Assembly (NCBI RefSeq): GCF_024372725.1
Contig: NZ_VOUA01000004.1
Span: forward strand, 1 to 64,000
Direction of reading: 5' to 3'
DNA: 64,000 bases
From: Methanosarcina sp. KYL-1
GTDB lineage: Archaea > Halobacteriota > Methanosarcinia > Methanosarcinales > Methanosarcinaceae
The notes under the pieces are model-generated. The model made no database searches. It saw nothing but the letters and a program-made list of their open reading frames with translations, and was not told the origin of the DNA. Made by a program: the position numbers and the translations under genes. How positions within the stretch are numbered: position 1 is the stretch's first letter; each line of letters starts with the position of its first letter. Positions 1 through 64,000 of the stretch are shown here, one piece after another.

Positions 1-138
1 AAAGACCTATCAGAGAGAATACACAGTTGTCCTTATTGTGGTCTTACTCTTGATAGAGATCATAATGCTGCTATTAACATTCTGAGATTGGGGCTACAAT
101 CTCTTCAGAATTCTGATAGATGCCCGTCACTTCAGTGA
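1..138 (+). CDS. tnpB: TnpB (OrfB) transposon-associated nuclease, C-terminal fragment
   Basis: The window opens inside this reading frame, and only the last 45 codons are visible, ending in TGA at 136-138. The fragment has the end of the zinc-ribbon (CPYCG, followed by LDRDHNAAINIL), which is the diagnostic C-terminus of TnpB proteins from IS200/IS605- or IS607-type elements. TnpB is an RNA-guided DNA endonuclease that helps retain its insertion sequence. The D of DRDHNAA is expected to be the last RuvC catalytic aspartate. The N-terminal part and any tnpA lie outside the window, so it cannot be said whether the gene is intact. Confidence 0.85.
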   Translation, partial: KDLSERIHSCPYCGLTLDRDHNAAINILRLGLQSLQNSDRCPSLQ

Positions 139-142
139 TGGG
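123..142 (+). other. Hairpin over the tnpB stop codon, possible omega-RNA/right-end structure
   Basis: CCCGTCAC at 123-130 pairs with GTGATGGG at 135-142 (one G-T pair) around a TTCA loop and includes the tnpB stop codon. In TnpB elements the guide (omega) RNA overlaps the 3' end of tnpB and the element end follows a few tens of bases later. Position and shape fit, but the element boundary itself was not determined. Confidence 0.35.
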
Positions 143-278
143 AGTAGTCACCCTGACTCATTCGTATAGCAATAAAAAATGTTCCTGTGGAATCCGTGGA
201 AACTTCTAACGGTATTTTCCTCTGAACATTGCCCGGAAAATCTCCCATCGGAACATCACCTATATGCAATTTTCAAGT

Positions 279-1325
279 TTAGCAAACTCTCGGGATCGGG
301 TCTCCTGCAGGCACGTCCACGTAACGCATACCGCCGAAACGGTTCCTGAGGAGTACTTCGCCTTTGTTTTCGGAGGTGACTTCCCCTATGAGGGCTGCAT
401 CCCTGCCGTAGGGGTGCTGCCTGAGGATGGAAAGGACTTCTTCTTCGAAGCCGGCTTTCACTCCTATGACGGCTTTGCCTTCGTTTGCGACTTCCAGGGG
501 GTCAAGGCCGAGCATCTCGCAGGCTGCAGTGACTGCGGGCTTATAGGGGATTCTGTCTTCTTCGAGCAGGACGGTTACTCCGGATTTGGCTGCCATCTCG
601 TTGAGGGCGTTTGCAAGCCCCCCGCGGGTCGGGTCTTTCATGGCGGTGATGACAGGTTTACCTTCCGGGGTCCTGAGTTTCAGGAGGGGCTCGATGAGCT
701 TCCAGAGGGGTGCTGAGTCCGATACCAGGTCGGTATCGAAGTCAAAACCTTCCCTGTGGGCCATGAGGGAGATCCCGTGGTCCCCAATGGTGCCCGTGAC
801 CAGGATTTTGTTTCCCGGGGAGAGCCCCGAGTCCCTTACCGGGCAGTCCGTGATCCCCAGGCCTGCGGTGTTAAGGATGATCGAGTCAAGAGCGCTTTTT
901 TCCACGGTCTTGGTATCTCCGGTTATGACGGGGACGCCGGCTTCGGCTGCAGTATCTCCCAGGGTTTTGATGATTACCTCAAAGTCTTTAAGGGGGAAAC
1001 CTTCGGGAACGATAACTGCGCAGGTCAGGGCCAGGGGCTTTGCCCCCATGACCGTGAGGTCGTTGATCGTGCCTGCAGCAGCCAGCCTTCCTATGTTCGT
1101 GTCCGGGAAGAAGGCAGGGGTTATCACGTGGCTGTCCGTTGTCAGCACGAGTTCGGAGTTCGGGCCGAAGGCTTCAAGCCTGACCGTGGACCCGTCGTCC
1201 AGGCTCTCAAGCCCGACAGAGCCTGCGCTCTTGCTGCTCAAGTTTTTCAGGATTATCTCCCCGATCAGTGCCTGCATTACCTCTCCGCCTGCGCCGTGTT
1301 CAAGGGAAATCGTACCGGCTTTCAT
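279..1325 (-). CDS. hypE: Hydrogenase maturation protein HypE (carbamoyl dehydratase)
   Basis: This 348-residue protein has the length and sequence of HypE. HypE accepts a carbamoyl group from HypF on its C-terminal cysteine and dehydrates it to the thiocyanate that supplies the cyanide ligands of the [NiFe] active-site iron. The sequence starts with the typical MKAGTISLEHGAGGEVMQ region, has the PurM/AIR-synthase-like ATP-binding fold segments (TGDTKTVEK, DPTRGGLANALNEMA) and ends in the required PRVC. The ATG at 1325 lies 12 bases after the hypB stop codon, so it is the last gene of the minus-strand hypC-D-A-B-E operon. No hypF is present in the window. Confidence 0.95.
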   Translation of the reverse strand: MKAGTISLEHGAGGEVMQALIGEIILKNLSSKSAGSVGLESLDDGSTVRLEAFGPNSELVLTTDSHVITPAFFPDTNIGRLAAAGTINDLTVMGAKPLALTCAVIVPEGFPLKDFEVIIKTLGDTAAEAGVPVITGDTKTVEKSALDSIILNTAGLGITDCPVRDSGLSPGNKILVTGTIGDHGISLMAHREGFDFDTDLVSDSAPLWKLIEPLLKLRTPEGKPVITAMKDPTRGGLANALNEMAAKSGVTVLLEEDRIPYKPAVTAACEMLGLDPLEVANEGKAVIGVKAGFEEEVLSILRQHPYGRDAALIGEVTSENKGEVLLRNRFGGMRYVDVPAGDPIPRVC

Positions 1326-1337
1326 ACTGGCCTCTCT

Positions 1338-2009
1338 TCAGTTACTTTTGCCTTCTTTAGCTTTCATGAGCCCGATTTCGATGAAGCCTATCCAGGTCTC
1401 CAGGCTTTCCCAGTCGTGCTTCGAAGTCAGGAGGACAGGCACGTCGGGGTTGAGGGAAAGGATGTCCTCATGCATTTTTTCCGGATCTGCGTCAACGGCT
1501 CCGGCAAGGTCTACCTTATTTATGATTGCAAGCTCGGCAGTCTTGAAAATCATCGGGTGTTTAAGGATGATGTCGTCTCCTTCGCTCACGCTCACGGCCA
1601 CGACCCTGAGGTGTTCTCCCAGCTTGAAGTCTACGGGACAGATCAGGTTGCCCACGTTCTCGATTAGCAGGAGGTCCGTGTTTTCAAGGTCGATCTCTTT
1701 TAAGGCGTTTTCTACCAGCTTTGCGTCCAGGTGGCATTCCTTGCCCGTGTTTGCAGGGACTGTCGGCACCCCGAGTTTCCTGAACCTGGAAGCGTCCATT
1801 TCTGCGATCACATCGCCTGCAATCACGGCGATCCTGTACCTGTCTTTCAGGTGTTTGATCGCCTCTTCGATCAGGGTGGTCTTACCTGACCCGATTGCCC
1901 CCATGACGTTTACGGCAAAGATGCCGTGCTTATCAAGGTTCTTCCTGTTTTTTTCGGCAAGCTTGTCGTTTGCCTTAAAGACGTCATGTCCCATGTGGAT
2001 TACGTGCAT
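1338..2009 (-). CDS. hypB: Hydrogenase nickel incorporation GTPase HypB
   Basis: HypB is the SIMIBI-class GTPase that delivers nickel to the hydrogenase large subunit together with HypA. The P-loop is GAIGSGKTT about 40 residues in. The switch/metal region NVGNLICPVDFKLGEH supplies the cysteine and nearby residues used for metal binding at the dimer interface, and NKVDLAG is the guanine-specificity motif. There is no histidine-rich nickel-storage N-terminus. The chosen start is the ATG of MHVIHMGHDV. An in-frame GTG at 2024 and an ATG at 2015 also exist; GTGAT just upstream can act as ribosome-binding site. Unlike the other hyp genes it is separated from the preceding gene (hypA) by about 300 bp of repeated DNA. 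Confidence 0.93.
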   Translation of the reverse strand: MHVIHMGHDVFKANDKLAEKNRKNLDKHGIFAVNVMGAIGSGKTTLIEEAIKHLKDRYRIAVIAGDVIAEMDASRFRKLGVPTVPANTGKECHLDAKLVENALKEIDLENTDLLLIENVGNLICPVDFKLGEHLRVVAVSVSEGDDIILKHPMIFKTAELAIINKVDLAGAVDADPEKMHEDILSLNPDVPVLLTSKHDWESLETWIGFIEIGLMKAKEGKSN

Positions 2010-2133
2010 CAACATAAATATCACTTCAGAATTCTTAATCAGCCACTTTTTGCCTGGTCAGTCCTTTGACAGGCTTTTGATTTATTTAAGTTCGGGAACC
2101 GATTCGAATGAAGGACCAATTAGTTGTCGAATT

Positions 2134-2276
2134 GACCAATTCTTTCGGTTGAACGGATCAATTAATTAGTTGGATCAGTGGACCAATTCTTTCGGTTGAA
2201 TGGATCAATTAATTAGTTGGATCGAATGGACCAATTCTTTCGGTTGAATGGGTCAATTAGCTTTCTCGAATGGATC
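2134..2276. repeat. Tandem repeat, 47-48 bp unit, three copies, between hypA and hypB
   Basis: The segment GACCAATTCTTTCGGTTGA begins at 2134, 2181 and 2229, each followed by a similar GGATCAATTAATTAG tract. Shorter degenerate pieces (GAATGGATCGATTAG) continue to about 2288. The repeat fills the only sizeable gap (2025-2318) in the hyp operon. No gene is seen in it. Confidence 0.85.
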
Positions 2277-2318
2277 GATTAGTTGGATTGGCATGTTCAG
2301 CCAGTTTCCTGAGCCGGC

Positions 2319-2720
2319 TTACTGTACCTGTTCAGTTTCAATATCGATGCTTTTTATGACCAGCTCTCGGCCGCCTGTGATCCGGGCCTGTTTCCCGCAT
2401 GCAGGGCATTTGAGGGCAGCGACGTACTCCAGCAGTTCGCTCAGGAGTTCGTCCCTTTCTCCGGCCTGTGCTTCATCGACTGTGCCCGTGTACCCGCATT
2501 CGCACTCAAGGGAGGGGGGTATCATCTCGACAATGAATTTTGCACCTTCGGCAATGCTGCCTTCGGCAAGGGCCCCGAAGCAGAAGCTTAACTGTTCGGG
2601 GTTCGTGTGGGTAAGCCTGCCCATCTCAAGGGTCACGGACCTTACCTCGGAAGCTCCGTGAGCTCTGGCGGCTGCTATCACCTGTTCGAAGATCTCGCAG
2701 GCAATGGAGTATTCATGCAA
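2319..2720 (-). CDS. hypA: Hydrogenase nickel metallochaperone HypA
   Basis: HypA binds nickel through its N-terminal MHE and works with HypB to load the large subunit. The start is placed at TTG 2720-2718, because this gives the conserved (M)HEYSIACEIFEQV N-terminus and a normal length of 133 residues; the frame runs open further upstream but only as a shadow of hypD. The ribosome-binding site GGAGG lies inside the last codons of hypD, and the two genes overlap by 8 bp. The structural zinc site is CxC (LECECGYTG) plus CPACG, with a long archaeal-type insertion between them. A start placed at an upstream ATG would be wrong because the nickel-binding His2 would no longer be N-terminal. Confidence 0.9.
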   Translation of the reverse strand: MHEYSIACEIFEQVIAAARAHGASEVRSVTLEMGRLTHTNPEQLSFCFGALAEGSIAEGAKFIVEMIPPSLECECGYTGTVDEAQAGERDELLSELLEYVAALKCPACGKQARITGGRELVIKSIDIETEQVQ

Positions 2721-3837
2721 GCCTGCTGCCTCCTTCCCTGGAGTACCTGAACCAGTTGTAGCACATCCCCTCAAGGCTGACCATGCAGGGGCCTGAAGGG
2801 GTTTTCGGGGTACATTCTTTCCCGAAGTTCGGGCACTGGGAGGGCTTTGCTTTTCCTGTGAGGATAGCTGCACAGATGCAGCGCTTTTTATCCTTTCTTT
2901 CAGCTTTTTCCCGGATTTCCTCGAGGGCAGAAGAATAGAGTTCTTCATGCTTTTTTGCGGCATTCTGTCCCTCAAACTCCTTCTTTAAAACCAGCCCCGA
3001 ATCCTTGATCTCCCCGATTCCTCTCCATTCGGAGCCTGAGGTCTCGAACACTTCCTCCATCATTTTCAGGGCAATCAGGTTTCCTTCGGGTTTCACTGCC
3101 CTGGGGTAACCGTTGTCCACCCTTGCGGCTCCTGCTTCGGCCTGGGCAAGGAGAAGGGTTATCCCGAGGAGGATGTCCCGGGCCTCAAACCCGCTAACAA
3201 CAACAGGAAAGCCTTTTTTTGCCAGGGGTTCAAAGGGTTTTGTCCCGATGATGGTTGCAACATGCCCGGGGGCAATAAAGGCATCCACCTCGGTATCTTT
3301 TGCAAGCAGGTCGATAGCGGGGGGGGTCCGCTTCTGGGAAGCCAGGAGGCTGAAGTTTTCCGGCACTCCCCTGAGGAGCACTGCTGCGTTTGCGGGGACC
3401 GTGGTCTCAAACCCGATCCCGAAAAAGATCACTTCCTGGCCGGGTTTCTTTTCGGCCAGGGCCACGGCATCGTCGATGCTGTAGACCATCCTCACGTCTG
3501 CCCCTTCGGACTTTGCGTCCAGCAAACTTCCGGCCGAGCCGGGGACCCGCATCATGTCCCCGAAAGTGACCACGGCAGCTCCGCTTTTTGCAAGGGCGAT
3601 TGCAATGTCGATATCCGCTTCGGGAGTAACGCAGACCGGACAGCCCGGGCCGCTGATTACCTCAATTTCCTCGGGAAGCACACTTCTAAGCCCGTATTTT
3701 GCTATGGTCCTCTCGTGTGTGCCGCAGACGTGCATGATGCGAAGCGGACGGGCAGAGGCTTCGATCCGTTCAAGGAGCTTTTTTTCAAGCTCAGGAATAG
3801 TTTGCTTTGGAGCGGAGTTTTCGTTTTCCATTTCCAT
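2713..3837 (-). CDS. hypD: Hydrogenase maturation protein HypD (Fe-S scaffold)
   Basis: HypD, with HypC, is the scaffold on which Fe(CN)2CO is assembled for [NiFe] hydrogenases. The 374-residue protein shows the family hallmarks: MHVCGTHE near residue 38, GPGCPVCVTP, FGIGFETTVP, GHVATIIGT, and a C-terminal [4Fe-4S] cysteine set (CPNFGKECTP, GPCMVS, GMCYNW). It starts at an ATG 26 bp after the hypC stop and overlaps hypA at its end, which indicates co-transcription and probably coupled translation. Confidence 0.96.
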   Translation of the reverse strand: MEMENENSAPKQTIPELEKKLLERIEASARPLRIMHVCGTHERTIAKYGLRSVLPEEIEVISGPGCPVCVTPEADIDIAIALAKSGAAVVTFGDMMRVPGSAGSLLDAKSEGADVRMVYSIDDAVALAEKKPGQEVIFFGIGFETTVPANAAVLLRGVPENFSLLASQKRTPPAIDLLAKDTEVDAFIAPGHVATIIGTKPFEPLAKKGFPVVVSGFEARDILLGITLLLAQAEAGAARVDNGYPRAVKPEGNLIALKMMEEVFETSGSEWRGIGEIKDSGLVLKKEFEGQNAAKKHEELYSSALEEIREKAERKDKKRCICAAILTGKAKPSQCPNFGKECTPKTPSGPCMVSLEGMCYNWFRYSREGGSRLA

Positions 3838-3863
3838 CAGTCCGTTTCTTCAGGGAATGCCCT

Positions 3864-4109
3864 TCAAAGGGCTTCTCCGCCGTCCAGGCCGGCCATTTGT
3901 CGGAGGAGGCGCATGGTCTCTTCTCCCTCTTCTTCCGAGATCTCCGAAATCGCATAACCCACATGGACAAGCACGTATTTCCCGAGCAGGGATTCGCTGG
4001 CCCCCCCCAGAAGGTCCATGTTCACGTCTCTGCAGATCCCGCCCATGTCAACAGTGGCGATGTTTTCGCTGACGATGGCTTTGACTTTTCCAGGAATAGC
4101 TATACACAT
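3864..4109 (-). CDS. hypC: Hydrogenase assembly chaperone HypC
   Basis: This small 81-residue protein begins MCIAIPGKV, the signature of HypC/HybG chaperones. Cys2 holds the Fe(CN)2CO group with HypD and then guards the large subunit until nickel is inserted. AGAGGTAAC directly before the ATG is a good ribosome-binding site. It is the first gene of the minus-strand hyp operon and is transcribed away from vhoG across a roughly 700-bp intergenic region, so the maturation genes and the first hydrogenase set diverge from a shared control region. Confidence 0.95.
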   Translation of the reverse strand: MCIAIPGKVKAIVSENIATVDMGGICRDVNMDLLGGASESLLGKYVLVHVGYAISEISEEEGEETMRLLRQMAGLDGGEAL

Positions 4110-4205
4110 GTTACCTCTGCTGTTTTTCTCACAGATATTAATTTATGGGATATTTTTGTTAAAAGCGTTGATAAGTAAAAACCAATATGTGAAAATCTTT
4201 TTCAG

Positions 4206-4345
4206 GGCTCTGTTCCTTTCAGGACTTTATTCTTTATAGGCTCTGTTCCTTTCAGGACTTTATTCCTTATAGGCTCTGTTCCTTTCAGGACTTTATTCCT
4301 TATAGGCTCTGTTCCTTTCAGGACTTTATTCCTTATAGGCTCTGT
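4206..4345. repeat. Tandem repeat, 33 bp unit, four full copies, between hypC and vhoG
   Basis: Copies starting GGCTCTGTTCCTTTCAGGAC begin at 4206, 4239, 4272 and 4305, and a partial diverged fifth begins at 4338. The unit is a multiple of three, so open frames cross it (giving an 11-residue repeat), but no ribosome-binding site or homologous protein supports coding. The rest of the hypC-vhoG interval (4110-4205 and 4346-4806) shows only AT-rich DNA and the vhoG promoter. Confidence 0.9.
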
Positions 4346-4679
4346 TTCTGAAAGGGAGCCTGCTTCCCGGGAACTTATGTACATGTTTTGTGTACACGTC
4401 TTTAACCTGTACAATATTAGTTTTGCCGTACTTAAACCGTTTATTTCTCCCAAAAATGCATCTCTCTACTTCCTTCTTCCTGCCGGGGCAAGACTTCGCA
4501 GGTGGGTGAAGCACATTGGAAACCTGCAGATTTTTCTGGAAAATAAATATCCGGTGAAAATTATTTTTCGCATTTCTATAGTTCTCTTTTATAACCTTTT
4601 TGTTTTTAGGTTTTTTGTAAGTAACTTTCAGTTGTTTTTTCCTTCTGATCCTGCAGCTTCTTCAAAGTATTCAAAAAAA

Positions 4680-4689
4680 TTTATATATA
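4680..4689 (+). promoter_or_regulatory. TATA box of the vhoGA operon
   Basis: TTTATATATA at 4680-4689 is preceded by a purine-rich A-tract as expected for a BRE. A start point about 25 bases downstream would give a leader of about 95 nt before the vhoG ATG at 4807. This is inferred from sequence only. Confidence 0.5.
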
Positions 4690-4806
4690 TTCGTCTTATA
4701 TTTTGATAATGTTGAGTATTTTATAAAGTTGTGTAAAATTCAGTTTCATGCTCTTTTGCATGCCTATCCCGGAAAAATTCCGAAAAACCTTTTTTGTGAT
4801 CATATG

Positions 4807-5955
4807 ATGAACAAAAACAACCCACATGATTCCGAAAAAACGGAAAAACCCGATTTTTTTAACATGGACCGACGAACGTTCCTGAAGGCTGCCTGCCTCC
4901 TTGGGGCATCTGCATTCCTGGGGACGTACCGGACAGAACTCGTAAGTGCCCTGGAGATGGCGGAGACAAAGATCGTCTGGCTGCACGGGGCCGAATGTAC
5001 GGGCTGCACCGAGTCCCTCTTAAACGGAGGTGACCCTGACGTGATTGCGGCTCTCTCTGCTCTTAACACTAAGCTTGCCTACCATGAGACCCTTCTTGCC
5101 GGGCAGGGCATCTTTGTAGACGATAAGCCTGCAAACAATGCCGAGCTGAATTCCGAAATTCTTGTTGACGAACTTATAACGGAAGGAAATTACATCCTGG
5201 TCGTCGAAGGTGCAATCCCGAACGGGCCAAACGGTTCCGGGCGCTTCTTCGTGGTAGGGGACCGGACTTTTAAGGAACTCTTTGCAAAAGCTGCCGGGAA
5301 TGCCAGCGCAATCCTTGCAGTCGGGACCTGTGCAGCCTATGGCGGTATCAACTCTGCCAGCAGTGCAATCGCACAGCTTACGGACTACAGGGGGGTAGCT
5401 TTCAAAGGGGCCGACAGTTCCGGGGGTATGCTCCGGGAACTCGGCATAAACAAGCCGGTTATAAACATTCCAGGCTGTCCTGCACACCCGGACTGGATTT
5501 TATTGACCCTGAGTGCTGTGGTACTCGGAAAAATAAAGGTTCCTTCCGATCTCCCCTCGGTCCTGGACCGGTACGGAAGGCCCCGGGCTTATTTCGATGA
5601 AGATGTTCATGATGAATGTCCCCGCCACGAGTATTATGAGAGGGACGAATTCGATACTGAGATCGGCGGGCATAAATGCCTTTTAAAACTCGGGTGCAAG
5701 GGCAAACATGCAAATGCGGACTGTTCGATTCGCAAGTGGAACGGTGGGGCCAGCATGTGCGTCCAGGCGGGCTCTCCCTGTATAGCCTGTGTGGAACCGG
5801 GATTCCCTGACTCTTCGAGGCCTTTTTACCAGCCGGGGTCGGGCAGCTCTTTGGAGGGTGATTCACACAGTTCGGATTCAGATGAGGGAGATTCTTATGA
5901 AAAATATTCCCGTGACAAGAGCTCTGATTACAGAAAAATAAGGAGGGATGATTAA
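4807..5955 (+). CDS. vhoG: [NiFe] hydrogenase small subunit, Vho-type, with atypical hydrophilic C-terminus
   Basis: This is the electron-transferring small subunit carrying three Fe-S clusters. The N-terminus has a Tat signal ([20 protein letters not shown]), so the G-A dimer is exported to the outer face of the membrane. Cluster ligands are visible: [38 protein letters not shown] and [14 protein letters not shown]. The start is the second of two adjacent ATGs (4804, 4807) behind GTGATC; the frame is open further upstream without support. Its C-terminus differs from the other two copies: the hydrophobic anchor-like helix is absent and is replaced after about residue 340 by a Ser/Asp/Glu/Lys-rich tail. 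The downstream operon lacks a cytochrome b gene. Confidence 0.93.
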
Positions 5956-5957
5956 AA

Positions 5958-7745
5958 ATGGTAAAAGTTACAGTAGACCCCTTAACAAGGATCGAGGGTC
6001 ACCTCCGCCTGTCCACCGAAGTCAACTCCGAAGGCATAGTAACCGATGCTCAAAGTTCAGCTTTACTCTTCCGGGGCTTTGAACGCATCCTCCAGAACCA
6101 GGACCCAAGGGACGCAGCACTTCTTACACAGCGGATCTGCGGGGTCTGCCCGACTTCCCACTCCCTTGCAGCCGCAGGTGCCCTTGACCAGCTCTTCGGG
6201 GTTGCCGAAAGTGTTCCCAAGGATGCCCTTGTTGCAAGGAACATCAACCAGGCTTTAAACACAATTGCAAGCCATGCAACCCACATCTATGTCCTCTGGG
6301 GCCCTGACCTTGCAAACCCCGCTTACCGCGATGTCCTCACCCCTCTCGGGGAAACCGGAAGCGCTTTGTGGAAGGAACTCTTGGGCCGTTTTGCTCCCAT
6401 CAGCTACAAGCTTGACGGCGTCCCCGTTCCCGTAGGTTCTTCTTACCTTGCAGCGATCCCCGAAAAGAAGCGCCTTCAGGAGGCCATTGCCGTAATCGGC
6501 GGCAAGATGCCCCACCAGGTCACTTCCTATCCCGGCGGCTACACTTACAAGCCCACCATTGCAGACATCGGCAAACTTTCTTCTTATTACCTGCAGGTCA
6601 TGGACTTCGTTTCAAAGTACACCCTTAGGGTTTCCTTTGAAGACTGGATTGAAAACACCTATAAGGCAAGTTCCCCCCAGAAGGCCGTTTCTTTCGTGCT
6701 TGAACACCTGCAGGGCCTTGTTGACAAAACCGCAGGTTCCAACAACTTCACCCGGGAAGTCGGCTGGGGAGATGCTGAGTTCTATGCTGCCTTCGGGTCC
6801 GAACTTGTTGGAGAAACCCTCCTCGGGCTTCCTGCCAGCCTGAAGCATGACAGGAACGGCGGGTACAGCGACCCCTCAAAGATTGCTTTCCTTGCATACG
6901 GCGCTTTCTACAAGCCTGAAAACGGGGACGGGTATGACCCTAACAGCCCTGCAGGCGACCGCTTCCAGACATCCGGCATTGTGACCGGAAACCTCGAATA
7001 CCAGAACTTTGACGCAAGCAAGATCACCGAAAGTGTTGCCCACTCCTTTTACGAAGGTTCGGGCGACCTCCACCCCTCAAAGGGTGAGACCAACCCTGTG
7101 GGCGATCCTGCCGAAATCCGCTATGATCGGGGACCTGATAGCAGGTATACCTGGTCAAAGGCCCCGAGGTATGATGGTATTCCCTGTGAAGTCGGGCCTC
7201 TCGCCCGCCTGCTTGCAATGAAGGAACCGCTGGTTACCGGGCTTGCCCTTGCCTTTGCGGAGAACGGCTACTCTGCGGCCAACACCTACACAAGGATGAT
7301 GGCCCGGATTCAGGAAACCGCAATTATTGCAAACGAGCTCCTTAAATGGGTAACCGTTGACTACGACCCTAACGGCAAGATTGCCGTGCACACTGACCTT
7401 TCCATGGCAAAGGATTCGCAGGGCATGGGCCTCTGGGAAGCCCCCCGCGGTGCCCTCGGGCACTGGGTCTCCACAGACAGCAACTCTAAGGTCATAAGCT
7501 ACCAGCCCGTGGTCCCGAGTACATGGAACTTCTCCCCACGGGACAGCTCGGGAACTCCGGGTCCTGTGGAACAGGCTTTGATCGGGACTAAAATCAGTGC
7601 GGTAGAAAACGCTCTTGGTGTCGATTATGCTAACCCGGTCAACATCCTCCATGTCGGAAGGTCATACGATCCGTGTATTGCTTGCGCTGTTCACACCATT
7701 GACCTTACCGGGAAAAACACTCCAGCTACTTTAAAGCTGGTCTGA
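5958..7745 (+). CDS. vhoA: [NiFe] hydrogenase large subunit, Vho-type
   Basis: This 595-residue subunit binds the NiFe(CN)2CO active site. Both ligand motifs are present: [10 protein letters not shown] near residue 60 and DPCIACAVH near the end. The 16 residues after the final His form the C-terminal extension that a maturation protease must remove. The gene follows vhoG by 2 bp behind AAGGAGGGATGATT. It is nearly identical to vhtA (9725-11512), with long perfectly identical DNA blocks separated by a diverged stretch, which indicates gene conversion. No vhoC or protease gene follows, so maturation probably relies on VhtD at 12500. Confidence 0.95.
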
Positions 7746-7813
7746 GGGACTCCGGATTTAACTCTTCCATCCGGATAGCCATCCTCCAGGTCCGGAATTT
7801 TGAAAGGAAGGTC

Positions 7814-7845
7814 GGTATCCTTTAAATCCATGGTTTAAAGGTACC
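7814..7845 (+). terminator. Strong inverted repeat after vhoA, likely end of the vhoGA transcript
   Basis: GGTA-t-CCTTTAAA (7814-7826) pairs with TTTAAAGG-TACC (7834-7845) around TCCATGG, giving 12 pairs with one bulged base, 69 bp after the vhoA stop. There is no long T-run directly after it, so the effect could also be mRNA 3'-end stabilisation. Confidence 0.5.
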
Positions 7846-8471
7846 GCCCCTTTTCATGCTTTTTTTCGAGGAACTTGAACGGAGGCATGATGGGTTTGCC
7901 TGTGCTGCAAATCTTTTTTCTCGGGGAAACCTGGTTTCCTGGCGTTCCTGTTCTGTCGTTCAGGGGAAAAGGCATTCTGATAAATGGCATTCTTTCAAAA
8001 AGCTCAGGCTGAAAAATGAAAGGAAATATCTCTTTTTCGGGTTTATTTGTTATTTTGAACCTGTTTGGTGTTTTCTCTATTGTTTACCCTTTATATACGA
8101 AAATCTTTATTAGATTTTGCTATGTTTTTCTGTTTATTTTGTATAAATTTCAGTTTGTATAATTAATACACTATAGTATCTTTTTTCATAGTATTAATAC
8201 TATTATTAAACAATTTTTCATCGTTTTTTATCTTTTTGATTTTCAGAATCGGTTTTCCAACTTTTATCATTTTTTATTACTTATACTTCCATCCGCCCTC
8301 TTTCTTTGTGGTTTGCTGGATATATATGTGCACCAGAGTACGGTGTCAATTTTGGCTATTTTTTATATAATTTGCAAAATTATAAAATCTTACATTCTTT
8401 TTAATTATATATTTATTTTCAGATGTAAAAACCCTTAAATACTATCCCCTCATTGAGAACATTATCGGTAG
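7846..8471. other. AT-rich intergenic region before vhtG with a 16-bp perfect palindrome
   Basis: No convincing gene is seen. The region becomes very AT-rich after 8100. It holds the perfect palindrome ATAGTATTAATACTAT at 8188-8203, close to a partial relative (ACACTATAGTAT) just upstream. The site lies nearly 300 bp before the vht TATA box, so a role as operator is only a possibility. Confidence 0.4.
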
Positions 8472-8494
8472 ATTTATAAAGGTATTTATATAAT
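8472..8494 (+). promoter_or_regulatory. Two overlapping TATA-like elements of the vhtGACD operon
   Basis: ATTTATAAAG at 8472-8481 and TTTATATAAT at 8485-8494 both match archaeal TATA boxes and lie 70-95 bp before the vhtG ATG at 8566. Which one is used cannot be told from sequence. Confidence 0.5.
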
Positions 8495-8565
8495 TGCGGT
8501 GGACATTAAAGAATAATTTTCCTTTCAGACATATAATTTGGGTTAAAAAACAAGATGTGGTAGAG

Positions 8566-9717
8566 ATGAATACAGGAAAAAATAACCTTGTCCGTACACT
8601 GGAGAGTGTGGACTTTTTAAAAATGGATCGGCGTACTTTCCTGAAAGCGGTGGGTGCAGTGGGAGCAACAGCATTCCTGGGTACCTATAAGACAGAGATC
8701 GTAAGTGCGCTTAAATTTGCAGAGACTAAGATCATCTGGCTGCACGGTGCGGAATGCACTGGCTGTTCCGAATCTGTTTTAAACGGGGGAAACCCTGACA
8801 TTGTCCAGGCGATTTCCAAGCTTAATGTTAACCTCGCTTATCATGAAACTCTGCTTGCCCAGCAGGGAATCTTCGTTGATGGCAAGCTTGCAAACACCTC
8901 CGAACTTAACTCCGAAATTCTCATTGATGAGCTTATTGAAGAAGGAAACTACATCCTGGTTGTAGAAGGCGCAATTGCAAACGGGCCTGATGGTTCCGGC
9001 CGCTACTGCGTGATCGGGAACCGGACTTTTAAGGAAATCTTCGCAAAGGCTGCAAAACATGCAAACGCCATCCTTGCAGTCGGGACCTGTGCCGCCTACG
9101 GAGGCATCAACTGCGCAGACAGTGCAGTTGCAAAGGTTACCGATTATAGGGGAGTTGCCTTCACAAAAGAAGACAGCTCAAAAGGAATGCTCCAGGAACT
9201 CAACCTTAAGAAGCCTGTAATAAACATTCCTGGCTGCCCTGCTCATCCTGACTGGATTCTCCTTACCGTCGGTGCGGTGATCCTCGGAAAGATCAGGATC
9301 CCCGACGACCTTGATGCCGTTCTGGACCTGTACGGCAGGCCCAAGGTTTTCTTCCCGACCGACCACACCGTGCACGAAAACTGCCCGCGCCGCGGCTTCT
9401 ACGACCGCGGAGAGTTCGATGAGCAGATTGGTGGGGACAAGTGCCTCTGGAAGTTAGGCTGCAAGGCTCCTTATTCTCACGCAGACTGTGCCATTCGCCG
9501 CTGGAACGGGTCAGTGAGCATGTGTACTCAGGCAGGCTCTCCCTGCATCGCCTGTGTGGAACCGGGCTTCCCTGACGCAGCAAGACCTCTCTATGTCGAA
9601 GCCGAAGACAAGGGCGTGCTCCTCGGGGCAAACATCGATACCCTTTCCAAAGTTGCGGTTGGCGCTGCTACCGTAGCAGCAGGGGTACATGCGATCAGGA
9701 GAATGAGAGGAGAGTGA
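8566..9717 (+). CDS. vhtG: Methanophenazine-reducing [NiFe] hydrogenase small subunit VhtG
   Basis: This 383-residue small subunit has a Tat motif ([20 protein letters not shown]), placing it on the outer face of the membrane. Fe-S ligands are [29 protein letters not shown], the VHENCPRRG segment, CLWKLGCKA and [14 protein letters not shown]. It ends with a hydrophobic helix (LSKVAVGAATVAAGVHAIRR) that can anchor the dimer next to the cytochrome. The start is ATG 8566, before MNTGKNNLV; a longer upstream frame has no support. It leads the complete vhtG-A-C-D operon, with 7 bp to vhtA. VhtGAC oxidises H2 and reduces methanophenazine in hydrogen-using Methanosarcina. Confidence 0.95.
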   Translation: MNTGKNNLVRTLESVDFLKMDRRTFLKAVGAVGATAFLGTYKTEIVSALKFAETKIIWLHGAECTGCSESVLNGGNPDIVQAISKLNVNLAYHETLLAQQGIFVDGKLANTSELNSEILIDELIEEGNYILVVEGAIANGPDGSGRYCVIGNRTFKEIFAKAAKHANAILAVGTCAAYGGINCADSAVAKVTDYRGVAFTKEDSSKGMLQELNLKKPVINIPGCPAHPDWILLTVGAVILGKIRIPDDLDAVLDLYGRPKVFFPTDHTVHENCPRRGFYDRGEFDEQIGGDKCLWKLGCKAPYSHADCAIRRWNGSVSMCTQAGSPCIACVEPGFPDAARPLYVEAEDKGVLLGANIDTLSKVAVGAATVAAGVHAIRRMRGE

Positions 9718-9724
9718 TTAAAAA

Positions 9725-11512
9725 ATGGTAAACGTTACAGTCGACCCCTTAACCAGGATTGAAGGCCACCTTCGCCTGTCCACTGAAGTAAACTCTGATG
9801 GTATTATTACTGATGCCCAAAGTTCCTGCCTGATGTTCAGGGGCTTTGAGCGTATCTTACAGAACCAGGACCCCAGAGACGCAGCCCTCCTCGTCCAGAG
9901 GATCTGCGGGGTCTGCCCGACCTCCCACTCCCTTGCAGCTGCAGGTGCCCTTGACCAGCTCTTCGGGGTTGCCGAAAGCGTTCCCAAGGATGCCCTTGTT
10001 GCAAGGAACATCAACCAGGCTTTAAACACAATTGCAAGCCATGCAACCCACATCTATGTCCTCTGGGGCCCTGACCTTGCAAACCCCGCCTATCGCGATG
10101 TCCTCACCCCTCTCGGGGAAACCGGAAGCGCTGTGTGGAAGGAACTCTTGGGCCGTTTTGCTCCCATCAGCTACAAGCTTGACGGCGTCCCCGTGCCCGT
10201 AGGTTCTTCCTACCTTGCAGCGATCCCTGAAAAGAAGCGCCTGCAGGAAGCCATAGCCGTAATAGGCGGCAAGATGCCCCACCAGGTCACTTCCTATCCC
10301 GGCGGCTACACTTACAAGCCCACCATTGCAGACATCGGCAAACTTTCTTCTTATTACCTGCAGGTCATGGACTTCGTTTCAAAGTACACCCTTAGGGTTT
10401 CCTTTGAAGACTGGATTGAAAACACCTATAAGGCAAGTTCCCCCCAGAAGGCCGTTTCTTTCGTGCTTGAACACCTGCAGGGCCTTGTTGACAAAACCGC
10501 AGGTTCCAACAACTTCACCCGGGAAGTCGGCTGGGGAGATGCTGAGTTCTATGCTGCCTTCGGGTCCGAACTTGTTGGAGAAACCCTCCTCGGGCTTCCT
10601 GCCAGCCTGAAGCATGACAGGAACGGCGGGTACAGCGACCCCTCAAAGATTGCTTTCCTTGCATACGGCGCTTTCTACAAGCCTGAAAATGGGGACGGGT
10701 ATGACCCTAACAGCCCTGCAGGCGACCGCTTCCAGACATCCGGCATTGTGACCGGAAACCTTGAATACCAGAACTTTGACGCAAGCAAGATCACCGAAAG
10801 TGTTGCCCACTCCTTCTTCGAAGACAGTGGAGACCTCCACCCATCAAAAGGTGAGACCTTCCCGGTTACAAGCCCTGAAGAGATCAGCTATGAAGGTGGA
10901 TCCGACAGCCGTTACTCCTGGTCAAAGGCCCCGAGGTACGGCGGTGTCCCCTGTGAAGTCGGTCCCCTTGCCCGCCTGCTCGCAATGAAAGAGCCGCTGG
11001 TTACCGGGCTTGCCCTTGCCTTTGCGGAGAACGGCTACTCTGCGGCCAACACCTACACAAGGATGATGGCCCGGATTCAGGAAACCGCAATTATTGCAAA
11101 CGAGCTCCTTAAATGGGTAACCGTTGACTACGACCCTAACGGCAAGATTGCCGTGCACACTGACCTTTCCATGGCAAAGGATTCGCAGGGCATGGGCCTC
11201 TGGGAAGCCCCCCGCGGTGCCCTCGGGCACTGGGTCTCCACAGACAGCAACTCTAAGGTCATAAGCTACCAGCCCGTGGTCCCGAGTACATGGAACCTCT
11301 CTCCGAGAGACAGTGCAGGCGTCCCGGGCCCACTGGAGCAGGCCCTTATCGGGTCAAAGATCAGTGCGGCGGAAAACGCTCTCGGTGTCGATTACGCTAA
11401 CCCTGTAAACATCCTTCATATCGGTAGGTCCTATGACCCCTGTTCAGCATGTGCTGTCCATACCATTGACCTTACCGGGAAAAACACTCCCCGTACTTTA
11501 AGAATAGTATAA
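9725..11512 (+). CDS. vhtA: Methanophenazine-reducing [NiFe] hydrogenase large subunit VhtA
   Basis: This 595-residue catalytic subunit has [10 protein letters not shown] near the N-terminus and DPCSACAVH near the C-terminus, followed by a 16-residue cleavable tail. The same operon encodes its protease (VhtD). The protein is almost the same as VhoA; the main differences lie in the first 60 residues, in a patch around residues 365-425 and in the last 70. Several hundred bases of DNA are identical to vhoA, far beyond what protein constraint would require. vhtC starts 14 bp downstream behind AAGGAGATGA. Confidence 0.96.
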
Positions 11513-11526
11513 GGAGATGACCCATA

Positions 11527-12339
11527 ATGAAAGCCAAGAACAACCCGATGGTTGTTGAGCGCTATACGGTACTTGACAGGACGGCTCATACCTTCCATGC
11601 CGTTGCAATGCTGGTGCTCATCATTACCGGGTTAAAGATCTACGCGGGCTGGGACTTTATGACATTCCATAATGCCCGTGCCCTTCACATGATCATGGTT
11701 CCAGTTCTGCTTGCAGTAAACTGGATCCTTATTCCCTACAACATCTTCTCTGCAATTGAGGGTGGAGTTCAGGAAAAGCTGGCACACTTTATGGACCACT
11801 ATGTCTTCGGTCCCGAAGATGTAACCCGCCTGAAGGCAATACTTCTTAATTTCTTCGGAAAGGGAGAGTACCCCGCATTTACCATCTATGATGAAGTTTC
11901 GGGCCACTACCAGACCAAACTTCACCCGGTAATGAAGATCCTGGTCGTGCTGGAAGGTACCGCTATCTTCGTTATTGCGGTCTCAGGTATTGTCATCTAC
12001 AGGCTTGACTGGATGCTCTTCGGGCTTCCGGTTGGTTCCTGGATCCTTTCCGCAGGAGACCTGGTCGCACCTGCCTTTGCGATGACTTCCCTGCAGTTCT
12101 ACAGGGCCCTCCACCTGCTCATGACCTACTGGTTTGTTTTCGAACTGGTAGTCCACGTGTTTATCCTGGAGCTTGACCCTCATATCTGGAAGTACTACTG
12201 GGCTATATTCTGGTCCGGAAAAGAGGACCTTTCAGACCCTCACTATGTGAAAATTGTCAAACACACTCCCAAACACCTTCCGGACGGGGAGCTCTGGCAC
12301 GATTCATCTGAAAGGGTTGTTGATGTCTCAAAGGAATAG
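11527..12339 (+). CDS. vhtC: Hydrogenase cytochrome b subunit VhtC
   Basis: This 270-residue integral membrane di-haem cytochrome b passes electrons from VhtGA to methanophenazine. Four hydrophobic segments are visible, roughly residues 20-40, 56-75, 140-165 and 195-220. Histidines in or near helix ends are candidates for haem ligands ([38 protein letters not shown]). The N-terminus [17 protein letters not shown] and the C-terminal [14 protein letters not shown] are shared with VhxC. A 160-bp gap separates it from vhtD. Confidence 0.93.
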
Positions 12340-12499
12340 AAAGCTGCAGAATGAAAAAATTCAGAATAAAAAACTGCAAAGGAATAAACATAGGAAAAAT
12401 GCATAGAAAATGGAATTAATACAGGCATATCCCTCTCGAAATAAATTCTGTAAACTCTGTGTTGAAAAATCCTGTAAAGTCCTGTGTTGACGTGAGAAT

Positions 12500-12985
12500 A
12501 TGCCTGTATTACATGCTCCGGTCCGTATCCTGGGATGCGGAAGCCCCCTTATGGGAGACGACGGTGTCGGCCTGAAGGTTGTTGAGGCCCTCAAAAAAAC
12601 GGAACTTGAAGGGCTCGAAGGCCTTGAGATCATAGACGCCGGCGTATGCGGACTGGACCTTCTGAACCTGCTTGACGGTGCCAGGAAAGTCATCATAGTG
12701 GATGCAATCCTGACAGGCAGCCTCACAGGTTCAATTCACCGCTTCAACGGCAGGGACCTTATAGAAAGTGACTCTCCCTCCGTGCTCGTCTCGGTGCACG
12801 ACCTGAGCATTTCCGATGTGTTGAGGATCGGGGAACAGGTGCAGGACCTTCCGGAAATCGTGGTATTCGGCATAGAAATCGGAAAGCCTGCCACGGAGAT
12901 CTCCCGGGAATTGAGCCCCAAAGTCCTTGCGTCTGTGGATGAGGCAGTGGAATGTATCAGGGAAGAAGTCTCTGACCTGTTCTGA
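12500..12985 (+). CDS. vhtD: Hydrogenase maturation protease VhtD (HycI/HyaD/HoxM family)
   Basis: This 161-residue endopeptidase removes the C-terminal tail of the large subunit after nickel insertion. The family motif GCGSPLMGDDGVG is near the N-terminus; the first Asp/Glu-type nickel ligand lies in GDDG, and EIIDAGVCGLDLL and VSVHDLS supply the second acidic and the His ligand regions. It is the only such protease in the window and probably serves VhtA, VhoA and VhxA. The ATG at 12500 follows GTGAGAAT. Confidence 0.9.
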   Translation: MPVLHAPVRILGCGSPLMGDDGVGLKVVEALKKTELEGLEGLEIIDAGVCGLDLLNLLDGARKVIIVDAILTGSLTGSIHRFNGRDLIESDSPSVLVSVHDLSISDVLRIGEQVQDLPEIVVFGIEIGKPATEISRELSPKVLASVDEAVECIREEVSDLF

Positions 12986-13055
12986 AATTTTCTGTATATT
13001 CTTATTCCCTGTTCTCCTGATTTCCTGTTCTCCTCCTATTCCTCGACCCTTTTCT

Positions 13056-13180
13056 TATTCTTGTTCTCTGCTATTTCCTGCCCTTTCCTTATTCCTGTTC
13101 TCTCTATTTCCTGCCCTTTCCTTATTCCTGTTCTCTCTATTTCCTGGCTCTTTTTCTATTCCTGTTCTCTGCCTATTATT
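13056..13180. repeat. Pyrimidine-rich tandem repeat, 33-34 bp unit, after vhtD
   Basis: TATTCCTGTTCTCT-type units begin at 13056, 13090, 13123 and 13157, the last partial, on a strand almost free of purines. Shorter related fragments start at about 13018. No gene is seen in the interval 12986-13436. A T/C-rich transcript 3' end is compatible with termination of vhtGACD here. Confidence 0.8.
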
Positions 13181-13436
13181 TTTTAGTGAAGTGGCTCTTG
13201 AAGTCCGGTTTAACTTCTCCTGTAAGGCAAAAAGGCTCGGAAAGCGAATGTATATTTAATCTTTCCGCAATTAAGATCAGGTGTATGCGAAAATGCCCCG
13301 GGTGAAGAGATAAAAACAAACAGCTCTTTGCGTTTATGTAGGTGTTTTATCTTTTCGGATAACTTTTTTATTGATTGGATTTGTGTTTATTAATACCTAT
13401 TATAGAAAATTTTTCTATTCCTTGTGGTGGTGTCGA

Positions 13437-14651
13437 ATGGGCGAAGATGGCTACCTTGACCGATTAAAACACCTAGATTTCATGAAAATGAATCGCCGGG
13501 CCTTCCTTAAAGCCGTGGGCGCCCTGGGAGCGTCTTTGTTTTTGCAAACCTACCGGAGTGAAATCGTAAGAGCCCTGGAGTTTTCTGAGACCCGGATCGT
13601 CTGGGTCCATGGAGGAGAATGTACCGGATGTTCCGAGTCCCTGTTAAACGGGGGCGAACCTGACCTGCTTCAGGCCCTCAAGCGCCTGAACATGCGGCTT
13701 GCTTACCATGAAGTCCTCCTCGGCCCTCAGGGGATTTACGTGGACGGAAAAATGGCAAATACTTCCGAACTCAATTCCGAGATTCTTTTTGAGGAAGTTA
13801 TTGAGGAAAAAGGTTACATCCTGGTTGCAGAAGGTGCGATTCCCAATGGGCCCAGGGGCACCGGAAAGTACTGCATCCTCGGCGGGAAGACTTACAAGGA
13901 TATTTTCCGGCGGGCTGCGGAAAATGCCGCTTTCATTGTGGCTGTGGGACAGTGTGCAACCAACGGGGGAGTGAATTCTGCAGACAGCGAGATCCGGGAC
14001 CTTATGGACTTCCGGGGAGTTGCCTTTACCATGGAGGACAGGGAAAAAGGGATACTCCGGGAATACGGGCTTGAGAAGCCGGTCATCAATATCAACGGCT
14101 GCCCTCCCCATGCCGACTGGATGCTCCTTACTCTGGCTGCAGTTGTGCTCGGAAAGATCAAAGTCCCCGACGACCTTCCCTACGTTCTTGACGAATTGCT
14201 GCGTCCGAAAGTCTTTTTCCCGCCGGACCACGTCATCCACGACAACTGCCCGAGAAGAGGCTACTATGATAAAGGAGAGTTTGACACCGTGGTCAGCGGC
14301 CCAAAGTGCCTCTGGAAATTAGGGTGCAAGGCTCCTTACACCCATGCTGACTGTGCTATCCGCCGCTGGAACGGTTACCACAGCCTCTGCCCGCAGTCAG
14401 GGTCCCCCTGCATAGCCTGTGTCTCTCCGGGTTTCCCTGACAGTTCTCGTCCCTTCTTCCAGGAGATTGAAGATGTGGGAATTGTAGGGACAAATATCGA
14501 TACCGTTGCAAAGGTTGCTATCGGAGGTGCCCTGCTTGCGGCAGGTGCCCACGCTGTCCGGAGAATTGCCGTGAAAGATAAGCCTGAAAGAAAGGAAGAG
14601 AAAGAAGAAAAAGGTAAAGAATCAGCAGAAAAGGGCGGGGAGGATGAGTAA
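13437..14651 (+). CDS. vhxG: [NiFe] hydrogenase small subunit VhxG
   Basis: This is the third small-subunit paralogue, 404 residues from ATG 13437 (after GTGGTGGTGTCGA). The Tat motif is MNRRAFLKAVGALGASLFL. Cluster cysteines are kept ([44 protein letters not shown]), but the second motif reads VGQCATNGG instead of VGTCAAYGG in the other two copies. A C-terminal hydrophobic helix (VAKVAIGGALLAAGAHAVRR) is followed by a long charged Lys/Glu tail. It directly abuts vhxA (stop then ATG with no gap). In M. barkeri the vhx operon has been reported as not measurably expressed; nothing in the sequence here looks inactivated. Confidence 0.93.
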   Translation: MGEDGYLDRLKHLDFMKMNRRAFLKAVGALGASLFLQTYRSEIVRALEFSETRIVWVHGGECTGCSESLLNGGEPDLLQALKRLNMRLAYHEVLLGPQGIYVDGKMANTSELNSEILFEEVIEEKGYILVAEGAIPNGPRGTGKYCILGGKTYKDIFRRAAENAAFIVAVGQCATNGGVNSADSEIRDLMDFRGVAFTMEDREKGILREYGLEKPVININGCPPHADWMLLTLAAVVLGKIKVPDDLPYVLDELLRPKVFFPPDHVIHDNCPRRGYYDKGEFDTVVSGPKCLWKLGCKAPYTHADCAIRRWNGYHSLCPQSGSPCIACVSPGFPDSSRPFFQEIEDVGIVGTNIDTVAKVAIGGALLAAGAHAVRRIAVKDKPERKEEKEEKGKESAEKGGEDE

Positions 14652-16439
14652 ATGGTTGAGGTTACGGTTGATCAGCTTACCAGGATTGAAGGGCATTACA
14701 GGATTACCACCCAGGTCAATGAGGAGGGTGTGGTTACCGAAGCCCAGAGCATGGGGCTTATGCTCAGGGGTTTTGAGCGCTTCCTCCAGAAACAGGACCC
14801 CAGGGATGCCGCTCTTCTCACCCAGCGGATCTGCGGGGTCTGCCCGACTTCCCACTCCCTTGCGGCCGCAAATGCCCTTGACCAGCTCTTCGGGGTTGAA
14901 GATGCGGTCCCTAAAAATGCCCTTGTCATGCGCAATATCCACCAGGCCCTTAACCTGATTGCAAGCCATGCCACCCATGTCTATGTTCTCTGGGGGACAG
15001 ACCTTGCAAACCCCGCCTACAGGGACCTTCTCGGCAATTATGGGGATACGGGAAAAGCTGTCTGGGACGAACTGCTCGGGAGGTTTGCCCCTATCAGTTA
15101 CAGGCTGGACGGCGTTGACATCCCTGTCGGCCGCGGGTATGCGGCGGCAATTGCGGAGAAGCGGCGGTTGCATGAGGCAATCTCCCTTTTTGCGGCAAAG
15201 ATGCCCCATTCCGTGCTGTCCCATGTGGGAGGCGTAACCTACGGGCCTACTGCCGCAGATATAGGGCAGCTTGCTTCTTATTACTGGAAAGTTATGGATT
15301 TTGTCGAGCACTTCACCCTTGGGGTTCCTCCGGAGACCTGGGTTGAAAACACCCGGTTTGCCTCTTCCCCGCAAAAAGCCGTGGGTTTCGTGGTTGACCG
15401 GCTGCAGGAGCTCGTTGATGCATCCCTTGTTTCTAATGATTTCTCCTATGCTGCGGGCTGGGGAGATGTGCCCCTGTATACGGCATTTGGCTCCGAACTC
15501 ATAGGCGAGGAAGTCCTGGGGCTTCCGGCAAGCATGAGGCTGGACAGGATCGGAGGCTACAGCGACCCCTCAAAGATCGGTTTCCTTACTTACGGGGTCT
15601 TCTTCAAGCCCGAGCTCGGAGACGGCTATGACCCGACAAGCCCTCCTGAATCCAGGGTCATTCCTTCCGGGTTCCTGAACGGTAATCTCAAACTGAGCAG
15701 GTTCGACCACAGCAAAATCACCGAAAGCATTGCCCATTCCTTCTACGTGGACTCCGAGTCAGACAGGACCCCTCTTGAAGGGACCACCCAGCCGGAACCC
15801 GAGCCGGATGAGATCGATTACAGCCGGGGAATTGAAAGCCGGTATTCCTGGGTAAAGGCTCCGCATTATGGCGGGATTCCATGTGAGGTAGGGCCCCTTT
15901 CCCGCATGCTTGTTATGAAAGACCCCCTCATCATGGGCCTTATGGACCTTTTCCGGGAAAAAGGCTACCCTGCTCCCAACACCTTCCTCCGCATGCTTGC
16001 CCGGATGCAGGAAATCCTGGTGGTGGCAGCGGAACTCCTCAAATGGCTGACCGTAGACCTTGACCCAAGCGGAAAGTTTGCAGTCCCTACCGACCTTTCC
16101 ATGGCAAAGGACTCGCAGGGCATGGGGCTCTGGGAGGCTCCCAGAGGGGCTCTGGGGCACTGGGTCGCAACGGATTCTGATTCCAAAGTCACGCTCTACC
16201 AGGCGGTAGTCCCAAGCACCTGGAACCTGGCTCCGAGAAACACGGCAGGAGTCCCCGGCCCGGTAGAACAGGCCCTTACAGGGATAAAGATCTCGGCTGC
16301 AGGAAATGCGCTTGGGGTGGATTATACGAACCCTCTCGGAATCTTCCACACGGCCCGTTCCTATGATCCCTGCCTGGCCTGTGCCATCCATACCATCGAC
16401 CTGACCGGGAAGCGGAAAGAGCAGGTCAGGGTGATCTGA
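14652..16439 (+). CDS. vhxA: [NiFe] hydrogenase large subunit VhxA
   Basis: This 595-residue large subunit has both active-site motifs ([10 protein letters not shown] and DPCLACAIH) and a cleavable tail ([15 protein letters not shown]), so it should be able to bind NiFe(CN)2CO. It is clearly more diverged from vhoA and vhtA than these are from each other and shows no long blocks of identical DNA. It has no dedicated protease gene; vhtD upstream may serve it. vhxC follows after 14 bp. Confidence 0.94.
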
Positions 16440-16453
16440 CGGGGGGTTTTGGT

Positions 16454-17230
16454 ATGGCGGGGAGAAAAGGGCAGGAAGCTTCCGGAAAGCCGGGGGAAAG
16501 CATGGTCGTCGAACGCTATACCCTCCTTGAGAGGATTACGCACCTGATCCACCTGCTTTCCATGTTGACCCTGGTTATCACGGGGCTTAAGATCTATCTG
16601 GGCTGGGACTTCATGGCCTTCGATAAGGCCCGGACCCTGCATATGATTGCGGTCCCATTTTTCCTGGCTGCAAACTGGATCCTGGTCCCCTATAACGTTT
16701 TTTCCTGTGGGGAAGAGGCCTGCGACATAAAGTTCCGGCTCAGGCATTTTATTGATAGCTACATTTTCGGGCCCGAGGATGCAAAACGCCTCAAAGCAAT
16801 CGTTCTCAATTTCTTCGGCAAGGGCGATTATCCGGCTTTCACGATATATGATGTCCGGGAAGGGCATTATGTAACAAAGCTTCATCCCCTGCTCAAGCTC
16901 CTGATCATTCTCGAAAGCACGGCAATTTTCCTGATTGCAGTAACGGGAATAGTGCTCTACAGCCCTAACTGGTCCCTCTTCGGCCTTCCTGTTGCGCAGT
17001 GGATACTTGCCGTTTTCGGGGTCTTTGCCCCTTACTTTGATGTGCAGCCCCTGGGCCTGGTCCGGGTCGGGCACCTTGCCGCTACCTACTGGTTCCTGTT
17101 TGAACTCACGCTCCACGTAGGTATCCTTGAACTTGACCCTAAAGTCTGGAAGTATCACAAGGCAATCTTCTGGTCCGGAAAAGAAGACCTTTCGGACAGG
17201 AACTTTGTCGAGGTTATCGGGAAAAAATAA
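16454..17230 (+). CDS. vhxC: Hydrogenase cytochrome b subunit VhxC
   Basis: This 258-residue membrane cytochrome b is homologous to VhtC along its length ([58 protein letters not shown]). Four hydrophobic segments and conserved histidines support the same fold. The N-terminus is about nine residues longer than in VhtC before the shared MVVERYT; an internal ATG at 16502 would remove this extension, but the upstream ATG has a G-rich ribosome-binding region. It is the last gene of vhxGAC. Confidence 0.92.
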
Positions 17231-17269
17231 GGGGTTAAGCCGTTTTTCGCTCCAGAGTACTGTCCGTGA

Positions 17270-17394
17270 GTTATTGGGTAATTCCGGTAAAACTGGCGCA
17301 TCTACTTTGTTATTGAGTAATTCAGGTAAAACTGGCACATCTACCTTGTTATTGAATAATTCCGGTAAAACCGGCACATCTACCTTCTTTGCCT
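17270..17394. repeat. Tandem repeat, 39 bp unit, three copies, after vhxC
   Basis: ATTCCGGTAAAACTGGC-type units begin at 17281, 17320 and 17359, joined by TCTACTTTGTTATTGAGTA. The unit is a multiple of three, so frames stay open through it. No coding support is seen. The rest of 17231-17557 is AT-rich, with TATTTATATC near 17526 as a likely TATA box for the next gene. Confidence 0.85.
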
Positions 17395-17557
17395 AAATTT
17401 GAAAACGATCGTTCTGTTTGCAGTTTTCAGTAACTGATCCCCACGACCGGATTTTTAGCGAAGTACTGAATTTAGCAATAATAGCACAATTAAGTCTCAA
17501 CCATAAGATATTTCGTAATAAAGAGTATTTATATCTGCTAAACGGGGAGGTGTTTAT

Positions 17558-18397
17558 GTGAATAAAAAAGTTATTCACAATATTGTTGTGTTTATTGTTG
17601 TTGTTATTCTCAGTGGGTGGATAGGTGTTCTTGTAGACTCTGTCCTTACCGAGCAGCCAAAAGGTGATTCTCTTGGTATGGGGATATGGTTAGTATTGCC
17701 TATGCTGACTGCAATTGCAATCACTATATTTTCAAAGGGCAATTGGAATGATATTGGTTTCAAGCCGAATTTCAAAGGAAACATAAAATGGTACTTGATT
17801 GCTGTTTTGATTTTTCCTGTTGTAACAGCAATCGTCCTGATAATCGGGGCTACAACAAAATGGATTGACTTATCAGCATTCGACCTCAGGCCTTTTATTT
17901 TGCTGTTTTCCAGTACTCTGTTATTTACTTTTATTAAAAATATTTTTGATGGGACTCCTTTTTATGGTTATCTAACTTCACAACTCTCAAAATTAAATAC
18001 TAATGACTGGAAGATATATCTCATTGTTGGCAGTCTTTGGGGAATCTGGCATGCTCCGTATTTTCTGGTCTTTTTACCTGATACAGTTATTCTGGCAGTG
18101 CTTCCTGTCAGCCGAGCTATATTTTCCATTGTTTTTATTATAACAATTATATGTTGGTCGGTGATGTATGTTGAGCTTTTCAGGGTAACAAAATCAATTT
18201 GGCCGTGTGTTGTATTACATACGGTAGAGGATTTACTAATAAATCCTTTAGTTATATCAGGTTTTATCAGCATTGCAGCAGGAAAAGAAATTCTTATTTC
18301 ACCAATCATTGGAATTATTACTTCAATTCTTTACTTATTAATCGGATTAGGAATAAGAACTTATAGAAGACAGGCAAACCAAATGACCATTAATTAA
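17558..18397 (+). CDS. CPBP-family (CAAX protease-like) membrane protein, degenerate catalytic motif
   Basis: This 279-residue protein has about eight hydrophobic segments. Two segments resemble the CPBP/CAAX intramembrane protease family: FDGTPFYGYLTSQL occupies the place of the usual EExxxRGYL motif, and GSLWGIWHAPYF matches the second (histidine) motif; VVLHTVEDLL resembles the third. The catalytic Glu-Glu and Arg of motif one are missing (Asp-Gly and Tyr), so proteolysis is doubtful. It starts with GTG behind GGGGAGGTG, since the overlapping ATG runs straight into TGA. It is more AT-rich than its neighbours, which may mean transfer or relaxed constraint. Confidence 0.65.
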   Translation: MNKKVIHNIVVFIVVVILSGWIGVLVDSVLTEQPKGDSLGMGIWLVLPMLTAIAITIFSKGNWNDIGFKPNFKGNIKWYLIAVLIFPVVTAIVLIIGATTKWIDLSAFDLRPFILLFSSTLLFTFIKNIFDGTPFYGYLTSQLSKLNTNDWKIYLIVGSLWGIWHAPYFLVFLPDTVILAVLPVSRAIFSIVFIITIICWSVMYVELFRVTKSIWPCVVLHTVEDLLINPLVISGFISIAAGKEILISPIIGIITSILYLLIGLGIRTYRRQANQMTIN

Positions 18398-18704
18398 CGG
18401 AGAATAATATTAGGACTTACTCACTTGAAGCACAAAATCAAATCCTATCGGCGTTGTGGTCAAATTCACTATTTATACATAAAGGTTTAATGCTATTGAT
18501 TTTCAGTTCAACCACGTAAAACCATTTCATACGCCATTTTCACCTATTGCAATTAAGGTAATGAGCGTGAGTTATTGAAATCCCTAAGCATAAGAACCTC
18601 TGTCCATATTCCCCAAATACGGGAGATGTACTCGCTTTTTCTGAATTGACCAATAGATCACAGACACGTCCCGCTCCGGAAATTCCGAAAATTCAGGCAA
18701 AAAT

Positions 18705-18763
18705 ATTACTTCTATATTATTAAAATTACTTCTATATTATTAAATTATTACTTCTATATTATT
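18705..18763. repeat. Short AT-rich direct repeat, three copies
   Basis: ATTACTTCTATATTAT occurs at 18705, 18725 and 18747, spaced 20 and 22 bp, in a gene-free stretch (18398-18847) that otherwise shows nothing recognisable. It lies just upstream of the small gene proposed at 18848. Confidence 0.7.
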
Positions 18764-18807
18764 TTTTCCGGTATAACTATTTGTAAATGTATGAAAATTT
18801 CCAAACG

Positions 18808-18815
18808 GTTATATA
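18808..18815 (+). promoter_or_regulatory. TATA box for the small ORF at 18848
   Basis: GTTATATACG near 18807-18816 is a good TATA box. A start point about 25 bases on would fall about 10 bases before the ATG, leaving essentially no leader, which fits the lack of a ribosome-binding site there. Confidence 0.35.
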
Positions 18816-18847
18816 CGTTCTCCACATATATATATATGGGTATATAG

Positions 18848-18985
18848 ATGCATGAACTGGCGGGCGCTCGCTCAAAAGTCGGCCAGATCATCCTCAACCT
18901 GTTGATTCTTTTTTTGCTGGTGGTGCTCGGGTTAGTAGTGGTTGAGGTTGTTCTCAAATGTTTGGTGGTTCATGGCCCTTTCTGA
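18848..18985 (+). CDS. Possible 45-residue single-span membrane protein
   Basis: An ORF of 45 codons encodes a short charged N-terminus (MHELAGARSKVGQ), one long hydrophobic helix of about 25 residues rich in Leu and Val, and a short tail. It is GC-rich like the real genes and unlike the surrounding AT-rich DNA. No Shine-Dalgarno sequence precedes the ATG, but a TATA box is placed about right for a leaderless message. The 180 bp after it are a T-rich tract and an A/G-rich tract without a gene. No family is recognised. Confidence 0.45.
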   Translation: MHELAGARSKVGQIILNLLILFLLVVLGLVVVEVVLKCLVVHGPF

Positions 18986-19164
18986 AAAAGGGCAGCTTTT
19001 TTTCTTTTTTTCTTTCTTTTTGTCCCATTCTTTCTTTTTTAAATTTAATCTTTATTGAGTAAAAGAAGAATGAGACTAAGAAAAGAAATGACTATCGAGA
19101 AAAAGAACGAGAAAAAGAACGAGAAAAAGAAGAAACGAATAAAGGAACGAATAAACCCTGGAAA

Positions 19165-19857
19165 TCAAAGTTCGATTGATTTCCCGGGCTCCATGATAAC
19201 GACTTTCGTATCGACTTTTGCTTCCACAGCCCTTTTGAACTCTTCCGGGTCCTGTTCGATCACATCAAAGGTGCTGTAGTGCATGGGTACAACGGTCTTC
19301 GGCCGGATGAGTTCCACGGCTTTCACGGCTTCTTTTATCCCCATAGTGAACCTGTCCCCAATGGGCAGCAGGGCAATTTCGGGTTCATAAAGTTCCCCGA
19401 TAAGTTGCATGTCCCCGAAAACGCCCGTGTCCCCGGCATGGTAGATGGAATGCCCTCCTATCCCGATCACAAACCCCGCCGGGCTGCCTCCGTCGAAACT
19501 GAAGCATGAAGCGTCAACTGAGGAGGAATGAAGCGCCTGCGTCATGGTCAGGGTGACGCCTTCGACGTCTACGGTCCCACCCTTGTTCATGCCTTCGGCA
19601 AAGACTCCTTTGGACTTGATATAATTTGCAACCTCGTGGATAGAGATAATCCGGCAGCCGGTTCTGGCCCCGATCTCGATGGTATCCCCCAGGTGGTCGC
19701 GGTGCCCGTGGGTCACGGCTATGATGTCGGGGTCCAGTTCCTCCGGGGTGCAGGGAGCTTTCGGGTTTCCGGTAATGAAGGGGTCTATCAGCAATTTTTT
19801 TTCGGTTTCAAATAAAAAAGCGGCATGTCCAAGCCAGGTTATCTTTACCTTTGCCAT
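19165..19857 (-). CDS. UPF0173-type metal-dependent hydrolase (metallo-beta-lactamase fold)
   Basis: This 230-residue protein matches the UPF0173 family from start ([17 protein letters not shown]) to end. The metal site is [10 protein letters not shown], with later ligands in [12 protein letters not shown] and PMHYSTF. Members are predicted zinc hydrolases of unknown substrate. It is divergently placed to the DUF2117 gene across 180 bp and forms no operon. Confidence 0.88.
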
Positions 19858-20037
19858 TTTCTCACCTAGTCTGCTAAGCTTTCTCTATTAACTTTCTCTG
19901 CCAAGCTTATTTCAACCCGTAACTCGCCATAAAAGTTAAAGAAACCTCCGGTATTTTACGGTACGGACTTTTATATTCCGGAGCTGCTTTAACGGAGTTA
20001 CTTTAATATGCATCCTCCGGGGTAAAAATAACCGAAG

Positions 20038-21207
20038 ATGAAGATCGGCGTAGTTATCCACGGCCCCGAGGTGATCGATTCGGGGCAGGCAGAAAAAGTC
20101 CTTGAAAAGCTCTCCCGCCTGGGTGAAGTAAAAGCAGAACTCGGAGGGACCATGGGAAAGACCGCAGTCCTTGATGCCGGGCTTGAGCACGTTATAGACA
20201 TAAGCCGGCACCTTAAGCCAAGCGCCTGCATAGAATCCTTTTTTGATGCCTCGGACCTTGTGTGCCTCCTGAACCACGGGAAAACGCTTGAAACAGGCAA
20301 GGCCTTCGGGGCAATTGTAGTCTCCCGCCTTACGGACCCTGAAAAGAAACCCCTCATCCAGATCGAAAGCCCGGGCTGCGCCTGCGGAAAGCTGATCCAG
20401 CTTAACCAAAAAGCCGGTGAGTACATCGAAAAACTCTCGGAAACCCTGGGAATCCCGGCCGAAACCAAAGTTTCGCCTGAGCCTCAAATAGATTCGGTCC
20501 GCACTGAAAACTGCCAGAAAACCGGAAAAAAGCGCATTGTCCGAAAACTTTCGGGAGCCTTCCCCGGAGAAAACATCCTGGTAAACGGGATCATTATCGG
20601 AAGAGCCGAGTCCCCTGATGTGAGTATCGTCTCCGAAGACGGCTTTATCACCGCAATCGAAGGGGGAGCCGTAAAGGAGCACGGCCTGGAAAAGCTTCAC
20701 AATTATGAAAAAAGGAACCCTGTTGACCTCGCAAAAGCCTGGGTAAAGAGCGGTGCAGTGAGGAGAAGCGCCCCCGGATGCCGCCGTCCTCTTAATACGA
20801 CATCAGAAACCGGAGGCCTGGAGTCAGTATCTCTTGCAGGAGCCGGGAAAGTCGTGCTGATCGACCATGCCGCAGAACATACCTTCGAACTGGCAGATGG
20901 CGCCAGGCTTGCCGTAACCGTGGGAGACGACACCACAGCCATTGCAGGCGACATCCTCTACAGGCTCGGAATCCCTATCCTTGGGATCACGGACGGGGAC
21001 TGCGACGACCTTGCCTTCAGGACAGAAATCTTTCCGGGTTCGGTCATTATCAGGCTTGCTGCAGGAAATGACGATATAGTGGGAAGAAAATTGAAGCAGG
21101 AACTCTTTAAAGGGGGAGAGTCAGCTGTTTTTGAGGACCTGCTTTCACTTAAAGAGGAAGTTCTGAAACTGGCAGAGCCGGCTACTGAAGCTATTTTTGA
21201 ATATTAA
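20038..21207 (+). CDS. DUF2117 domain protein
   Basis: This 389-residue protein begins [16 protein letters not shown] and matches the DUF2117 family conserved in methanogens. The N-terminal half resembles a nucleotide-binding or Rossmann-like region. A cysteine motif (GCACGK, about residue 120) could bind a metal. The C-terminal part contains [28 protein letters not shown], which looks like a second conserved domain. There is no signal peptide or membrane segment. The function is not known. Confidence 0.7.
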
Positions 21208-21358
21208 CATGGCAAACTGCCTTGAAATGGAATTCACGGTTTCCGGGTTTCGGATTCAGTTTCGTCTTTTTCAGCAATTTTATGGAAATAGCCGTAATGG
21301 GTGTGGAAAAAAATTTCCGCTAAGTTAATAACAAAAGGAGTAACTCTTTTAATAAGGG

Positions 21359-22420
21359 ATGGAAAAGGCGGATAAGTGGATGTTTCAGCCTAATTTCAAA
21401 TACACAAACAAAATCGTGCGCCTGCTTGCAAGGATCCAGGCTGCAAGGGAAGTCATCATAAACAGCCCTCTGATTCCGGCGTGGGAAAAACAGCTCCAGC
21501 AAGAAGCCCTGGTAAAACAGACCCACCACACTACAAGCATAGAGGGAAACCCCCTGACTCTTGAGGAAGTTGGGCTTATTATCGAGGGAAAAGAGGTCCT
21601 CGCCCACGAAAAGGACAAAAAGGAAGTCCGCAATTACGTGGACGTACTGAAATACATCGATTCACTACCGGAAAACGACCCCATAACCGAAGAAATTCTC
21701 CTTGAAATCCACAGCCTTACGGCAAAAAATATCCTTCCTGATGATTCTGTCGGCAACTACCGGAAAGTGCGGGTCATAGTTGGAGACCCGAAAACCGGGA
21801 AAGTCACCTACACCCCTCCGGGACCTGCTGAAGTCCCTGCCCTGACAAAAGCCCTTGTCGAGTGGCTAAACAGCGAAGAAGCCCTTGACCTCATGCCCGC
21901 CATGCAGGCAGGAATCGCACATCACGAACTTGCCAGGATCCACCCCTTCGTCGACGGGAACGGCAGGTCTGCGAGGGCTCTTGCCACCCTTATCCTGACA
22001 AAGAGAGGCTTTGACACCAAGAGGTTTTTCGCTCTTGAGGAGTACTACAACAAAGCCCGCCACTCCTATTACTCCGCCCTTTCAAGTGCTGATGAGGGGG
22101 ACAGGGATTTGACCGAATGGCTCGAATATTTCCTTTTCGGCATTGCCGTGGAAATTTCAAGGGTAGAGAAAACGGTCCTGAAGCTGAGCAGCGACCGTTC
22201 GATGAAAGAGAAATTCGGACAGGTAGGGCTGAGCAGCCGGCAGATAAAGGCGATTGAATATTTAAAAGAAAAGGGGCAGATCACAAGCAATGAGTATCAG
22301 GAAATATGTGATGTCAGCCAGCCCACCGCAAACCGTGACATCCAGGATATGCTCGACAAAAAACTCCTGATACAAAACGGGAAAATGGGCCAGCAGGTAA
22401 TTTACGTGCTCAATTTCTGA
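21359..22420 (+). CDS. Fic family protein (AMPylator) with winged-helix C-terminus
   Basis: This 353-residue protein has the Fic active site HPFVDGNGRSARAL at about residues 195-208; Fic enzymes transfer AMP or other groups to protein hydroxyls. An inhibitory helix motif of the (S/T)xxxE(G/N) type is present upstream (TTSIEGN, near residue 58), so it is a class II self-inhibited Fic. The last 90 residues look like a winged helix (SSRQIKAIEYLKEKGQITSNEYQEI), common in stand-alone Fic-wHTH regulators. The target is unknown. It stands alone between two intergenic regions. Confidence 0.88.
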   Translation: MEKADKWMFQPNFKYTNKIVRLLARIQAAREVIINSPLIPAWEKQLQQEALVKQTHHTTSIEGNPLTLEEVGLIIEGKEVLAHEKDKKEVRNYVDVLKYIDSLPENDPITEEILLEIHSLTAKNILPDDSVGNYRKVRVIVGDPKTGKVTYTPPGPAEVPALTKALVEWLNSEEALDLMPAMQAGIAHHELARIHPFVDGNGRSARALATLILTKRGFDTKRFFALEEYYNKARHSYYSALSSADEGDRDLTEWLEYFLFGIAVEISRVEKTVLKLSSDRSMKEKFGQVGLSSRQIKAIEYLKEKGQITSNEYQEICDVSQPTANRDIQDMLDKKLLIQNGKMGQQVIYVLNF

Positions 22421-22427
22421 TCGGGAG

Positions 22428-22556
22428 GCTATTCAAAAGCTATTCAAAAGCTATTCAAAAGCTATTCAAAAGCTATTCAAAAGCTATTCAAAAGCTATTC
22501 AAAAGCTATTCAAAAGCTATTCAAAAGCTATTCAAAAGCTATTCAAAAGCTATTCA
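22428..22556. repeat. Tandem repeat, 11 bp unit GCTATTCAAAA, 11 full copies and a partial 12th
   Basis: Perfect 11-bp units run from 22428, eight bases after the Fic stop codon, to 22549-22556. The period is close to one helical turn. No gene overlaps it. Confidence 0.95.
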
Positions 22557-23066
22557 CATCGAGATTCTTGTCGGTATAGTTTACGTAACTTATTAATACC
22601 AGAATTTCTACCTGACCCTTCCATGATTCATTAAAGACTCATTCGTGGCCTATTCGTAGTCTTCTTTTGCAGCAATTTCCTGAAAGCACTTCGTGCGGAG
22701 ACAAAAACGGTTTGAGAAGCTATCCCGGCCGTCAGAGTTTCAAATAAATCAATATGAACATTCCTGTTCACCTTTTTGCTTATTCTCAAAACCCGCGGCC
22801 CTCACTGATCCAGAGTCCCGACAGCAGCTCCCGAGCACGAAGTGACCGTTTTTTCCCAAAAAGAGGGAGATAAATCTACAAATTAAGAAATTACAACGAT
22901 TCAATTTACTGATTCGGGCTCAAGACAACTTATTTTTTCCCCACACTCCAATATTTGGAAATTTCTCTAACCGGATCTTGAAGTCAGCACCCCTAACTCA
23001 TTAATGGTCCAGACTTACGATTAATCGAAATTCTTTAATACCTTTACACACAAATTCTAAAAGATT
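22557..23066. other. Intergenic region, no gene seen
   Basis: This is AT-rich DNA without a supported ORF. ATTAATCG...TTCTTTAATACC just before 23067 may contain the promoter of the next operon, but no clear TATA box was assigned. Confidence 0.4.
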
Positions 23067-25835
23067 TTGGGGAATAGGGGGTTTCTAATTCTGGATCTTA
23101 TAACAAAACTTCGGGACACGGTAAGCGCCCTCAGTCCTGGCCTTTTTGGAGGACAGGACAAAGAGGAAGAGGAACTCTGCCCTTACAGGAGCAAGCAGAC
23201 GAAAAACCGGAAAACGATCATTATCAACTGTAAGGAGTGCGGGGAAGGTTCCTCCTTAAACAATGAACACTGCCGCAGGAACATTCTGGAAATCCTGCAA
23301 AAAGAAGTGCATGCCGACTGCCTGGTGCTTTCAAGGCTCTATGAAAGGGACTACGAAGGAGAAGCCCTCTCAGTCCTCTATGCCCTGGCGGGCTTCCGGG
23401 AAAGCATTGAAGCTTACAGGAGCACGGAAACGGTCCCTGAAGAATGCATGCGACCTGAGAAAAAAGGGTGCGGGCTGGAAAGAAAGGAGGTTCTTGACTT
23501 CCTTACCGAAACTGCAGAAAAAGATCCCCTGAAAACCCGCCTGGAACTCAGGGGACTGGTCCGGGGAAATGGGCTCAGGAAAGTTCCCGATGCCTCCCCA
23601 GGTTGTGAGTTTTGCTCCGAATGCTTTTACGATATGCTCCGTGAAATGAAGGAAAAAGCACGTTTCCTTCCCGAGATCCCTGCCCAGATAAATTCCGTGA
23701 TTCCGGCGCCCCTTCAAGATATTAAGGCAGGCGGGAATGAAAAAGCAGAGAGCGAAAAAACAGTAGGGAAAAAGGCAAGGAGGGAAAAGGCAGGAAACCT
23801 GATGCAGGACATTTCCGGGGAAATTTCCTTTTCGTGGAAAGCGAACCCTACTTCAAACCCTTATCAAGAATCAGATACGGCATCTGATACGGCATCTGAT
23901 ATGGCATATGATATGGCGCCTGCTCCGGGGAAGAAAGAAAATAACAAAGAACTCGGGACCTTTGCCGCAGCCTTTTTTGACTACGAAAACCGGATCAAGC
24001 CCCATGTGAGGCCCCCTTTTTCAACCTCCAGGATCTACACCGAAGCCCCGCAGAATACCGAGTTTCTTGAGTGCTACGATATGAGTGGAAAGGACGGGAG
24101 GATGCTTGAAGTTTCGATTTACCGGTATACGGACAGGCCCGAGAAGCTCTACATGGTCCGGCCCCCCGAATACAACCTGCGGCCAGGGGAGCTGATGCTG
24201 CTTGAGAAGGTCAGGAAGAGGATGATCAGGCACAGGCCAAAGGACCTTGCTTTTGCAGATCCGACCGGAGCCAGGGAGTACTTCAGGAGGATGGCAAAGG
24301 ATCTCCTGGTCGACGAGCTGCTCTCGGGAGGAGAAACCTGTACTCCCGGAGAGCTTGAAAGTTACTCCGACCTGCTTGCCCGCTACACTAACGGGCTCGG
24401 GATCGTAGAAGACCTTCTTTCGGATGCCCGGGTCACCGACGTGTACATCAACGCTCCTGCCGACAAAAACCCGGTGCATGTGGTCATGGAAGGGGAAGAG
24501 TGCACAAGCAACGTCTTTCTTTCCCAGGACGACCTGGACTCCCTGGTCTCACGCTTCAGGACCATAAGCGGAAGGCCATTTGGGGAAGCCGTGCCTGTGC
24601 TTGAGTTAAACCTCGAGGCTTTCGGGGTCAGGGTCTCGGTGATCGGGGATCCCCTGAGCGCAAGCGGGCTTGCATATGCTTTCCGCAAACATTCACTTTC
24701 TCCCTGGACCCTCCCGAAACTCATCAATACGGGCTCGGTTTCAGCTTATGCGGCCGGGTTTTTAAGCTTCCTCATGGACGGGCAGGCTTCGGTCCTCATA
24801 GCCGGAGAAGTTGGGGCTGGAAAGACTTCTCTGCTCTCGTCAATGCTTCTGGAAATCCCTCAGAAGTACCGGATCCTGACAATCGAGGATACCCATGAAC
24901 TTCCCACCGAAAAGCTCCAGGAACTGGGCTGGAAGGTGCAGGGAATGAGTTCGCACTCCTCGGTCCTTAAGTCCGGGGCGGAAATGAGCCCCGAGACTGC
25001 GCTCCGGGCTGCTCTTCGGCTCGGGAGTTCCTCCCTCGTGATAGGGGAAGTCCGGGGGCCGGAGGTGAAGGTGCTCTATGAAGCCATGCAGGTAGGAAAT
25101 GCCGGAAACTCCGTGATCGGGACCATTCACGGCTCTTCTACCGAAAACGTGTATGAAAGGATCGTGCACACCCTGGGGGTCCCCCCGGCTTCATTTAAAG
25201 CCACGGACGCCGTGATAATCTGCTCCGGGATCAGGCCCGGCGGGACCATGAAAAAGCTCAAGCGGGTGAGCCGGATTGCCGAAGTCACGGCCGTACCCCT
25301 GGAAAACCCGGAACCCGGTGAACTCTTTACCGACATCATGAGTTACGATGCCTCACAGGACTGCCTGCTCGCAGGAGAAGTCCTGGAACAGGGGCAATCC
25401 GAACTGATAGGGAAAATTGCCCGGAAATGGGGAATTTCCATTGGCAGGGCCTTAAAAAACATCGAAATCAGGGCAAGGATAAAGGATAAAATCGCAAAAG
25501 AAGGGGATAGGAGGCCGTCCCTGCTGGAAGCCGAAGCTGTGAGCGAGGCAAACAACATGTTCTGGCTGCTTACGGATTCCCTGAAAGGCAGGAAAAAGAC
25601 CGGCCGTAAAGCCAGCAATGAAGCTAATTTTAAAACCGATTCTGACAACGTCTCCGACAACGACTCCGACAATGATTATGAAAACAATTACGAAAACGAT
25701 TTCGATACTGACAACGATTATGAAAACGATTTTGAGGCTGAATTCGAAGCCCTGTACAGCCGGTGGGAAGCCTGGTTCGAAAACTTTGCAGGGGTACGCC
25801 GGGGTAACGTTCCTGAAATTCAGGATAATGCCTGA
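23067..25835 (+). CDS. Type II secretion/type IV pilus assembly ATPase (GspE/ArlI-like)
   Basis: This 922-residue motor ATPase drives assembly of a type IV pilus-like structure. The C-terminal half has Walker A GEVGAGKTS (about residue 580), an Asp-box IEDTHELP, Walker B LVIGEVRGPE (about 657) and a His-box GTIHGSS. The N-terminal 210 residues are cysteine-rich (NCKECGEG, CEFCSECF), suggesting a metal site. A low-complexity linker (SDTASDTASDMA) and an acidic Asp/Asn/Tyr/Glu repeat near residues 855-905 are unusual. TTG 23067 is a weak start without a good ribosome-binding site; GGGGG just downstream suggests initiation a few codons later. It is paired with the platform protein 20 bp on. Confidence 0.85.
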   Translation: MGNRGFLILDLITKLRDTVSALSPGLFGGQDKEEEELCPYRSKQTKNRKTIIINCKECGEGSSLNNEHCRRNILEILQKEVHADCLVLSRLYERDYEGEALSVLYALAGFRESIEAYRSTETVPEECMRPEKKGCGLERKEVLDFLTETAEKDPLKTRLELRGLVRGNGLRKVPDASPGCEFCSECFYDMLREMKEKARFLPEIPAQINSVIPAPLQDIKAGGNEKAESEKTVGKKARREKAGNLMQDISGEISFSWKANPTSNPYQESDTASDTASDMAYDMAPAPGKKENNKELGTFAAAFFDYENRIKPHVRPPFSTSRIYTEAPQNTEFLECYDMSGKDGRMLEVSIYRYTDRPEKLYMVRPPEYNLRPGELMLLEKVRKRMIRHRPKDLAFADPTGAREYFRRMAKDLLVDELLSGGETCTPGELESYSDLLARYTNGLGIVEDLLSDARVTDVYINAPADKNPVHVVMEGEECTSNVFLSQDDLDSLVSRFRTISGRPFGEAVPVLELNLEAFGVRVSVIGDPLSASGLAYAFRKHSLSPWTLPKLINTGSVSAYAAGFLSFLMDGQASVLIAGEVGAGKTSLLSSMLLEIPQKYRILTIEDTHELPTEKLQELGWKVQGMSSHSSVLKSGAEMSPETALRAALRLGSSSLVIGEVRGPEVKVLYEAMQVGNAGNSVIGTIHGSSTENVYERIVHTLGVPPASFKATDAVIICSGIRPGGTMKKLKRVSRIAEVTAVPLENPEPGELFTDIMSYDASQDCLLAGEVLEQGQSELIGKIARKWGISIGRALKNIEIRARIKDKIAKEGDRRPSLLEAEAVSEANNMFWLLTDSLKGRKKTGRKASNEANFKTDSDNVSDNDSDNDYENNYENDFDTDNDYENDFEAEFEALYSRWEAWFENFAGVRRGNVPEIQDNA

Positions 25836-25855
25836 CGCCGTCATGGGGGTAGCGG

Positions 25856-27793
25856 ATGGAAAATCTCAACTGGTATGAAAAGGCCTGTAAAAGCACGGCC
25901 CTGTACTGCAGCCGGCTTGTCCCGGAACTGGACAATTTCAGCAGGAAGTGTGAAAAGAGCGTGAGCCCGGAGTACAGGGACGCCCTCAGGTTTACGGGGC
26001 TTGACCTGGAGGCTTTCGAGACCGTGCTCTTTTCCTACCTGGGCACGCTTGGCGTATTTCTCCTGCTTCTCGGGACCGACCTTTTCCTGCTCTTCTCTAA
26101 GAGCTTTGACTACCGGACCCTTGTCATAATGGGCACCCTTACCTTCCTTGTCCCCCTTGTTGTGCTTTACTACCTGAGCGAATACGTGAAAATCCGCGCC
26201 GGGCTTATGAAAATTGCCTCCCTGGGTGACATCCCGGAGGTCCTGAGCTACATCATCATGTCCATGAAACTGGTCCCGAACCTTGAACACGCTGTGCTTT
26301 TTGCTGCCCGGAACTCGGAGAGGCCCCTTGCAAAAGACCTGAAAAAGCTGACCTGGGACCTGAACCTGAGGCTTTATTCAGGGATGGACGATGCCCTGCT
26401 CTCTTTTGCCGACCTCTGGGGCAGGAACAGCGAGTACTTCAAGCGTTCCCTGCACCTGATAAAGAGCTCAACTGCCGAACCGGATGAGGCCCAGAGGGTG
26501 ATCACCTTAAACCGGGCGCTTGACATCAGCCTTGAGGGCACGGAAAGCCTGATGGACTCCTTTGCTGCAAAACTCAAGACCCCAAGCTACGTCCTCTACT
26601 CGATTTTCATCCTGATCCCCCTGGCCCTGGTCGCGCTCCTGCCTGCAGTCACAGTCGTCGGGATCAGGCCCAGGATTACGGACCTCGTGCTCCTCTACGA
26701 CCTGGTCTTCCCGGCCCTTGCCGCAATCTACGCCGAATACATCCTCCTGCAGCGGCCTCTTGCGTTCATCCCCCAGCAAATCCCGGACTCCCATCCTGAA
26801 CTTTCCGGGGTCAGGCAGAAGAAACAAATCGCCTTCCTGCTTTCAGTCCTCACCTTCGCCCTGCTCGCCCCTTCGGGCTACCTCCTGCTCCTGGCCGGAA
26901 ACCCGAAAGGAATCATTGCCACCGAAGCCCTTGGGGGGCTCTTGCCTCCTACCCTTCCCCCTGTCCTGGGCCTTACGGCAGGGGTTTCCATCTACCTGTA
27001 CATGTCCTCGGCCCCGTACAAGAGAATAAGGGACAGGATAAAGGAGATGGAACGGGAATTCGCAGACTCTCTCTTCGTGCTCGGGAGGAGGATTTCGGAA
27101 GGAAAAGCCCCCGAAGAAGCCTTTGCCCATACTGCCAGGACCCTGGAAGGCTCAAAAATCGGGGAAGCCTTTGAAAACATCTCCATGAACCTGCTCGGAA
27201 TGAGGACGACCCTCAAAGCCGCCATCTTTGACGAAGAGTTCGGGGCTTTCCGGCACGTCTACTCGGAGCGGATCAAAAATACCATGCTCCTCTTTACGGA
27301 AAGCGTCCACAAGAACCATGAAGCAGCCGGAGCAGCCGTAATCAAACTGGCCGACCACTTAAAGGAGCTCGCCGGAGTAGAAGAACGCATCCGGCGCTCC
27401 CTCTATGAAGTTACTTCGACCATGCGTTCCACGGCTGCAATTTTTGCCCCCCTGATCGCAGGAATCACCCTCGCTCTCTCGGAAGTAATTACAAAGATCT
27501 TAAGCCAGGTCTCGGGCAGGATGAGCAGGGTCCCTGCAGACCTGACCTCCGTGCCCTTCGAAGTCGGCCCCGATGCTTTTGTCCAGTCGATTCCCCCTGA
27601 CCTGTTCATGCTTGCAATAGGGATCTACGTGCTGCTGGTAAGCGCTGTCCTGACCCGCTTCGCAGGCGCCGTGGAATACGGGGGAGACAGGGCTCAGCTC
27701 AAGTACGACCTTTCCTGCATGCTGCCCCTTTCAATCCTGGTGTTTGCCGTATCCACCCTGTCGGCAAGGGTAATATTCCGGGGGCTTGTGTGA
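25856..27793 (+). CDS. Type II secretion system F-family platform protein (TadC/ArlJ-like)
   Basis: This 645-residue multispanning membrane protein follows the ATPase gene after 20 bp. Two T2SF-type repeats are apparent: each has a cytoplasmic helical region with a conserved LGDIPEVLSY or ADSLFVLGRRISEG core, followed by hydrophobic segments. It would be the membrane platform on which the ATPase acts. No pilin or prepilin peptidase is visible in the window, so the assembled structure cannot be named. Confidence 0.85.
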   Translation: MENLNWYEKACKSTALYCSRLVPELDNFSRKCEKSVSPEYRDALRFTGLDLEAFETVLFSYLGTLGVFLLLLGTDLFLLFSKSFDYRTLVIMGTLTFLVPLVVLYYLSEYVKIRAGLMKIASLGDIPEVLSYIIMSMKLVPNLEHAVLFAARNSERPLAKDLKKLTWDLNLRLYSGMDDALLSFADLWGRNSEYFKRSLHLIKSSTAEPDEAQRVITLNRALDISLEGTESLMDSFAAKLKTPSYVLYSIFILIPLALVALLPAVTVVGIRPRITDLVLLYDLVFPALAAIYAEYILLQRPLAFIPQQIPDSHPELSGVRQKKQIAFLLSVLTFALLAPSGYLLLLAGNPKGIIATEALGGLLPPTLPPVLGLTAGVSIYLYMSSAPYKRIRDRIKEMEREFADSLFVLGRRISEGKAPEEAFAHTARTLEGSKIGEAFENISMNLLGMRTTLKAAIFDEEFGAFRHVYSERIKNTMLLFTESVHKNHEAAGAAVIKLADHLKELAGVEERIRRSLYEVTSTMRSTAAIFAPLIAGITLALSEVITKILSQVSGRMSRVPADLTSVPFEVGPDAFVQSIPPDLFMLAIGIYVLLVSAVLTRFAGAVEYGGDRAQLKYDLSCMLPLSILVFAVSTLSARVIFRGLV

Positions 27794-27880
27794 AAATTAG
27801 CGAAAAAAAATATAAAAATCAAAAACAGATGGAAAATTTGGAAATATGAAAGAAAATGAATGGAAATGAAGGAAAGGCCC

Positions 27881-28525
27881 TCATTTTATGCAGGCAATCC
27901 TGGAGGATGCCTTCAGCACTTCTTTTGCTTTTGATTCCGAAAGGCCTGCGCCCATAGCGATCTTAAGGGCGGTTTCGTCCGTTATCAGGTCTTCCGGGGC
28001 GTGGGCGTCCGTGTTTACCACAAGGATTGCATCGACTTCGAGGGCCATCCTTGCGACATGGCCGTTTGTCCTGTTATGCCCGTTCCGGGCTGTGATTTCA
28101 AGGCAGACGTCATTTTGGGCTGCGGTTTCGACGTCTTCGGGAGTGATCAGGCCGGGGTGCGCCAGGATGTCCACGTACTCGCAGGCGACGGCAGCCGCAT
28201 TGGTCCCGGGAGCTACCGGCTCTGCAATGGTTTCCCCGTGCACGACCACAACTTCTGCCCCGAGCTGCTTTGCTTTCTTTGCAAGGGGGGCAATCTTCCT
28301 GGGGGGTACGTGGGTCAGCTCAACCCCGGGCATCACGCGGATGTCCCATTCGTCTTCCAGGTACTTTGCCTTCTTTGCCCCTTCAAGGAGCTGTTCGATA
28401 TTGGTGTAGTCAGCATGGTCGGTAATTGCAATGGCCCTGTAGCCGTGGACTACGGCTCTCCGGACCAGTTCGCTGGGGATCAGCTCCCCATCACTGAAAA
28501 TAGTATGAGTGTGAAGATCAATCAA
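27881..28525 (-). CDS. PHP-domain phosphoesterase
   Basis: This 214-residue protein has the PHP metal-binding motifs: MIDLHTHTIFSDGE at the N-terminus, AITDHADYTN, PGVELTH, VVVHGET and NTDAH. Such proteins hydrolyse phosphoesters such as histidinol phosphate or nucleotides; the substrate here is unknown. The start is TTG 28525-28523, behind a strong GGTGATC ribosome-binding site. It is convergent with the platform-protein gene. Confidence 0.88.
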   Translation of the reverse strand: MIDLHTHTIFSDGELIPSELVRRAVVHGYRAIAITDHADYTNIEQLLEGAKKAKYLEDEWDIRVMPGVELTHVPPRKIAPLAKKAKQLGAEVVVVHGETIAEPVAPGTNAAAVACEYVDILAHPGLITPEDVETAAQNDVCLEITARNGHNRTNGHVARMALEVDAILVVNTDAHAPEDLITDETALKIAMGAGLSESKAKEVLKASSRIACIK

Positions 28526-28664
28526 AAATGATCACCAGTTGTTTTTGCTTCGTTTTATCCGGCATTGTTTCGTTTTTTATAATTACTTAAGTTTATTAAA
28601 GTTCACTTTATCTTAATTTACTTTTTCTTTGCTGGCGACCTTTAAAAAACATCCGGCTTAAAAA

Positions 28665-29447
28665 TCATTCAAGCTTTCCGAGCCGTTCCGCCACACTGGC
28701 AAAGGCAAAGTTCGGCTTGACGTCCTCGATCTTTATCTTCACTTTCTCTCCGACTTCGACTTCTTTTACGAAAACTACGAACCCGTCGACGAGCACGGCC
28801 CCGTCCCCGCTTGAGCCGAGTTTCTCAATATCCACGACAAACTCATCTCCCTTCCGGAGCGGAGCTGTTAGGAACTTTTTCCCGATTACGTAGATTTCCG
28901 CGCTTTGAGACCTTGATGCCTGCGGGGAATACGCCATGGTCCGGACAAAATTTTCCCGAACCTTATTCATATAATCGTTGAACATGTCTCCCTGGAATAC
29001 CTTCACCACAAAATTCCCTTTTGGCTTCAAAATCTTCTTTGCACACTCCAGCGCCGAGGTCGACAGTTCAATGGACCGCGCATGGTCGTAGGACCAGTTC
29101 CCGGACAGGTTGGGCGCAGCATCACAGAGCACCACATCGGCCCCCTTTGTTCCGACAATCTTGATAATCTTCTGTATTGTCGAATCTGCATTTATGTCGC
29201 CCACGATGGTCTCGACTCCTTCGATGGGAAGGATCCTCTGGAGGTCCACACCCAGGACCTTTCCACCTGAAAGCTCCTTTGCGACCTGCAGCCACCCGCC
29301 CGGAGCCGCACCTAAATCCACAACCGAGTCTCCGCGGTTTATGATCTTATGTTTGTCATTAATCTGCTTGAGCTTGAAAGAGGCCCTTGACCGATAGCCA
29401 TCCTCCTTTGCCTGATGATAATAAAAATCTCTTCTATCTCTTGCCAT
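28665..29447 (-). CDS. rlmE: 23S rRNA 2'-O-ribose methyltransferase RlmE with TRAM domain
   Basis: This 260-residue FtsJ/RrmJ-family enzyme methylates the 2'-OH of a uridine in 23S rRNA. The SAM site is VVDLGAAPGGWLQVA (about residue 42), followed by GVDLQRI and VLCDAAPNLSG. The catalytic K-D-K-E set is indicated by RSRASFKL, CDAAPN, VVKVF and SAEIYVIGKKF. About 60 extra C-terminal residues (RKGDEFVVDIEKLGSSGDG) form a TRAM RNA-binding domain, as usual in methanogen RlmE. Confidence 0.93.
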   Translation of the reverse strand: MARDRRDFYYHQAKEDGYRSRASFKLKQINDKHKIINRGDSVVDLGAAPGGWLQVAKELSGGKVLGVDLQRILPIEGVETIVGDINADSTIQKIIKIVGTKGADVVLCDAAPNLSGNWSYDHARSIELSTSALECAKKILKPKGNFVVKVFQGDMFNDYMNKVRENFVRTMAYSPQASRSQSAEIYVIGKKFLTAPLRKGDEFVVDIEKLGSSGDGAVLVDGFVVFVKEVEVGEKVKIKIEDVKPNFAFASVAERLGKLE

Positions 29448-29499
29448 TGCTACCTTCCCTGCACTGAAAGCTGATATAGCTTACGCAAAATCGTAAAAT

Positions 29500-29633
29500 T
29501 CCTTTTTCCGGCTAATTCTTTTTTCCGGTTAATTCCTTTTTCCGGTTAATTCCTTTTTCCGGTTAATTCCTTTTTCCGGTTAATTCCTTTTTCCGGTTAA
29601 TTCCTTTTTCCGGTTAATTCCTTTTTCTGGCTA
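29500..29633. repeat. Tandem repeat, 17 bp unit, eight copies, upstream of rlmE
   Basis: GGTTAATTCCTTTTTCC units begin at 29527, 29544, 29561, 29578, 29595 and 29612, with variant units (GGCT) at 29510 and 29629. They lie between the divergent start of rlmE and the 3' end of the next minus-strand gene. Confidence 0.93.
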
Positions 29634-29739
29634 TACTCTGTATGCATATAATTAATTTATTAAATATATATTTTCTGTTATGTTTTACTCCAGTATACTC
29701 ACTATTGCAGGGAAGTTACAAAATTCTTATAAAAACCGG

Positions 29740-29930
29740 CAACTAACATTCCCGGCGGAGAAAAAGGAGAAGAATGGAGGCGGCGCGTTTATGATTTCTT
29801 TTTTAAGATGTGTGTGAGATGCGGGTAAGCTCAGGCCGCTTGCAAGCAAGCGGGACAGGACGGGCGTGGATGAGGCTAATTACGGAAGCCCTGTTTTTTT
29901 CAGCCTTAATCTCAATAATCCTTTATCTCA
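29740..29930. other. GC-rich structured island in an AT-rich intergenic region
   Basis: Base composition jumps to GC-rich between about 29750 and 29900, while both sides are very AT-rich. It holds the hairpin CCGCTTG-CAAG-CAAGCGG at 29836-29853. No ORF with a ribosome-binding site was found. In AT-rich archaeal spacers such islands are sometimes structured RNAs; this is only a candidate. Confidence 0.3.
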
Positions 29931-29982
29931 GTAATTAGCTTGGAAGGGGCAGATTTTAGCCGCAGACAAAGTGCCAAAAATA

Positions 29983-31092
29983 TCAGAGCAAATACCTGCG
30001 GCAGCTAAGTACGCTCCTGAGCACATCTTCGCCGCTTATTTTTTCCACTTTAAGGTCCGTTGGCTTTACTATTACCTCGAGGTTAAGGGGGAGGCGCTTT
30101 TCGACTTCCTTTATCAGCTGGGTGTCCCCGCTCATGATGATGCAGTCAATGGAGGAATTTTCTTCAAGGACCTTGTTTACGGCTTCCATCACCTTGTCCA
30201 GGTGGTGGGCGATGTCTTCTTCTCTCAGGCGCTCGAAACGGCGCTGGGAAAAGCCTCCTTTGCTGTGTTTTTCCTTGACGCTGCTTTTGACGAGTTCTTC
30301 TTCATCGAAGACCCGGGCATCGGAGGCAAAACCTATGAAAGACTCTCCTGCGTGGATAATCAGGACAAGCATGCGGTAGTCGGCGTCCAGGCTTTCCTCG
30401 AGGGGGGCGGTCTCAAAGCTGTCCTGAAGGTGCCAGGCCGAGCCGGTGACAGGGACCGGGGGGACCACAGCCTCCGAGATCATGCGGTGAAGGTCATGGA
30501 AAAGGACGAGGCCGGTTTCGGGGTCAAGCCGGTCAAGCAGGGTGCGGGTTTCCTCTTCTATCAGGCTGAGAAGTTTTTCGTTCAGGACGTCGGAGAGGCG
30601 GATCCCGTAAGGCAGGTATACGGTGAGCAGGTCTCCGGCAGGGGCACGGAAAGAGTTGAGTTTTGACAGGTAGGCCCGCACGGCTGAAGGGCTTAAGGTT
30701 TCGGTGCCGCGGAACTTGAACTTTTCCGGGACTTCGGCCCTGAGGGTTTCTACTTCGTGGGTGAGGGTCTGGACCCGCACAAGCTCCTGGTTCAGGCGGG
30801 CTTCCGCCTCCTGCTTATCGGCCACAGCCTGCTTTGTGAGGGCTTCCTTCTTTTCAAGCTGGTTCATTACGCTTCGCCGGTCGAGCTCCAGTCCCACTAT
30901 ATAGGAATTGAGCCGGTCGATCTCGAGTTCGAGCTGTTCTTTCCCGGAAATCTTCCCAAAAAAAGTGCTGAAACCCTTTTTTACATCTTCGGTGACTTCT
31001 TTTACATCTTTTTTCGGGGCGGAGTCTTCCTTTTCTGTTTTCATACTATTATTTTTCCTTATACTGTCCATAACGCTTTTTTTCTCGGTCAT
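29983..31092 (-). CDS. Vms1/VLRF1-like release-factor-family protein
   Basis: This 369-residue protein has an N-terminal charged region, a coiled coil at about residues 50-125 and an eRF1-like domain. The diagnostic loop KGGFSQRRFERLREE (about residues 278-292) matches the catalytic GGxSQ loop of Vms1/ANKZF1 and VLRF1 proteins, with Gln at about 283. Those proteins release nascent chains from stalled large ribosomal subunits by cleaving the peptidyl-tRNA. A role in ribosome rescue is inferred from this motif and the domain order. It is placed alone, divergent from coaBC. Confidence 0.75.
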   Translation of the reverse strand: MTEKKSVMDSIRKNNSMKTEKEDSAPKKDVKEVTEDVKKGFSTFFGKISGKEQLELEIDRLNSYIVGLELDRRSVMNQLEKKEALTKQAVADKQEAEARLNQELVRVQTLTHEVETLRAEVPEKFKFRGTETLSPSAVRAYLSKLNSFRAPAGDLLTVYLPYGIRLSDVLNEKLLSLIEEETRTLLDRLDPETGLVLFHDLHRMISEAVVPPVPVTGSAWHLQDSFETAPLEESLDADYRMLVLIIHAGESFIGFASDARVFDEEELVKSSVKEKHSKGGFSQRRFERLREEDIAHHLDKVMEAVNKVLEENSSIDCIIMSGDTQLIKEVEKRLPLNLEVIVKPTDLKVEKISGEDVLRSVLSCRRYLL

Positions 31093-31340
31093 CTGCCTAC
31101 CTTCCTGGCCCTTACTCAGAAAACATGTTGTCCCTGTACTTAAGCTGTATCCGTACTTAAGCGGTATGATTTGAACAACAATTAATAAAACGTAACCTCT
31201 ATATCTTTTTTAATTGCTCTCCATATTTCGAAAGTTTTAAGAATATCATATTTAATGTCACTTTGTTTTCAGGAGTTTTTTCTAAAAAACCAGCAGATTT
31301 TCATATTCATTTAAATTTTACCGATCATTCCGGTGCCTAA

Positions 31341-32666
31341 ATGAAAAGCCCATTGAAAGACACTAGAGATTACCCGGACCAGAACAGTCCGGACAGTGAA
31401 GAAAAAGAAAGCCCTGCCCGTGCAGAGGCGGCAAACCCCCACCTGACCCCAAACCCTCACCCGACCCTCTGGATCCAGGGACAGAAGAGTTCTTCCCTTG
31501 AAGGAAAAACAATAGCCCTTGGAGTTACCGGGAGCATTGCGGCAGTGAGGGTCGTGGAGCTTGCCCGGGAACTAATCCGGAACGGGGCAGAGGTTCATGC
31601 GGTCATGACCGAGGCTGCGCAGCATATCCTGCACCCCGATGCCCTGCACTATGCCACCGGCAACCCCGCGGTTACGGGAATAGGAGGCAGGGTGGAGCAT
31701 GTGGAGTTCTGCGGGCTTAAGGGAAGGGCTGACCTCTTCCTGATAGCGCCTGCAACAGCCAATACCATAGGAAAGATCGCAAATGGGATCGATGACACAA
31801 CAGTCACCTCCTTTGCAACAACCGCCCTCGGCTCAGGCGTCCCGGTAATGATAGTCCCTGCCATGCACGAGTCCATGTACCGGCACCCGGCTGTGGTGGA
31901 AAACATAAGGAAACTCAAAAGCTGGGGAATTTCTTTCATCGGCCCGAAACTGGAAGAGGGAATTGCAAAAATTGCCTCCAACGAGGAAATCGTGCTCGAG
32001 GCAGAGCGGATACTCGGGAAACAGGCCCTGAAAAACCGAAAGGTACTTATCACAAGCGGCTCCACTGCCGAAAGCCTGGACCCCATCCGGATCCTCACAA
32101 ACCGGGCCTCCGGGAAAACCGGAAAGGAACTTGCCCTTGAAGCTTATCGGCAGGGAGCGGATGTTACCCTTGTGCACCGGGACAGGCTCGGGACTGCCGG
32201 GATCAGGGAGGTCTTTGCCGAAAGTGCAAAGGAAATGACCGAAGCCGTGCTGAATGAGCTGGAAAACGGATATGATGTCCTGATCAGTGCTGCCGCGATT
32301 GCAGACTATACCCTCGAGCCCTCCCCTGAAAAGATCAAATCCGGAGGGGAGCTGGAACTCAAACTCAGGCCCACCCGCAAGTTGATAAAAGAATGCAGGG
32401 AGCAGTACCCCGGGCTTGTGATCGTCGGCTTCAAGGCAGAAACGGGAGTAGGCATGGAAGAACTGCTCCGGAGGGCCGCCGCTTCCCTTGAAGGGGCAAA
32501 CCTGGACATGGTTGCCGCAAACGACGTAGGAAAAGGCGGAATGGGCACCGAGGAAAATGAACTTTACCTGCTCAGGCGGGAAACAGGCAAATCCCGGCAT
32601 GTAAGCGGAAATAAGCGCAAACTTGCCGCCTCCATTCTTGAAGAGGTAGCTGAGATTTTGAAATAA
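31341..32666 (+). CDS. coaBC: Bifunctional phosphopantothenoylcysteine decarboxylase / phosphopantothenate-cysteine ligase
   Basis: This 441-residue fusion makes 4'-phosphopantetheine from phosphopantothenate and cysteine. The N-terminal CoaC flavodomain starts after a 50-residue Pro/Glu-rich leader (GKTIALGVTGSIAAVRVVELA) and has the active His region GGRVEHVEF, IAPATANTIGKIANGI and PAMHESMY. The CoaB ligase domain begins near residue 235 (ITSGSTAESLDPIRILTNRASG) and contains KIKSGGELELKLRPTRKL. It heads a cluster with pantoate kinase and phosphopantothenate synthetase. Confidence 0.95.
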   Translation: MKSPLKDTRDYPDQNSPDSEEKESPARAEAANPHLTPNPHPTLWIQGQKSSSLEGKTIALGVTGSIAAVRVVELARELIRNGAEVHAVMTEAAQHILHPDALHYATGNPAVTGIGGRVEHVEFCGLKGRADLFLIAPATANTIGKIANGIDDTTVTSFATTALGSGVPVMIVPAMHESMYRHPAVVENIRKLKSWGISFIGPKLEEGIAKIASNEEIVLEAERILGKQALKNRKVLITSGSTAESLDPIRILTNRASGKTGKELALEAYRQGADVTLVHRDRLGTAGIREVFAESAKEMTEAVLNELENGYDVLISAAAIADYTLEPSPEKIKSGGELELKLRPTRKLIKECREQYPGLVIVGFKAETGVGMEELLRRAAASLEGANLDMVAANDVGKGGMGTEENELYLLRRETGKSRHVSGNKRKLAASILEEVAEILK

Positions 32667-32674
32667 CGACAATT

Positions 32675-32778
32675 CTGCAGGATATTTCTACAGGATAATT
32701 CTACAGGATAATTCTACAGGATAATTCTACAGGATAATTCTACAGGATAATTCTACAGGATAATTCTACAGGATAAAC
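32675..32778. repeat. Tandem repeat, 13 bp unit, eight copies, between coaBC and pantoate kinase
   Basis: CTACAGGATAATT units begin at 32688, 32701, 32714, 32727, 32740, 32753 and 32766, with a variant (GCAGG) at 32675. They begin about nine bases after the coaBC stop. Confidence 0.93.
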
Positions 32779-32837
32779 CTGCAAGTGGAAAAGAACACTG
32801 GACAAAATCACTTAAAAACTACAAAAAGGCGTTTTCT

Positions 32838-33740
32838 ATGTATGAATACGAGAGTGAAGGGGCAGATATTTCGGCAAAAGCTTACGCTCCGGGGCATATA
32901 ACGGGCTTTTTCCAGATCCACGAAAACGAAGACCCGCACCGAAAAGGCTCTACAGGCTGCGGGATCGTCCTGAACGGGGGCGTCACCACCGAGGTGAAGG
33001 TTGGAAAATCGGTGAAAGAAACCGAAATCTTCCTGAACGGAAAAAAGGTCGAAGGAAGGACCACCCGGACAGTGCTCGAGATGATAACTGACGTGCCTGT
33101 CAGGGTGAAGAGCTGGGCGGAAATCCCCGTGGGATGCGGGTTCGGAGCTTCGGGGGCAGGGGCTCTCGGGGCAGCCTATGCCCTGAACAGGGCGCTTTCC
33201 CTGAACCAGACCGTAAGGGGCCTGACAGAATCCGCCCATGTGGCTGAGGTGGTCAACCGGAGCGGGCTTGGAGACATTGCAGCCCAGTCAAACGGAGGGG
33301 TGGTAATCCGGCTCCGCCCGGGAGGACCCGAATTCGGCCTGGTGGACAGGATCCCTGCCCCCGAAGCCAGGGTCTTTTGCATTGTGCTGGGGGAGATTTC
33401 CACTGGAGCTGTCCTGAGCGATGTGGCTGCAGCCGCCAGGATCAATGCCGCCGGAAAAGCCGCAATGGTCAAGCTCCTCGAAAAGCCGACCCTCGAAAAC
33501 TTCATGCAGCAGTCAAAGGAATTCGCCAGCAAAACAGGCCTTCTGAGCAGCAGGGCAAAGGATGTTATTGAAGCTGCAAACGCAAGCGGCGGATTTGCTT
33601 CCCAGGCAATGCTCGGGGACACGATCTTTGCAGTTGCCCCTGAAGGCCAGGAGTTTCGGCTCTACGAAGCCCTCCACGAATTCGGGGAAGTGCTGGAATT
33701 CGGTATCAGCACCTGCGTGCCTAAATTAATATATGAGTGA
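32838..33740 (+). CDS. Archaeal pantoate kinase
   Basis: This 300-residue GHMP-superfamily kinase phosphorylates pantoate to 4-phosphopantoate, the archaeal route to CoA. The ATP-binding motif is PVGCGFGASGAGALG (about residue 98), and the N-terminal AYAPGHITGFFQIHE with GSTGCGIVLNGG is typical of the family. It lies between coaBC and the gene for the next enzyme (35275), which strongly supports the assignment. The ATG follows an AAGGCG-like site at 32838. Confidence 0.9.
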   Translation: MYEYESEGADISAKAYAPGHITGFFQIHENEDPHRKGSTGCGIVLNGGVTTEVKVGKSVKETEIFLNGKKVEGRTTRTVLEMITDVPVRVKSWAEIPVGCGFGASGAGALGAAYALNRALSLNQTVRGLTESAHVAEVVNRSGLGDIAAQSNGGVVIRLRPGGPEFGLVDRIPAPEARVFCIVLGEISTGAVLSDVAAAARINAAGKAAMVKLLEKPTLENFMQQSKEFASKTGLLSSRAKDVIEAANASGGFASQAMLGDTIFAVAPEGQEFRLYEALHEFGEVLEFGISTCVPKLIYE

Positions 33741-34190
33741 GCTTCAGGAAAGAGGCTCCATTTACTTTTCTAACTGTTTTTGCCCCTGCTCCCGGAAAAT
33801 AGAGAGAATATCCTGAAATAGGAAATCTCGATGAAGAATGTCCGAAAACAGGAACTAGCAAAGAGATCCGGGAAAAATAGAAAAATAACTTGTTCTGGAG
33901 AAAAAAAGCTTATTCCCGGATAGTTAAGGGCAAGAAGGCGTAGAAAACGGAAAAACTTTCCGGCTCCCCCACATCTTAAATAGGATTGGGATGAAAAAGG
34001 TACTATTGTTACATAAATAATAAAGAGTGAATAATATCGAGTGAATAAAAAAGCGTGAATATAAGAAGACGCAAAACTCCTGAAAACCCCACTGCTTTTC
34101 AGGAACCCTCCTGGAAAAGATTTCCCGGGGGCTAAAATAGCAGAACAACATCAAAAAGTCTTGTATTTCATTCACTGAGGGGAAGGTAAA
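33741..34190. other. Intergenic region, no gene seen
   Basis: A 450-bp purine-rich to AT-rich spacer before the SPFH gene. No ORF, tRNA or clear repeat was found. GAGGGGAAGGTAAA at its end is the ribosome-binding site of the next gene. Confidence 0.5.
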
Positions 34191-35135
34191 ATGGATATCA
34201 ATGACGACTGGGACGAAAAGAACAGAGGAAGGCCCGCAAGCCCGCTTGACAAAATACCTGCCGCTGCAGGTCCGATTTTTCGAACGATTGCTCTTATCTT
34301 TGTGATTATGATCATCTTTTCCGTGGCCTTCGGTTCGATTTTCGTCTCCATAGGGGCAGGAGAAGTAGGAGTGAAGTTCAGCCAGTTCGGAGGAGTCCAG
34401 GCCGACGAACTTGACGAAGGGCTGCACATTGTGCCTCCCTGGGTATCGGTTACGAAATATTCCGTGCAGAGCCAGGTGTATACAATGAGTTCCCAGCAGG
34501 AAGAAGGGGAACGGGTAGGAGATGACCGGATCAATGCCCTTACCTCGGAGGGGCTGATGCTGGGCCTTGATATTTCGGTTCGCTACAGGATGGTTCCTTC
34601 TGAAGCCAGCAGCGTGCACCAGCGCCTTGGCACGGCTTATGCCGAAAAAATCATCCGCCCTACAATCAAGTCCGTGATAAGGGAAGTTGTCTCCAGCCAC
34701 ACCGCAATGGAAGTCTACGGGCAGCAGAGGCAGGTAGTGGCAACCGAGATGCAGACCGAACTTGAGTCCCGCATGAAAGAAGACGGGATCATTGTTGAAG
34801 AGGTACTGCTCCGGAAAGTCGAACTTCCGGGAAGTGTGGCAACGGCCATCGAACAGAAACTGCAGGCCGACCAGGAAGCCCAGAGGATGGTTTTCGTAAA
34901 GCAGAAAGAAGAACTCGAAGCTGAAAGGAAAATGATTGAAGCCAGCGGAGTTGCCAACGCTACCATTATCCAGGCCCGCGGGGAAGCCGAAGCCCTCAGG
35001 ATCCTTAACGAAGAAATCAAGAAAAACCCTGACCTCATCCGCTATAAATACATCCAGATGCTTGAGGGGCAGGAAATCCAGACCATGATCGTCCCGAGCA
35101 GCGAGGGCATCATCCTGGACGCTTCGAATAAATAA
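34191..35135 (+). CDS. SPFH/prohibitin-family membrane protein
   Basis: This 314-residue protein has one N-terminal transmembrane helix (about residues 27-55, TIALIFVIMIIFSVAFG). A prohibitin-like SPFH domain follows (GEVGVKFSQFGGVQ, EGLHIVPPW, ISVRYRMVP, HTAMEVYGQQRQ), then a long Glu/Ala-rich coiled coil (KQKEELEAERKMIEASG) and a short tail. SPFH proteins form large membrane-bound rings that organise or protect membrane proteases. Its position inside the CoA gene cluster is probably incidental. Confidence 0.92.
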   Translation: MDINDDWDEKNRGRPASPLDKIPAAAGPIFRTIALIFVIMIIFSVAFGSIFVSIGAGEVGVKFSQFGGVQADELDEGLHIVPPWVSVTKYSVQSQVYTMSSQQEEGERVGDDRINALTSEGLMLGLDISVRYRMVPSEASSVHQRLGTAYAEKIIRPTIKSVIREVVSSHTAMEVYGQQRQVVATEMQTELESRMKEDGIIVEEVLLRKVELPGSVATAIEQKLQADQEAQRMVFVKQKEELEAERKMIEASGVANATIIQARGEAEALRILNEEIKKNPDLIRYKYIQMLEGQEIQTMIVPSSEGIILDASNK

Positions 35136-35159
35136 GCTCAAGATTAAAGGCTAGAAAAA

Positions 35160-35236
35160 AGTAAGATAACAGTAAGATAACAGTAAGATAACGGTAAAAC
35201 AACGGTAAAATAACGTAAAATAACGGTAAAATAACG
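35160..35236. repeat. Tandem repeat, 10-11 bp unit, about seven copies
   Basis: AGTAAGATAAC repeats three times and then shifts to GGTAAAATAAC and close variants, from 35160 to 35236, between the SPFH gene and the phosphopantothenate synthetase gene. Confidence 0.88.
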
Positions 35237-35274
35237 AAAAAAAGTAATATAAAAGTAGAAGGTAAGCGACCGAT

Positions 35275-36036
35275 ATGACCGATATACCCCCAGACCACCC
35301 GAGGTACGAATCCCTGCTCGCCCGTGAAAAGGTAGCAGCCGGGGTAAAGATGGGAATCACAAGCATTCAGGGACTTATTGCCCAGGGCAGAGGCGAAAGC
35401 TTTGACTATATCCTTGGTGAGCGGAGCACCGAATCGGCCCTGTATGCCGAAAGGGCGGCAGTGGCTGCCCTCCTCCTGGCAGAGAACCCGGTAATTTCCG
35501 TAAACGGAAACGTTGCGGTTCTCGCACCGGAAAAAGTCGTTGCCCTTGCAGACCTGACCGGGGCAAAGATTGAAGTAAACCTCTTCCACAGGACCGAGAC
35601 CCGGGTGCACCTTATTATCGAACACCTGAAAGCCAGCGGGGCTTCCGAGGTGCTGGGAAAGAACCCCGATGCCAGCCTTGACCTCCCACATGCCCGGAGG
35701 CTTGTGGAAAGCAAGGGGATCTACAGTGCAGATGTGGTGCTCGTGCCCCTGGAGGACGGAGACCGCTGCGAAAAGCTTGTTGAGATGGGAAAAACCGTTA
35801 TCACAATCGACCTGAACCCCCTTTCCCGGACCTCCAGGACCGCCACGGTTTCCATAGTTGACAACCTCACCCGGGCTCTTGACAACATGGCAAAGTTTGC
35901 AAAAGACATGAGGCAGGAGAGAAAAGACGAACTTGTAACGCTTGTCACGTCTTACGATAACAAAAAAGTCCTCTCCGAAGCCATCTCGGAAATCCAGGAG
36001 CACCTCAAAACCATGATTGCCGAAATAGGATATTGA
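35275..36036 (+). CDS. 4-phosphopantoate-beta-alanine ligase (archaeal phosphopantothenate synthetase)
   Basis: This 253-residue protein matches the archaeal-only family (formerly DUF137) that joins 4-phosphopantoate and beta-alanine using ATP. Family signatures are IPPDHPRYESLLAREK, GLIAQGRGESFDYILGE, NGNVAVLAPEK and LGKNPDASLDLPHARR. Together with pantoate kinase at 32838 it replaces bacterial PanC and CoaA, and its product is the substrate of CoaBC at 31341. The ATG is at 35275 behind GGTAAG. Confidence 0.9.
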   Translation: MTDIPPDHPRYESLLAREKVAAGVKMGITSIQGLIAQGRGESFDYILGERSTESALYAERAAVAALLLAENPVISVNGNVAVLAPEKVVALADLTGAKIEVNLFHRTETRVHLIIEHLKASGASEVLGKNPDASLDLPHARRLVESKGIYSADVVLVPLEDGDRCEKLVEMGKTVITIDLNPLSRTSRTATVSIVDNLTRALDNMAKFAKDMRQERKDELVTLVTSYDNKKVLSEAISEIQEHLKTMIAEIGY

Positions 36037-36091
36037 AGTCCGAAACAGGTAATGAGGCCAGAAGCAGGATTATGAAGTACGAAACGGGATA

Positions 36092-36751
36092 ATGAAGATG
36101 GGCCTGATAGAAAAAACCAGGGAATTTGCTGCCTCTTTTCTTGAGGGGGAACCCAGTTCCCACGACATGTCCCACGTCAGAAGGGTAGAAGCCCTCTGTC
36201 TGGAGATCTGTGAGACGGAAGGCGGAGACCCCCTCATCCTCCACCTTGCAGCCCTCCTCCACGACGTGGGCGTTATCAGGGAACACGAAGAAGGCGGGGA
36301 CCACGCTCTCTACAGCGCAGAAATTGCCTCCGAGTTCCTGGGAAAAGCAGGGGTCTCTCCGAACGTGGTTGAAGCTGTAACATACTGTATCCGGACCCAC
36401 CGTTTCAGCGGAGGACACATGCCGGAGACCGTCGAAGCCAGGATTTTGCAGGATGCAGACCGGCTCGATGCCCTTGGAGCCGTGGGGATTTTCAGGGCGG
36501 TCCTTTCCATGGGTGCGCTCCGGATGCTCAAGCACACAACGGGAATCGATAAGGGAGAGTCCAAGAAAACCGTGTATGTCGAAGACCCCATCGAAGGCTT
36601 TAACGAATATATGCGGTACAAGCCCTTCACGATCCCGGAAAAGCTGAATACCGGAGCTGCAAAGGAAATCGCCGAAGAGAGGCTGAAGGTCATGCGGCTT
36701 TACCTTGAAGCCCTGAACAGGGAAGCAGGACCGGAAGGAAACATTCCCTGA
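36092..36751 (+). CDS. HD-domain phosphohydrolase
   Basis: This 219-residue protein has a metal-dependent HD phosphohydrolase motif: SSHDMSHVRRVEALC supplies the first His, and LHLAALLHDVGVIREHE the HD pair. Later residues RFSGGHMP and LQDADRLDALGAVGIFR complete the family pattern. Related proteins hydrolyse nucleotides or phosphate esters; the substrate is not known. It follows the CoA gene by 55 bp and may be co-transcribed. Confidence 0.88.
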   Translation: MKMGLIEKTREFAASFLEGEPSSHDMSHVRRVEALCLEICETEGGDPLILHLAALLHDVGVIREHEEGGDHALYSAEIASEFLGKAGVSPNVVEAVTYCIRTHRFSGGHMPETVEARILQDADRLDALGAVGIFRAVLSMGALRMLKHTTGIDKGESKKTVYVEDPIEGFNEYMRYKPFTIPEKLNTGAAKEIAEERLKVMRLYLEALNREAGPEGNIP

Positions 36752-36752
36752 C

Positions 36753-37268
36753 AGGGGAAATCTTCATTTTTCCATAATTTTCACCCGGAAGTTTCTGACC
36801 CTGCATGCCGAGAGCCGTATGGTCGATGAGGTTTCCCGTATCGTTCAGAAAATATATGATACTGCAAACATTCTGGCGGGAGAAACTTTCAGCAGGGAAA
36901 CCCCTGTTACGGAGCTCTCAGGGGGCCAATCCCGCGCCCTGATGATTGCGGATCCCGCACTTCTCAGTCCGGCACCTGTCGTTCTGATCGATGAGATCGA
37001 GAATGCAGGAGTCGATAAGGTCAGGTCTCTGGAGCTTCTGGTAAGTAATAACAAGATCGTTTTAATCAGTACTCATGATCCTCTTCTGGCCCTGTCGGCA
37101 GATCAGCGCCTGGTCATTCAAAATGGCGGGATTTCAAAACTTTTAAAAACCACACCGGATGAGAAAAAGTACCTGAAGGGCCTCGAAAAAGTAGACCGCA
37201 AACTTACTCTTCTCCGAAACCGGTTGAGAAGGGGCGAAGAAATCGAATTTAGCGATTTTCCGGTGTAG
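36753..37268 (+). pseudogene. 5'-truncated ABC-type ATPase
   Basis: The frame holds only the second half of an ABC ATPase: signature motif ELSGGQSRAL, Walker B VVLIDEIENAG and H-loop ISTHDP. There is no Walker A motif. The frame is open 66 bp upstream of the ATG at 36819 (reading FTRKFLTLHAESR), which looks like authentic protein, but it ends at the HD gene, so the nucleotide-binding first half has been lost. It is probably non-functional alone. Confidence 0.65.
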
Positions 37269-37455
37269 CTTAATTTCACGGGGTAAAGAATAGCACATCA
37301 GAAAGAAATTCTTGGTATTTTAACCTTATGAGCTTTAATCTTTGACATTTACAATGAAGTTCGTAAAAATCAGAGATGTTAGTTTGATTTTTGGAATTAG
37401 CTCAAAGATAAAAGGTTTCTTCAAATTTGCAACATTTTCAAGCCAAACCAAAAGG

Positions 37456-37725
37456 TTATCGATTTAAGATCCGGTATCGTAAGATTTCGTGGGAATCGAC
37501 CCTCTGACCCCCAAACTCGGGGCTAACAATATCAAGTTCTTTGTTTTTCCCTATCAGGTAATGGGCTAACCCCCTGACCTTTAAGAGCAGGGTAGGCCCC
37601 CAAGAGGTCTGTTTATCCCCATAACCTACGGCCTGGTTCAGCATGTTAGAGACCTCACTCACTATTTTCTTGGCCCCTGACCCCCTTAACCTCATGTAAC
37701 CTGACTTCCGTCTTTTTAGGCGCAT
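37456..37725 (-). pseudogene. cas1: cas1 remnant, C-terminal part
   Basis: The 89-codon frame aligns, from memory of the family, with the C-terminal helical part of CRISPR integrase Cas1: YMRLRGSGAKKIVSEV corresponds to the region following the second metal ligand, and KVRGLAHYLIGKNKELD, SPEF and RVDSHEILRYRILN follow in the usual order. The normal last 25 residues are absent because a stop occurs early. The middle part of the same gene lies about 1.8 kb away on the same strand (39484-39595). No cas2 or CRISPR array was seen. Confidence 0.6.
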
Positions 37726-38115
37726 ATCTCCTCTTCCGCAAATCTGTGAGGCCAGATGATTGCGGTTTAGAAGATGATTGCGGTTTAGATATTATGCCTC
37801 CATCTGATGTGCTTAAGGTTAGGCGCTTGAATCGTCACCATGCGACACTGATGTGCTTAAAAATGCGGAAGTAAATTTGTATGCGTACCCTGCACTCTAA
37901 GGGCTGTCCACTACTGCTCGAAAAGAGGAATTGAAATCTTTACGATTATGCAATTCAAAAGGAATGTTTCTTCAAGGAAGCAGGGTGATATCTGATAAAC
38001 AGATTTTGTTTATGAATAGAAATGCGTTTTTTAAAACTCTGTTGGAACATTTCCTTTACTTGGGAAAATTGGATAAGCTTTTTCAATATATGTTAGGTTT
38101 ATAACCTCATTTAGA
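37726..38115. other. Intergenic region of the decayed patch
   Basis: No intact gene. An 18-bp direct repeat (GATGATTGCGGTTTAGA) occurs twice near 37757-37791. CRISPR-type repeats were looked for and not found. Confidence 0.4.
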
Positions 38116-38376
38116 TTATTTCAACCCTGGAGATTTTAGGGAAATTCGGAATTCCCAATTTAATTTATTTTTGTTTACAGGTGAGAAATTACATCTGACC
38201 ATCGCTTCTTTAAACTGCTTATTTGTGATAAAGAAACCATCTGGTGTTTGTTCAAATAAATTTTTAAGTGCATAACTAGTGTAATTTTTATTTGGTGTTT
38301 TTTGTGGGAGTATATTTACCATTATCCAATTATCCAGGGCTTTTTTTTCAATGTCGGTTAATTCGTATTCACTCAT
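38116..38376 (-). CDS. Phage-like small protein of unknown function
   Basis: This is an 86-residue acidic-to-basic protein starting MSEYELTDIEKKAL; an in-frame GTG nine bases earlier overlaps the ribosome-binding site AGGAGTGAG and is less likely. The segment YALKNLFEQ...GFFITNKQFKEAM resembles a small protein seen in many phages and prophages of Firmicutes. It is much more AT-rich than the core genes. This suggests a virus-derived gene in the decayed patch; its function is unknown. Confidence 0.6.
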   Translation of the reverse strand: MSEYELTDIEKKALDNWIMVNILPQKTPNKNYTSYALKNLFEQTPDGFFITNKQFKEAMVRCNFSPVNKNKLNWEFRISLKSPGLK

Positions 38377-38554
38377 TTTACTCACTCCTATCTTTCATAA
38401 TTTGCCAATAAAGTACTACTGAGCTGTGCTTTTAGTTTTTCTTCATGAAATATGTTTAGGTTTCTTGCCCCACGTACACTTTTGTATATTTTAATTCTCT
38501 TCCTTTAAGTAAACAAAAAACGTACATGAAATATTTGAATTACAGGCACAAAAA

Positions 38555-38578
38555 ATGAAAGTACTACGGTACTTTCAT
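38555..38578. terminator. Perfect 10-bp inverted repeat with TACG loop
   Basis: ATGAAAGTAC at 38555-38564 is perfectly complementary to GTACTTTCAT at 38569-38578. It stands between the divergent phage-like gene and the duplicated upstream element, so it may be an operator instead of a terminator. No T-run follows. Confidence 0.35.
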
Positions 38579-38597
38579 GCCAAATTAATGTATTTAT

Positions 38598-38665
38598 AGT
38601 AAAATTTACCGAATATAATTATACAATTCTCCATTTATATGATAGAGGTGGCTGAATTAATCCCC
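38598..38665 (+). repeat. Duplicated upstream element, copy A
   Basis: AGTAAAATTTACCGAATATAA...CCATTTATA...GAGGTGGCTGAA...AATCCCC is about 80 percent identical, without large gaps, to 39645-39713. It includes a ribosome-binding sequence (GAGGTGG), but what follows copy A is a short frame ending at about 38740, so this copy drives no intact gene. Confidence 0.75.
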
Positions 38666-38763
38666 TGGACGAGTCTATTTTTTCAGTCGAAACAATTAAA
38701 CATCTATATTTCTTTACACTATATGGATAATATATGAATGGGGGATCCAAAAAGTGTACATAA

Positions 38764-39069
38764 AAAACCTGTCCAACGTGTGGCGATAATTGCTCCCACC
38801 ACATCCGACTTTACAGACGGAGGTCAACATCTGAGGTCATAGCAGCCGAGACCGCGGACATCTGCTCACCAGAGGAACTTGCCACCTCCGTCCTTCATGA
38901 ACTGGCAGGCCACATCTACAATGGCATGACAACCTCAGAGCTCTGCAAGATCCTCGGGGACAAGTTCGGGGTCCTGGAACAATACTATTGTGATATCGTT
39001 CAGAGGCTGAAGGTCGAGCCGGATATGTATTGTCCGGATCATCAGCATTTGTATTTTGTTGAAGCTTGA
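38764..39069 (+). pseudogene. Remnant of an unidentified protein-coding gene
   Basis: A 101-codon open frame without a start codon in its first third encodes CPTCGDNC near the beginning and TSVLHELAGHIYNGMT, LCKILGDKFGV and QRLKVEPDMYCPDHQHLY towards its TGA at 39067-39069. Codon use is GC-rich like real genes and unlike the surroundings. The C-terminal half has a weak resemblance to PqqD-like peptide-binding domains, which is not enough to name it. The 5' part appears to be lost. Confidence 0.4.
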
Positions 39070-39103
39070 TATTCAAATTAATCCCCACACGCGGAGGAAT
39101 ATT

Positions 39104-39454
39104 ATGTTACTGAAAATGACTGCAATAATTATCCTGCTGCATGGGTTAATTCATCTATTCGGTGTAATCACTTTCTGGAAAATCGGTTTTCACGAGCACT
39201 ATTCCACTAAAGTTCTGGGCGGTGCACTGGATATCGGGGAACGAGGGGTCTATGTGCTGGGGTTTGCCTGGCTGGTGGCAACAGTTGCTTATACCATTGC
39301 CGCCTACGGCATGTTCGCGAATCAGGATTGGTGGCAAACCGGGTTATTCACTGCAGCCACGTACTCATTGGTTTTGACTGTGCTCGCATGGAAAGATGCC
39401 ATTTTCGGCAGCCTCATAAACCTCGCGATTTTGATTACACTGCTTCTCACATGA
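39104..39454 (+). CDS. Small four-helix membrane protein of unknown function
   Basis: This 116-residue protein has four hydrophobic helices: the N-terminal MTAIIILLHGLIHLFGV, then VLGFAWLVATVAYTIAA, LFTAATYSLVLTVLAW and LINLAILITLLLT. The ATG at 39104 follows GGAGG at the right distance; a longer frame starting at 39056 is not supported. Its stop is directly followed, on the other strand, by a cas1 fragment. No family is recognised. Confidence 0.7.
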   Translation: MLLKMTAIIILLHGLIHLFGVITFWKIGFHEHYSTKVLGGALDIGERGVYVLGFAWLVATVAYTIAAYGMFANQDWWQTGLFTAATYSLVLTVLAWKDAIFGSLINLAILITLLLT

Positions 39455-39483
39455 TACACCTTTCCATTCCTCTAATCTTTCCC

Positions 39484-39595
39484 GAACATGAGTATCCCAA
39501 CATACAGAATTAATGGCTCTCAGGCATTCAGCTTCAAGCAGAGCATAGCCATAATTGAGCATGGTGTAACTCGTGACCTGATCCACAGGAAAAAA
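39484..39595 (-). pseudogene. cas1: cas1 remnant, central part
   Basis: Read on the minus strand, the segment gives PVDQVTSYTMLNYGYALLEA followed by ECLRAINSVCWDTHV. This is the central Cas1 region that carries the first catalytic Glu (in LLEAE) and leads to the GFLHE histidine motif; after DTHV the sequence departs from Cas1. Nothing Cas1-like is seen before the PVDQ. With 37456-37725 it shows that one cas1 gene has been broken and mostly lost. Confidence 0.65.
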
Positions 39596-39644
39596 AGTAT
39601 ATAGTAATGAGTCAGTAAACAAAAAAGAAAATTACGGGATGTAG

Positions 39645-39713
39645 AGTAAAATTTACCGAATATAATGATACACTTCCCCATTTATAGCATGGAGGTGGCT
39701 GAAAATAATCCCC
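39645..39713 (+). repeat. Duplicated upstream element, copy B, before the FtsX-like gene
   Basis: This is the second copy of the 68-69 bp element at 38598. It holds TTTATAGC (TATA-like) and GGAGGTGG at 39691-39698 and directly precedes the truncated permease gene, so it is probably that gene's leader and ribosome-binding site. Confidence 0.75.
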
Positions 39714-39734
39714 CAAAATAAAAAAATCAAAATT

Positions 39735-40673
39735 TTGTCAGCCTTACTAACATTCACTGTTGTCACAGCCTTACTCCTGTTCACATTTTCTCAGATTACC
39801 AACGGTTATTGTACGGAAACCATACCCCCAGGCAATATCATTGCTATCTATCAGGCAGACCACACGTATGGGGACCTGAATGCGGTTTATGTCAAAGGTG
39901 CCGGATTGGATATCGATCCCCAGAAATATGATCGGATGATAAGCTACGAAGACATTCCTCGTATTGCTTCAATGGACGGGGTTGAAAATGTAATTATTTA
40001 CGATACCGGTTATTTAGATGCCCTTATTTATAAAACTGTAAGAGAAGGCAGATTACTGGATAAATTGAATCTCATTGCAGTGCCTGAAGCTATAGCACAG
40101 GATTATCTTAATCAGACTGTTATCCCCTACGGGACAGAATATCTGGAAGAAGGCAGGCTTCCCCGGGATGGCGCCCACGAAATTACAATTTCAAGGAAAT
40201 TGCTGGAAAAGCACTTTGCATATACCGATGAAATGCTGACCCGGGCAATCGGAAGCAAGGTAAACTATGACAATGAAACCTATACCATCGCAGGCATAAA
40301 CAGTTATGATATCTGTTACATCTCCTTTGACGCAAAAAGAAACTATGGACTCTATCAGTATGAGGCGGACACTTTTAATGAATTTGTAACAAGAAATCTC
40401 GACTATAAGAAAACGAATGATTATTTTCATCCGGAATATGCAAATGAAATCTTTATCTTTACAGCGGACGGCTCGGAAAAGTCGGTGCTGGACAGGCTTT
40501 TTCAAGAATATCCTGCAGAAAATTACATTTCCAGCGAATATGTTTCCGTATGGAAAAAGACATTTAACGGAAGTGTTCTGCGAAAAATAATCGTCATCGA
40601 TAGTATTGGTATTGCTTTGCTGGGCATTCTCCTTGTGCTCTTAAACAAAAGAAAGACAGAGGAAAAAGTATGA
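39735..40673 (+). CDS. MacB/FtsX-like permease, truncated (extracellular domain with two TM helices)
   Basis: A signal-like TM helix (ALLTFTVVTALLLFTFS) is followed by an extracytoplasmic domain of the MacB periplasmic-core type (EEGRLPRDGAHEITISRKLLEKHF) and a C-terminal TM helix (IVIDSIGIALLGILLVLL). The other helices of a full FtsX permease are missing. TTG 39735 is the first ordinary start, but the ribosome-binding site GGAGGTGG at 39691 and the Lys-rich sequence IPQNKKIKI before the helix point to initiation at ATA 39705 or ATC 39708. At its end, GTATGA overlaps a new ATG whose frame (MKKTMKNQIH) stops after ten codons, so the next operon gene is broken. Confidence 0.6.
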   Translation: MSALLTFTVVTALLLFTFSQITNGYCTETIPPGNIIAIYQADHTYGDLNAVYVKGAGLDIDPQKYDRMISYEDIPRIASMDGVENVIIYDTGYLDALIYKTVREGRLLDKLNLIAVPEAIAQDYLNQTVIPYGTEYLEEGRLPRDGAHEITISRKLLEKHFAYTDEMLTRAIGSKVNYDNETYTIAGINSYDICYISFDAKRNYGLYQYEADTFNEFVTRNLDYKKTNDYFHPEYANEIFIFTADGSEKSVLDRLFQEYPAENYISSEYVSVWKKTFNGSVLRKIIVIDSIGIALLGILLVLLNKRKTEEKV

Positions 40674-40702
40674 AAAAAACAATGAAAAACCAGATACACT
40701 GA

Positions 40703-41009
40703 CAGCGGGACTTTATATGCCAGGCTTCATAATCATCAGGGCCTTTCTCTTCCAATATCTTCAGAGTTTTCCACTCCAATTTTCCCTGCCTGGAAGGAGA
40801 ACCAAACCAGCAACAACTTTTTTATGATAAGTTCTTCAATTCTGTTCAATATTTGATTGAAGTTCAGGACCGGATAGAATTTGGCATTAAATTAAAATCC
40901 GGTACCATTAGAAATCCGACATTCAATCGGAACAGGACACTGATAGAGATCAGGCATTCAATCGAAATTCGGTATCATTAAGTTTCACAGACCAACCAGG
41001 TGTAATCGA
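40703..41009. other. Intergenic region before dadD, no gene seen
   Basis: Degenerate direct repeats (CATTCAATCGGAAC / CATTCAATCGAAAT, and ATCCGGTACCATTA / ATTCGGTATCATTA) lie at about 40898-40981. Otherwise nothing is recognised. Confidence 0.4.
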
Positions 41010-42308
41010 ATGGCTGACATAATAGTAAAGAACGCTTACGTTTTAACGATGGACCCCGAAGCAGGAGACCTCAAACACGGGACTGTCGTAATCGAGGACG
41101 GAAAAATAACGGAAATTGGAGAAAAGGCTAGGGAAAGTGCCGACACCGTGATTGACGCAAAAGGCTCGGTGCTGATGCCCGGGCTCGTAAATACCCACAC
41201 CCACGCTGCAATGACCCTTTTCCGGGGCTATGCCGACGACCTCCAGCTTGCCGAGTGGCTGCAGGAACATATCTGGCCTGCCGAAGCCCAGCTCCGGGCC
41301 GAAGACGTCTATAAAGGGAGCATGCTCGCCTGCCTGGAAATGATAAAGTCCGGGACCACTTCCTTTGCCGACATGTACTTTTTCATGGACGAGACCGCAA
41401 AAGCTGTTGAGGATTCCGGGCTTCGGGCTTCCCTTTCCCACGGCCTGATCGAGCTCTGGAACGAAGAGAAAGGAGAAAAGGACTTAAAAGAAGGCACACG
41501 CTTTGTCCGGGCCTGGCAGGGAGGAGCCGGCGGCAGGATTAAGACCATGTACGGGCCCCATGCCCCCAACACCTGCTCGGAAGAGTTCCTGGCAAAAGTC
41601 AGGGATGCGGCTGACAGGGAAGGAGCGGGCCTCCACATCCACGTCCTTGAGACCGAAGCCGAACTGAACGCAATGAAAGAAAGGTACGGGAAGTGTTCCG
41701 TCCACCTGCTCGATGACATAGGGTTTTTCGGCCCCGACGTGCTTGCAGCCCACTGCGTCTGGCTCTCGGACGGGGACATTGAGGTCCTGAGACAAAGAGG
41801 GGTCAACGTCTCCCACAACCCTGTAAGCAATATGAAACTGGCTTCAGGTATTGCTCCCGTACACAAGATGCTTGAAAGAGGAGTAAACGTCACCCTTGGC
41901 ACTGACGGCTGCGCCTCGAACAACAACCTGGACCTCTTCGGGGAAATGAAAACCGCAGCCCTTCTCCACAAGGTAAACACCTTCAGCCCCACAGTCCTCC
42001 CCGCCCGCCAGGTACTTGAGATGGCAACCGTAAACGGCGCAAAGGCCCTTGCCACGGATACCGGCATGTTGAAGGTAGGCAAAAAGGCCGACATGATCCT
42101 CGTGGACATGAAAAAGCCTCACCTGACCCCGTGCTTTGACGTGCCTTCCCACCTGGTGTACTCCGCAAGCGGCTCGGATGTCCGGACCACAATCGTGGAC
42201 GGAAAGGTCCTTATGGATGAATACAGGGTGCTTGCGTTTGACGAGGAAAAAGTAATGGAAGAGGCAAAAATAGCTGCAGAAGAGCTTGCATCAAGGGCCA
42301 ACACATGA
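41010..42308 (+). CDS. dadD: 5'-deoxyadenosine / S-adenosylhomocysteine deaminase
   Basis: This 432-residue amidohydrolase deaminates 5'-deoxyadenosine, S-adenosylhomocysteine and related adenosines to the inosine forms. Metal ligands are in PGLVNTHTHAAM (near residue 60), GAGLHIHVLETEAE, VLAAHCVWL and LGTDGCASNNN. It is the archaeal DadD/MtaD type. The adenosylhomocysteinase homologue follows 127 bp downstream, and together they form a salvage path for the by-product of SAM-dependent methylation. Confidence 0.92.
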   Translation: MADIIVKNAYVLTMDPEAGDLKHGTVVIEDGKITEIGEKARESADTVIDAKGSVLMPGLVNTHTHAAMTLFRGYADDLQLAEWLQEHIWPAEAQLRAEDVYKGSMLACLEMIKSGTTSFADMYFFMDETAKAVEDSGLRASLSHGLIELWNEEKGEKDLKEGTRFVRAWQGGAGGRIKTMYGPHAPNTCSEEFLAKVRDAADREGAGLHIHVLETEAELNAMKERYGKCSVHLLDDIGFFGPDVLAAHCVWLSDGDIEVLRQRGVNVSHNPVSNMKLASGIAPVHKMLERGVNVTLGTDGCASNNNLDLFGEMKTAALLHKVNTFSPTVLPARQVLEMATVNGAKALATDTGMLKVGKKADMILVDMKKPHLTPCFDVPSHLVYSASGSDVRTTIVDGKVLMDEYRVLAFDEEKVMEEAKIAAEELASRANT

Positions 42309-42361
42309 AAGGTTTTTAGACTCAGGAAACATAAATACCTGAAACCCGAATTAAAACACCT

Positions 42362-42435
42362 CTTATCTGATTTAACGTGAATACTTCTTATCTGAATTAA
42401 CGTGAATACCTCTTATCTGATTTAGCGGGATCACC
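42362..42435. repeat. Tandem repeat, 25 bp unit, three copies, between dadD and ahcY
   Basis: CTTATCTGATTTAACGTGAA-type units begin at 42362, 42387 and 42412 and run right up to the ahcY start codon at 42436, so the last copy contains the ribosome-binding region. Confidence 0.85.
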
Positions 42436-43671
42436 ATGACCGAAAAAGAACTCATAGAATCCGGGAACATGAAGATGGAATGGGCACGGAACCACATGCC
42501 TGTGCTTGAGATCATCAGGGACCAGTTTGAAGAAGAAAAGCCCCTTAAAGGGCTTAAAGTGGGGATGGCACTCCATGTGGAAGCAAAGACGGCTGTCCTT
42601 GTGGAAACCCTGGCAGCCGGAGGCGCAAAAGTAACGATTACCGGCTGCAACCCCCTGAGCACCCAGGACGATGTGGCCCTGGCCCTCGACACGCGGGAAA
42701 ACATATCCTGCTTTGCAACTTACGGGTGCGATAACCGGGAATACTACGATGCCATTGACAGGGTCCTTGATTTGGAACCCGATATCACCATCGATGACGG
42801 GGCAGACCTGATTTTCAAGCTCCACAAGGAAAGGACAGACCTTCTCCCGAACATCCTCGGAGGCTGTGAGGAGACCACCACAGGGGTCCACAGGCTGCAT
42901 GCCATGGAAAAGGACGGAGCCCTGAAGATGCCGGTTATTGCCGTAAACGATGCCATGACCAAGTATATGTTCGACAACCGCTACGGGACAGGGCAGTCGG
43001 CATGGGACGGGATCAACCGGACCACAAACCTTCTGGTAGCAGGCAAGAACGTAGTCGTTGCAGGCTATGGCTGGTGCGGGCGCGGGGTTGCCATGAGGGC
43101 TGCAGGCCTGGGGGCAAACGTGATCGTAACGGAAGTCGACTCGATAAGGGCTCTTGAAGCCAGGATGGACGGATACAGGGTCATGAAAATGTCCGATGCT
43201 GCAAAGCTCGGGGACATCTTCGTTACCACCACAGGAAACAGGGACATCCTTACAGCTGAGCATTTCCCTCTCATGCGGGACGGGGCAGTCCTTGCAAACG
43301 CCGGGCACTTCAATGTGGAAATCGACATGGAAGCCTTAGCTTCAATGGCAAAATCGGTCCGGACAGTCCGGAAAAACATAAAGGAATACGACATCGGAAA
43401 CCGGCGCATCAATGTCATAGCCGAAGGCAGGCTTGTTAACCTTGCCGCAGGCGACGGGCACCCGGCCGAGGTCATGGACATGAGCTTTGCAAACCAGGCC
43501 CTTTGCGTCCGCTACATTGCCGAAAACAAGCTTCTGAACGGGGTACACAGGGTCCCACAGGAACTCGACACCTACGTGGCAAAGCTGAAGCTTGAGTCCA
43601 TGGGCATCACCATAGACGAACTCACCCGGGAGCAGGAATGTTACATGGGCGGCTGGGAGTGCGGGACGTAA
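42436..43671 (+). CDS. ahcY: Adenosylhomocysteinase-family enzyme, likely S-inosyl-L-homocysteine hydrolase
   Basis: This 411-residue NAD-dependent hydrolase cleaves the thioether nucleoside to homocysteine. The NAD site is NVVVAGYGWCGRGVAMRA near residue 200; substrate-site segments include CNPLSTQDD, TTTGVHRLH and NDAMTKYMFDNRYGTGQS. It is of the shorter archaeal type without the C-terminal Lys-Tyr found in bacterial and eukaryotic enzymes. In M. jannaschii the homologue prefers S-inosylhomocysteine, the product of DadD, and the adjacent dadD makes the same preference likely here. Confidence 0.9.
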   Translation: MTEKELIESGNMKMEWARNHMPVLEIIRDQFEEEKPLKGLKVGMALHVEAKTAVLVETLAAGGAKVTITGCNPLSTQDDVALALDTRENISCFATYGCDNREYYDAIDRVLDLEPDITIDDGADLIFKLHKERTDLLPNILGGCEETTTGVHRLHAMEKDGALKMPVIAVNDAMTKYMFDNRYGTGQSAWDGINRTTNLLVAGKNVVVAGYGWCGRGVAMRAAGLGANVIVTEVDSIRALEARMDGYRVMKMSDAAKLGDIFVTTTGNRDILTAEHFPLMRDGAVLANAGHFNVEIDMEALASMAKSVRTVRKNIKEYDIGNRRINVIAEGRLVNLAAGDGHPAEVMDMSFANQALCVRYIAENKLLNGVHRVPQELDTYVAKLKLESMGITIDELTREQECYMGGWECGT

Positions 43672-44128
43672 TTTGCAAAAGAAGCAAAAAAGATTATTTT
43701 CAGTAACCCTGCATTTCTGACCCTTTTGCAGTGAATACAGAATTGCTTTCCATTTTTTGGAAAACTAATGGTATTTACTGCAATTCTTTTTAAATTATTT
43801 TCAGCAAAATGTAAATACTTTTAAGATTTATTCTAGGAAATATATTTAGAGATCCTTCCAACTGTGATATAAATATGGTATGTTTTGTAAATATTCCAAA
43901 AAACACACATGAAATAAACTCAGTTTTTTTCAAGAGATATTTAAGTTTATTTTTTGTATGAAATTTACTTTTCCCCGTACAATTTGAGGAGGATACTAAA
44001 GTATCCCTGCTTGATGTGACAGGGATTTTCAGAAAAGTTTGCCTTTCCCCTGAAATGGAAATGGATTCGCGGGGAGAAAAAATAAATTTTCAGGAAAAAA
44101 AATTCTTGATGGTCGGAGAGGGTGTGGG
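43672..44128. other. AT-rich intergenic region before the histidine kinase
   Basis: No gene seen. GATATAAATATGG near 43868 is a TATA-like sequence but lies about 250 bp before the start codon. Confidence 0.4.
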
Positions 44129-46918
44129 ATGAGAGAAAACTTTAGAAAGTCTGGTATTGACATTATTGGGGATGTACCCTGGGGAACTCACTTCTGCCAG
44201 TTCTACCAGACAAAAGAAGATTTGATGGACATACTTATCCCGTACTTTAAAGCAGGGCTGGAGAATAACGAATTCTGCATGTGGGTCACATCACAACCCC
44301 TGGAAGTTGAAGCCGCAAAAGAAGCCCTTAGAAAAGTTGCACCTGGAATTGATTTTTATCTGGATAGAGGGCAATTCGAAATTATTCCCTATACTCACTG
44401 GTACGTAAAAGATGGTATTTTCGATTCGGAGGGGGTATTGAACGGATGGGTCGAAAAACTTAATCAAGCCCTATGCAACGGCTATGACGGTTTGAGATTG
44501 GCAGGGAATACTTTCTGGCTGGAAGAAAAGAATTGGAATAATTTTGTTCAATATGAGGAAGAAGTGGATGGAGTCATTGGTAACTATCGTATGCTGGCTC
44601 TATGTACATATTCTCTTGACAGGTGCAACGTAAGCGAGATTATCGACGTGGTCAACAACCATCAATTCGCTTTGATCAAAAAGGAAGGAGAATGGGAGCA
44701 GATAGAAAGTCCCAGGCAAAAGCGAGCAGAAGAGGCGCTGCGCCTGAGTGAACAGCGCGTCAGGCTGAAGCTGGAGAGTATTATCTCGCCTGCTGGAGGG
44801 ATGGCACACATGGAGCTTGCTGATATCATTGATGCCCGGGCAATCCAGTCCCTAATGGATGATTTCTATGAGTTTGCTCACATTACCATCGCTCTAGTTG
44901 ATCTCAAAGGCAATATTCTGGTAAGCATTGGATGGCAGGATATTTGCACCAGATTCCACAGGGTTCACCCCGAAACCTGCAAGCACTGTGTAGAAAGCGA
45001 CACAAAGCTATCCGCTGGCGTTGCTCCTGGAGAATTTAAGCTGTACAAATGCAAAAACAACATGTGGGACCTGGCGACCCCCATCATAGTGGACGGACAG
45101 CACGTCGGTAATCTCTTCTCAGGGCAGTTCTTTTTTGAGGGCGAGACTCCAGACTATGGGTTTTTTCGAGCCCAGGCCAGAAAACACGGCTTCAATGAGG
45201 AGAAATATATAGCAGCGCTTGGAAAAGTTCCGCGCCTGAGCAGGGAGGTTGTGGACACAGGCATGGCCTTCTTAACGAAGCTTGCTCACATGATCTCACA
45301 GCTAAGCTACAGCAATATCAGGCTGACCCAATCGCTGGCAGAACGCGATATCCTGGTGGACGCGCTTAAGGAGGAAGAGGAAAAGTACCGCAATCTCATG
45401 GAGACAGCCAACGAAGGTATATGGATACTTGAATGGACAATTGATGCTGAAGCCAGGACCACTTATGTTAATGAGAAAATGGCAGAGATGTTAGGATGCA
45501 GTCGGGAAGCAATGATTGGCAAATCTGTAAAGGATTTTACCGATGAAGAGGGTAGAGCTATTCTCGAGATTAATATGAAAAAGAGGCAGCAGGGTATCAA
45601 TGAGAGCCATGAATTCAAACTACTACGTAAAGATGGTTTACCTTTATGGGCTCTTGTAAATTCCAAAGCCCTTTTTGATAAGGATGGCAAGTTTATTGGT
45701 TCTATAAGCATGCATACTGATATCACCGAGCGAAAAGAAGCAGAAGCTAAGTTGAAAGAGGCATACGAAAATTTAGAAAAATTAGTTGAAGAACGAACAA
45801 TCCAGCTTGGGAAGGCTTATCACTCCTTAAAAGAAAGCGAAAAAGGCCTTGCTGAAGCTCAAAAAATGGCTCATATCGGAAACTGGGAATGGGATATTGC
45901 AGCCGATAAAGCATACTGGTCCGAGGAAATGTATCGTATTTTCGGGCGTGATCCCAACAAATTAGCACCGGCTTACAATGAATATTTATGTTACATACAT
46001 CCCGATGATCGAGATTACTATTGTAATGCCATTAAAAAAGCTGTAACTGGAAGTTCCTTTGGTATTGATTACAGAATTGTCCTGGCTAATGGGGAAGAAC
46101 GCACAGTCCACCTGAAATCGGAATTTATTTGTAATGAAGAAAATGCCCCTGTTCGAATAAAGGGAATAGTTCAGGACATTACTGAACGGAAAAAAGCTGA
46201 AAATGCTCTGGTAAATCTTGAGACTACCCGTAAAAAGGAAATTCATCACAGGATCAAGAATAACCTGCAGGTAATCTCCTCCCTTCTTGACCTTCAGGCT
46301 GAAAAGTTCAGAGGTAGAGAATGTGTTGAGGATTCGGAAGTTCTGAAAGCTTTCAGGGAAAGCCAGGACAGAGTAATGTCCATTGCCCTGATCCATGAAG
46401 AACTGCACGAAGGCAAAGGAAACGGCACACTGAATTTTTCCCCATACCTCAAGAGGCTTGCTGATAACCTTTTCCAGACTTATAAGCTTGGAAATGCTGA
46501 TACAAGCTTGAATCTCTACCTGGATGAAAACATTTTCTTTGACATGGATACCGCAGTTCCACTGGGCATAATCATCAACGAACTTGTTTCAAACTCCTTC
46601 AAGCACGCATTTCAAGGTAGGGATAAAGGGGTAATCCGGATCAAGCTCTGCAGGGAAGAAAACACAGAATGTACTGATATACAGGGTACAAACAATATAC
46701 TGGGAAGCAAAAAAGAGGGCTGTATCTATACTAATTTTATTCTAACAGTTTCGGATAATGGGATAGGCATGCCTGAAAACTTTAATTCGGAAAATTCAGA
46801 TACTCTTGGCATACAGCTGGTGTCCATCCTGGTAGACCAGTTAGATGGCGAACTTGAATTAAAAATGGGTTGCGGGACTGAGTTTCTGATAAGGTTCACA
46901 GTAACAGAAAAACAGTAA
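44129..46918 (+). CDS. Sensor histidine kinase: MEDS-PocR-PAS-PAS-HisKA_2-HATPase
   Basis: This 929-residue soluble sensor kinase has no membrane segment. The domains in order are: MEDS at about residues 10-195 (DVPWGTHFCQFYQTKEDL), a domain found with methanogen and DcmR-type sensors; PocR at about 225-405 (CKHCVESDTKLSAGVAPGEF, a cysteine-bearing ligand sensor); two PAS domains at about 415-545 and 600-700, joined by a coiled coil; and a HisKA_2 dimerisation domain with phospho-His in EIHHRIKNNLQVISSLLDLQ near residue 706. A HATPase domain ends the protein (PLGIIINELVSNSFKHAF, DNGIGMP). No response regulator or target gene lies beside it. Confidence 0.9.
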   Translation: MRENFRKSGIDIIGDVPWGTHFCQFYQTKEDLMDILIPYFKAGLENNEFCMWVTSQPLEVEAAKEALRKVAPGIDFYLDRGQFEIIPYTHWYVKDGIFDSEGVLNGWVEKLNQALCNGYDGLRLAGNTFWLEEKNWNNFVQYEEEVDGVIGNYRMLALCTYSLDRCNVSEIIDVVNNHQFALIKKEGEWEQIESPRQKRAEEALRLSEQRVRLKLESIISPAGGMAHMELADIIDARAIQSLMDDFYEFAHITIALVDLKGNILVSIGWQDICTRFHRVHPETCKHCVESDTKLSAGVAPGEFKLYKCKNNMWDLATPIIVDGQHVGNLFSGQFFFEGETPDYGFFRAQARKHGFNEEKYIAALGKVPRLSREVVDTGMAFLTKLAHMISQLSYSNIRLTQSLAERDILVDALKEEEEKYRNLMETANEGIWILEWTIDAEARTTYVNEKMAEMLGCSREAMIGKSVKDFTDEEGRAILEINMKKRQQGINESHEFKLLRKDGLPLWALVNSKALFDKDGKFIGSISMHTDITERKEAEAKLKEAYENLEKLVEERTIQLGKAYHSLKESEKGLAEAQKMAHIGNWEWDIAADKAYWSEEMYRIFGRDPNKLAPAYNEYLCYIHPDDRDYYCNAIKKAVTGSSFGIDYRIVLANGEERTVHLKSEFICNEENAPVRIKGIVQDITERKKAENALVNLETTRKKEIHHRIKNNLQVISSLLDLQAEKFRGRECVEDSEVLKAFRESQDRVMSIALIHEELHEGKGNGTLNFSPYLKRLADNLFQTYKLGNADTSLNLYLDENIFFDMDTAVPLGIIINELVSNSFKHAFQGRDKGVIRIKLCREENTECTDIQGTNNILGSKKEGCIYTNFILTVSDNGIGMPENFNSENSDTLGIQLVSILVDQLDGELELKMGCGTEFLIRFTVTEKQ

Positions 46919-47309
46919 GGAAAGGATTTTCTTTCGGGACGTTTATTCATCTGCCATATTATCAGATGAACGATTTGAGTGTAAATACTTACATGCATGA
47001 ATCCTATCTAACTTCTGTCTAACTTTACTTAGTGATTTATCTAACTTAGTGATTCTTAGTGATTCATTTTTGGAGGGAGAACTTGCCGGAAATCGGGACG
47101 CTATCAGAAGAATGTGGGGCAAAGACGCCCTTTCTCCGGACATATAAAAAAATTATTTTAAATTTTAGCCTTACTTTTTAAAAAGTGAAAATTATCGTAC
47201 TTATACCTTACCTATAAAGCCGAAAAAAATCCTGCAGAGACTGAAAACATTGGGAATTAATTTAGAGATATTTAAGAGGGGACGGAAGAGAAAAACCTGG
47301 ACAACCACC
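46919..47309. other. Intergenic region after the kinase
   Basis: No gene supported. Short direct repeats ACTTAGTGATT lie at 47029-47064. A GC-richer segment at 47075-47145 has no ORF of note. Confidence 0.35.
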
Positions 47310-47410
47310 AACTATAAATAGTATAGCTATAATTAGAGGGTTGCACCCTTGTAAGAGGCGCACCCTGATGCAGCGGGGCAGCAGGAACGAGTGGCTTCAA
47401 AAAATATAAA
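47310..47410 (+). promoter_or_regulatory. Two TATA boxes before tRNA-Lys with a short structured segment between them
   Basis: CTATAAATAG near 47312 and AAAATATAAA at 47401-47410 are both good TATA boxes. The second fits initiation shortly before the tRNA at 47446. The first would start a transcript near 47338 that contains the hairpin-forming AGGGTTGCACCCT and a GC-rich segment up to 47396, so a small RNA may be made here. Confidence 0.4.
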
Positions 47411-47445
47411 GGTGCAAATCATAGAGGTGAAGAAAAAGACAAGCT

Positions 47446-47519
47446 GGGCCCGTAGCTCAGTCAGGCAGAGCGACTGGCTTTTAACCAGTCGGCCTAGGGT
47501 TCAAATCCCTACGGGCCCG
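47446..47519 (+). tRNA. tRNA-Lys (anticodon TTT)
   Basis: All tRNA parts are present: acceptor stem GGGCCCG with CGGGCCC and discriminator G at 47519, D-arm GCTC...GAGC, anticodon stem ACTGG/CCAGT around loop CTTTTAA (anticodon TTT, Lys), five-base variable loop, and T-arm TAGGG TTCAAAT CCCTA. There is no intron, and CCA is not encoded. It lies upstream of the RNA polymerase operon. Confidence 0.97.
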
Positions 47520-47609
47520 CTATGATTCCTATTTACACCCGCTGGAGAGGCCATCCGCGGGGCATGCTTGGCCAATATTTTTTGAGATTTTATTTTTGGA
47601 GGAAAGGAT

Positions 47610-47846
47610 TTGACAAAATTTAGCCTGCTTGACCATGAGTCGGTCCCTAAACATGAAATTATGCCCGAGGGCGAGTTGAAGTCTGTTTTAAGCAAATATT
47701 CCATTGAAAAAGAGCAACTTCCGAAAATCAAAGTACAGGATCCTGTTATAAAAGAAATAGGAGCTGTAATTGGAGATGTTGTAAAAATCACAAGGAAAAG
47801 TCAGACTGCAGGGGAGGCAGATTATTTCAGACTTGTGATCGAGTAA
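47610..47846 (+). CDS. rpoH: DNA-directed RNA polymerase subunit H (Rpo5)
   Basis: This 78-residue protein matches archaeal RpoH: FSLLDHESVPKHEIM, SIEKEQLPKIKVQDPVIK and GDVVKITRKSQTAGEADYFR. It corresponds to the C-terminal domain of eukaryotic Rpb5 and sits near the downstream DNA jaw. The start is TTG 47610, following GGAGGAAAGGA. It is the first gene of the polymerase operon. Confidence 0.96.
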   Translation: MTKFSLLDHESVPKHEIMPEGELKSVLSKYSIEKEQLPKIKVQDPVIKEIGAVIGDVVKITRKSQTAGEADYFRLVIE

Positions 47847-48028
47847 GCGCGTGGGGGAGTTTATACAGCTTGCATGATCAGAATTACAATTTGTATGATC
47901 AGAGTTTTTCGTAGAACATTTTTTGAATCTCCATGCACCGTCGTACGGATAAAATTCAACGACTGTACATAAATTTTAACACCATAGTTTATCGATTTTC
48001 ACTTTAATAAAGCAAAGAGGGTGCTATC

Positions 48029-49678
48029 ATCGCGTTAGAGAGCAACGTACTGTCGCGGGCATATTTTACACGGGAAAAGATAGTGCAGCACCATATTGAT
48101 TCATTTAACAAGTTTATCGATAGTGGGCTGCAGAAAATCATTGATGAACAGAGAATAATAGAGACTGACATAGAGGATACCTACCTCAAAATGGGCAAGA
48201 TCCGAGTGGAGCATCCGGTGGTCAAGGAGGCGGACGGGGCAATCGAAAAGCTTTACCCCAACGAAGCCCGGCTTCGGAACCTCTCTTATTCGGGTCCCCT
48301 TTACCTGGAAATGAGCGTCGTCAAGGATGGGGTAGAATCCGAGGTCATGGAAGCAAAGATTGGTCAGCTTCCGATCATGGTCAAGTCCAAGATCTGCAAC
48401 CTCCTGGGCTTGAGTGACCCTGAAAAGGTCCGCTATGGTGAAGACCCCCTTGACCCGGGGGGATATTTCCTCATCGGCGGCACGGAAAGGGTAGTAATGA
48501 CCCTTGAGGACCTTGCCCCGAACAAGATCCTTGTGGAATACGGGGAGCGCTACGGAGATTCCATTGAGGTTGCAAAAGTCTTCTCCCAGAAGCGGGGATA
48601 CCGGGCTCTCGTAATCGTGGAAAGGGGACGAAAGTCTCTCCTTGAAGTCTCTTTCCCCTCTATCTCCGGAAGAGTTTACTTCATCACCCTGATGAGGGCT
48701 CTTGGGATCGTAACTGACGAGGATATCGTAAACGCAGTTTCAAGCGACCCGGAAATTATCAAGTTCATGCTGGAAAACCTGGAAGAAGCTGAGGTCGAAA
48801 CCCAGGCAGAGGCAATCGAGAAGATCGGGGCAAGGGTCGCAGCAGGGCAGGCCAAGGAGTACCAGATAAAGAGAGCAAATTACGTTATCGACAGGTACCT
48901 CTTCCCCCACCTCGGGAATGATATTAAAGATAGGGTCCCAAAAGCCCACTTCCTGGCAAGGATGGCAGAATCCTGCTTCGAACTGGCCCTGGCCAAGCGT
49001 GCTGAAGACGATAAAGACCACTACGCAAACAAGAGGCTGAAACTTGCAGGTGACCTCATGGAAGACCTCTTCAGAGTCTCGTTCAACAGGCTGGCAAGGG
49101 ACATAAAGTACCAGCTCGAACGCGCAAACATGAGGAACAGGGAACTTAACGTCGCCACCATCGTCAGGGCAGACGTTCTTACGGACCGCCTGCAGCACCC
49201 CCTTGCAACCGGAAACTGGGTAGGAGGAAGGACGGGTGTCTCTCAGCTCCTGGACAGGAACGACTACATATCCACCCTTTCCCACCTGCGCCGCGTTATC
49301 TCTCCGCTTTCCCGTGCCCAGCCACACTTCGAGGCCAGGGACCTGCACCCCACCCAGTGGGGATGGCTCTGCCCCTCCGAAACTCCAGAAGGTCCTAACT
49401 GTGGCCTTGTGAAGAACTTTGCCCAGATGGTAGAGCTTTCTACGGGAGCGGAAGAAACCGATAGCATAAAGAAGATACTCTATGACCTGAGCGTCGAAAG
49501 GGTAGTAATAAAGGCACCGGAGATTCCGGCCAAACTTAGGGAAACCCTGCTTGACGAGTTCGGGGAAGAGATAATAGAAGAGTTCGAAGAAGTCCACGAA
49601 ATAGAAAAGTACAAGGACGAAGACTTATTCGATTATTCCGACAGCCTGGACGATGTCGGGTCGATGTTAGGTGATTAA
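48029..49678 (+). CDS. rpoB2: DNA-directed RNA polymerase subunit B'' (N-terminal half of the beta homologue)
   Basis: Methanogens split the beta-like subunit; this is the N-terminal part (lobe, protrusion and the start of the fork). The first ordinary start codon in the frame is GTG 48083, but the 18 codons before it (reading [17 protein letters not shown]) look like the conserved archaeal B'' N-terminus and lie behind GAGGGTG at 48017-48023. This suggests initiation at ATC 48026 or 48029, or a sequence error at that codon. Later motifs are [13 protein letters not shown] and [20 protein letters not shown]. rpoB1 follows after 14 bp. Confidence 0.93.
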
Positions 49679-49692
49679 GGGGTCGAGGCCAA

Positions 49693-51507
49693 ATGACAAA
49701 AGCAAAAGTATTCATAAACGGGGAGCTTGTCGGGACCCACGACAATCCTGAGGAACTGGCAGAAGAACTCCGAAAAATGAGACGGCAGGGGTTCATCTCC
49801 AAGCAGGTCAACATAGCCCTGAACGACAACACCAGGGAAGTGATCATCAACTCCGACATGGGCAGGGCAAGAAGGCCCCTCGTTGTTGTGGAAAATGGGG
49901 TTGCAAAAGTCACTGAAGAGCACATGGAGAAACTGAGGACTAAAGAAATCAGTTTCGAGGACCTTGTGAAAGAAGGCTGTGTGGAGTACCTGGATGCAGA
50001 AGAAGAGGAAAATGCATTCATTGCCCTCTACGAGTCCCACATCACCTCAAAACACACCCACATGGAAATCGATCCCGAACTCATGCTCGGGATATGCACG
50101 GGAATGGTTCCCTATCCGGAACATAACGCATCCCCGCGTAACACCATGGGAGCAGCCATGATCAAACAGTGTATCGGGGTATCCACCGCAAACCAGAAAC
50201 TGCGGCCCGACACCCGTGCACACGTCCTGCACTATCCCCAGAGAGCCCTTACCAGGACAAGGACCTGTGAATCCATAGGGTTTGACGATAGGCCGGCAGG
50301 CCAGAATTTCGTGGTTGCAATCCTGTCCTATGAAGGGTATAATATTGAAGACGCCCTGATTTTCAACAAGGGTTCGATTGAGAGAGGCCTGGGAAGAAGC
50401 CATTTCCTCAGGACCTTTGAAGGCGAAGAGCGCAGGTATCCCGGTGGTCAGGAAGACAAGTTCGAAATCCCGGACTCCGAATACCGCGGAGCCCGCAGTG
50501 CCGAAGCCTATGCAAACCTGGACATCGACGGGCTTGTGAACCCAGAGACCCAGGTAGGCCCAAACGACGTGCTGATCGGAAAGACCAGCCCTCCGAGATT
50601 CCTGGAAGAACCTACCGAATTCGGGATTGCCGTGGAGCAGAGAAGAGAAAGCTCAATTACCATGCGGTCTAATGAAAGGGGTATCGTCGACACTGTCATT
50701 CTTACAGAATCCATTAACGGGACCAGGCTTGCCAAGGTAAAGGTAAGGGACGAAAGGATCCCGGATATCGGGGACAAGTTCGCATCAAGGCACGGGCAAA
50801 AAGGCGTTATCGGCTTGAAAGTCCCGATTGCCGACATGCCGTTTACGGAATCAGGTCTGACCCCCGACCTCATGATCAACCCGCACGCAATTCCTTCCCG
50901 TATGACCGTCGGGCACGTGCTGGAAATGATCGGAGGGAAAGTTGGCTCAATGGAAGGCAGGAGAATAAACGCAACCGCCTTCTCAGGGGAAAATGAAGAA
51001 GACTTAAGGGATGCCCTTAAGAGGCACGGTTTTGCTCACACAGGAAAGGAAGTCTTCTACGACGGGGCAACAGGCAGGATGATCCCGGCCGATGTCTTCG
51101 TAGGCGTAATCCTCTACCAGAAACTGCACCACATGGTCACCTCCAAGATGCACGCCAGGTCCCGCGGGCCTGTGCAGGTACTCACCCGCCAGCCTACGGA
51201 AGGTAGGGCCAGGGAAGGAGGTCTGAGGTTCGGAGAAATGGAGCGTGACGTGCTGGTCGGGCACGGGGCTGCCATGTCCTTGAAGGAAAGGCTGCTGGAC
51301 GAGTCCGACAAGGTTGTGGAACTGGTCTGTTCCCACTGCGGAATGATTGCAACGTACGACAAGCAGCGGAACATCTCTATCTGCCCCGCCTGCGGAGCGG
51401 ACACGGATATCTACCCCGTGGAGATGAGCTACGCTTTCAAGCTGCTGCTGGACGAAATCAAGTCCCTGGGAGTTGCGCCCAGGCTCAAGCTGGAAGATGC
51501 GGTATGA
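49693..51507 (+). CDS. rpoB1: DNA-directed RNA polymerase subunit B' (C-terminal half of the beta homologue)
   Basis: This 604-residue subunit forms part of the catalytic centre and the clamp-anchor. Motifs include [68 protein letters not shown] and a C-terminal zinc site (VCSHCG with CPACG). It follows rpoB2 directly and precedes rpoA1 by 14 bp, the standard archaeal order. Confidence 0.97.
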
Positions 51508-51521
51508 GGTGAGGTGGACAG

Positions 51522-54164
51522 ATGGCAAACGTACCTCCTATTCCGAAAAGAATTTCTTCGATCAAATTCGGCTTAATGTCTCCAAAAGAGATCCGTAAGA
51601 TGAGCGCAACGCCCATCATTACAGCCGACACTTACGATGACGACGGATTCCCCATTGATATGGGACTGATGGACACAAAACTCGGGGTAATCGACCCCGG
51701 GCTTCGCTGCAAGACCTGCTCCGGCAGGGCAGGGGAATGCCCCGGGCACTTCGGGCACATCGAACTTGTTGCTCCTGTTGTCCACGTAGGCTTTAACAAG
51801 ATAATCAGGAAGCTTCTCCGGGCAAGTTGCAGGAAATGCAGCAGGATCCTGCTGGACCCTACTCAGAAACAGCACTCCCTGGAGCAGCTAACAGCCCTTC
51901 AGGAAATCGGGCACATGCCTGATGACCTTATCAATGATATTTACAAGGAAGCCAGCAAGGTGAAGACCTGCCCCTACTGTAACGAGGAGCAGCTGGAAAT
52001 CAAATTCGAAAAGCCCAGTGAGTATCTGGAAGACGGGGAAAAGCTTACTCCTACGGAGATAAGGGACCGCTTCGAAAACATCCCCGACGAAGACATAAAG
52101 GTCATCGGGATGGACCCGAAGAACGCAAGGCCAGAATGGATGATCCTGACGGTCCTGCCCGTGCCCCCGGTCACCGTGCGTCCCTCCATTACTCTGGAGT
52201 CCGGGCAGCGCAGTGAAGACGACCTGACACACAAGCTTGTCGACATCATAAGGATCAACCAGCGCTTCCAGGAAAACAGGGAGGCAGGAGCCCCCCAGCT
52301 TATCATCGAGGACCTCTGGGAACTCCTTCAGTATCACGTTACTACATTTTTTGACAACTCCGTATCCGGCATACCCCCTGCCCGGCACAGGTCAGGCAGG
52401 CCCTTAAAGACCCTTTCCCAGCGTCTGAAAGGTAAGGAAGGGCGTTTCAGGGGAAGTCTCTCTGGTAAGCGTGTGAACTTCTCGGCCCGTACCGTGATTT
52501 CCCCGGACCCGAACCTGAGCATCAACGAAGTCGGGGTCCCCATGCCCATTGCAAGGATCCTTACTATCCCTGCGGTGGTAACTCCCAGGAACATCGAACA
52601 GCTCAAGGTCTATGTGAGGAACGGCGAAGACATCCACCCCGGGGCAAACTATGTATTCCGGCCTGACGGCAGGCGTATAAAGGTTACCCAGGTCAACAAG
52701 GACGACCTTGCCGAAAAACTCGAATTCGGATGGGTAGTGGAGCGCCAGTTGAAGGACGGAGATACCGTGCTCTTCAACAGGCAGCCTTCCCTGCACAAGA
52801 TGAGTATCATGGCCCATTCCGTAAAGGTCCTCCCCAATAAGACCTTCAGGCTGAACCCTGCGGTGTGTCCCCCGTACAACGCCGACTTTGACGGGGACGA
52901 AATGAACATGCACGCCCTCCAGACTGAGGAGTCCAGGGCCGAAGCAAAGATCCTGATGCAGGTCCAGGAAAACATCCTCTCTCCGCGTTTCGGCGGTCCC
53001 ATTATCGGAGGAATCCACGACCACATTTCAGGGCTTTTCCTGCTGACCCGCTTTGAAAACCGCATCTCTGCACATGATGCGTTTGACATCCTCCGGAAAA
53101 GCAAAGCCCGTGTCCTGCCCGAACCTGCAGGGTACGAAGCCGGAAAGCCTTACTGGACAGGGAAACAGATCTTCAGCCAGATCCTTCCCAAAGGTCTGGA
53201 CATTGAATTCCCGGCCCAGGTCTGCTCCCACTGCGACGTCTGCAAGAAAGAGGAGTGTCCGAACGACGCCTACGTGGTAATTCGGAAAGGGGAACTCCTT
53301 ATGGGCACCATCGACGAAGCGGCCATAGGGGCATTCAAGGGCAAGATCCAGGACAGGATCATCAAGCAGATCAGCTCCGAGGCAGGGTCCCTCTTCATTG
53401 ATGACATGACAAAGCTTGCAATCAGGGCAATCATGCGTACCGGCCTGAGTTTCGGGATTGCCGATGAAGATATCCCGAAAGAAGCAAGGATCCAGATCGA
53501 CGATGAGCTCCGGAAGGCTGAAGAAGAAGTGCAAAAGCTCATCCAGTCCTACCAGAACAAGGAGCTTGAACCTCTCCCGGGCAGGACGCTTGATGAAACC
53601 ATTGAAATGAGCATCATGCAGAAGCTCGGAAAAGCCAGAGACAGGACCGGTAACATTGCAGACAGCCACATGGGGCTTGAAAACTCTGCAGTTATCATGG
53701 CCCGTTCGGGTGCCAGAGGGTCCATCCTGAACCTTACCCAGATGGCGGCCTGTGTCGGGCAGCAGGCAGTGCGTGGTGAACGTATCCGCAGAGGTTACGC
53801 AGGCAGGACCCTGCCCCACTTCGAAGCAGGGGACCTTGGTTCGGATGCCCACGGGTTCGTCAAGGCAAGTTACAAGAGCGGCTTAAACCCTACCGAGTAT
53901 TTCTTCCACGCCATCGGTGGACGTGAAGGGCTTGTGGACACTGCAGTCAGGACTTCTCAGTCAGGGTATCTCCAGAGGAGGCTCGTAAACGCCCTTCAGG
54001 ACCTGGAAGTCCAGTACGACCTCACGGTAAGGGATACAAGAGGCGTGCTTGTGCAGTTCAAGTACGGGGAAGACGGGATCAATCCCACCAAGAACGACTT
54101 CAGCAAGCCTGAGACGATCCATCGGATTGTACGTACCGTGGTAAACAGGGAGGTGGCCTTATGA
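51522..54164 (+). CDS. rpoA1: DNA-directed RNA polymerase subunit A' (N-terminal part of the beta' homologue)
   Basis: This 880-residue subunit carries the active-site magnesium loop NADFDGDEMNMH near residue 455. The N-terminus has the clamp zinc motifs (CKTCSGRAGECPGHFGHIEL, CRKCSRILL, CPYCNEEQ). RPSLHKMSIMAH and the bridge-helix region (GGREGLVDTAVRTSQSGYLQ) are also present. It ends in ATGA, overlapping the start of rpoA2 by 4 bp, so translation is probably coupled. Confidence 0.97.
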   Translation: MANVPPIPKRISSIKFGLMSPKEIRKMSATPIITADTYDDDGFPIDMGLMDTKLGVIDPGLRCKTCSGRAGECPGHFGHIELVAPVVHVGFNKIIRKLLRASCRKCSRILLDPTQKQHSLEQLTALQEIGHMPDDLINDIYKEASKVKTCPYCNEEQLEIKFEKPSEYLEDGEKLTPTEIRDRFENIPDEDIKVIGMDPKNARPEWMILTVLPVPPVTVRPSITLESGQRSEDDLTHKLVDIIRINQRFQENREAGAPQLIIEDLWELLQYHVTTFFDNSVSGIPPARHRSGRPLKTLSQRLKGKEGRFRGSLSGKRVNFSARTVISPDPNLSINEVGVPMPIARILTIPAVVTPRNIEQLKVYVRNGEDIHPGANYVFRPDGRRIKVTQVNKDDLAEKLEFGWVVERQLKDGDTVLFNRQPSLHKMSIMAHSVKVLPNKTFRLNPAVCPPYNADFDGDEMNMHALQTEESRAEAKILMQVQENILSPRFGGPIIGGIHDHISGLFLLTRFENRISAHDAFDILRKSKARVLPEPAGYEAGKPYWTGKQIFSQILPKGLDIEFPAQVCSHCDVCKKEECPNDAYVVIRKGELLMGTIDEAAIGAFKGKIQDRIIKQISSEAGSLFIDDMTKLAIRAIMRTGLSFGIADEDIPKEARIQIDDELRKAEEEVQKLIQSYQNKELEPLPGRTLDETIEMSIMQKLGKARDRTGNIADSHMGLENSAVIMARSGARGSILNLTQMAACVGQQAVRGERIRRGYAGRTLPHFEAGDLGSDAHGFVKASYKSGLNPTEYFFHAIGGREGLVDTAVRTSQSGYLQRRLVNALQDLEVQYDLTVRDTRGVLVQFKYGEDGINPTKNDFSKPETIHRIVRTVVNREVAL

Positions 54165-55357
54165 GCATCAGTGAAGCTACAATTGACAGTATGATAAAAG
54201 ACCTGCCTCTTCCTGCAAACACCCTGAGGACCCTCCGGGAAGATGTGATCAAAGCCGGAGTAAGTAAGAAGGAAATGGAAGAGATCGTAGAGCATGTGAT
54301 GGAAGAGTATGATCTGGCGTGTATCGAGCCCTGCGATGCTGCAGGGGTCATTGCCGCCCAATCCATCGGGGAACCGGGTACCCAGATGACCATGCGTACC
54401 TTCCACTACGCTGGTGTCGCTGAAATCAACGTTACCCTGGGTCTGCCCCGCCTTATCGAAATCGTGGATGCCCGGAAGATTCCGAGCACCCCGATGATGA
54501 CCATTGCCCTGTCCAAGGAAAACCCGGAAGACTACGCCTATGACAGGGAAAAGACCAGGGCTCTTGCATGGGAGATTGAAGCGACCAAAATCGACCACAT
54601 CGCAGACGTGACCACTGACCTCTCCCAGATGAAGCTTATCATCGACCTGCACGAAAAAGCCATGGACGCCAGGAACATCACTATTGAACAGGTCAAGGAA
54701 AAGTTCAATGAAGAACTGAACGTTATGGCTTCAATCTCCCCGGACATAGACAACCAGATAGTTATCGCTCCGGGAGAACCCTCCTACAGGGAACTGCTCC
54801 AGCTCGCAAAAAACATCCACAACGTCACCATGAAAGGGATCGAAGGGATCAAAAGGGTAGTGGTCCGGAAAGAAGGGGAAGAATACACCCTCTACACCGA
54901 AGGTTCGGCCCTGCGCGAGGTGCTCCAGTTCGAAGGAGTGGACAAGACGCGGACCAGCACCAATAACATCAATGAGATCTATGAGGTGCTGGGAGTCGAG
55001 GCAGCCAGGAATGCCATCATTAAGGAGGCCACAGACACCCTGAGAGAACAGGGTCTTACCGTGGATATCCGGCACATTATGCTTGTAGCTGACCTCATGA
55101 CCTGCGACGGGGAAGTTAAACAGATCGGACGTCACGGTATTTCCGGGGAAAAGGCCAGTGTCTTTGCCCGTGCAGCCTTCGAAGTTACTGTCAACCACCT
55201 CCTGGACGCAGGAATGCGTGGGGACGTGGACGAGCTGCAGGGTGTTACGGAAAACATCATTGTCGGGCAGCCCATTCGTATGGGTACCGGAGATGTGCAC
55301 CTGATTACCAGGAAGAGAGAAAAAGAAATCGAAGTACAGGACGAATGTGGGATTTGA
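54161..55357 (+). CDS. rpoA2: DNA-directed RNA polymerase subunit A'' (C-terminal part of the beta' homologue)
   Basis: This 398-residue subunit completes the beta'-like polypeptide, with the trigger-loop region EPCDAAGVIAAQSIGEPGTQ and TFHYAGVAEINVTLGLPRL, and later LMTCDGEVKQIGRHG with SVFARAAFEVTVNHLL. The start ATG lies inside the end of rpoA1. A 260-bp spacer without genes follows before rpl30e. Confidence 0.97.
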   Translation: MSISEATIDSMIKDLPLPANTLRTLREDVIKAGVSKKEMEEIVEHVMEEYDLACIEPCDAAGVIAAQSIGEPGTQMTMRTFHYAGVAEINVTLGLPRLIEIVDARKIPSTPMMTIALSKENPEDYAYDREKTRALAWEIEATKIDHIADVTTDLSQMKLIIDLHEKAMDARNITIEQVKEKFNEELNVMASISPDIDNQIVIAPGEPSYRELLQLAKNIHNVTMKGIEGIKRVVVRKEGEEYTLYTEGSALREVLQFEGVDKTRTSTNNINEIYEVLGVEAARNAIIKEATDTLREQGLTVDIRHIMLVADLMTCDGEVKQIGRHGISGEKASVFARAAFEVTVNHLLDAGMRGDVDELQGVTENIIVGQPIRMGTGDVHLITRKREKEIEVQDECGI

Positions 55358-55617
55358 AGGCCTCAGGGCCCGATCTTCCACCCTACCATTATTTAAATGT
55401 ATAAGCTGAATAGAGGGACCTGTGCTCATAACGTGCATACAAACTAAATTCTCAACATAACACTCATCAAATCCTGCTGCAGGAACTTGGACCGCATAGG
55501 TTCATAACCAGAAAATTGATATAAGGCATCAGGTATTTAGAGTACCATATATTCACCGAGCGTTGAAATCTTATTGGAAATGAGATAGAGTAGACGAGCT
55601 AATTTGAGACAGAGTTG

Positions 55618-55914
55618 ATGAAAATGAAGATCAATGTTGATAAATCTCTTATCAAGGCGATGAGAACTGGAAAAGTAATCGTTGGAGCCAACCGGACCAT
55701 TGATGCAGCTGCAACAGGCACTGCAAAACTGGTGGTTCTGGCATCAAACTGCCCGGAAGACATTAAAAAGAAGATCCAGGCAACAAGCGTCCCGGTCCTG
55801 GAATACACAGGCACAAGTGTAGAGCTGGGCCCTGTCTGCGGAAAGCCCTTTACGATTGCAGCAATGGCAATCCTCGATGCGGGAGAATCCGATATCCTGG
55901 CAGCTACAGCCTGA
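55618..55914 (+). CDS. rpl30e: Ribosomal protein L30e homologue
   Basis: This 98-residue protein belongs to the L7Ae/L30e RNA-binding family ([53 protein letters not shown]). It is the usual neighbour of nusA in the archaeal polymerase operon. A TTG at 55615 and ATGs at 55618 and 55624 are all possible starts; the first ATG is used here. Confidence 0.93.
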
Positions 55915-55935
55915 TCGAAAGGAGTTGGCAGCGTC

Positions 55936-56361
55936 TTGGGTGGAATAAGACTTACGGCAGAAAGCATCCAGTACATTGCATTATTTGAAAATATGACCCG
56001 GGCCAAGATCCTTGACTGCGTTCCGGAAGAGGACAGGCTCGTATACGTCGTAAAGCAGGGAGACATGGGACTTGCCATAGGCAAGAACGGGGAAAACATA
56101 AACCGCGTTAAAAAAACCCTGGACAAGCCCATCGAACTTGTAGAGTATTCTGAGGACCCTGTCACTTTCATAAAGAACTCCTTCGGGCCCGTGTCCGTGA
56201 GTTCCGTGAACATTATAACTAAAAATGGCAAGCGTTTAGCTTATGTAGACGTACCCAATAAAGAGAAGGGGCTTGCCATCGGCCGCAGCGGCAAGAATAT
56301 AGAGAAAGTAAAGATGCTTGCTCGCCGTCACCACAACATAGACGATGTGGTCCTGCAGTAA
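55936..56361 (+). CDS. nusA: Archaeal NusA-like transcription termination factor
   Basis: This 141-residue protein contains only the two KH RNA-binding domains of NusA (LAIGKNGENINRVKKTL and LAIGRSGKNIEKVKMLA). Archaeal NusA lacks the N-terminal polymerase-binding and S1 domains. TTG 55936 follows AAAGGAGTTGG. It lies between rpl30e and rps12. Confidence 0.93.
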   Translation: MGGIRLTAESIQYIALFENMTRAKILDCVPEEDRLVYVVKQGDMGLAIGKNGENINRVKKTLDKPIELVEYSEDPVTFIKNSFGPVSVSSVNIITKNGKRLAYVDVPNKEKGLAIGRSGKNIEKVKMLARRHHNIDDVVLQ

Positions 56362-56470
56362 TACCTGCAGAACAACTCACAGAACAAGTTTACTTTGATC
56401 ATTTATCAATCCGGCGTTGAAGGAAATATGGCATTGAATGCCAGAATATATTAATTGCTAAAATTGCTAA

Positions 56471-57481
<1,011 letters not shown>

Positions 57482-57490
57482 GCATTTTTT

Positions 57491-57511
57491 CGGGGTTGCC
57501 CCGATTTTTTT
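57491..57511 (+). terminator. Intrinsic-type terminator after rps7
   Basis: CGGGG-TTG-CCCCG (57491-57503) is followed by ATTTTTTT, ten bases after the rps7 stop. It should reduce transcription from the polymerase/S12/S7 genes into fusA. Confidence 0.75.
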
Positions 57512-57556
57512 AAGTTTACAATATAACAAAATTTACGTTATTTAAAAGGTATCAGC

Positions 57557-59749
57557 ATGGGACGAAGGAAGAAGATGGTCGAGCGCGTAACAACGCTCAT
57601 GAATGAACCCGCAAAAATCAGGAACATCGGGATCGTTGCGCACATTGACCACGGAAAAACCACATTAAGTGATAACCTGCTTGCAGGCGCAGGAATGATT
57701 TCCAAAGAGCTTGCCGGCAGACAGTTATTCATGGACTCGGACGAAGAGGAACAGGCAAGAGGCATTACTATTGATGCTTCAAACGTTTCCATGGTCCACA
57801 CTTATAATGATGAAGACTACCTGATCAACCTGATCGACACCCCCGGACACGTTGACTTCGGTGGAGACGTTACACGTGCCATGAGGGCCGTGGACGGGGC
57901 CGTCGTTGTCGTGGATGCCGTAGAAGGCACCATGCCGCAGACCGAAACCGTGCTCAGGCAGGCCTTAAGGGAGCACGTAAGACCGGTGCTTTTCGTCAAC
58001 AAGGTCGACAGGCTTATCAATGAGCTTCAGGTCGACGCCCAGGAAATGCAGGTCCGCCTCGGGAAAGTCATCGACCACGTTAACAAGCTTATTAAGAACA
58101 TGAACCCGGAGAAGTTCAAGGCCGGCTGGAAAGTCGATGCAGCAGCCGGAACCGTGGCCTTCGGTTCAGCCCTTTACAACTGGGCAATCAGTGTGCCCAT
58201 GATGCAGAAGACAGGGATTTCCTTCAAGGACGTCTACGACTACTGTAAAGTAGGCGACATGAAGAGCCTTGCAGAAAAGTGCCCCCTGCACGAAGCTGTC
58301 CTTGACATGGTCATCCGTTACCTGCCAAACCCGCTCGAAGCCCAGAAGGGCAGGGTGCCGGTAATCTGGCACGGAGATGATAACACCGAGATCGGAAAGT
58401 CAATGGCCAGCGCTAACGCAAACGGTGACCTTGCTTTCATGGTAACGGACATTTCCGTGGACCCCCACGCAGGTGAAGTCGCAACCGGGAGGCTTTTCAG
58501 CGGCTCTTTTACCCGTGGGATGGAAGTCTACACCTCAGGGACCGTCAAGAAGAGCAGGGTCCAGCAGGTCGGGATTTTCATGGGCCCCGAAAGGCTCGAA
58601 GTGGAAAAGATCCCTGCAGGTAACATTGCAGCCGTTACAGGCCTGAAAGATGCAATCGTCGGGTCTACCGTAACCACCCTTGAAGGCATGACCCCCTTCG
58701 AAAGCATCAGGCACGTAAGCGAACCTGTGGTGACAGTGGCTGTTGAAGCCAAGCACACCAAGGACCTTCCCAAACTGGTCGAAGTCCTCAGGCAGGTCGC
58801 AAAGGAAGACCCGACTCTCCAGATCACCCTGGACGAGGAAACCGGCGAACACCTGATGGCCGGAATGGGAGAACTCCACCTGGAAGTCATCGCCCACAGG
58901 ATCGAAAGGGACAAGAACGTAGAAATCACCACGAGCAAGCCAATTGTGGTCTACAGGGAAACCATCAAGAGAAAGATCGAGCCCGTGGAAGGAAAGTCCC
59001 CGAACAGGCACAACAGGTTCTATATCTTTGTGGAGCCCCTTGACTCTGCAATTGTTGACCTTATCAAGTCCGGTGAGGTAAGCATGAGCATGCCTGAACT
59101 TGAACGCAGGCAGAAGCTCATGGAAGTCGGCATGGACAAGGAAGAAGCAAAGAGCATTGTCGGCATTTACAGCTCTAACATCTTCATCGACATGACCAAG
59201 GGTATCCAGTACCTGAACGAAACCATGGAACTGGTGCTCGATGGGTTTGAGGAAGTCATGCGGGCAGGCCCCCTTACCAGGGAACCCGTGGCAAACGTGA
59301 AGTGTGTGCTTGTGGACGCAAAACTCCACGAAGACGCAATCCACAGGGGCCCGGCTCAGATCATTCCCGCAGCCAGGCAGGCTATCCAGGCCGGGATGCT
59401 TATCGCAGAGGACAGCCTTCTCGAACCTTACCAGAAGGTCTTTGTCCAGGTGCCCCAGCTCACAATGGGCGGCGCCACAAAAGAAATTCAGGGCCGCAGA
59501 GGCATCATTCTGAACATGACCACCGAAGGAGACCTGGCAATTATCGAGTCCAGAGTGCCTGTGGCCGCAATGTTCGGGTTTGCCGGAGAAATCAGGTCCG
59601 CAACCGAAGGCCGTGCAATGTGGAGCACGGAGTTCGGAGGCTTTGATATTGTGCCTACCAGCCTTATGACTGAAATCGTAGGACAGATCAGAGAAAGGAA
59701 AGGCCTGAAGAAGGAACTTCCCAAGGCCTCTGACTTCCTCGGGATGTAA
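57557..59749 (+). CDS. fusA: Elongation factor 2 (aEF-2)
   Basis: This 730-residue translocase GTPase has G1 [14 protein letters not shown], the switch region ITIDASNV, G3 [10 protein letters not shown] and G4 NKVDR. The diphthamide histidine is in [17 protein letters not shown], near residue 595. Length and order of domains match archaeal EF-2. Confidence 0.98.
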
Positions 59750-59751
59750 GC

Positions 59752-59795
59752 GGAAATTCCGCTTCTCCCATATTTTCGGGTTCCGTAGAATTTCC
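59752..59795 (+). terminator. Inverted repeat after fusA
   Basis: GGAAATTC (59752-59759) and GAATTTCC (59788-59795) can form an 8-bp stem starting three bases after the stop; the loop of 28 bases is long. The rest of the interval to 60087 has no gene and contains the promoter region of tuf (AATATAGTAATTACC near 60030). Confidence 0.35.
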
Positions 59796-60087
59796 CTGCC
59801 GGGTGGGCAAAACCTCTTCCGGATTCAGGGAAACTCGATAAACCCTTCAAACACAGCCAATCGGAAAGCTTTAAAACAAGGTATGCCTATATTGGGGAAA
59901 AATACTCCAGGCAGCTGGAAATTCAGATTACGTCGACTCGATAAAATAGTTTCAGACGGAATCTGCCAATATTGATCGAAGCCGGATGTTGCAAAGAGCA
60001 GGTCAATATTGAAATCCGCCCTAATGTTAATATAGTAATTACCTGATATAGCAATGAAACTCATCAGTATGTAAAGGAGAAATTAAG

Positions 60088-61356
60088 ATGGCAGCAGAAA
60101 AACCGCACATGAATTTAGCAGTTATTGGTCACATTGACCACGGAAAGTCAACCTTCGTAGGACGCTTAATGTACGATGCAGGAGCTGTACCTGCACACAT
60201 TATCGAGAAGTACAAAGAAGAAGCAAAGCAGAAGGGTAAAGAATCCTTCGCCTTCGCATGGGTCATGGACTCCCTCAAGGAAGAGCGTGAAAGAGGTATC
60301 ACCATTGACATCGCTCACAAGAGGTTCGACACTGACAAGTTCTACTTCACAGTCGTGGACTGCCCGGGTCACCGTGACTTCGTTAAGAACATGATCACTG
60401 GTGCCTCCCAGGCTGACGCCGCTGTCCTTGTGGTCGCAGCTCCTGATGGTGTTATGGCCCAGACCAGGGAACACATCTTCCTTTCCAGGACCCTCGGCAT
60501 CAACCAGCTGATTGTTGCAATCAACAAGATGGACGCAGTCGAATACAGCGAAGCAAGGTACAAGGAAGTCGTGGAACAGGTTTCCGGTCTCCTTAAAATG
60601 ATCGGGTTCAAGCCAAGCGAAATCCCCTTCATCCCGACCTCCGCTTTCCAGGGCGACAACATCGTCAAGCTCAGTGAGAAGACCCCCTGGTACAAGGGCC
60701 CCGCAATCATGGAAGCCCTCAACAACCTCAAGGTACCCACAAAGCCGGACACCCTCCCGCTCAGGATCCCTGTGGAAGACGCATACACCATCTCCGGTAT
60801 CGGAACCGTGCCTGTGGGCAGGGTCGAGACAGGGGTCATGAAGAAGGGCGACAAAGTCGTCTTCATGCCAGGCGGAGTATCCGGTGAAGTAAAATCCATT
60901 GAAATGCACCACGAAGAAATCCCGCAGGCAGTCCCCGGTGACAACATCGGCTGGAACGTCCGTGGTATCGGCAAGAACGATGTCCGCAGAGGAGACGTTT
61001 GTGGCCTTGTAAGCAACCCACCAACCGTTGCTGACGAGTTTACAGCACAGATTGTGGTCCTCCAGCACCCATCCGCTATCACCGCTGGATACACCCCGGT
61101 CTTCCACGCCCACACCTCTCAGGTAGCCTGCCAGCTCATCTCTCTTGACAAGAAGCTCGACCCCAAGTCCGGGCAGGTCAAGGAAGAAAACCCGACCTTC
61201 ATTAAGGCCGGAGACGCAGCTATCGTTACAATCAAACCAACAAAGCCGATGGTCATGGAACCTGTCAAGGAAATTCCGCAGCTCGGCAGGTTCGCTATCC
61301 GCGACATGGGTATGACCATTGCCGCCGGTATGTGCATGAGTGTTAAACAGAAATAA
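60088..61356 (+). CDS. tuf: Elongation factor 1-alpha (aEF-1A)
   Basis: This 422-residue GTPase delivers aminoacyl-tRNA to the ribosome. G motifs: [42 protein letters not shown]. Two beta-barrel domains follow ([15 protein letters not shown] and [20 protein letters not shown]). It has its own 338-bp upstream region and a GTAAAGGAGAAATTAAG leader, as expected for a very highly expressed gene. Confidence 0.98.
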
Positions 61357-61361
61357 ACACT

Positions 61362-61703
<342 letters not shown>

Positions 61704-62084
61704 ATGTTAAAGATCCAGGTTACAGAACCATTCTGTAACTGGTCTTACAAACTCCTTTTCTTTCCCTATTCTGGAATCCCAATTAATTCATATTTTTATT
61801 TTCAGGAAACTTCCGGCGGCTGGCCGTATGGCATTTTTCCAGCAGGCCGGAACCCTTACCATCTGGAACTCTTACTATCTATTTCTAACCTTACTATCTA
61901 TTTCTAACAACATTCTTTTGACAGGATTTCTGTCTATGTAACAACATCCAGTTAGTTCTACTCCAGTTCTATTTCTGACTACATCCAGCTATAACAACAT
62001 CTATTCCCTGAAAACATCTTACTTCTGACCACAGTTCTGCCGACATCAGGTTCTGACTTTTAACTGGCAGGAACCACCCGGAAC
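61704..62084. other. Intergenic region after rps10
   Basis: No gene seen between the convergent rps10 and DUF4139 genes. A 20-bp direct repeat (CTTACTATCTATTTCTAAC) occurs twice near 61871-61909, and related TCTATTTCTGAC fragments follow. Confidence 0.5.
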
Positions 62085-63575
62085 TTAAAACCGGTTTTCC
62101 ACGGTGTAAGTAACGGTTTTCGTGCCTTTTGCAGGGACCGTCACCCGGAATTCGGCAGTAAAGGCATCGGTCTTTTCGTATTTGTCAGAACTCTCGAGGA
62201 TTTCCCATTCCCCGTAGAAGTGTTCGACAACCGTTACGGGTTGAGCCTCAGATTTGCTGTTTTTAAGCTCGATTTCATAGCTGACCCTCTCCACATTATC
62301 ACTGATGCGCTCGTAATCTGTCTGGGTCCGGGTAGCTGTCACATCGAAAGAAGAACCGACTGCTACCTTTAACTCCCCGCCTTCGGGCGTGTGTTCGATC
62401 ATATCCTCTCCCAGGAACTGAAGATCCCCTCCTGCCCCGGTTTTGTATACCTTCACGATACCTCTCGGAAGAGGCATTCCAAGCCCGTTTTCTTTTGAGT
62501 TCGGCAGGCTCAGGAAAACCCTTACCTTATCACCCCGGGAACTGTCAAAGATAAGCTCTTTTTTTACAGGGACGGAACTGGCAGAGAAAAGAGAGATCTG
62601 TTTGGCCTGGTTATTTTTCAGGGTTGCCGGCCTCTCAAGGGTATAGAGGTGGTACTCAAAGAAGGCTGCTTCCGTAAAGGGCTCTTCCATCGGAGCTTCT
62701 GCAGCGGCTTCCTCGGCATACTCATATACCGGCCGGGGGGCAGAAACCCGGTTGATTTCCCCGGAAACCAGTTTTATACTGGCATCCTCAAAGGCAACTC
62801 CCGCCCTGTTGTCAATGCTCACCAAGGACGCAATATCGGCTCTCGTATCATCGGCATTGCTTTTAAGGGTATAATCCGCCCTCCAGCTCATCCCCCCTGT
62901 AAGGTATGACACGAGAAGCTCCCGTTTTCCGGTGACAGGAGAATAGAGCTGCCAGATAAGCGAAGGCTTTGTGGAAAGCCCCGATGTGTCGGGCACTTCA
63001 ACTTTCATCACGTCCTGTAGCACCACGACATTTCCCCCTTCCTGCTCAAGGACAAGCCCCCCTCCCTCATAGCTCAGCAGTTTCCCGGTGTAGGTTGCCC
63101 CGTCTCCCCCGGTTGCGGAAATTTCCCTGCCCAGGTACTTTTCTAGCAGGCTGTAACTGCTTACCAGGTCGTACTCGTAGTTCTGCTCAAGGACAGCGGT
63201 CTCCTTGCTTTTTGGGTCCTCGACCATAACCGAAGCAGGGTCGATCCCGGACGCAACATTCGTATACTCCACAAGATTGACTCCGTTGCTGAGTTCGAAT
63301 TCCCTCGTTTCCTTCACAAAGGCGAGGTCCTGCTCATAGACCGTAATCTCGATGTCCCCTCCGTCCCCGGCTGCCCCGGAACCCAGAAACCCGAGGGGGT
63401 CTGCAGGCTGAACTTTTGAATCCATACCCGGTTCAGACCCTATTCCATCCCCTTCACTTCCGGACCCGTATGCCTGAGCCCTGCTCCCGTTGTCCTGAAG
63501 CACAAAGGCCGAAAACAGTAAAATAACCCCGAAAAATGCCATTGTAAGGCACAAAAAGCGCTTTTTCACTCCCAT
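62085..63575 (-). CDS. Secreted DUF4139 domain protein
   Basis: This 496-residue protein has an N-terminal signal peptide (MGVKKRFLCLTMAFFGVILL, then FSAFVLQ) and is therefore outside the membrane. The middle carries the DUF4139 signature GGMSWRADYTLKSNAD. The C-terminal half is beta-rich (VTVVEHFYGEWEILESSDKYEK) and ends PAKGTKTVTYTVENRF, without a C-terminal anchor. Relatives occur in bacteria and archaea as envelope proteins; their function is not known. A second copy follows upstream on the same strand. Confidence 0.85.
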   Translation of the reverse strand: MGVKKRFLCLTMAFFGVILLFSAFVLQDNGSRAQAYGSGSEGDGIGSEPGMDSKVQPADPLGFLGSGAAGDGGDIEITVYEQDLAFVKETREFELSNGVNLVEYTNVASGIDPASVMVEDPKSKETAVLEQNYEYDLVSSYSLLEKYLGREISATGGDGATYTGKLLSYEGGGLVLEQEGGNVVVLQDVMKVEVPDTSGLSTKPSLIWQLYSPVTGKRELLVSYLTGGMSWRADYTLKSNADDTRADIASLVSIDNRAGVAFEDASIKLVSGEINRVSAPRPVYEYAEEAAAEAPMEEPFTEAAFFEYHLYTLERPATLKNNQAKQISLFSASSVPVKKELIFDSSRGDKVRVFLSLPNSKENGLGMPLPRGIVKVYKTGAGGDLQFLGEDMIEHTPEGGELKVAVGSSFDVTATRTQTDYERISDNVERVSYEIELKNSKSEAQPVTVVEHFYGEWEILESSDKYEKTDAFTAEFRVTVPAKGTKTVTYTVENRF

Positions 63576-63733
63576 AGTAATTAATATGTTTCAGATTTAT
63601 ATATACGTGATTTAAATACATAATTTAATACAGATTTACGGCAAATTATGCCAAAAAAACCTTATTTTTTTCAAAAAAGTTTAGAAAAAAGGCTTCATAG
63701 CCTCTTTTCTACGGATTTTTCAGGAACCCGGGC

Positions 63734-64000
63734 TCAATTCCTGTGTTCCAGACTGATAGATATTTTCTTTGACCCGTCTGCAGGAACCGTTACCTTCCAT
63801 TCGGCGGTGAATGCGTCCGTCTTTTCGTATTTGTCGGAACTGCTTGTAATCTCCCAGTCCCCATAGAAGTGCTCAACGACTGTGACGGCCTGGGGCCCGG
63901 TTTTGTGGTTCTTGAGTTCGATTTCGTAGCTTTCCCGCCACACGTCGTCGCTGACCCTCTTGTAATTCGTCTGGGTCCTGGTGCCGGTCACATCGAAAGC
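63734..64000 (-). CDS. DUF4139-type protein, C-terminal part (cut by window edge)
   Basis: Only the last 88 codons are in the window; the frame is open through base 64000. The visible sequence (DVTGTRTQTNYKRVSDD, VTVVEHFYGDWEITSSSDKYEK, VTVPADGSKKISISLEHRN) is closely similar to the C-terminus of the preceding DUF4139 protein, so the two are tandem paralogues on the same strand, about 160 bp apart. Confidence 0.85.
   Translation of the reverse strand, partial: AFDVTGTRTQTNYKRVSDDVWRESYEIELKNHKTGPQAVTVVEHFYGDWEITSSSDKYEKTDAFTAEWKVTVPADGSKKISISLEHRN

Follow-up and report, generated by a model that had tools for sequence, protein, structure and literature searches.

The 64,000-nucleotide stretch of DNA analysed here (the window) carries three hydrogenase gene sets beside divergent hyp genes, vhoGA, vhtGACD and vhxGAC, of which the first has no cytochrome b gene, and this raises the question of where its dimer exchanges electrons. 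The earlier note on this DNA had left two answers side by side: either the dimer shares VhtC, the cytochrome of the neighbouring set, or it is an extracytoplasmic H2-oxidising enzyme with a different acceptor.

The vhoGA unit and its neighbours

The hydrogenase region comprises the following features:

279..3837, minus strand: divergent hyp genes (hypE 279-1325, hypB 1338-2024, hypA about 2319-2715, hypD 2713-3837)
4807..5955, plus strand: vhoG, [NiFe]-hydrogenase small subunit of the exported type, 382 aa, without C-terminal helix
4807..4950, plus strand: Tat signal peptide region of VhoG (DRRTFLK, RR at residues 22-23; TIGR01409 match)
5614..5709, plus strand: re-made surface round the distal Fe-S cluster, VhoG residues 270-301 (...GCKGKH vs HENCPRRGFYDRGEF...GCKAPY in VhtG)
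5830..5952, plus strand: hydrophilic acidic Ser/Asp-rich tail of VhoG in place of the C-terminal hydrophobic helix
5958..7745, plus strand: vhoA, [NiFe]-hydrogenase large subunit, 595 aa, ligands intact
6498..6922, plus strand: gene-conversion tract, 425 bp identical to vhtA 10265-10689
7230..7532, plus strand: gene-conversion tract, 303 bp identical to vhtA 10997-11299
7801..7857, plus strand: stable hairpin followed by U7, likely the vhoGA terminator
8566..9717, plus strand: vhtG, paralogue with C-terminal helix
9725..11512, plus strand: vhtA
11527..12339, plus strand: vhtC, cytochrome b
12500..12985, plus strand: vhtD, maturation protease
13437..17230, plus strand: vhxGAC, third set, with helix and cytochrome b present

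As had been described, vhoG (with a second ATG at 4804) and vhoA are intact genes at these positions, and their metal sites are complete: every Fe-S ligand is present in VhoG, and the Ni ligands of VhoA are intact, with both the RxCGxC and the DPCxxC motif. The Tat signal of VhoG scores 19.6 bits against TIGR01409 (cut-off 16.7), its two arginines are invariant in the alignment, and cleavage would fall near residue 48. A lipoprotein anchor through Cys30 was rejected because this residue is not conserved and lacks a proper lipobox.

Both subunits are homologous to VhtG and VhtA, and this homology, the intact ligands and the Tat signal on the small subunit place the pair in the Vht/Vho lineage of group 1 [NiFe]-hydrogenases. 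The likeness to the Methanosarcina VhtGAC enzyme is close, with 71% protein identity to VhtG, 92% DNA identity to vhtA and hyp genes alongside, but the pair differs in its distal-cluster surface and in lacking two defining features, a cytochrome b of its own in the operon and the C-terminal hydrophobic helix on G. Judged by sequence, VhoGA is a member of the Vht lineage and, because these two features are missing, would stand outside the membrane-bound VhtGAC complex.

In the other sets the C gene starts 14 bp past the A gene (vhtA/vhtC, 11512/11527; vhxA/vhxC, 16439/16454), whereas the 820 bp between vhoA and vhtG (8566) hold no credible gene, in agreement with the earlier description. A dedicated vhoC elsewhere, the possibility that would have undone that description, was not found: VhtC gives just two matches in the whole assembly (4.04 Mb, 66 contigs, 99.7% complete), one in the vht and one in the vhx set. 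The hairpin behind vhoA proved as strong as had been claimed (-25.3 kcal/mol, z -4.0, none of 200 shuffles equally stable); no hairpin of this kind was seen in the intergenic DNA of vhoGA orthologues, and an Rfam scan of positions 1-24000 gave no match. Since the vhoGA unit contains no maturation protease gene, vhtD presumably serves VhoA as well. Further downstream, positions 21359-22420 encode a Fic/DOC family protein with a DeoR-like helix-turn-helix.

Conservation and ancestry of the pair

The same pair, with a homologous tail on the small subunit, is present in three MAG genomes of a sister genus (G037, G038 and G039; loci L006-L008). In two of these loci, which lie on longer contigs, vhoGA is again placed between hypD and vhtG, and a C gene after vhoA is absent from the two orthologous loci where the contig reaches that far. 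Purifying selection acts on the VhoG core, with dN/dS of 0.06-0.14 at dS values reaching about 1. In the complete fourth genome of the sister genus (G036), the vhoG promoter region is joined to the last 59 vhoA codons (L142:18014-19687), a deletion scar that shows secondary loss of vhoGA. The window's own genus is represented by 31 genomes in the search set, and none of the 30 others encodes a tailed VhoG. vhoGA is a real and old pair.

A maximum-likelihood tree of 76 small subunits unites the four VhoG proteins in one clade (100/100), which sits on a long stem beside the VhtG of the Rnf-containing lineage (94/89). Because the VhoG of an M. mazei-like genome (G009, assigned on the basis of its three G genes) groups with its own VhtG and not with the VhoG of the window, vhoGA is an old vht duplicate of the Rnf/MmcA-containing lineage and, by sequence, not the orthologue of M. 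mazei vhoGAC. The tie to M. mazei vhoGAC that had been implied is not borne out, and the name vhoGA is misleading for a pair whose sister in the tree is not M. mazei VhoG; an older relation to the VhoG of the window could, however, be masked by recent gene conversion in M. mazei. Among the literature found on vhoGA in Methanosarcina, no paper is evidently about a C-less pair, and further literature may exist.

Gene conversion between the two sets is confined to the A genes (5958-7745 and 9725-11512), and its tracts vary by species: besides the two tracts listed above, one identical tract of 347 bp lies at another position of the gene in G037, and G038 has none. The G genes diverge (70% DNA identity between vhoG and vhtG). 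The catalytic subunit is kept alike, with the electron-exit subunit diverging.

The tail and the distal-cluster surface of VhoG

VhoG departs from its paralogues directly past RPFY (residue 341), where VhtG and VhxG continue into a hydrophobic helix. Its tail of 41 aa contains 11 S, 8 D and 3 K (net -4), and the tails of the three orthologues are longer (48-53 aa), D/S/G-rich and more acidic (net -8 to -10). The hydrophilic, Ser/Asp-rich character described in the earlier note therefore stands, but "Lys-rich" does not hold generally. The tail evolves fast (dN/dS 0.5-0.8), yet it is hydrophilic in every orthologue. A frameshift or assembly error private to this sequence, which the note had named as a danger to its reading, was rejected as the origin of the tail, because the same kind of tail occurs in three other genomes and the other reading frames of the tail DNA hide no VhtG-like helix.

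Among the relatives, seven Methanococcoides-like (g7) and two Methanosalsum-like (g13) genomes encode a VhtG homologue but no VhtC. This VhtG resembles VhoG in being Vht-type without a cytochrome b and without the C-terminal helix, but its twin arginines are lost too (MDWHKF, RR to WH), whereas VhoG keeps its Tat signal, and its clade is separate from the VhoG clade in the tree. With the Tat arginines lost, the g7/g13 enzyme is probably cytoplasmic. Its small-subunit genes (L137, L138, L141, L186-L189) lie in vhtGAD-hypF operons. A published table has a vhtGADF entry, with no cytochrome, for Methanosalsum zhilinae, apparently without discussion of the absence (PMC3017947); the gene after vhtD looks like hypF. 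Second GA pairs with no C gene nearby were also found in two g11 genomes (L134:2282-5247 and L199:2880-6427, the latter with a vhtD homologue downstream). Their small subunits retain the docking motif and, after a Ser/Asn-rich linker, the helix; these pairs may share a cytochrome.

Conservation round the distal cluster was assessed against a reference set of 63 small subunits taken as cytochrome-linked, in which 98 core positions are at least 95% conserved. All four VhoG sequences depart at 10 of these positions, nine of which fall within residues 262-303 (VhtG numbering), the part that contains the distal-cluster ligands; in the cytochrome b control clades, the same part shows no departure in VhxG, one in g6/g8 and none in g11/g12. 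The seven C-less Methanococcoides/Methanosalsum-like proteins all differ from the reference at five of these 10 sites as well (272, 276, 277, 282 and 303; hypergeometric p 7e-4). Region 262-303 was drawn after the data had been seen, and, as members of one clade are not independent observations, all p values given here are guides only. Clustering persists with residues 267-306 as the region (p 2e-4 for VhoG, 2e-3 for the Methanococcoides/Methanosalsum-like clade) and is weaker with PF14720 (p 0.013 and 0.06, respectively). Among bacterial relatives of group 1, the residue at VhtG position 282 is Gly in all 11 whose C-terminus has a hydrophobic stretch and in 5 of the 16 whose C-terminus has none, the two classes having been assigned by hand. 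An AlphaFold model of VhoG built from 13 sequences was too poor for use (mean pLDDT 51).

We read the changed surface of VhoG, including the missing conserved Arg/Gly/Gly/Tyr positions near the distal cluster, as a probable loss of the cytochrome b contact. The comparison in turn points to a set of residues round the distal cluster as the probable docking site of VhtC.

Electron partner and role of VhoGA

Of the two answers left open at the outset, that of an extracytoplasmic enzyme with another acceptor is now the better supported and a shared VhtC the less: the Tat signal is kept, and both the helix and the distal-cluster surface are changed, the latter in part at positions that have also changed in lineages without VhtC. 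Because the distal-cluster departures partly match those of the C-less clade and no such pattern accompanies a cytochrome, we favour, at a probability of about 0.6, the reading that VhoGA is an old Vht paralogue turned into a cytochrome-b-independent, exported soluble enzyme with another electron partner. The dimer would be processed by the neighbouring VhtD/Hyp machinery, exported folded by the Tat pathway and retained in the pseudoperiplasm or S-layer space. There it is proposed to work in the direction of H2 oxidation, and its distal cluster would hand the electrons to another extracytoplasmic redox partner, most likely a c-type cytochrome with several haems, for example the MmcA associated with Rnf, from which they could pass to methanophenazine or external acceptors.

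Such an enzyme may work most like the soluble periplasmic hydrogenases; in function its nearest counterparts would be those of Desulfovibrio and the secreted MIC hydrogenase. The closest solved relatives of the VhoG core are soluble periplasmic [NiFeSe] hydrogenases, and the Desulfovibrio [NiFe]/[NiFeSe] enzymes (2wpn, 4kl8) are likewise exported heterodimers with no membrane anchor, an architecture that for VhoGA is predicted. In the [NiFeSe] enzymes among them, Asp occupies the position of VhtG Gly277, where VhoG has an acidic residue as well; the Desulfovibrio enzymes belong, however, to another subfamily, and the extra acidic tail is found only on VhoG. The partner of the Desulfovibrio periplasmic hydrogenase is cytochrome c3, and VhoGA would similarly feed a c-type cytochrome.

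The metabolic setting offers a candidate. The window genome and the relatives that carry VhoGA have RnfC, and a gene for an MmcA with five CXXCH motifs adjoins rnf in G036, G037, G038, G001 and the window genome. This cytochrome belongs to the Rnf complex, can reduce both methanophenazine and external acceptors, and operates between -100 and -450 mV (PMC11024163), so that electron transfer from H2 to MmcA should be thermodynamically possible. Simple electrostatic docking of the two proteins is not favoured, since MmcA is strongly acidic (net -55) and the tail and changed surface of VhoG are acidic as well. It also speaks against MmcA that other genomes encode it but lack VhoGA. MmcA is the leading candidate for the acceptor, but that it is the actual partner is less likely than not. 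Only tentatively do we suggest the wider scheme: in Methanosarcinaceae of the Rnf type, a hydrogenase derived from Vht would have exchanged cytochrome b for a multihaem c-type cytochrome, either MmcA or one at the surface, and so opened a direct, VhtC-independent route from H2 to extracellular acceptors or into the conduit formed by Rnf and MmcA.

Sharing of VhtC (or VhxC), by which VhoGA would be a second H2-oxidising head for added capacity or different kinetics, has in its favour that VhtC is encoded 4 kb downstream, that gene conversion keeps vhoA nearly identical to vhtA and that second GA pairs without a C gene of their own exist elsewhere in the family (L134, L199). In the latter, however, which may truly use a common cytochrome, the helix and the Arg/Gly/Gly/Tyr positions lost from VhoG are both retained, and we consider sharing unlikely. 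The idea that VhoGA is merely a decaying copy kept as a gene-conversion donor could appeal to its clear conversion with vhtA, its deletion in G036 and its presence in just 1 of the 31 genomes of its own genus; it is hardly credible in view of frames that are open in four species at high dS, a core dN/dS of about 0.1 and the conservation of ligands and signal.

Two further proposals concern where the H2 comes from or goes. A released or S-layer-bound extracellular enzyme that works mainly by turning electrons from surfaces (Fe0, minerals, partner cells) into H2 for uptake by Vht would recall the MIC hydrogenase FohAB of Methanococcus/Methanobacterium, also an exported methanogen [NiFe] dimer, whose FohB has a Tat signal and a hydrophilic C-terminus straight after a conserved Tyr (PMC12667266). 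VhoG has the same architecture, and the genome appears to have neither Frh nor Ech to form H2 inside: in the window genome and g5, FrhA gives no match above the cut-off, and EchE gives just a distant homologue of about 38% identity, probably FpoD. Yet the MIC hydrogenase lies outside the four groups (PMC6181927), in a genomic island with tatA, tatC, a protease and FohE, whereas VhoGA is Vht by sequence and the genes identified in its flanks are hyp and vht; moreover, the FohB tail bears N-glycosylation sequons, of which the four VhoG tails have none, so that a glycosylated MIC-type tail was rejected. We regard this reading as very unlikely. Scavenging of H2 that leaks from nitrogenase, which is compatible with a soluble exported enzyme, has a precedent in a proposal for Vht of M. 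acetivorans (PMC13224831), and nifD is present in three of the four VhoGA genomes (G000, G037 and G039). It is absent from G038, which is 99% complete, and other nif-positive genomes lack vhoGA, making this source of H2 improbable at best as the reason for the pair.

The prevailing view is that Rnf-type Methanosarcina, M. acetivorans among them, make no native use of H2, and no settled role has been assigned to their hydrogenases; the MmcA-based extracytoplasmic network also serves metal and humic reduction. If exported and cytochrome-b-free, VhoGA would be another entry, or exit, of H2 for this network.

Among the remaining loci, a small-subunit gene of Methanococcoides vulcani (L019:8995-10017 / L190) has an in-frame TAG near its start, which could reflect a pseudogene or pyrrolysine readthrough. 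In four bacterial [NiFe]-hydrogenase small subunits (L038, L039, L047 and L056), the membrane helix is replaced by a C-terminal tail with CxxCH motifs, possibly for covalent haem.

Follow-up and report, generated by a model that had tools for sequence, protein, structure and literature searches.

Casposons are jumping genes thought to be ancestral to the enzyme that makes the memories of CRISPR systems. The closest described relatives of the locus considered here are the family 2 casposons, among them MetMaz-C1 of Methanosarcina mazei, which are treated in PMC6977970, PMC10359463 and PMC4046053. Their integrase is known as the casposase. The sections of the first two papers on casposase activity state that the M. 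mazei enzyme joins inverted-repeat ends into a 14-bp target, and those of PMC6977970 on its structure name E162, H232 and E247 as catalytic residues and twice give the entry code 6opm. A second point of comparison is the Cas1-solo group 1 of Methanomicrobiales, a form of cas1 without CRISPR for which the portion of PMC4046053 dealing with the group reports no evidence of horizontal transfer.

The stretch of DNA analysed here, referred to as the window, comprises 64,000 nucleotides of Methanosarcina sp. KYL-1 (contig NZ_VOUA01000004.1, positions 1 to 64,000). It contains two pieces which, judged by sequence comparison, are very probably dead remnants of a casposase gene, i.e. casposon debris, and not of a CRISPR Cas1. 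The kind of element is already known and the window adds a dead relic to it; the find is mostly a case of ordinary genome decay. The features of the locus are as follows:

36752-41009, no strand: whole mosaic island, bounded by an HD-domain gene and an amidohydrolase gene
37461-37493, no strand: short dispersed repeat of 33 bp abutting the C-terminal piece, with copies in L048, L046 and L014
37484-37697, minus: casposase C-terminal piece, inside ORF 37456-37725, codons about 279-355
37697-37874, no strand: dispersed MITE-like repeat of 178 bp abutting the opposite flank of the C-terminal piece, with copies about 70-76% identical
37871-38507, minus: unit with the 89-aa phage-like gene (38116-38385), 92-96% identical in nucleotides in G008, G003 and G002
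38515-38608, no strand: dispersed repeat of about 75 bp, with copies in this genome and many genus-mates
38582-38665, no strand: duplicated segment, first copy (second copy 39629-39713, 85% identical, spacing 1047 bp)
39107-39454, plus: short gene for a hydrophobic protein, foreign to the genus and preceded by a gene remnant at about 38800-39080
39485-39567, minus: casposase middle piece, codons about 202-228, with weaker homology up to about 39590
39568-40675, plus: upstream region and MacB-like permease gene (ORF 39735-40673; Pfam MacB_PCD, 1.9e-6)

Identity and extent of the two pieces

An earlier note on this DNA had proposed a search of both segments against Cas1 profiles. Both did match Cas1, as it had anticipated, but weakly: ORF 39365-39622 was hit by Pfam Cas_Cas1 at E 0.0087, short of the family cut-off, by TIGR03639 at 0.039, TIGR00287 at 0.067 and PADLOC Cas1 at 4.5e-4, while ORF 37456-37725 was hit by TIGR00287 (cas1) at 0.016 and PADLOC Cas1 at 0.0043, with no match in the Pfam profile search. 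Direct comparison with intact homologues of about 408 aa (tblastn across the 64-kb window) settles both pieces as cas1-type. In this comparison 37462-37695 (minus strand) aligns with codons 279-355 at 83% amino acid identity (E 8e-36), and 39485-39565 (minus strand) with codons 202-228 at 78-89% (E 7e-8 to 4e-9). The C-terminal piece is also 91% identical in nucleotides to the intact casposase of G008:C17. Among solved structures, the best match of both pieces is the M. mazei casposase, 6opm (E 1.6e-17 for the C-terminal and 1.5e-9 for the middle piece), whereas the closest CRISPR Cas1 structure was matched by one piece only, at E 0.029.

The homologue comparison, with E values of 8e-36 and 4e-9, confirms what had been claimed of two cas1 pieces lying on the minus strand in gene order, and supports the description of an eroded, interrupted cas1-type gene. 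The distance between them, put at about 1.8 kb, was measured as about 1.79 kb, as against 150 bp in all 11 intact genes compared, so that unrelated DNA stands in place of about 50 codons, including H232 and E247. When the catalytic positions are mapped onto the homologue, E162, H232 and E247 all fall outside both pieces. The N-terminal domain of the casposase is likewise missing from the relic, and the C-terminal piece ends at about codon 355, with the bases beyond it aligning so poorly that the helix-turn-helix (HTH) fused to the Cas1 C-terminus was not found there. We infer that the relic has no integrase function. Both ORFs, 37456-37725 and 39365-39622, nevertheless stay open over 85-89 codons, which would suit live small genes reusing casposase fragments; however, the extent and the joining partners of the casposase pieces vary among the relatives compared, and we regard such reuse as highly improbable.

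The earlier note had interpreted the pieces as a former CRISPR adaptation module that was interrupted here. They do share with such a module their membership of the Cas1 superfamily, but they are unlike it in being accompanied by no cas2, cas4 or repeats, and in a sequence much closer to the casposases. The genome carries CRISPR systems of its own, namely one on contig 3 with cas4, an I-C-type cas1, cas2 and 25 repeats, and one on contig 5 in which an 85-repeat array adjoins an I-B-type cas1 and cas2; both cas1 genes are intact and located away from the pieces. Used as queries with matches considered up to E 10, its Cas1, Cas2 and Cas4 proteins gave a best E of 0.29 in the window and no match overlapping the pieces, whereas casposases match these far better, at up to 83% and 89%. 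The note had also suggested looking for CRISPR repeats nearby; those of the two arrays of this genome are absent from the window at up to 4 mismatches. Taken together, these observations make a CRISPR origin a very remote prospect. Eroded casposases can pass for a broken CRISPR cas1, and the finding corrects a possible mis-annotation.

None of the 108 spacers of this genome matches the window. Targeting of casposons by these spacers was considered and set aside, two short matches (22 and 16 nt) in casposon-carrying loci of other genomes being unconvincing. A crude array scan of the window detected a single array, of three copies, at 2134-2229 and some 35 kb from the pieces, in which a 20-mer occurs three times at short spacing as a small tandem array.

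Casposon partners and ends

The intact homologues in the relatives adjoin a family B polymerase (PolB), a small HNH protein, a 212-aa protein and a protein of about 300 aa. Of these neighbours, Cas1 and PolB were confirmed by Pfam and the HNH protein by PHROGs, and the 212-aa and roughly 300-aa proteins would correspond, by position and by the description in the relevant part of PMC4046053, to the HTH proteins of family 2 casposons. Of 12 loci tested, 9 (L044 to L047, L049, L050, L145, L150 and L241) showed inverted repeats resembling the printed M. mazei terminal inverted repeat (TIR), with the same end counted in both of the overlapping loci L049 and L145; L048 and L240 had no such repeat, and L053 gave a loose match unlike an end. 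The PolB and HNH neighbours, taken together with the inverted repeats, indicate that the intact homologues are casposons, and hence that the two pieces are casposase debris. It is from these casposons and their inverted repeats that the relatives appear to merit the label Methanosarcina-like. In two of the loci, at L150 11509-11524 and L045 10301-10316, inverted-repeat ends lie 14 bp apart, an arrangement of tandem casposons sharing one target site.

The locus thus resembles the family 2 casposons in its casposase sequence over both pieces, and in having intact relatives within the genus that carry PolB, HNH and inverted repeats of the M. mazei type. It differs from them in that only one kind of gene is represented in the window, by two fragments, with neither ends, nor catalytic residues, nor partners. 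Its assignment as family-2-type follows from gene content and not from a tree of our own. The Cas1-solo group 1 likewise has a cas1 without CRISPR, but the relatives of the pieces in the window are, unlike that group, multicopy mobile elements.

Searches of the window with PolB, HNH and the two putative HTH proteins from the intact relatives gave no match at E <= 0.01 (tblastn). The M. mazei TIR 16-mer had 0 matches in the window at up to 3 mismatches, and neither terminal inverted repeats nor a target duplication were found there. With no other casposon gene and no M. mazei-type TIR in the window, the element is deduced from one gene. The point near 38046 at which homology to G116 and G119 stops hinted at a degenerate casposon end, a reading rejected because the alignment scores there were within the range of shuffled sequences. 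Of the 14 ends tried, only that of L044_8318 exceeded its shuffles (30 against a maximum of 27), at a place in the stretch other than 38046.

The MacB-like locus and the number of casposons

The region 39568-40675, with the MacB-like gene, is 84-91% identical in nucleotides at the syntenic locus in G003, G008, G014, G025 and G002, and the other side of the locus is also syntenic among these genomes. In G003, G008 and G014 this MacB-like gene likewise has casposase pieces upstream. G029 has a C-terminal piece whose adjacency to MacB is presumed, as the MacB gene is on another contig; in G002 the locus holds a weak casposase piece of 62 bp, and in G025 the locus is present with no casposase piece found there. 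From the presence of casposase pieces beside MacB in several relatives it follows that the relic is older than these species, and the locus adds a fossil casposon with pieces next to a single gene in four species or more. The remnants differ in form: G003:C34 has kept the middle piece with the same junction to the MacB upstream region as in the window, G014 and G029 share a junction at which the C-terminal part is joined straight to the equivalent of position 39568, and G008:C29 retains, upstream of this MacB gene, a degenerate but near-full casposase (codons 67-410) in which the two regions are spaced roughly as in an intact gene. A search of the genome itself with a partly guessed MacB query matched two places, both paralogues at about 45%.

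In the window this locus forms part of a mosaic island. The HD-domain and amidohydrolase genes are 4.26 kb apart here, as against 252-608 bp in 17 of the 22 relatives with both on one contig and about 1.7, 1.8, 3.6, 9.1 and 225 kb in the remaining five, a count that leaves out seven further relatives which could not be measured. Several features which the earlier note had placed between the two pieces are present, namely a phage-like gene, which is the 89-aa gene (PHROG 9576, E 6e-18), a 132-aa ORF, and a 75-bp segment that occurs at both 38582 and 39629 with 85% identity, 38582-38665 being the first copy of a segment from upstream of MacB. The hydrophobic gene at 39107-39454 has matches in 5 of 237 genomes of the class, this one included, and in no other member of the genus. 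The MITE-like repeat at 37697-37874 has copies in many genus-mates, including several in G026; counts of the dispersed repeats are lower bounds, 10 candidates per genome having been scored. The repeat family at 38515-38608 holds a short hairpin-like inverted stretch. Outside the two pieces, between the HD-domain gene and the C-terminal piece, an ABC ATPase-like fragment lies at 36819-37268, with no nucleotide match among the loci of the relatives compared.

That both pieces come from one gene, as the earlier note held, is plausible, though not proven, since their order and orientation in the window fit a single gene, and we lean somewhat towards this reading. In addition, the C-terminal piece in the window and L005 form a group with the corresponding relics of G014, G029 and G008:C29, with low inner support. 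There is, however, a substantial if not preferred possibility that two separate casposons are involved, the C-terminal piece having come with the 89-aa gene unit and the middle piece with the MacB locus. The nearest relatives differ between the pieces: relative to L005, the C-terminal piece differs at 19 of 212 sites (91% identity) and the middle piece at 21 of 81 (74%; Fisher p 4e-4), and in intact pairs with C-terminal identity of at least 85% the middle identity is 79-88%, above the 74% of the window. Yet the single near-full relic of G008:C29 displays the same mosaic similarity within one gene, being 87% (C-terminal) and 78% (middle) identical to L005. This weakens the divergence test without removing it and leaves it indecisive, so that divergence is not taken to demonstrate different sources and is kept only in favour of the alternative.

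Genomic context also bears on the choice. In G008:C30 and G003:C63, casposase pieces border the 89-aa gene with no MacB nearby, and the same holds in G117 and G118, which belong to another genus. In G029, codons 117-67 and 320-291 lie on opposite sides of the 89-aa gene, an order not obtainable from one gene, and tandem casposons do exist, as in L045 and L150. Against two casposons stand the G008:C29 relic and the arrangement in the window itself. In the favoured account of the casposon debris, a family-2-type casposon once sat upstream of the MacB-like permease gene in the lineage from which several Methanosarcina-like species descend, its casposase, when alive, presumably joining the inverted-repeat ends of the element into a 14-bp target by analogy with the M. 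mazei enzyme. In this genome the element has lost its ends, its polymerase, HNH and HTH genes and its catalytic centre. About 150 bp of cas1 have given way to about 1.8 kb of later material, comprising dispersed repeats, the 89-aa gene unit and the foreign segment, and the block with MacB is at present located between the HD-domain and amidohydrolase genes.

Casposase debris across the genus and the 89-aa gene

Casposase-like fragments are common in the genus, with a match in 26 of 30 genomes, CRISPR Cas1 included. Their distribution along the gene is strongly skewed towards its 3' half (loci L181-L220, with intact casposons in L044-L050). Among the matches listed, 52 of 104 fragment rows extend to codon 385 or further, a single row begins ahead of codon 31, and coverage averages 57 rows at codons 361-380 versus 5-9 at codons 61-200; these rows were copied by hand, excluding CRISPR-type rows, those below 45% identity and 8 that represent intact genes, and several rows can stem from a single relic. 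Between intact copies, conservation at codons 41-120 and 161-240 is about equal to that at 361-400, so that conservation alone does not explain the bias. Many of the cas1 tails keep about 30-140 bp of shared, AT-rich sequence past the matched codons. PolB fragments are rarer than those of the casposase and likewise lean to the 3' half. Two-ended mini-casposons were rejected as the source of the tails, as genomes with many tails (e.g. G025, G026 and G028) have no PolB match. The literature searched, of which coverage was partial, contained no account of genus-wide casposase debris, and we make no claim that such debris is undescribed. A genus-wide surplus of cas1 3' ends, if upheld in a controlled count, could tell how casposons die or insert incompletely.

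The 89-aa gene occurs in 42 of 237 genomes of the class, nearly always as a single copy. Of 20 loci examined, 9, in two genera, have it no more than 1.5 kb from casposase pieces; the 20 were drawn from 46 places listed for the gene and are mostly the best-scoring ones, and loci with the linkage include the window (38116-38385), L150, L151, L153, L154, L223, L227 and L228. In the second genus the gene is at one place, with casposase pieces on one side or the other, and its neighbour there, named by eye, resembles phosphoglycerate kinase. Its dN/dS is 0.05-0.22 versus three distant relatives, 0.37-0.52 versus four closer ones, and above 1, with very few changes, versus two close relatives. One could conceive, as a rather unlikely proposal, that the 89-aa gene marks a recurrent casposon landing or break site in the archaeal family, with end-biased casposon decay both there and across the genus, a decay in which incomplete insertion or internal deletion might keep the 3' end of cas1 while the rest is lost. 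If this were true, the window would be one snapshot of a repeatable process and not of random erosion; the end bias and the linkage to the 89-aa gene are leads, not results. This genome has a second casposon relic, at about 6339-6625 of L053 (G000:C10:72338-72624), in which PolB codons 783-820 are joined directly to casposase codons 206-263, an order such as internal deletion would give.
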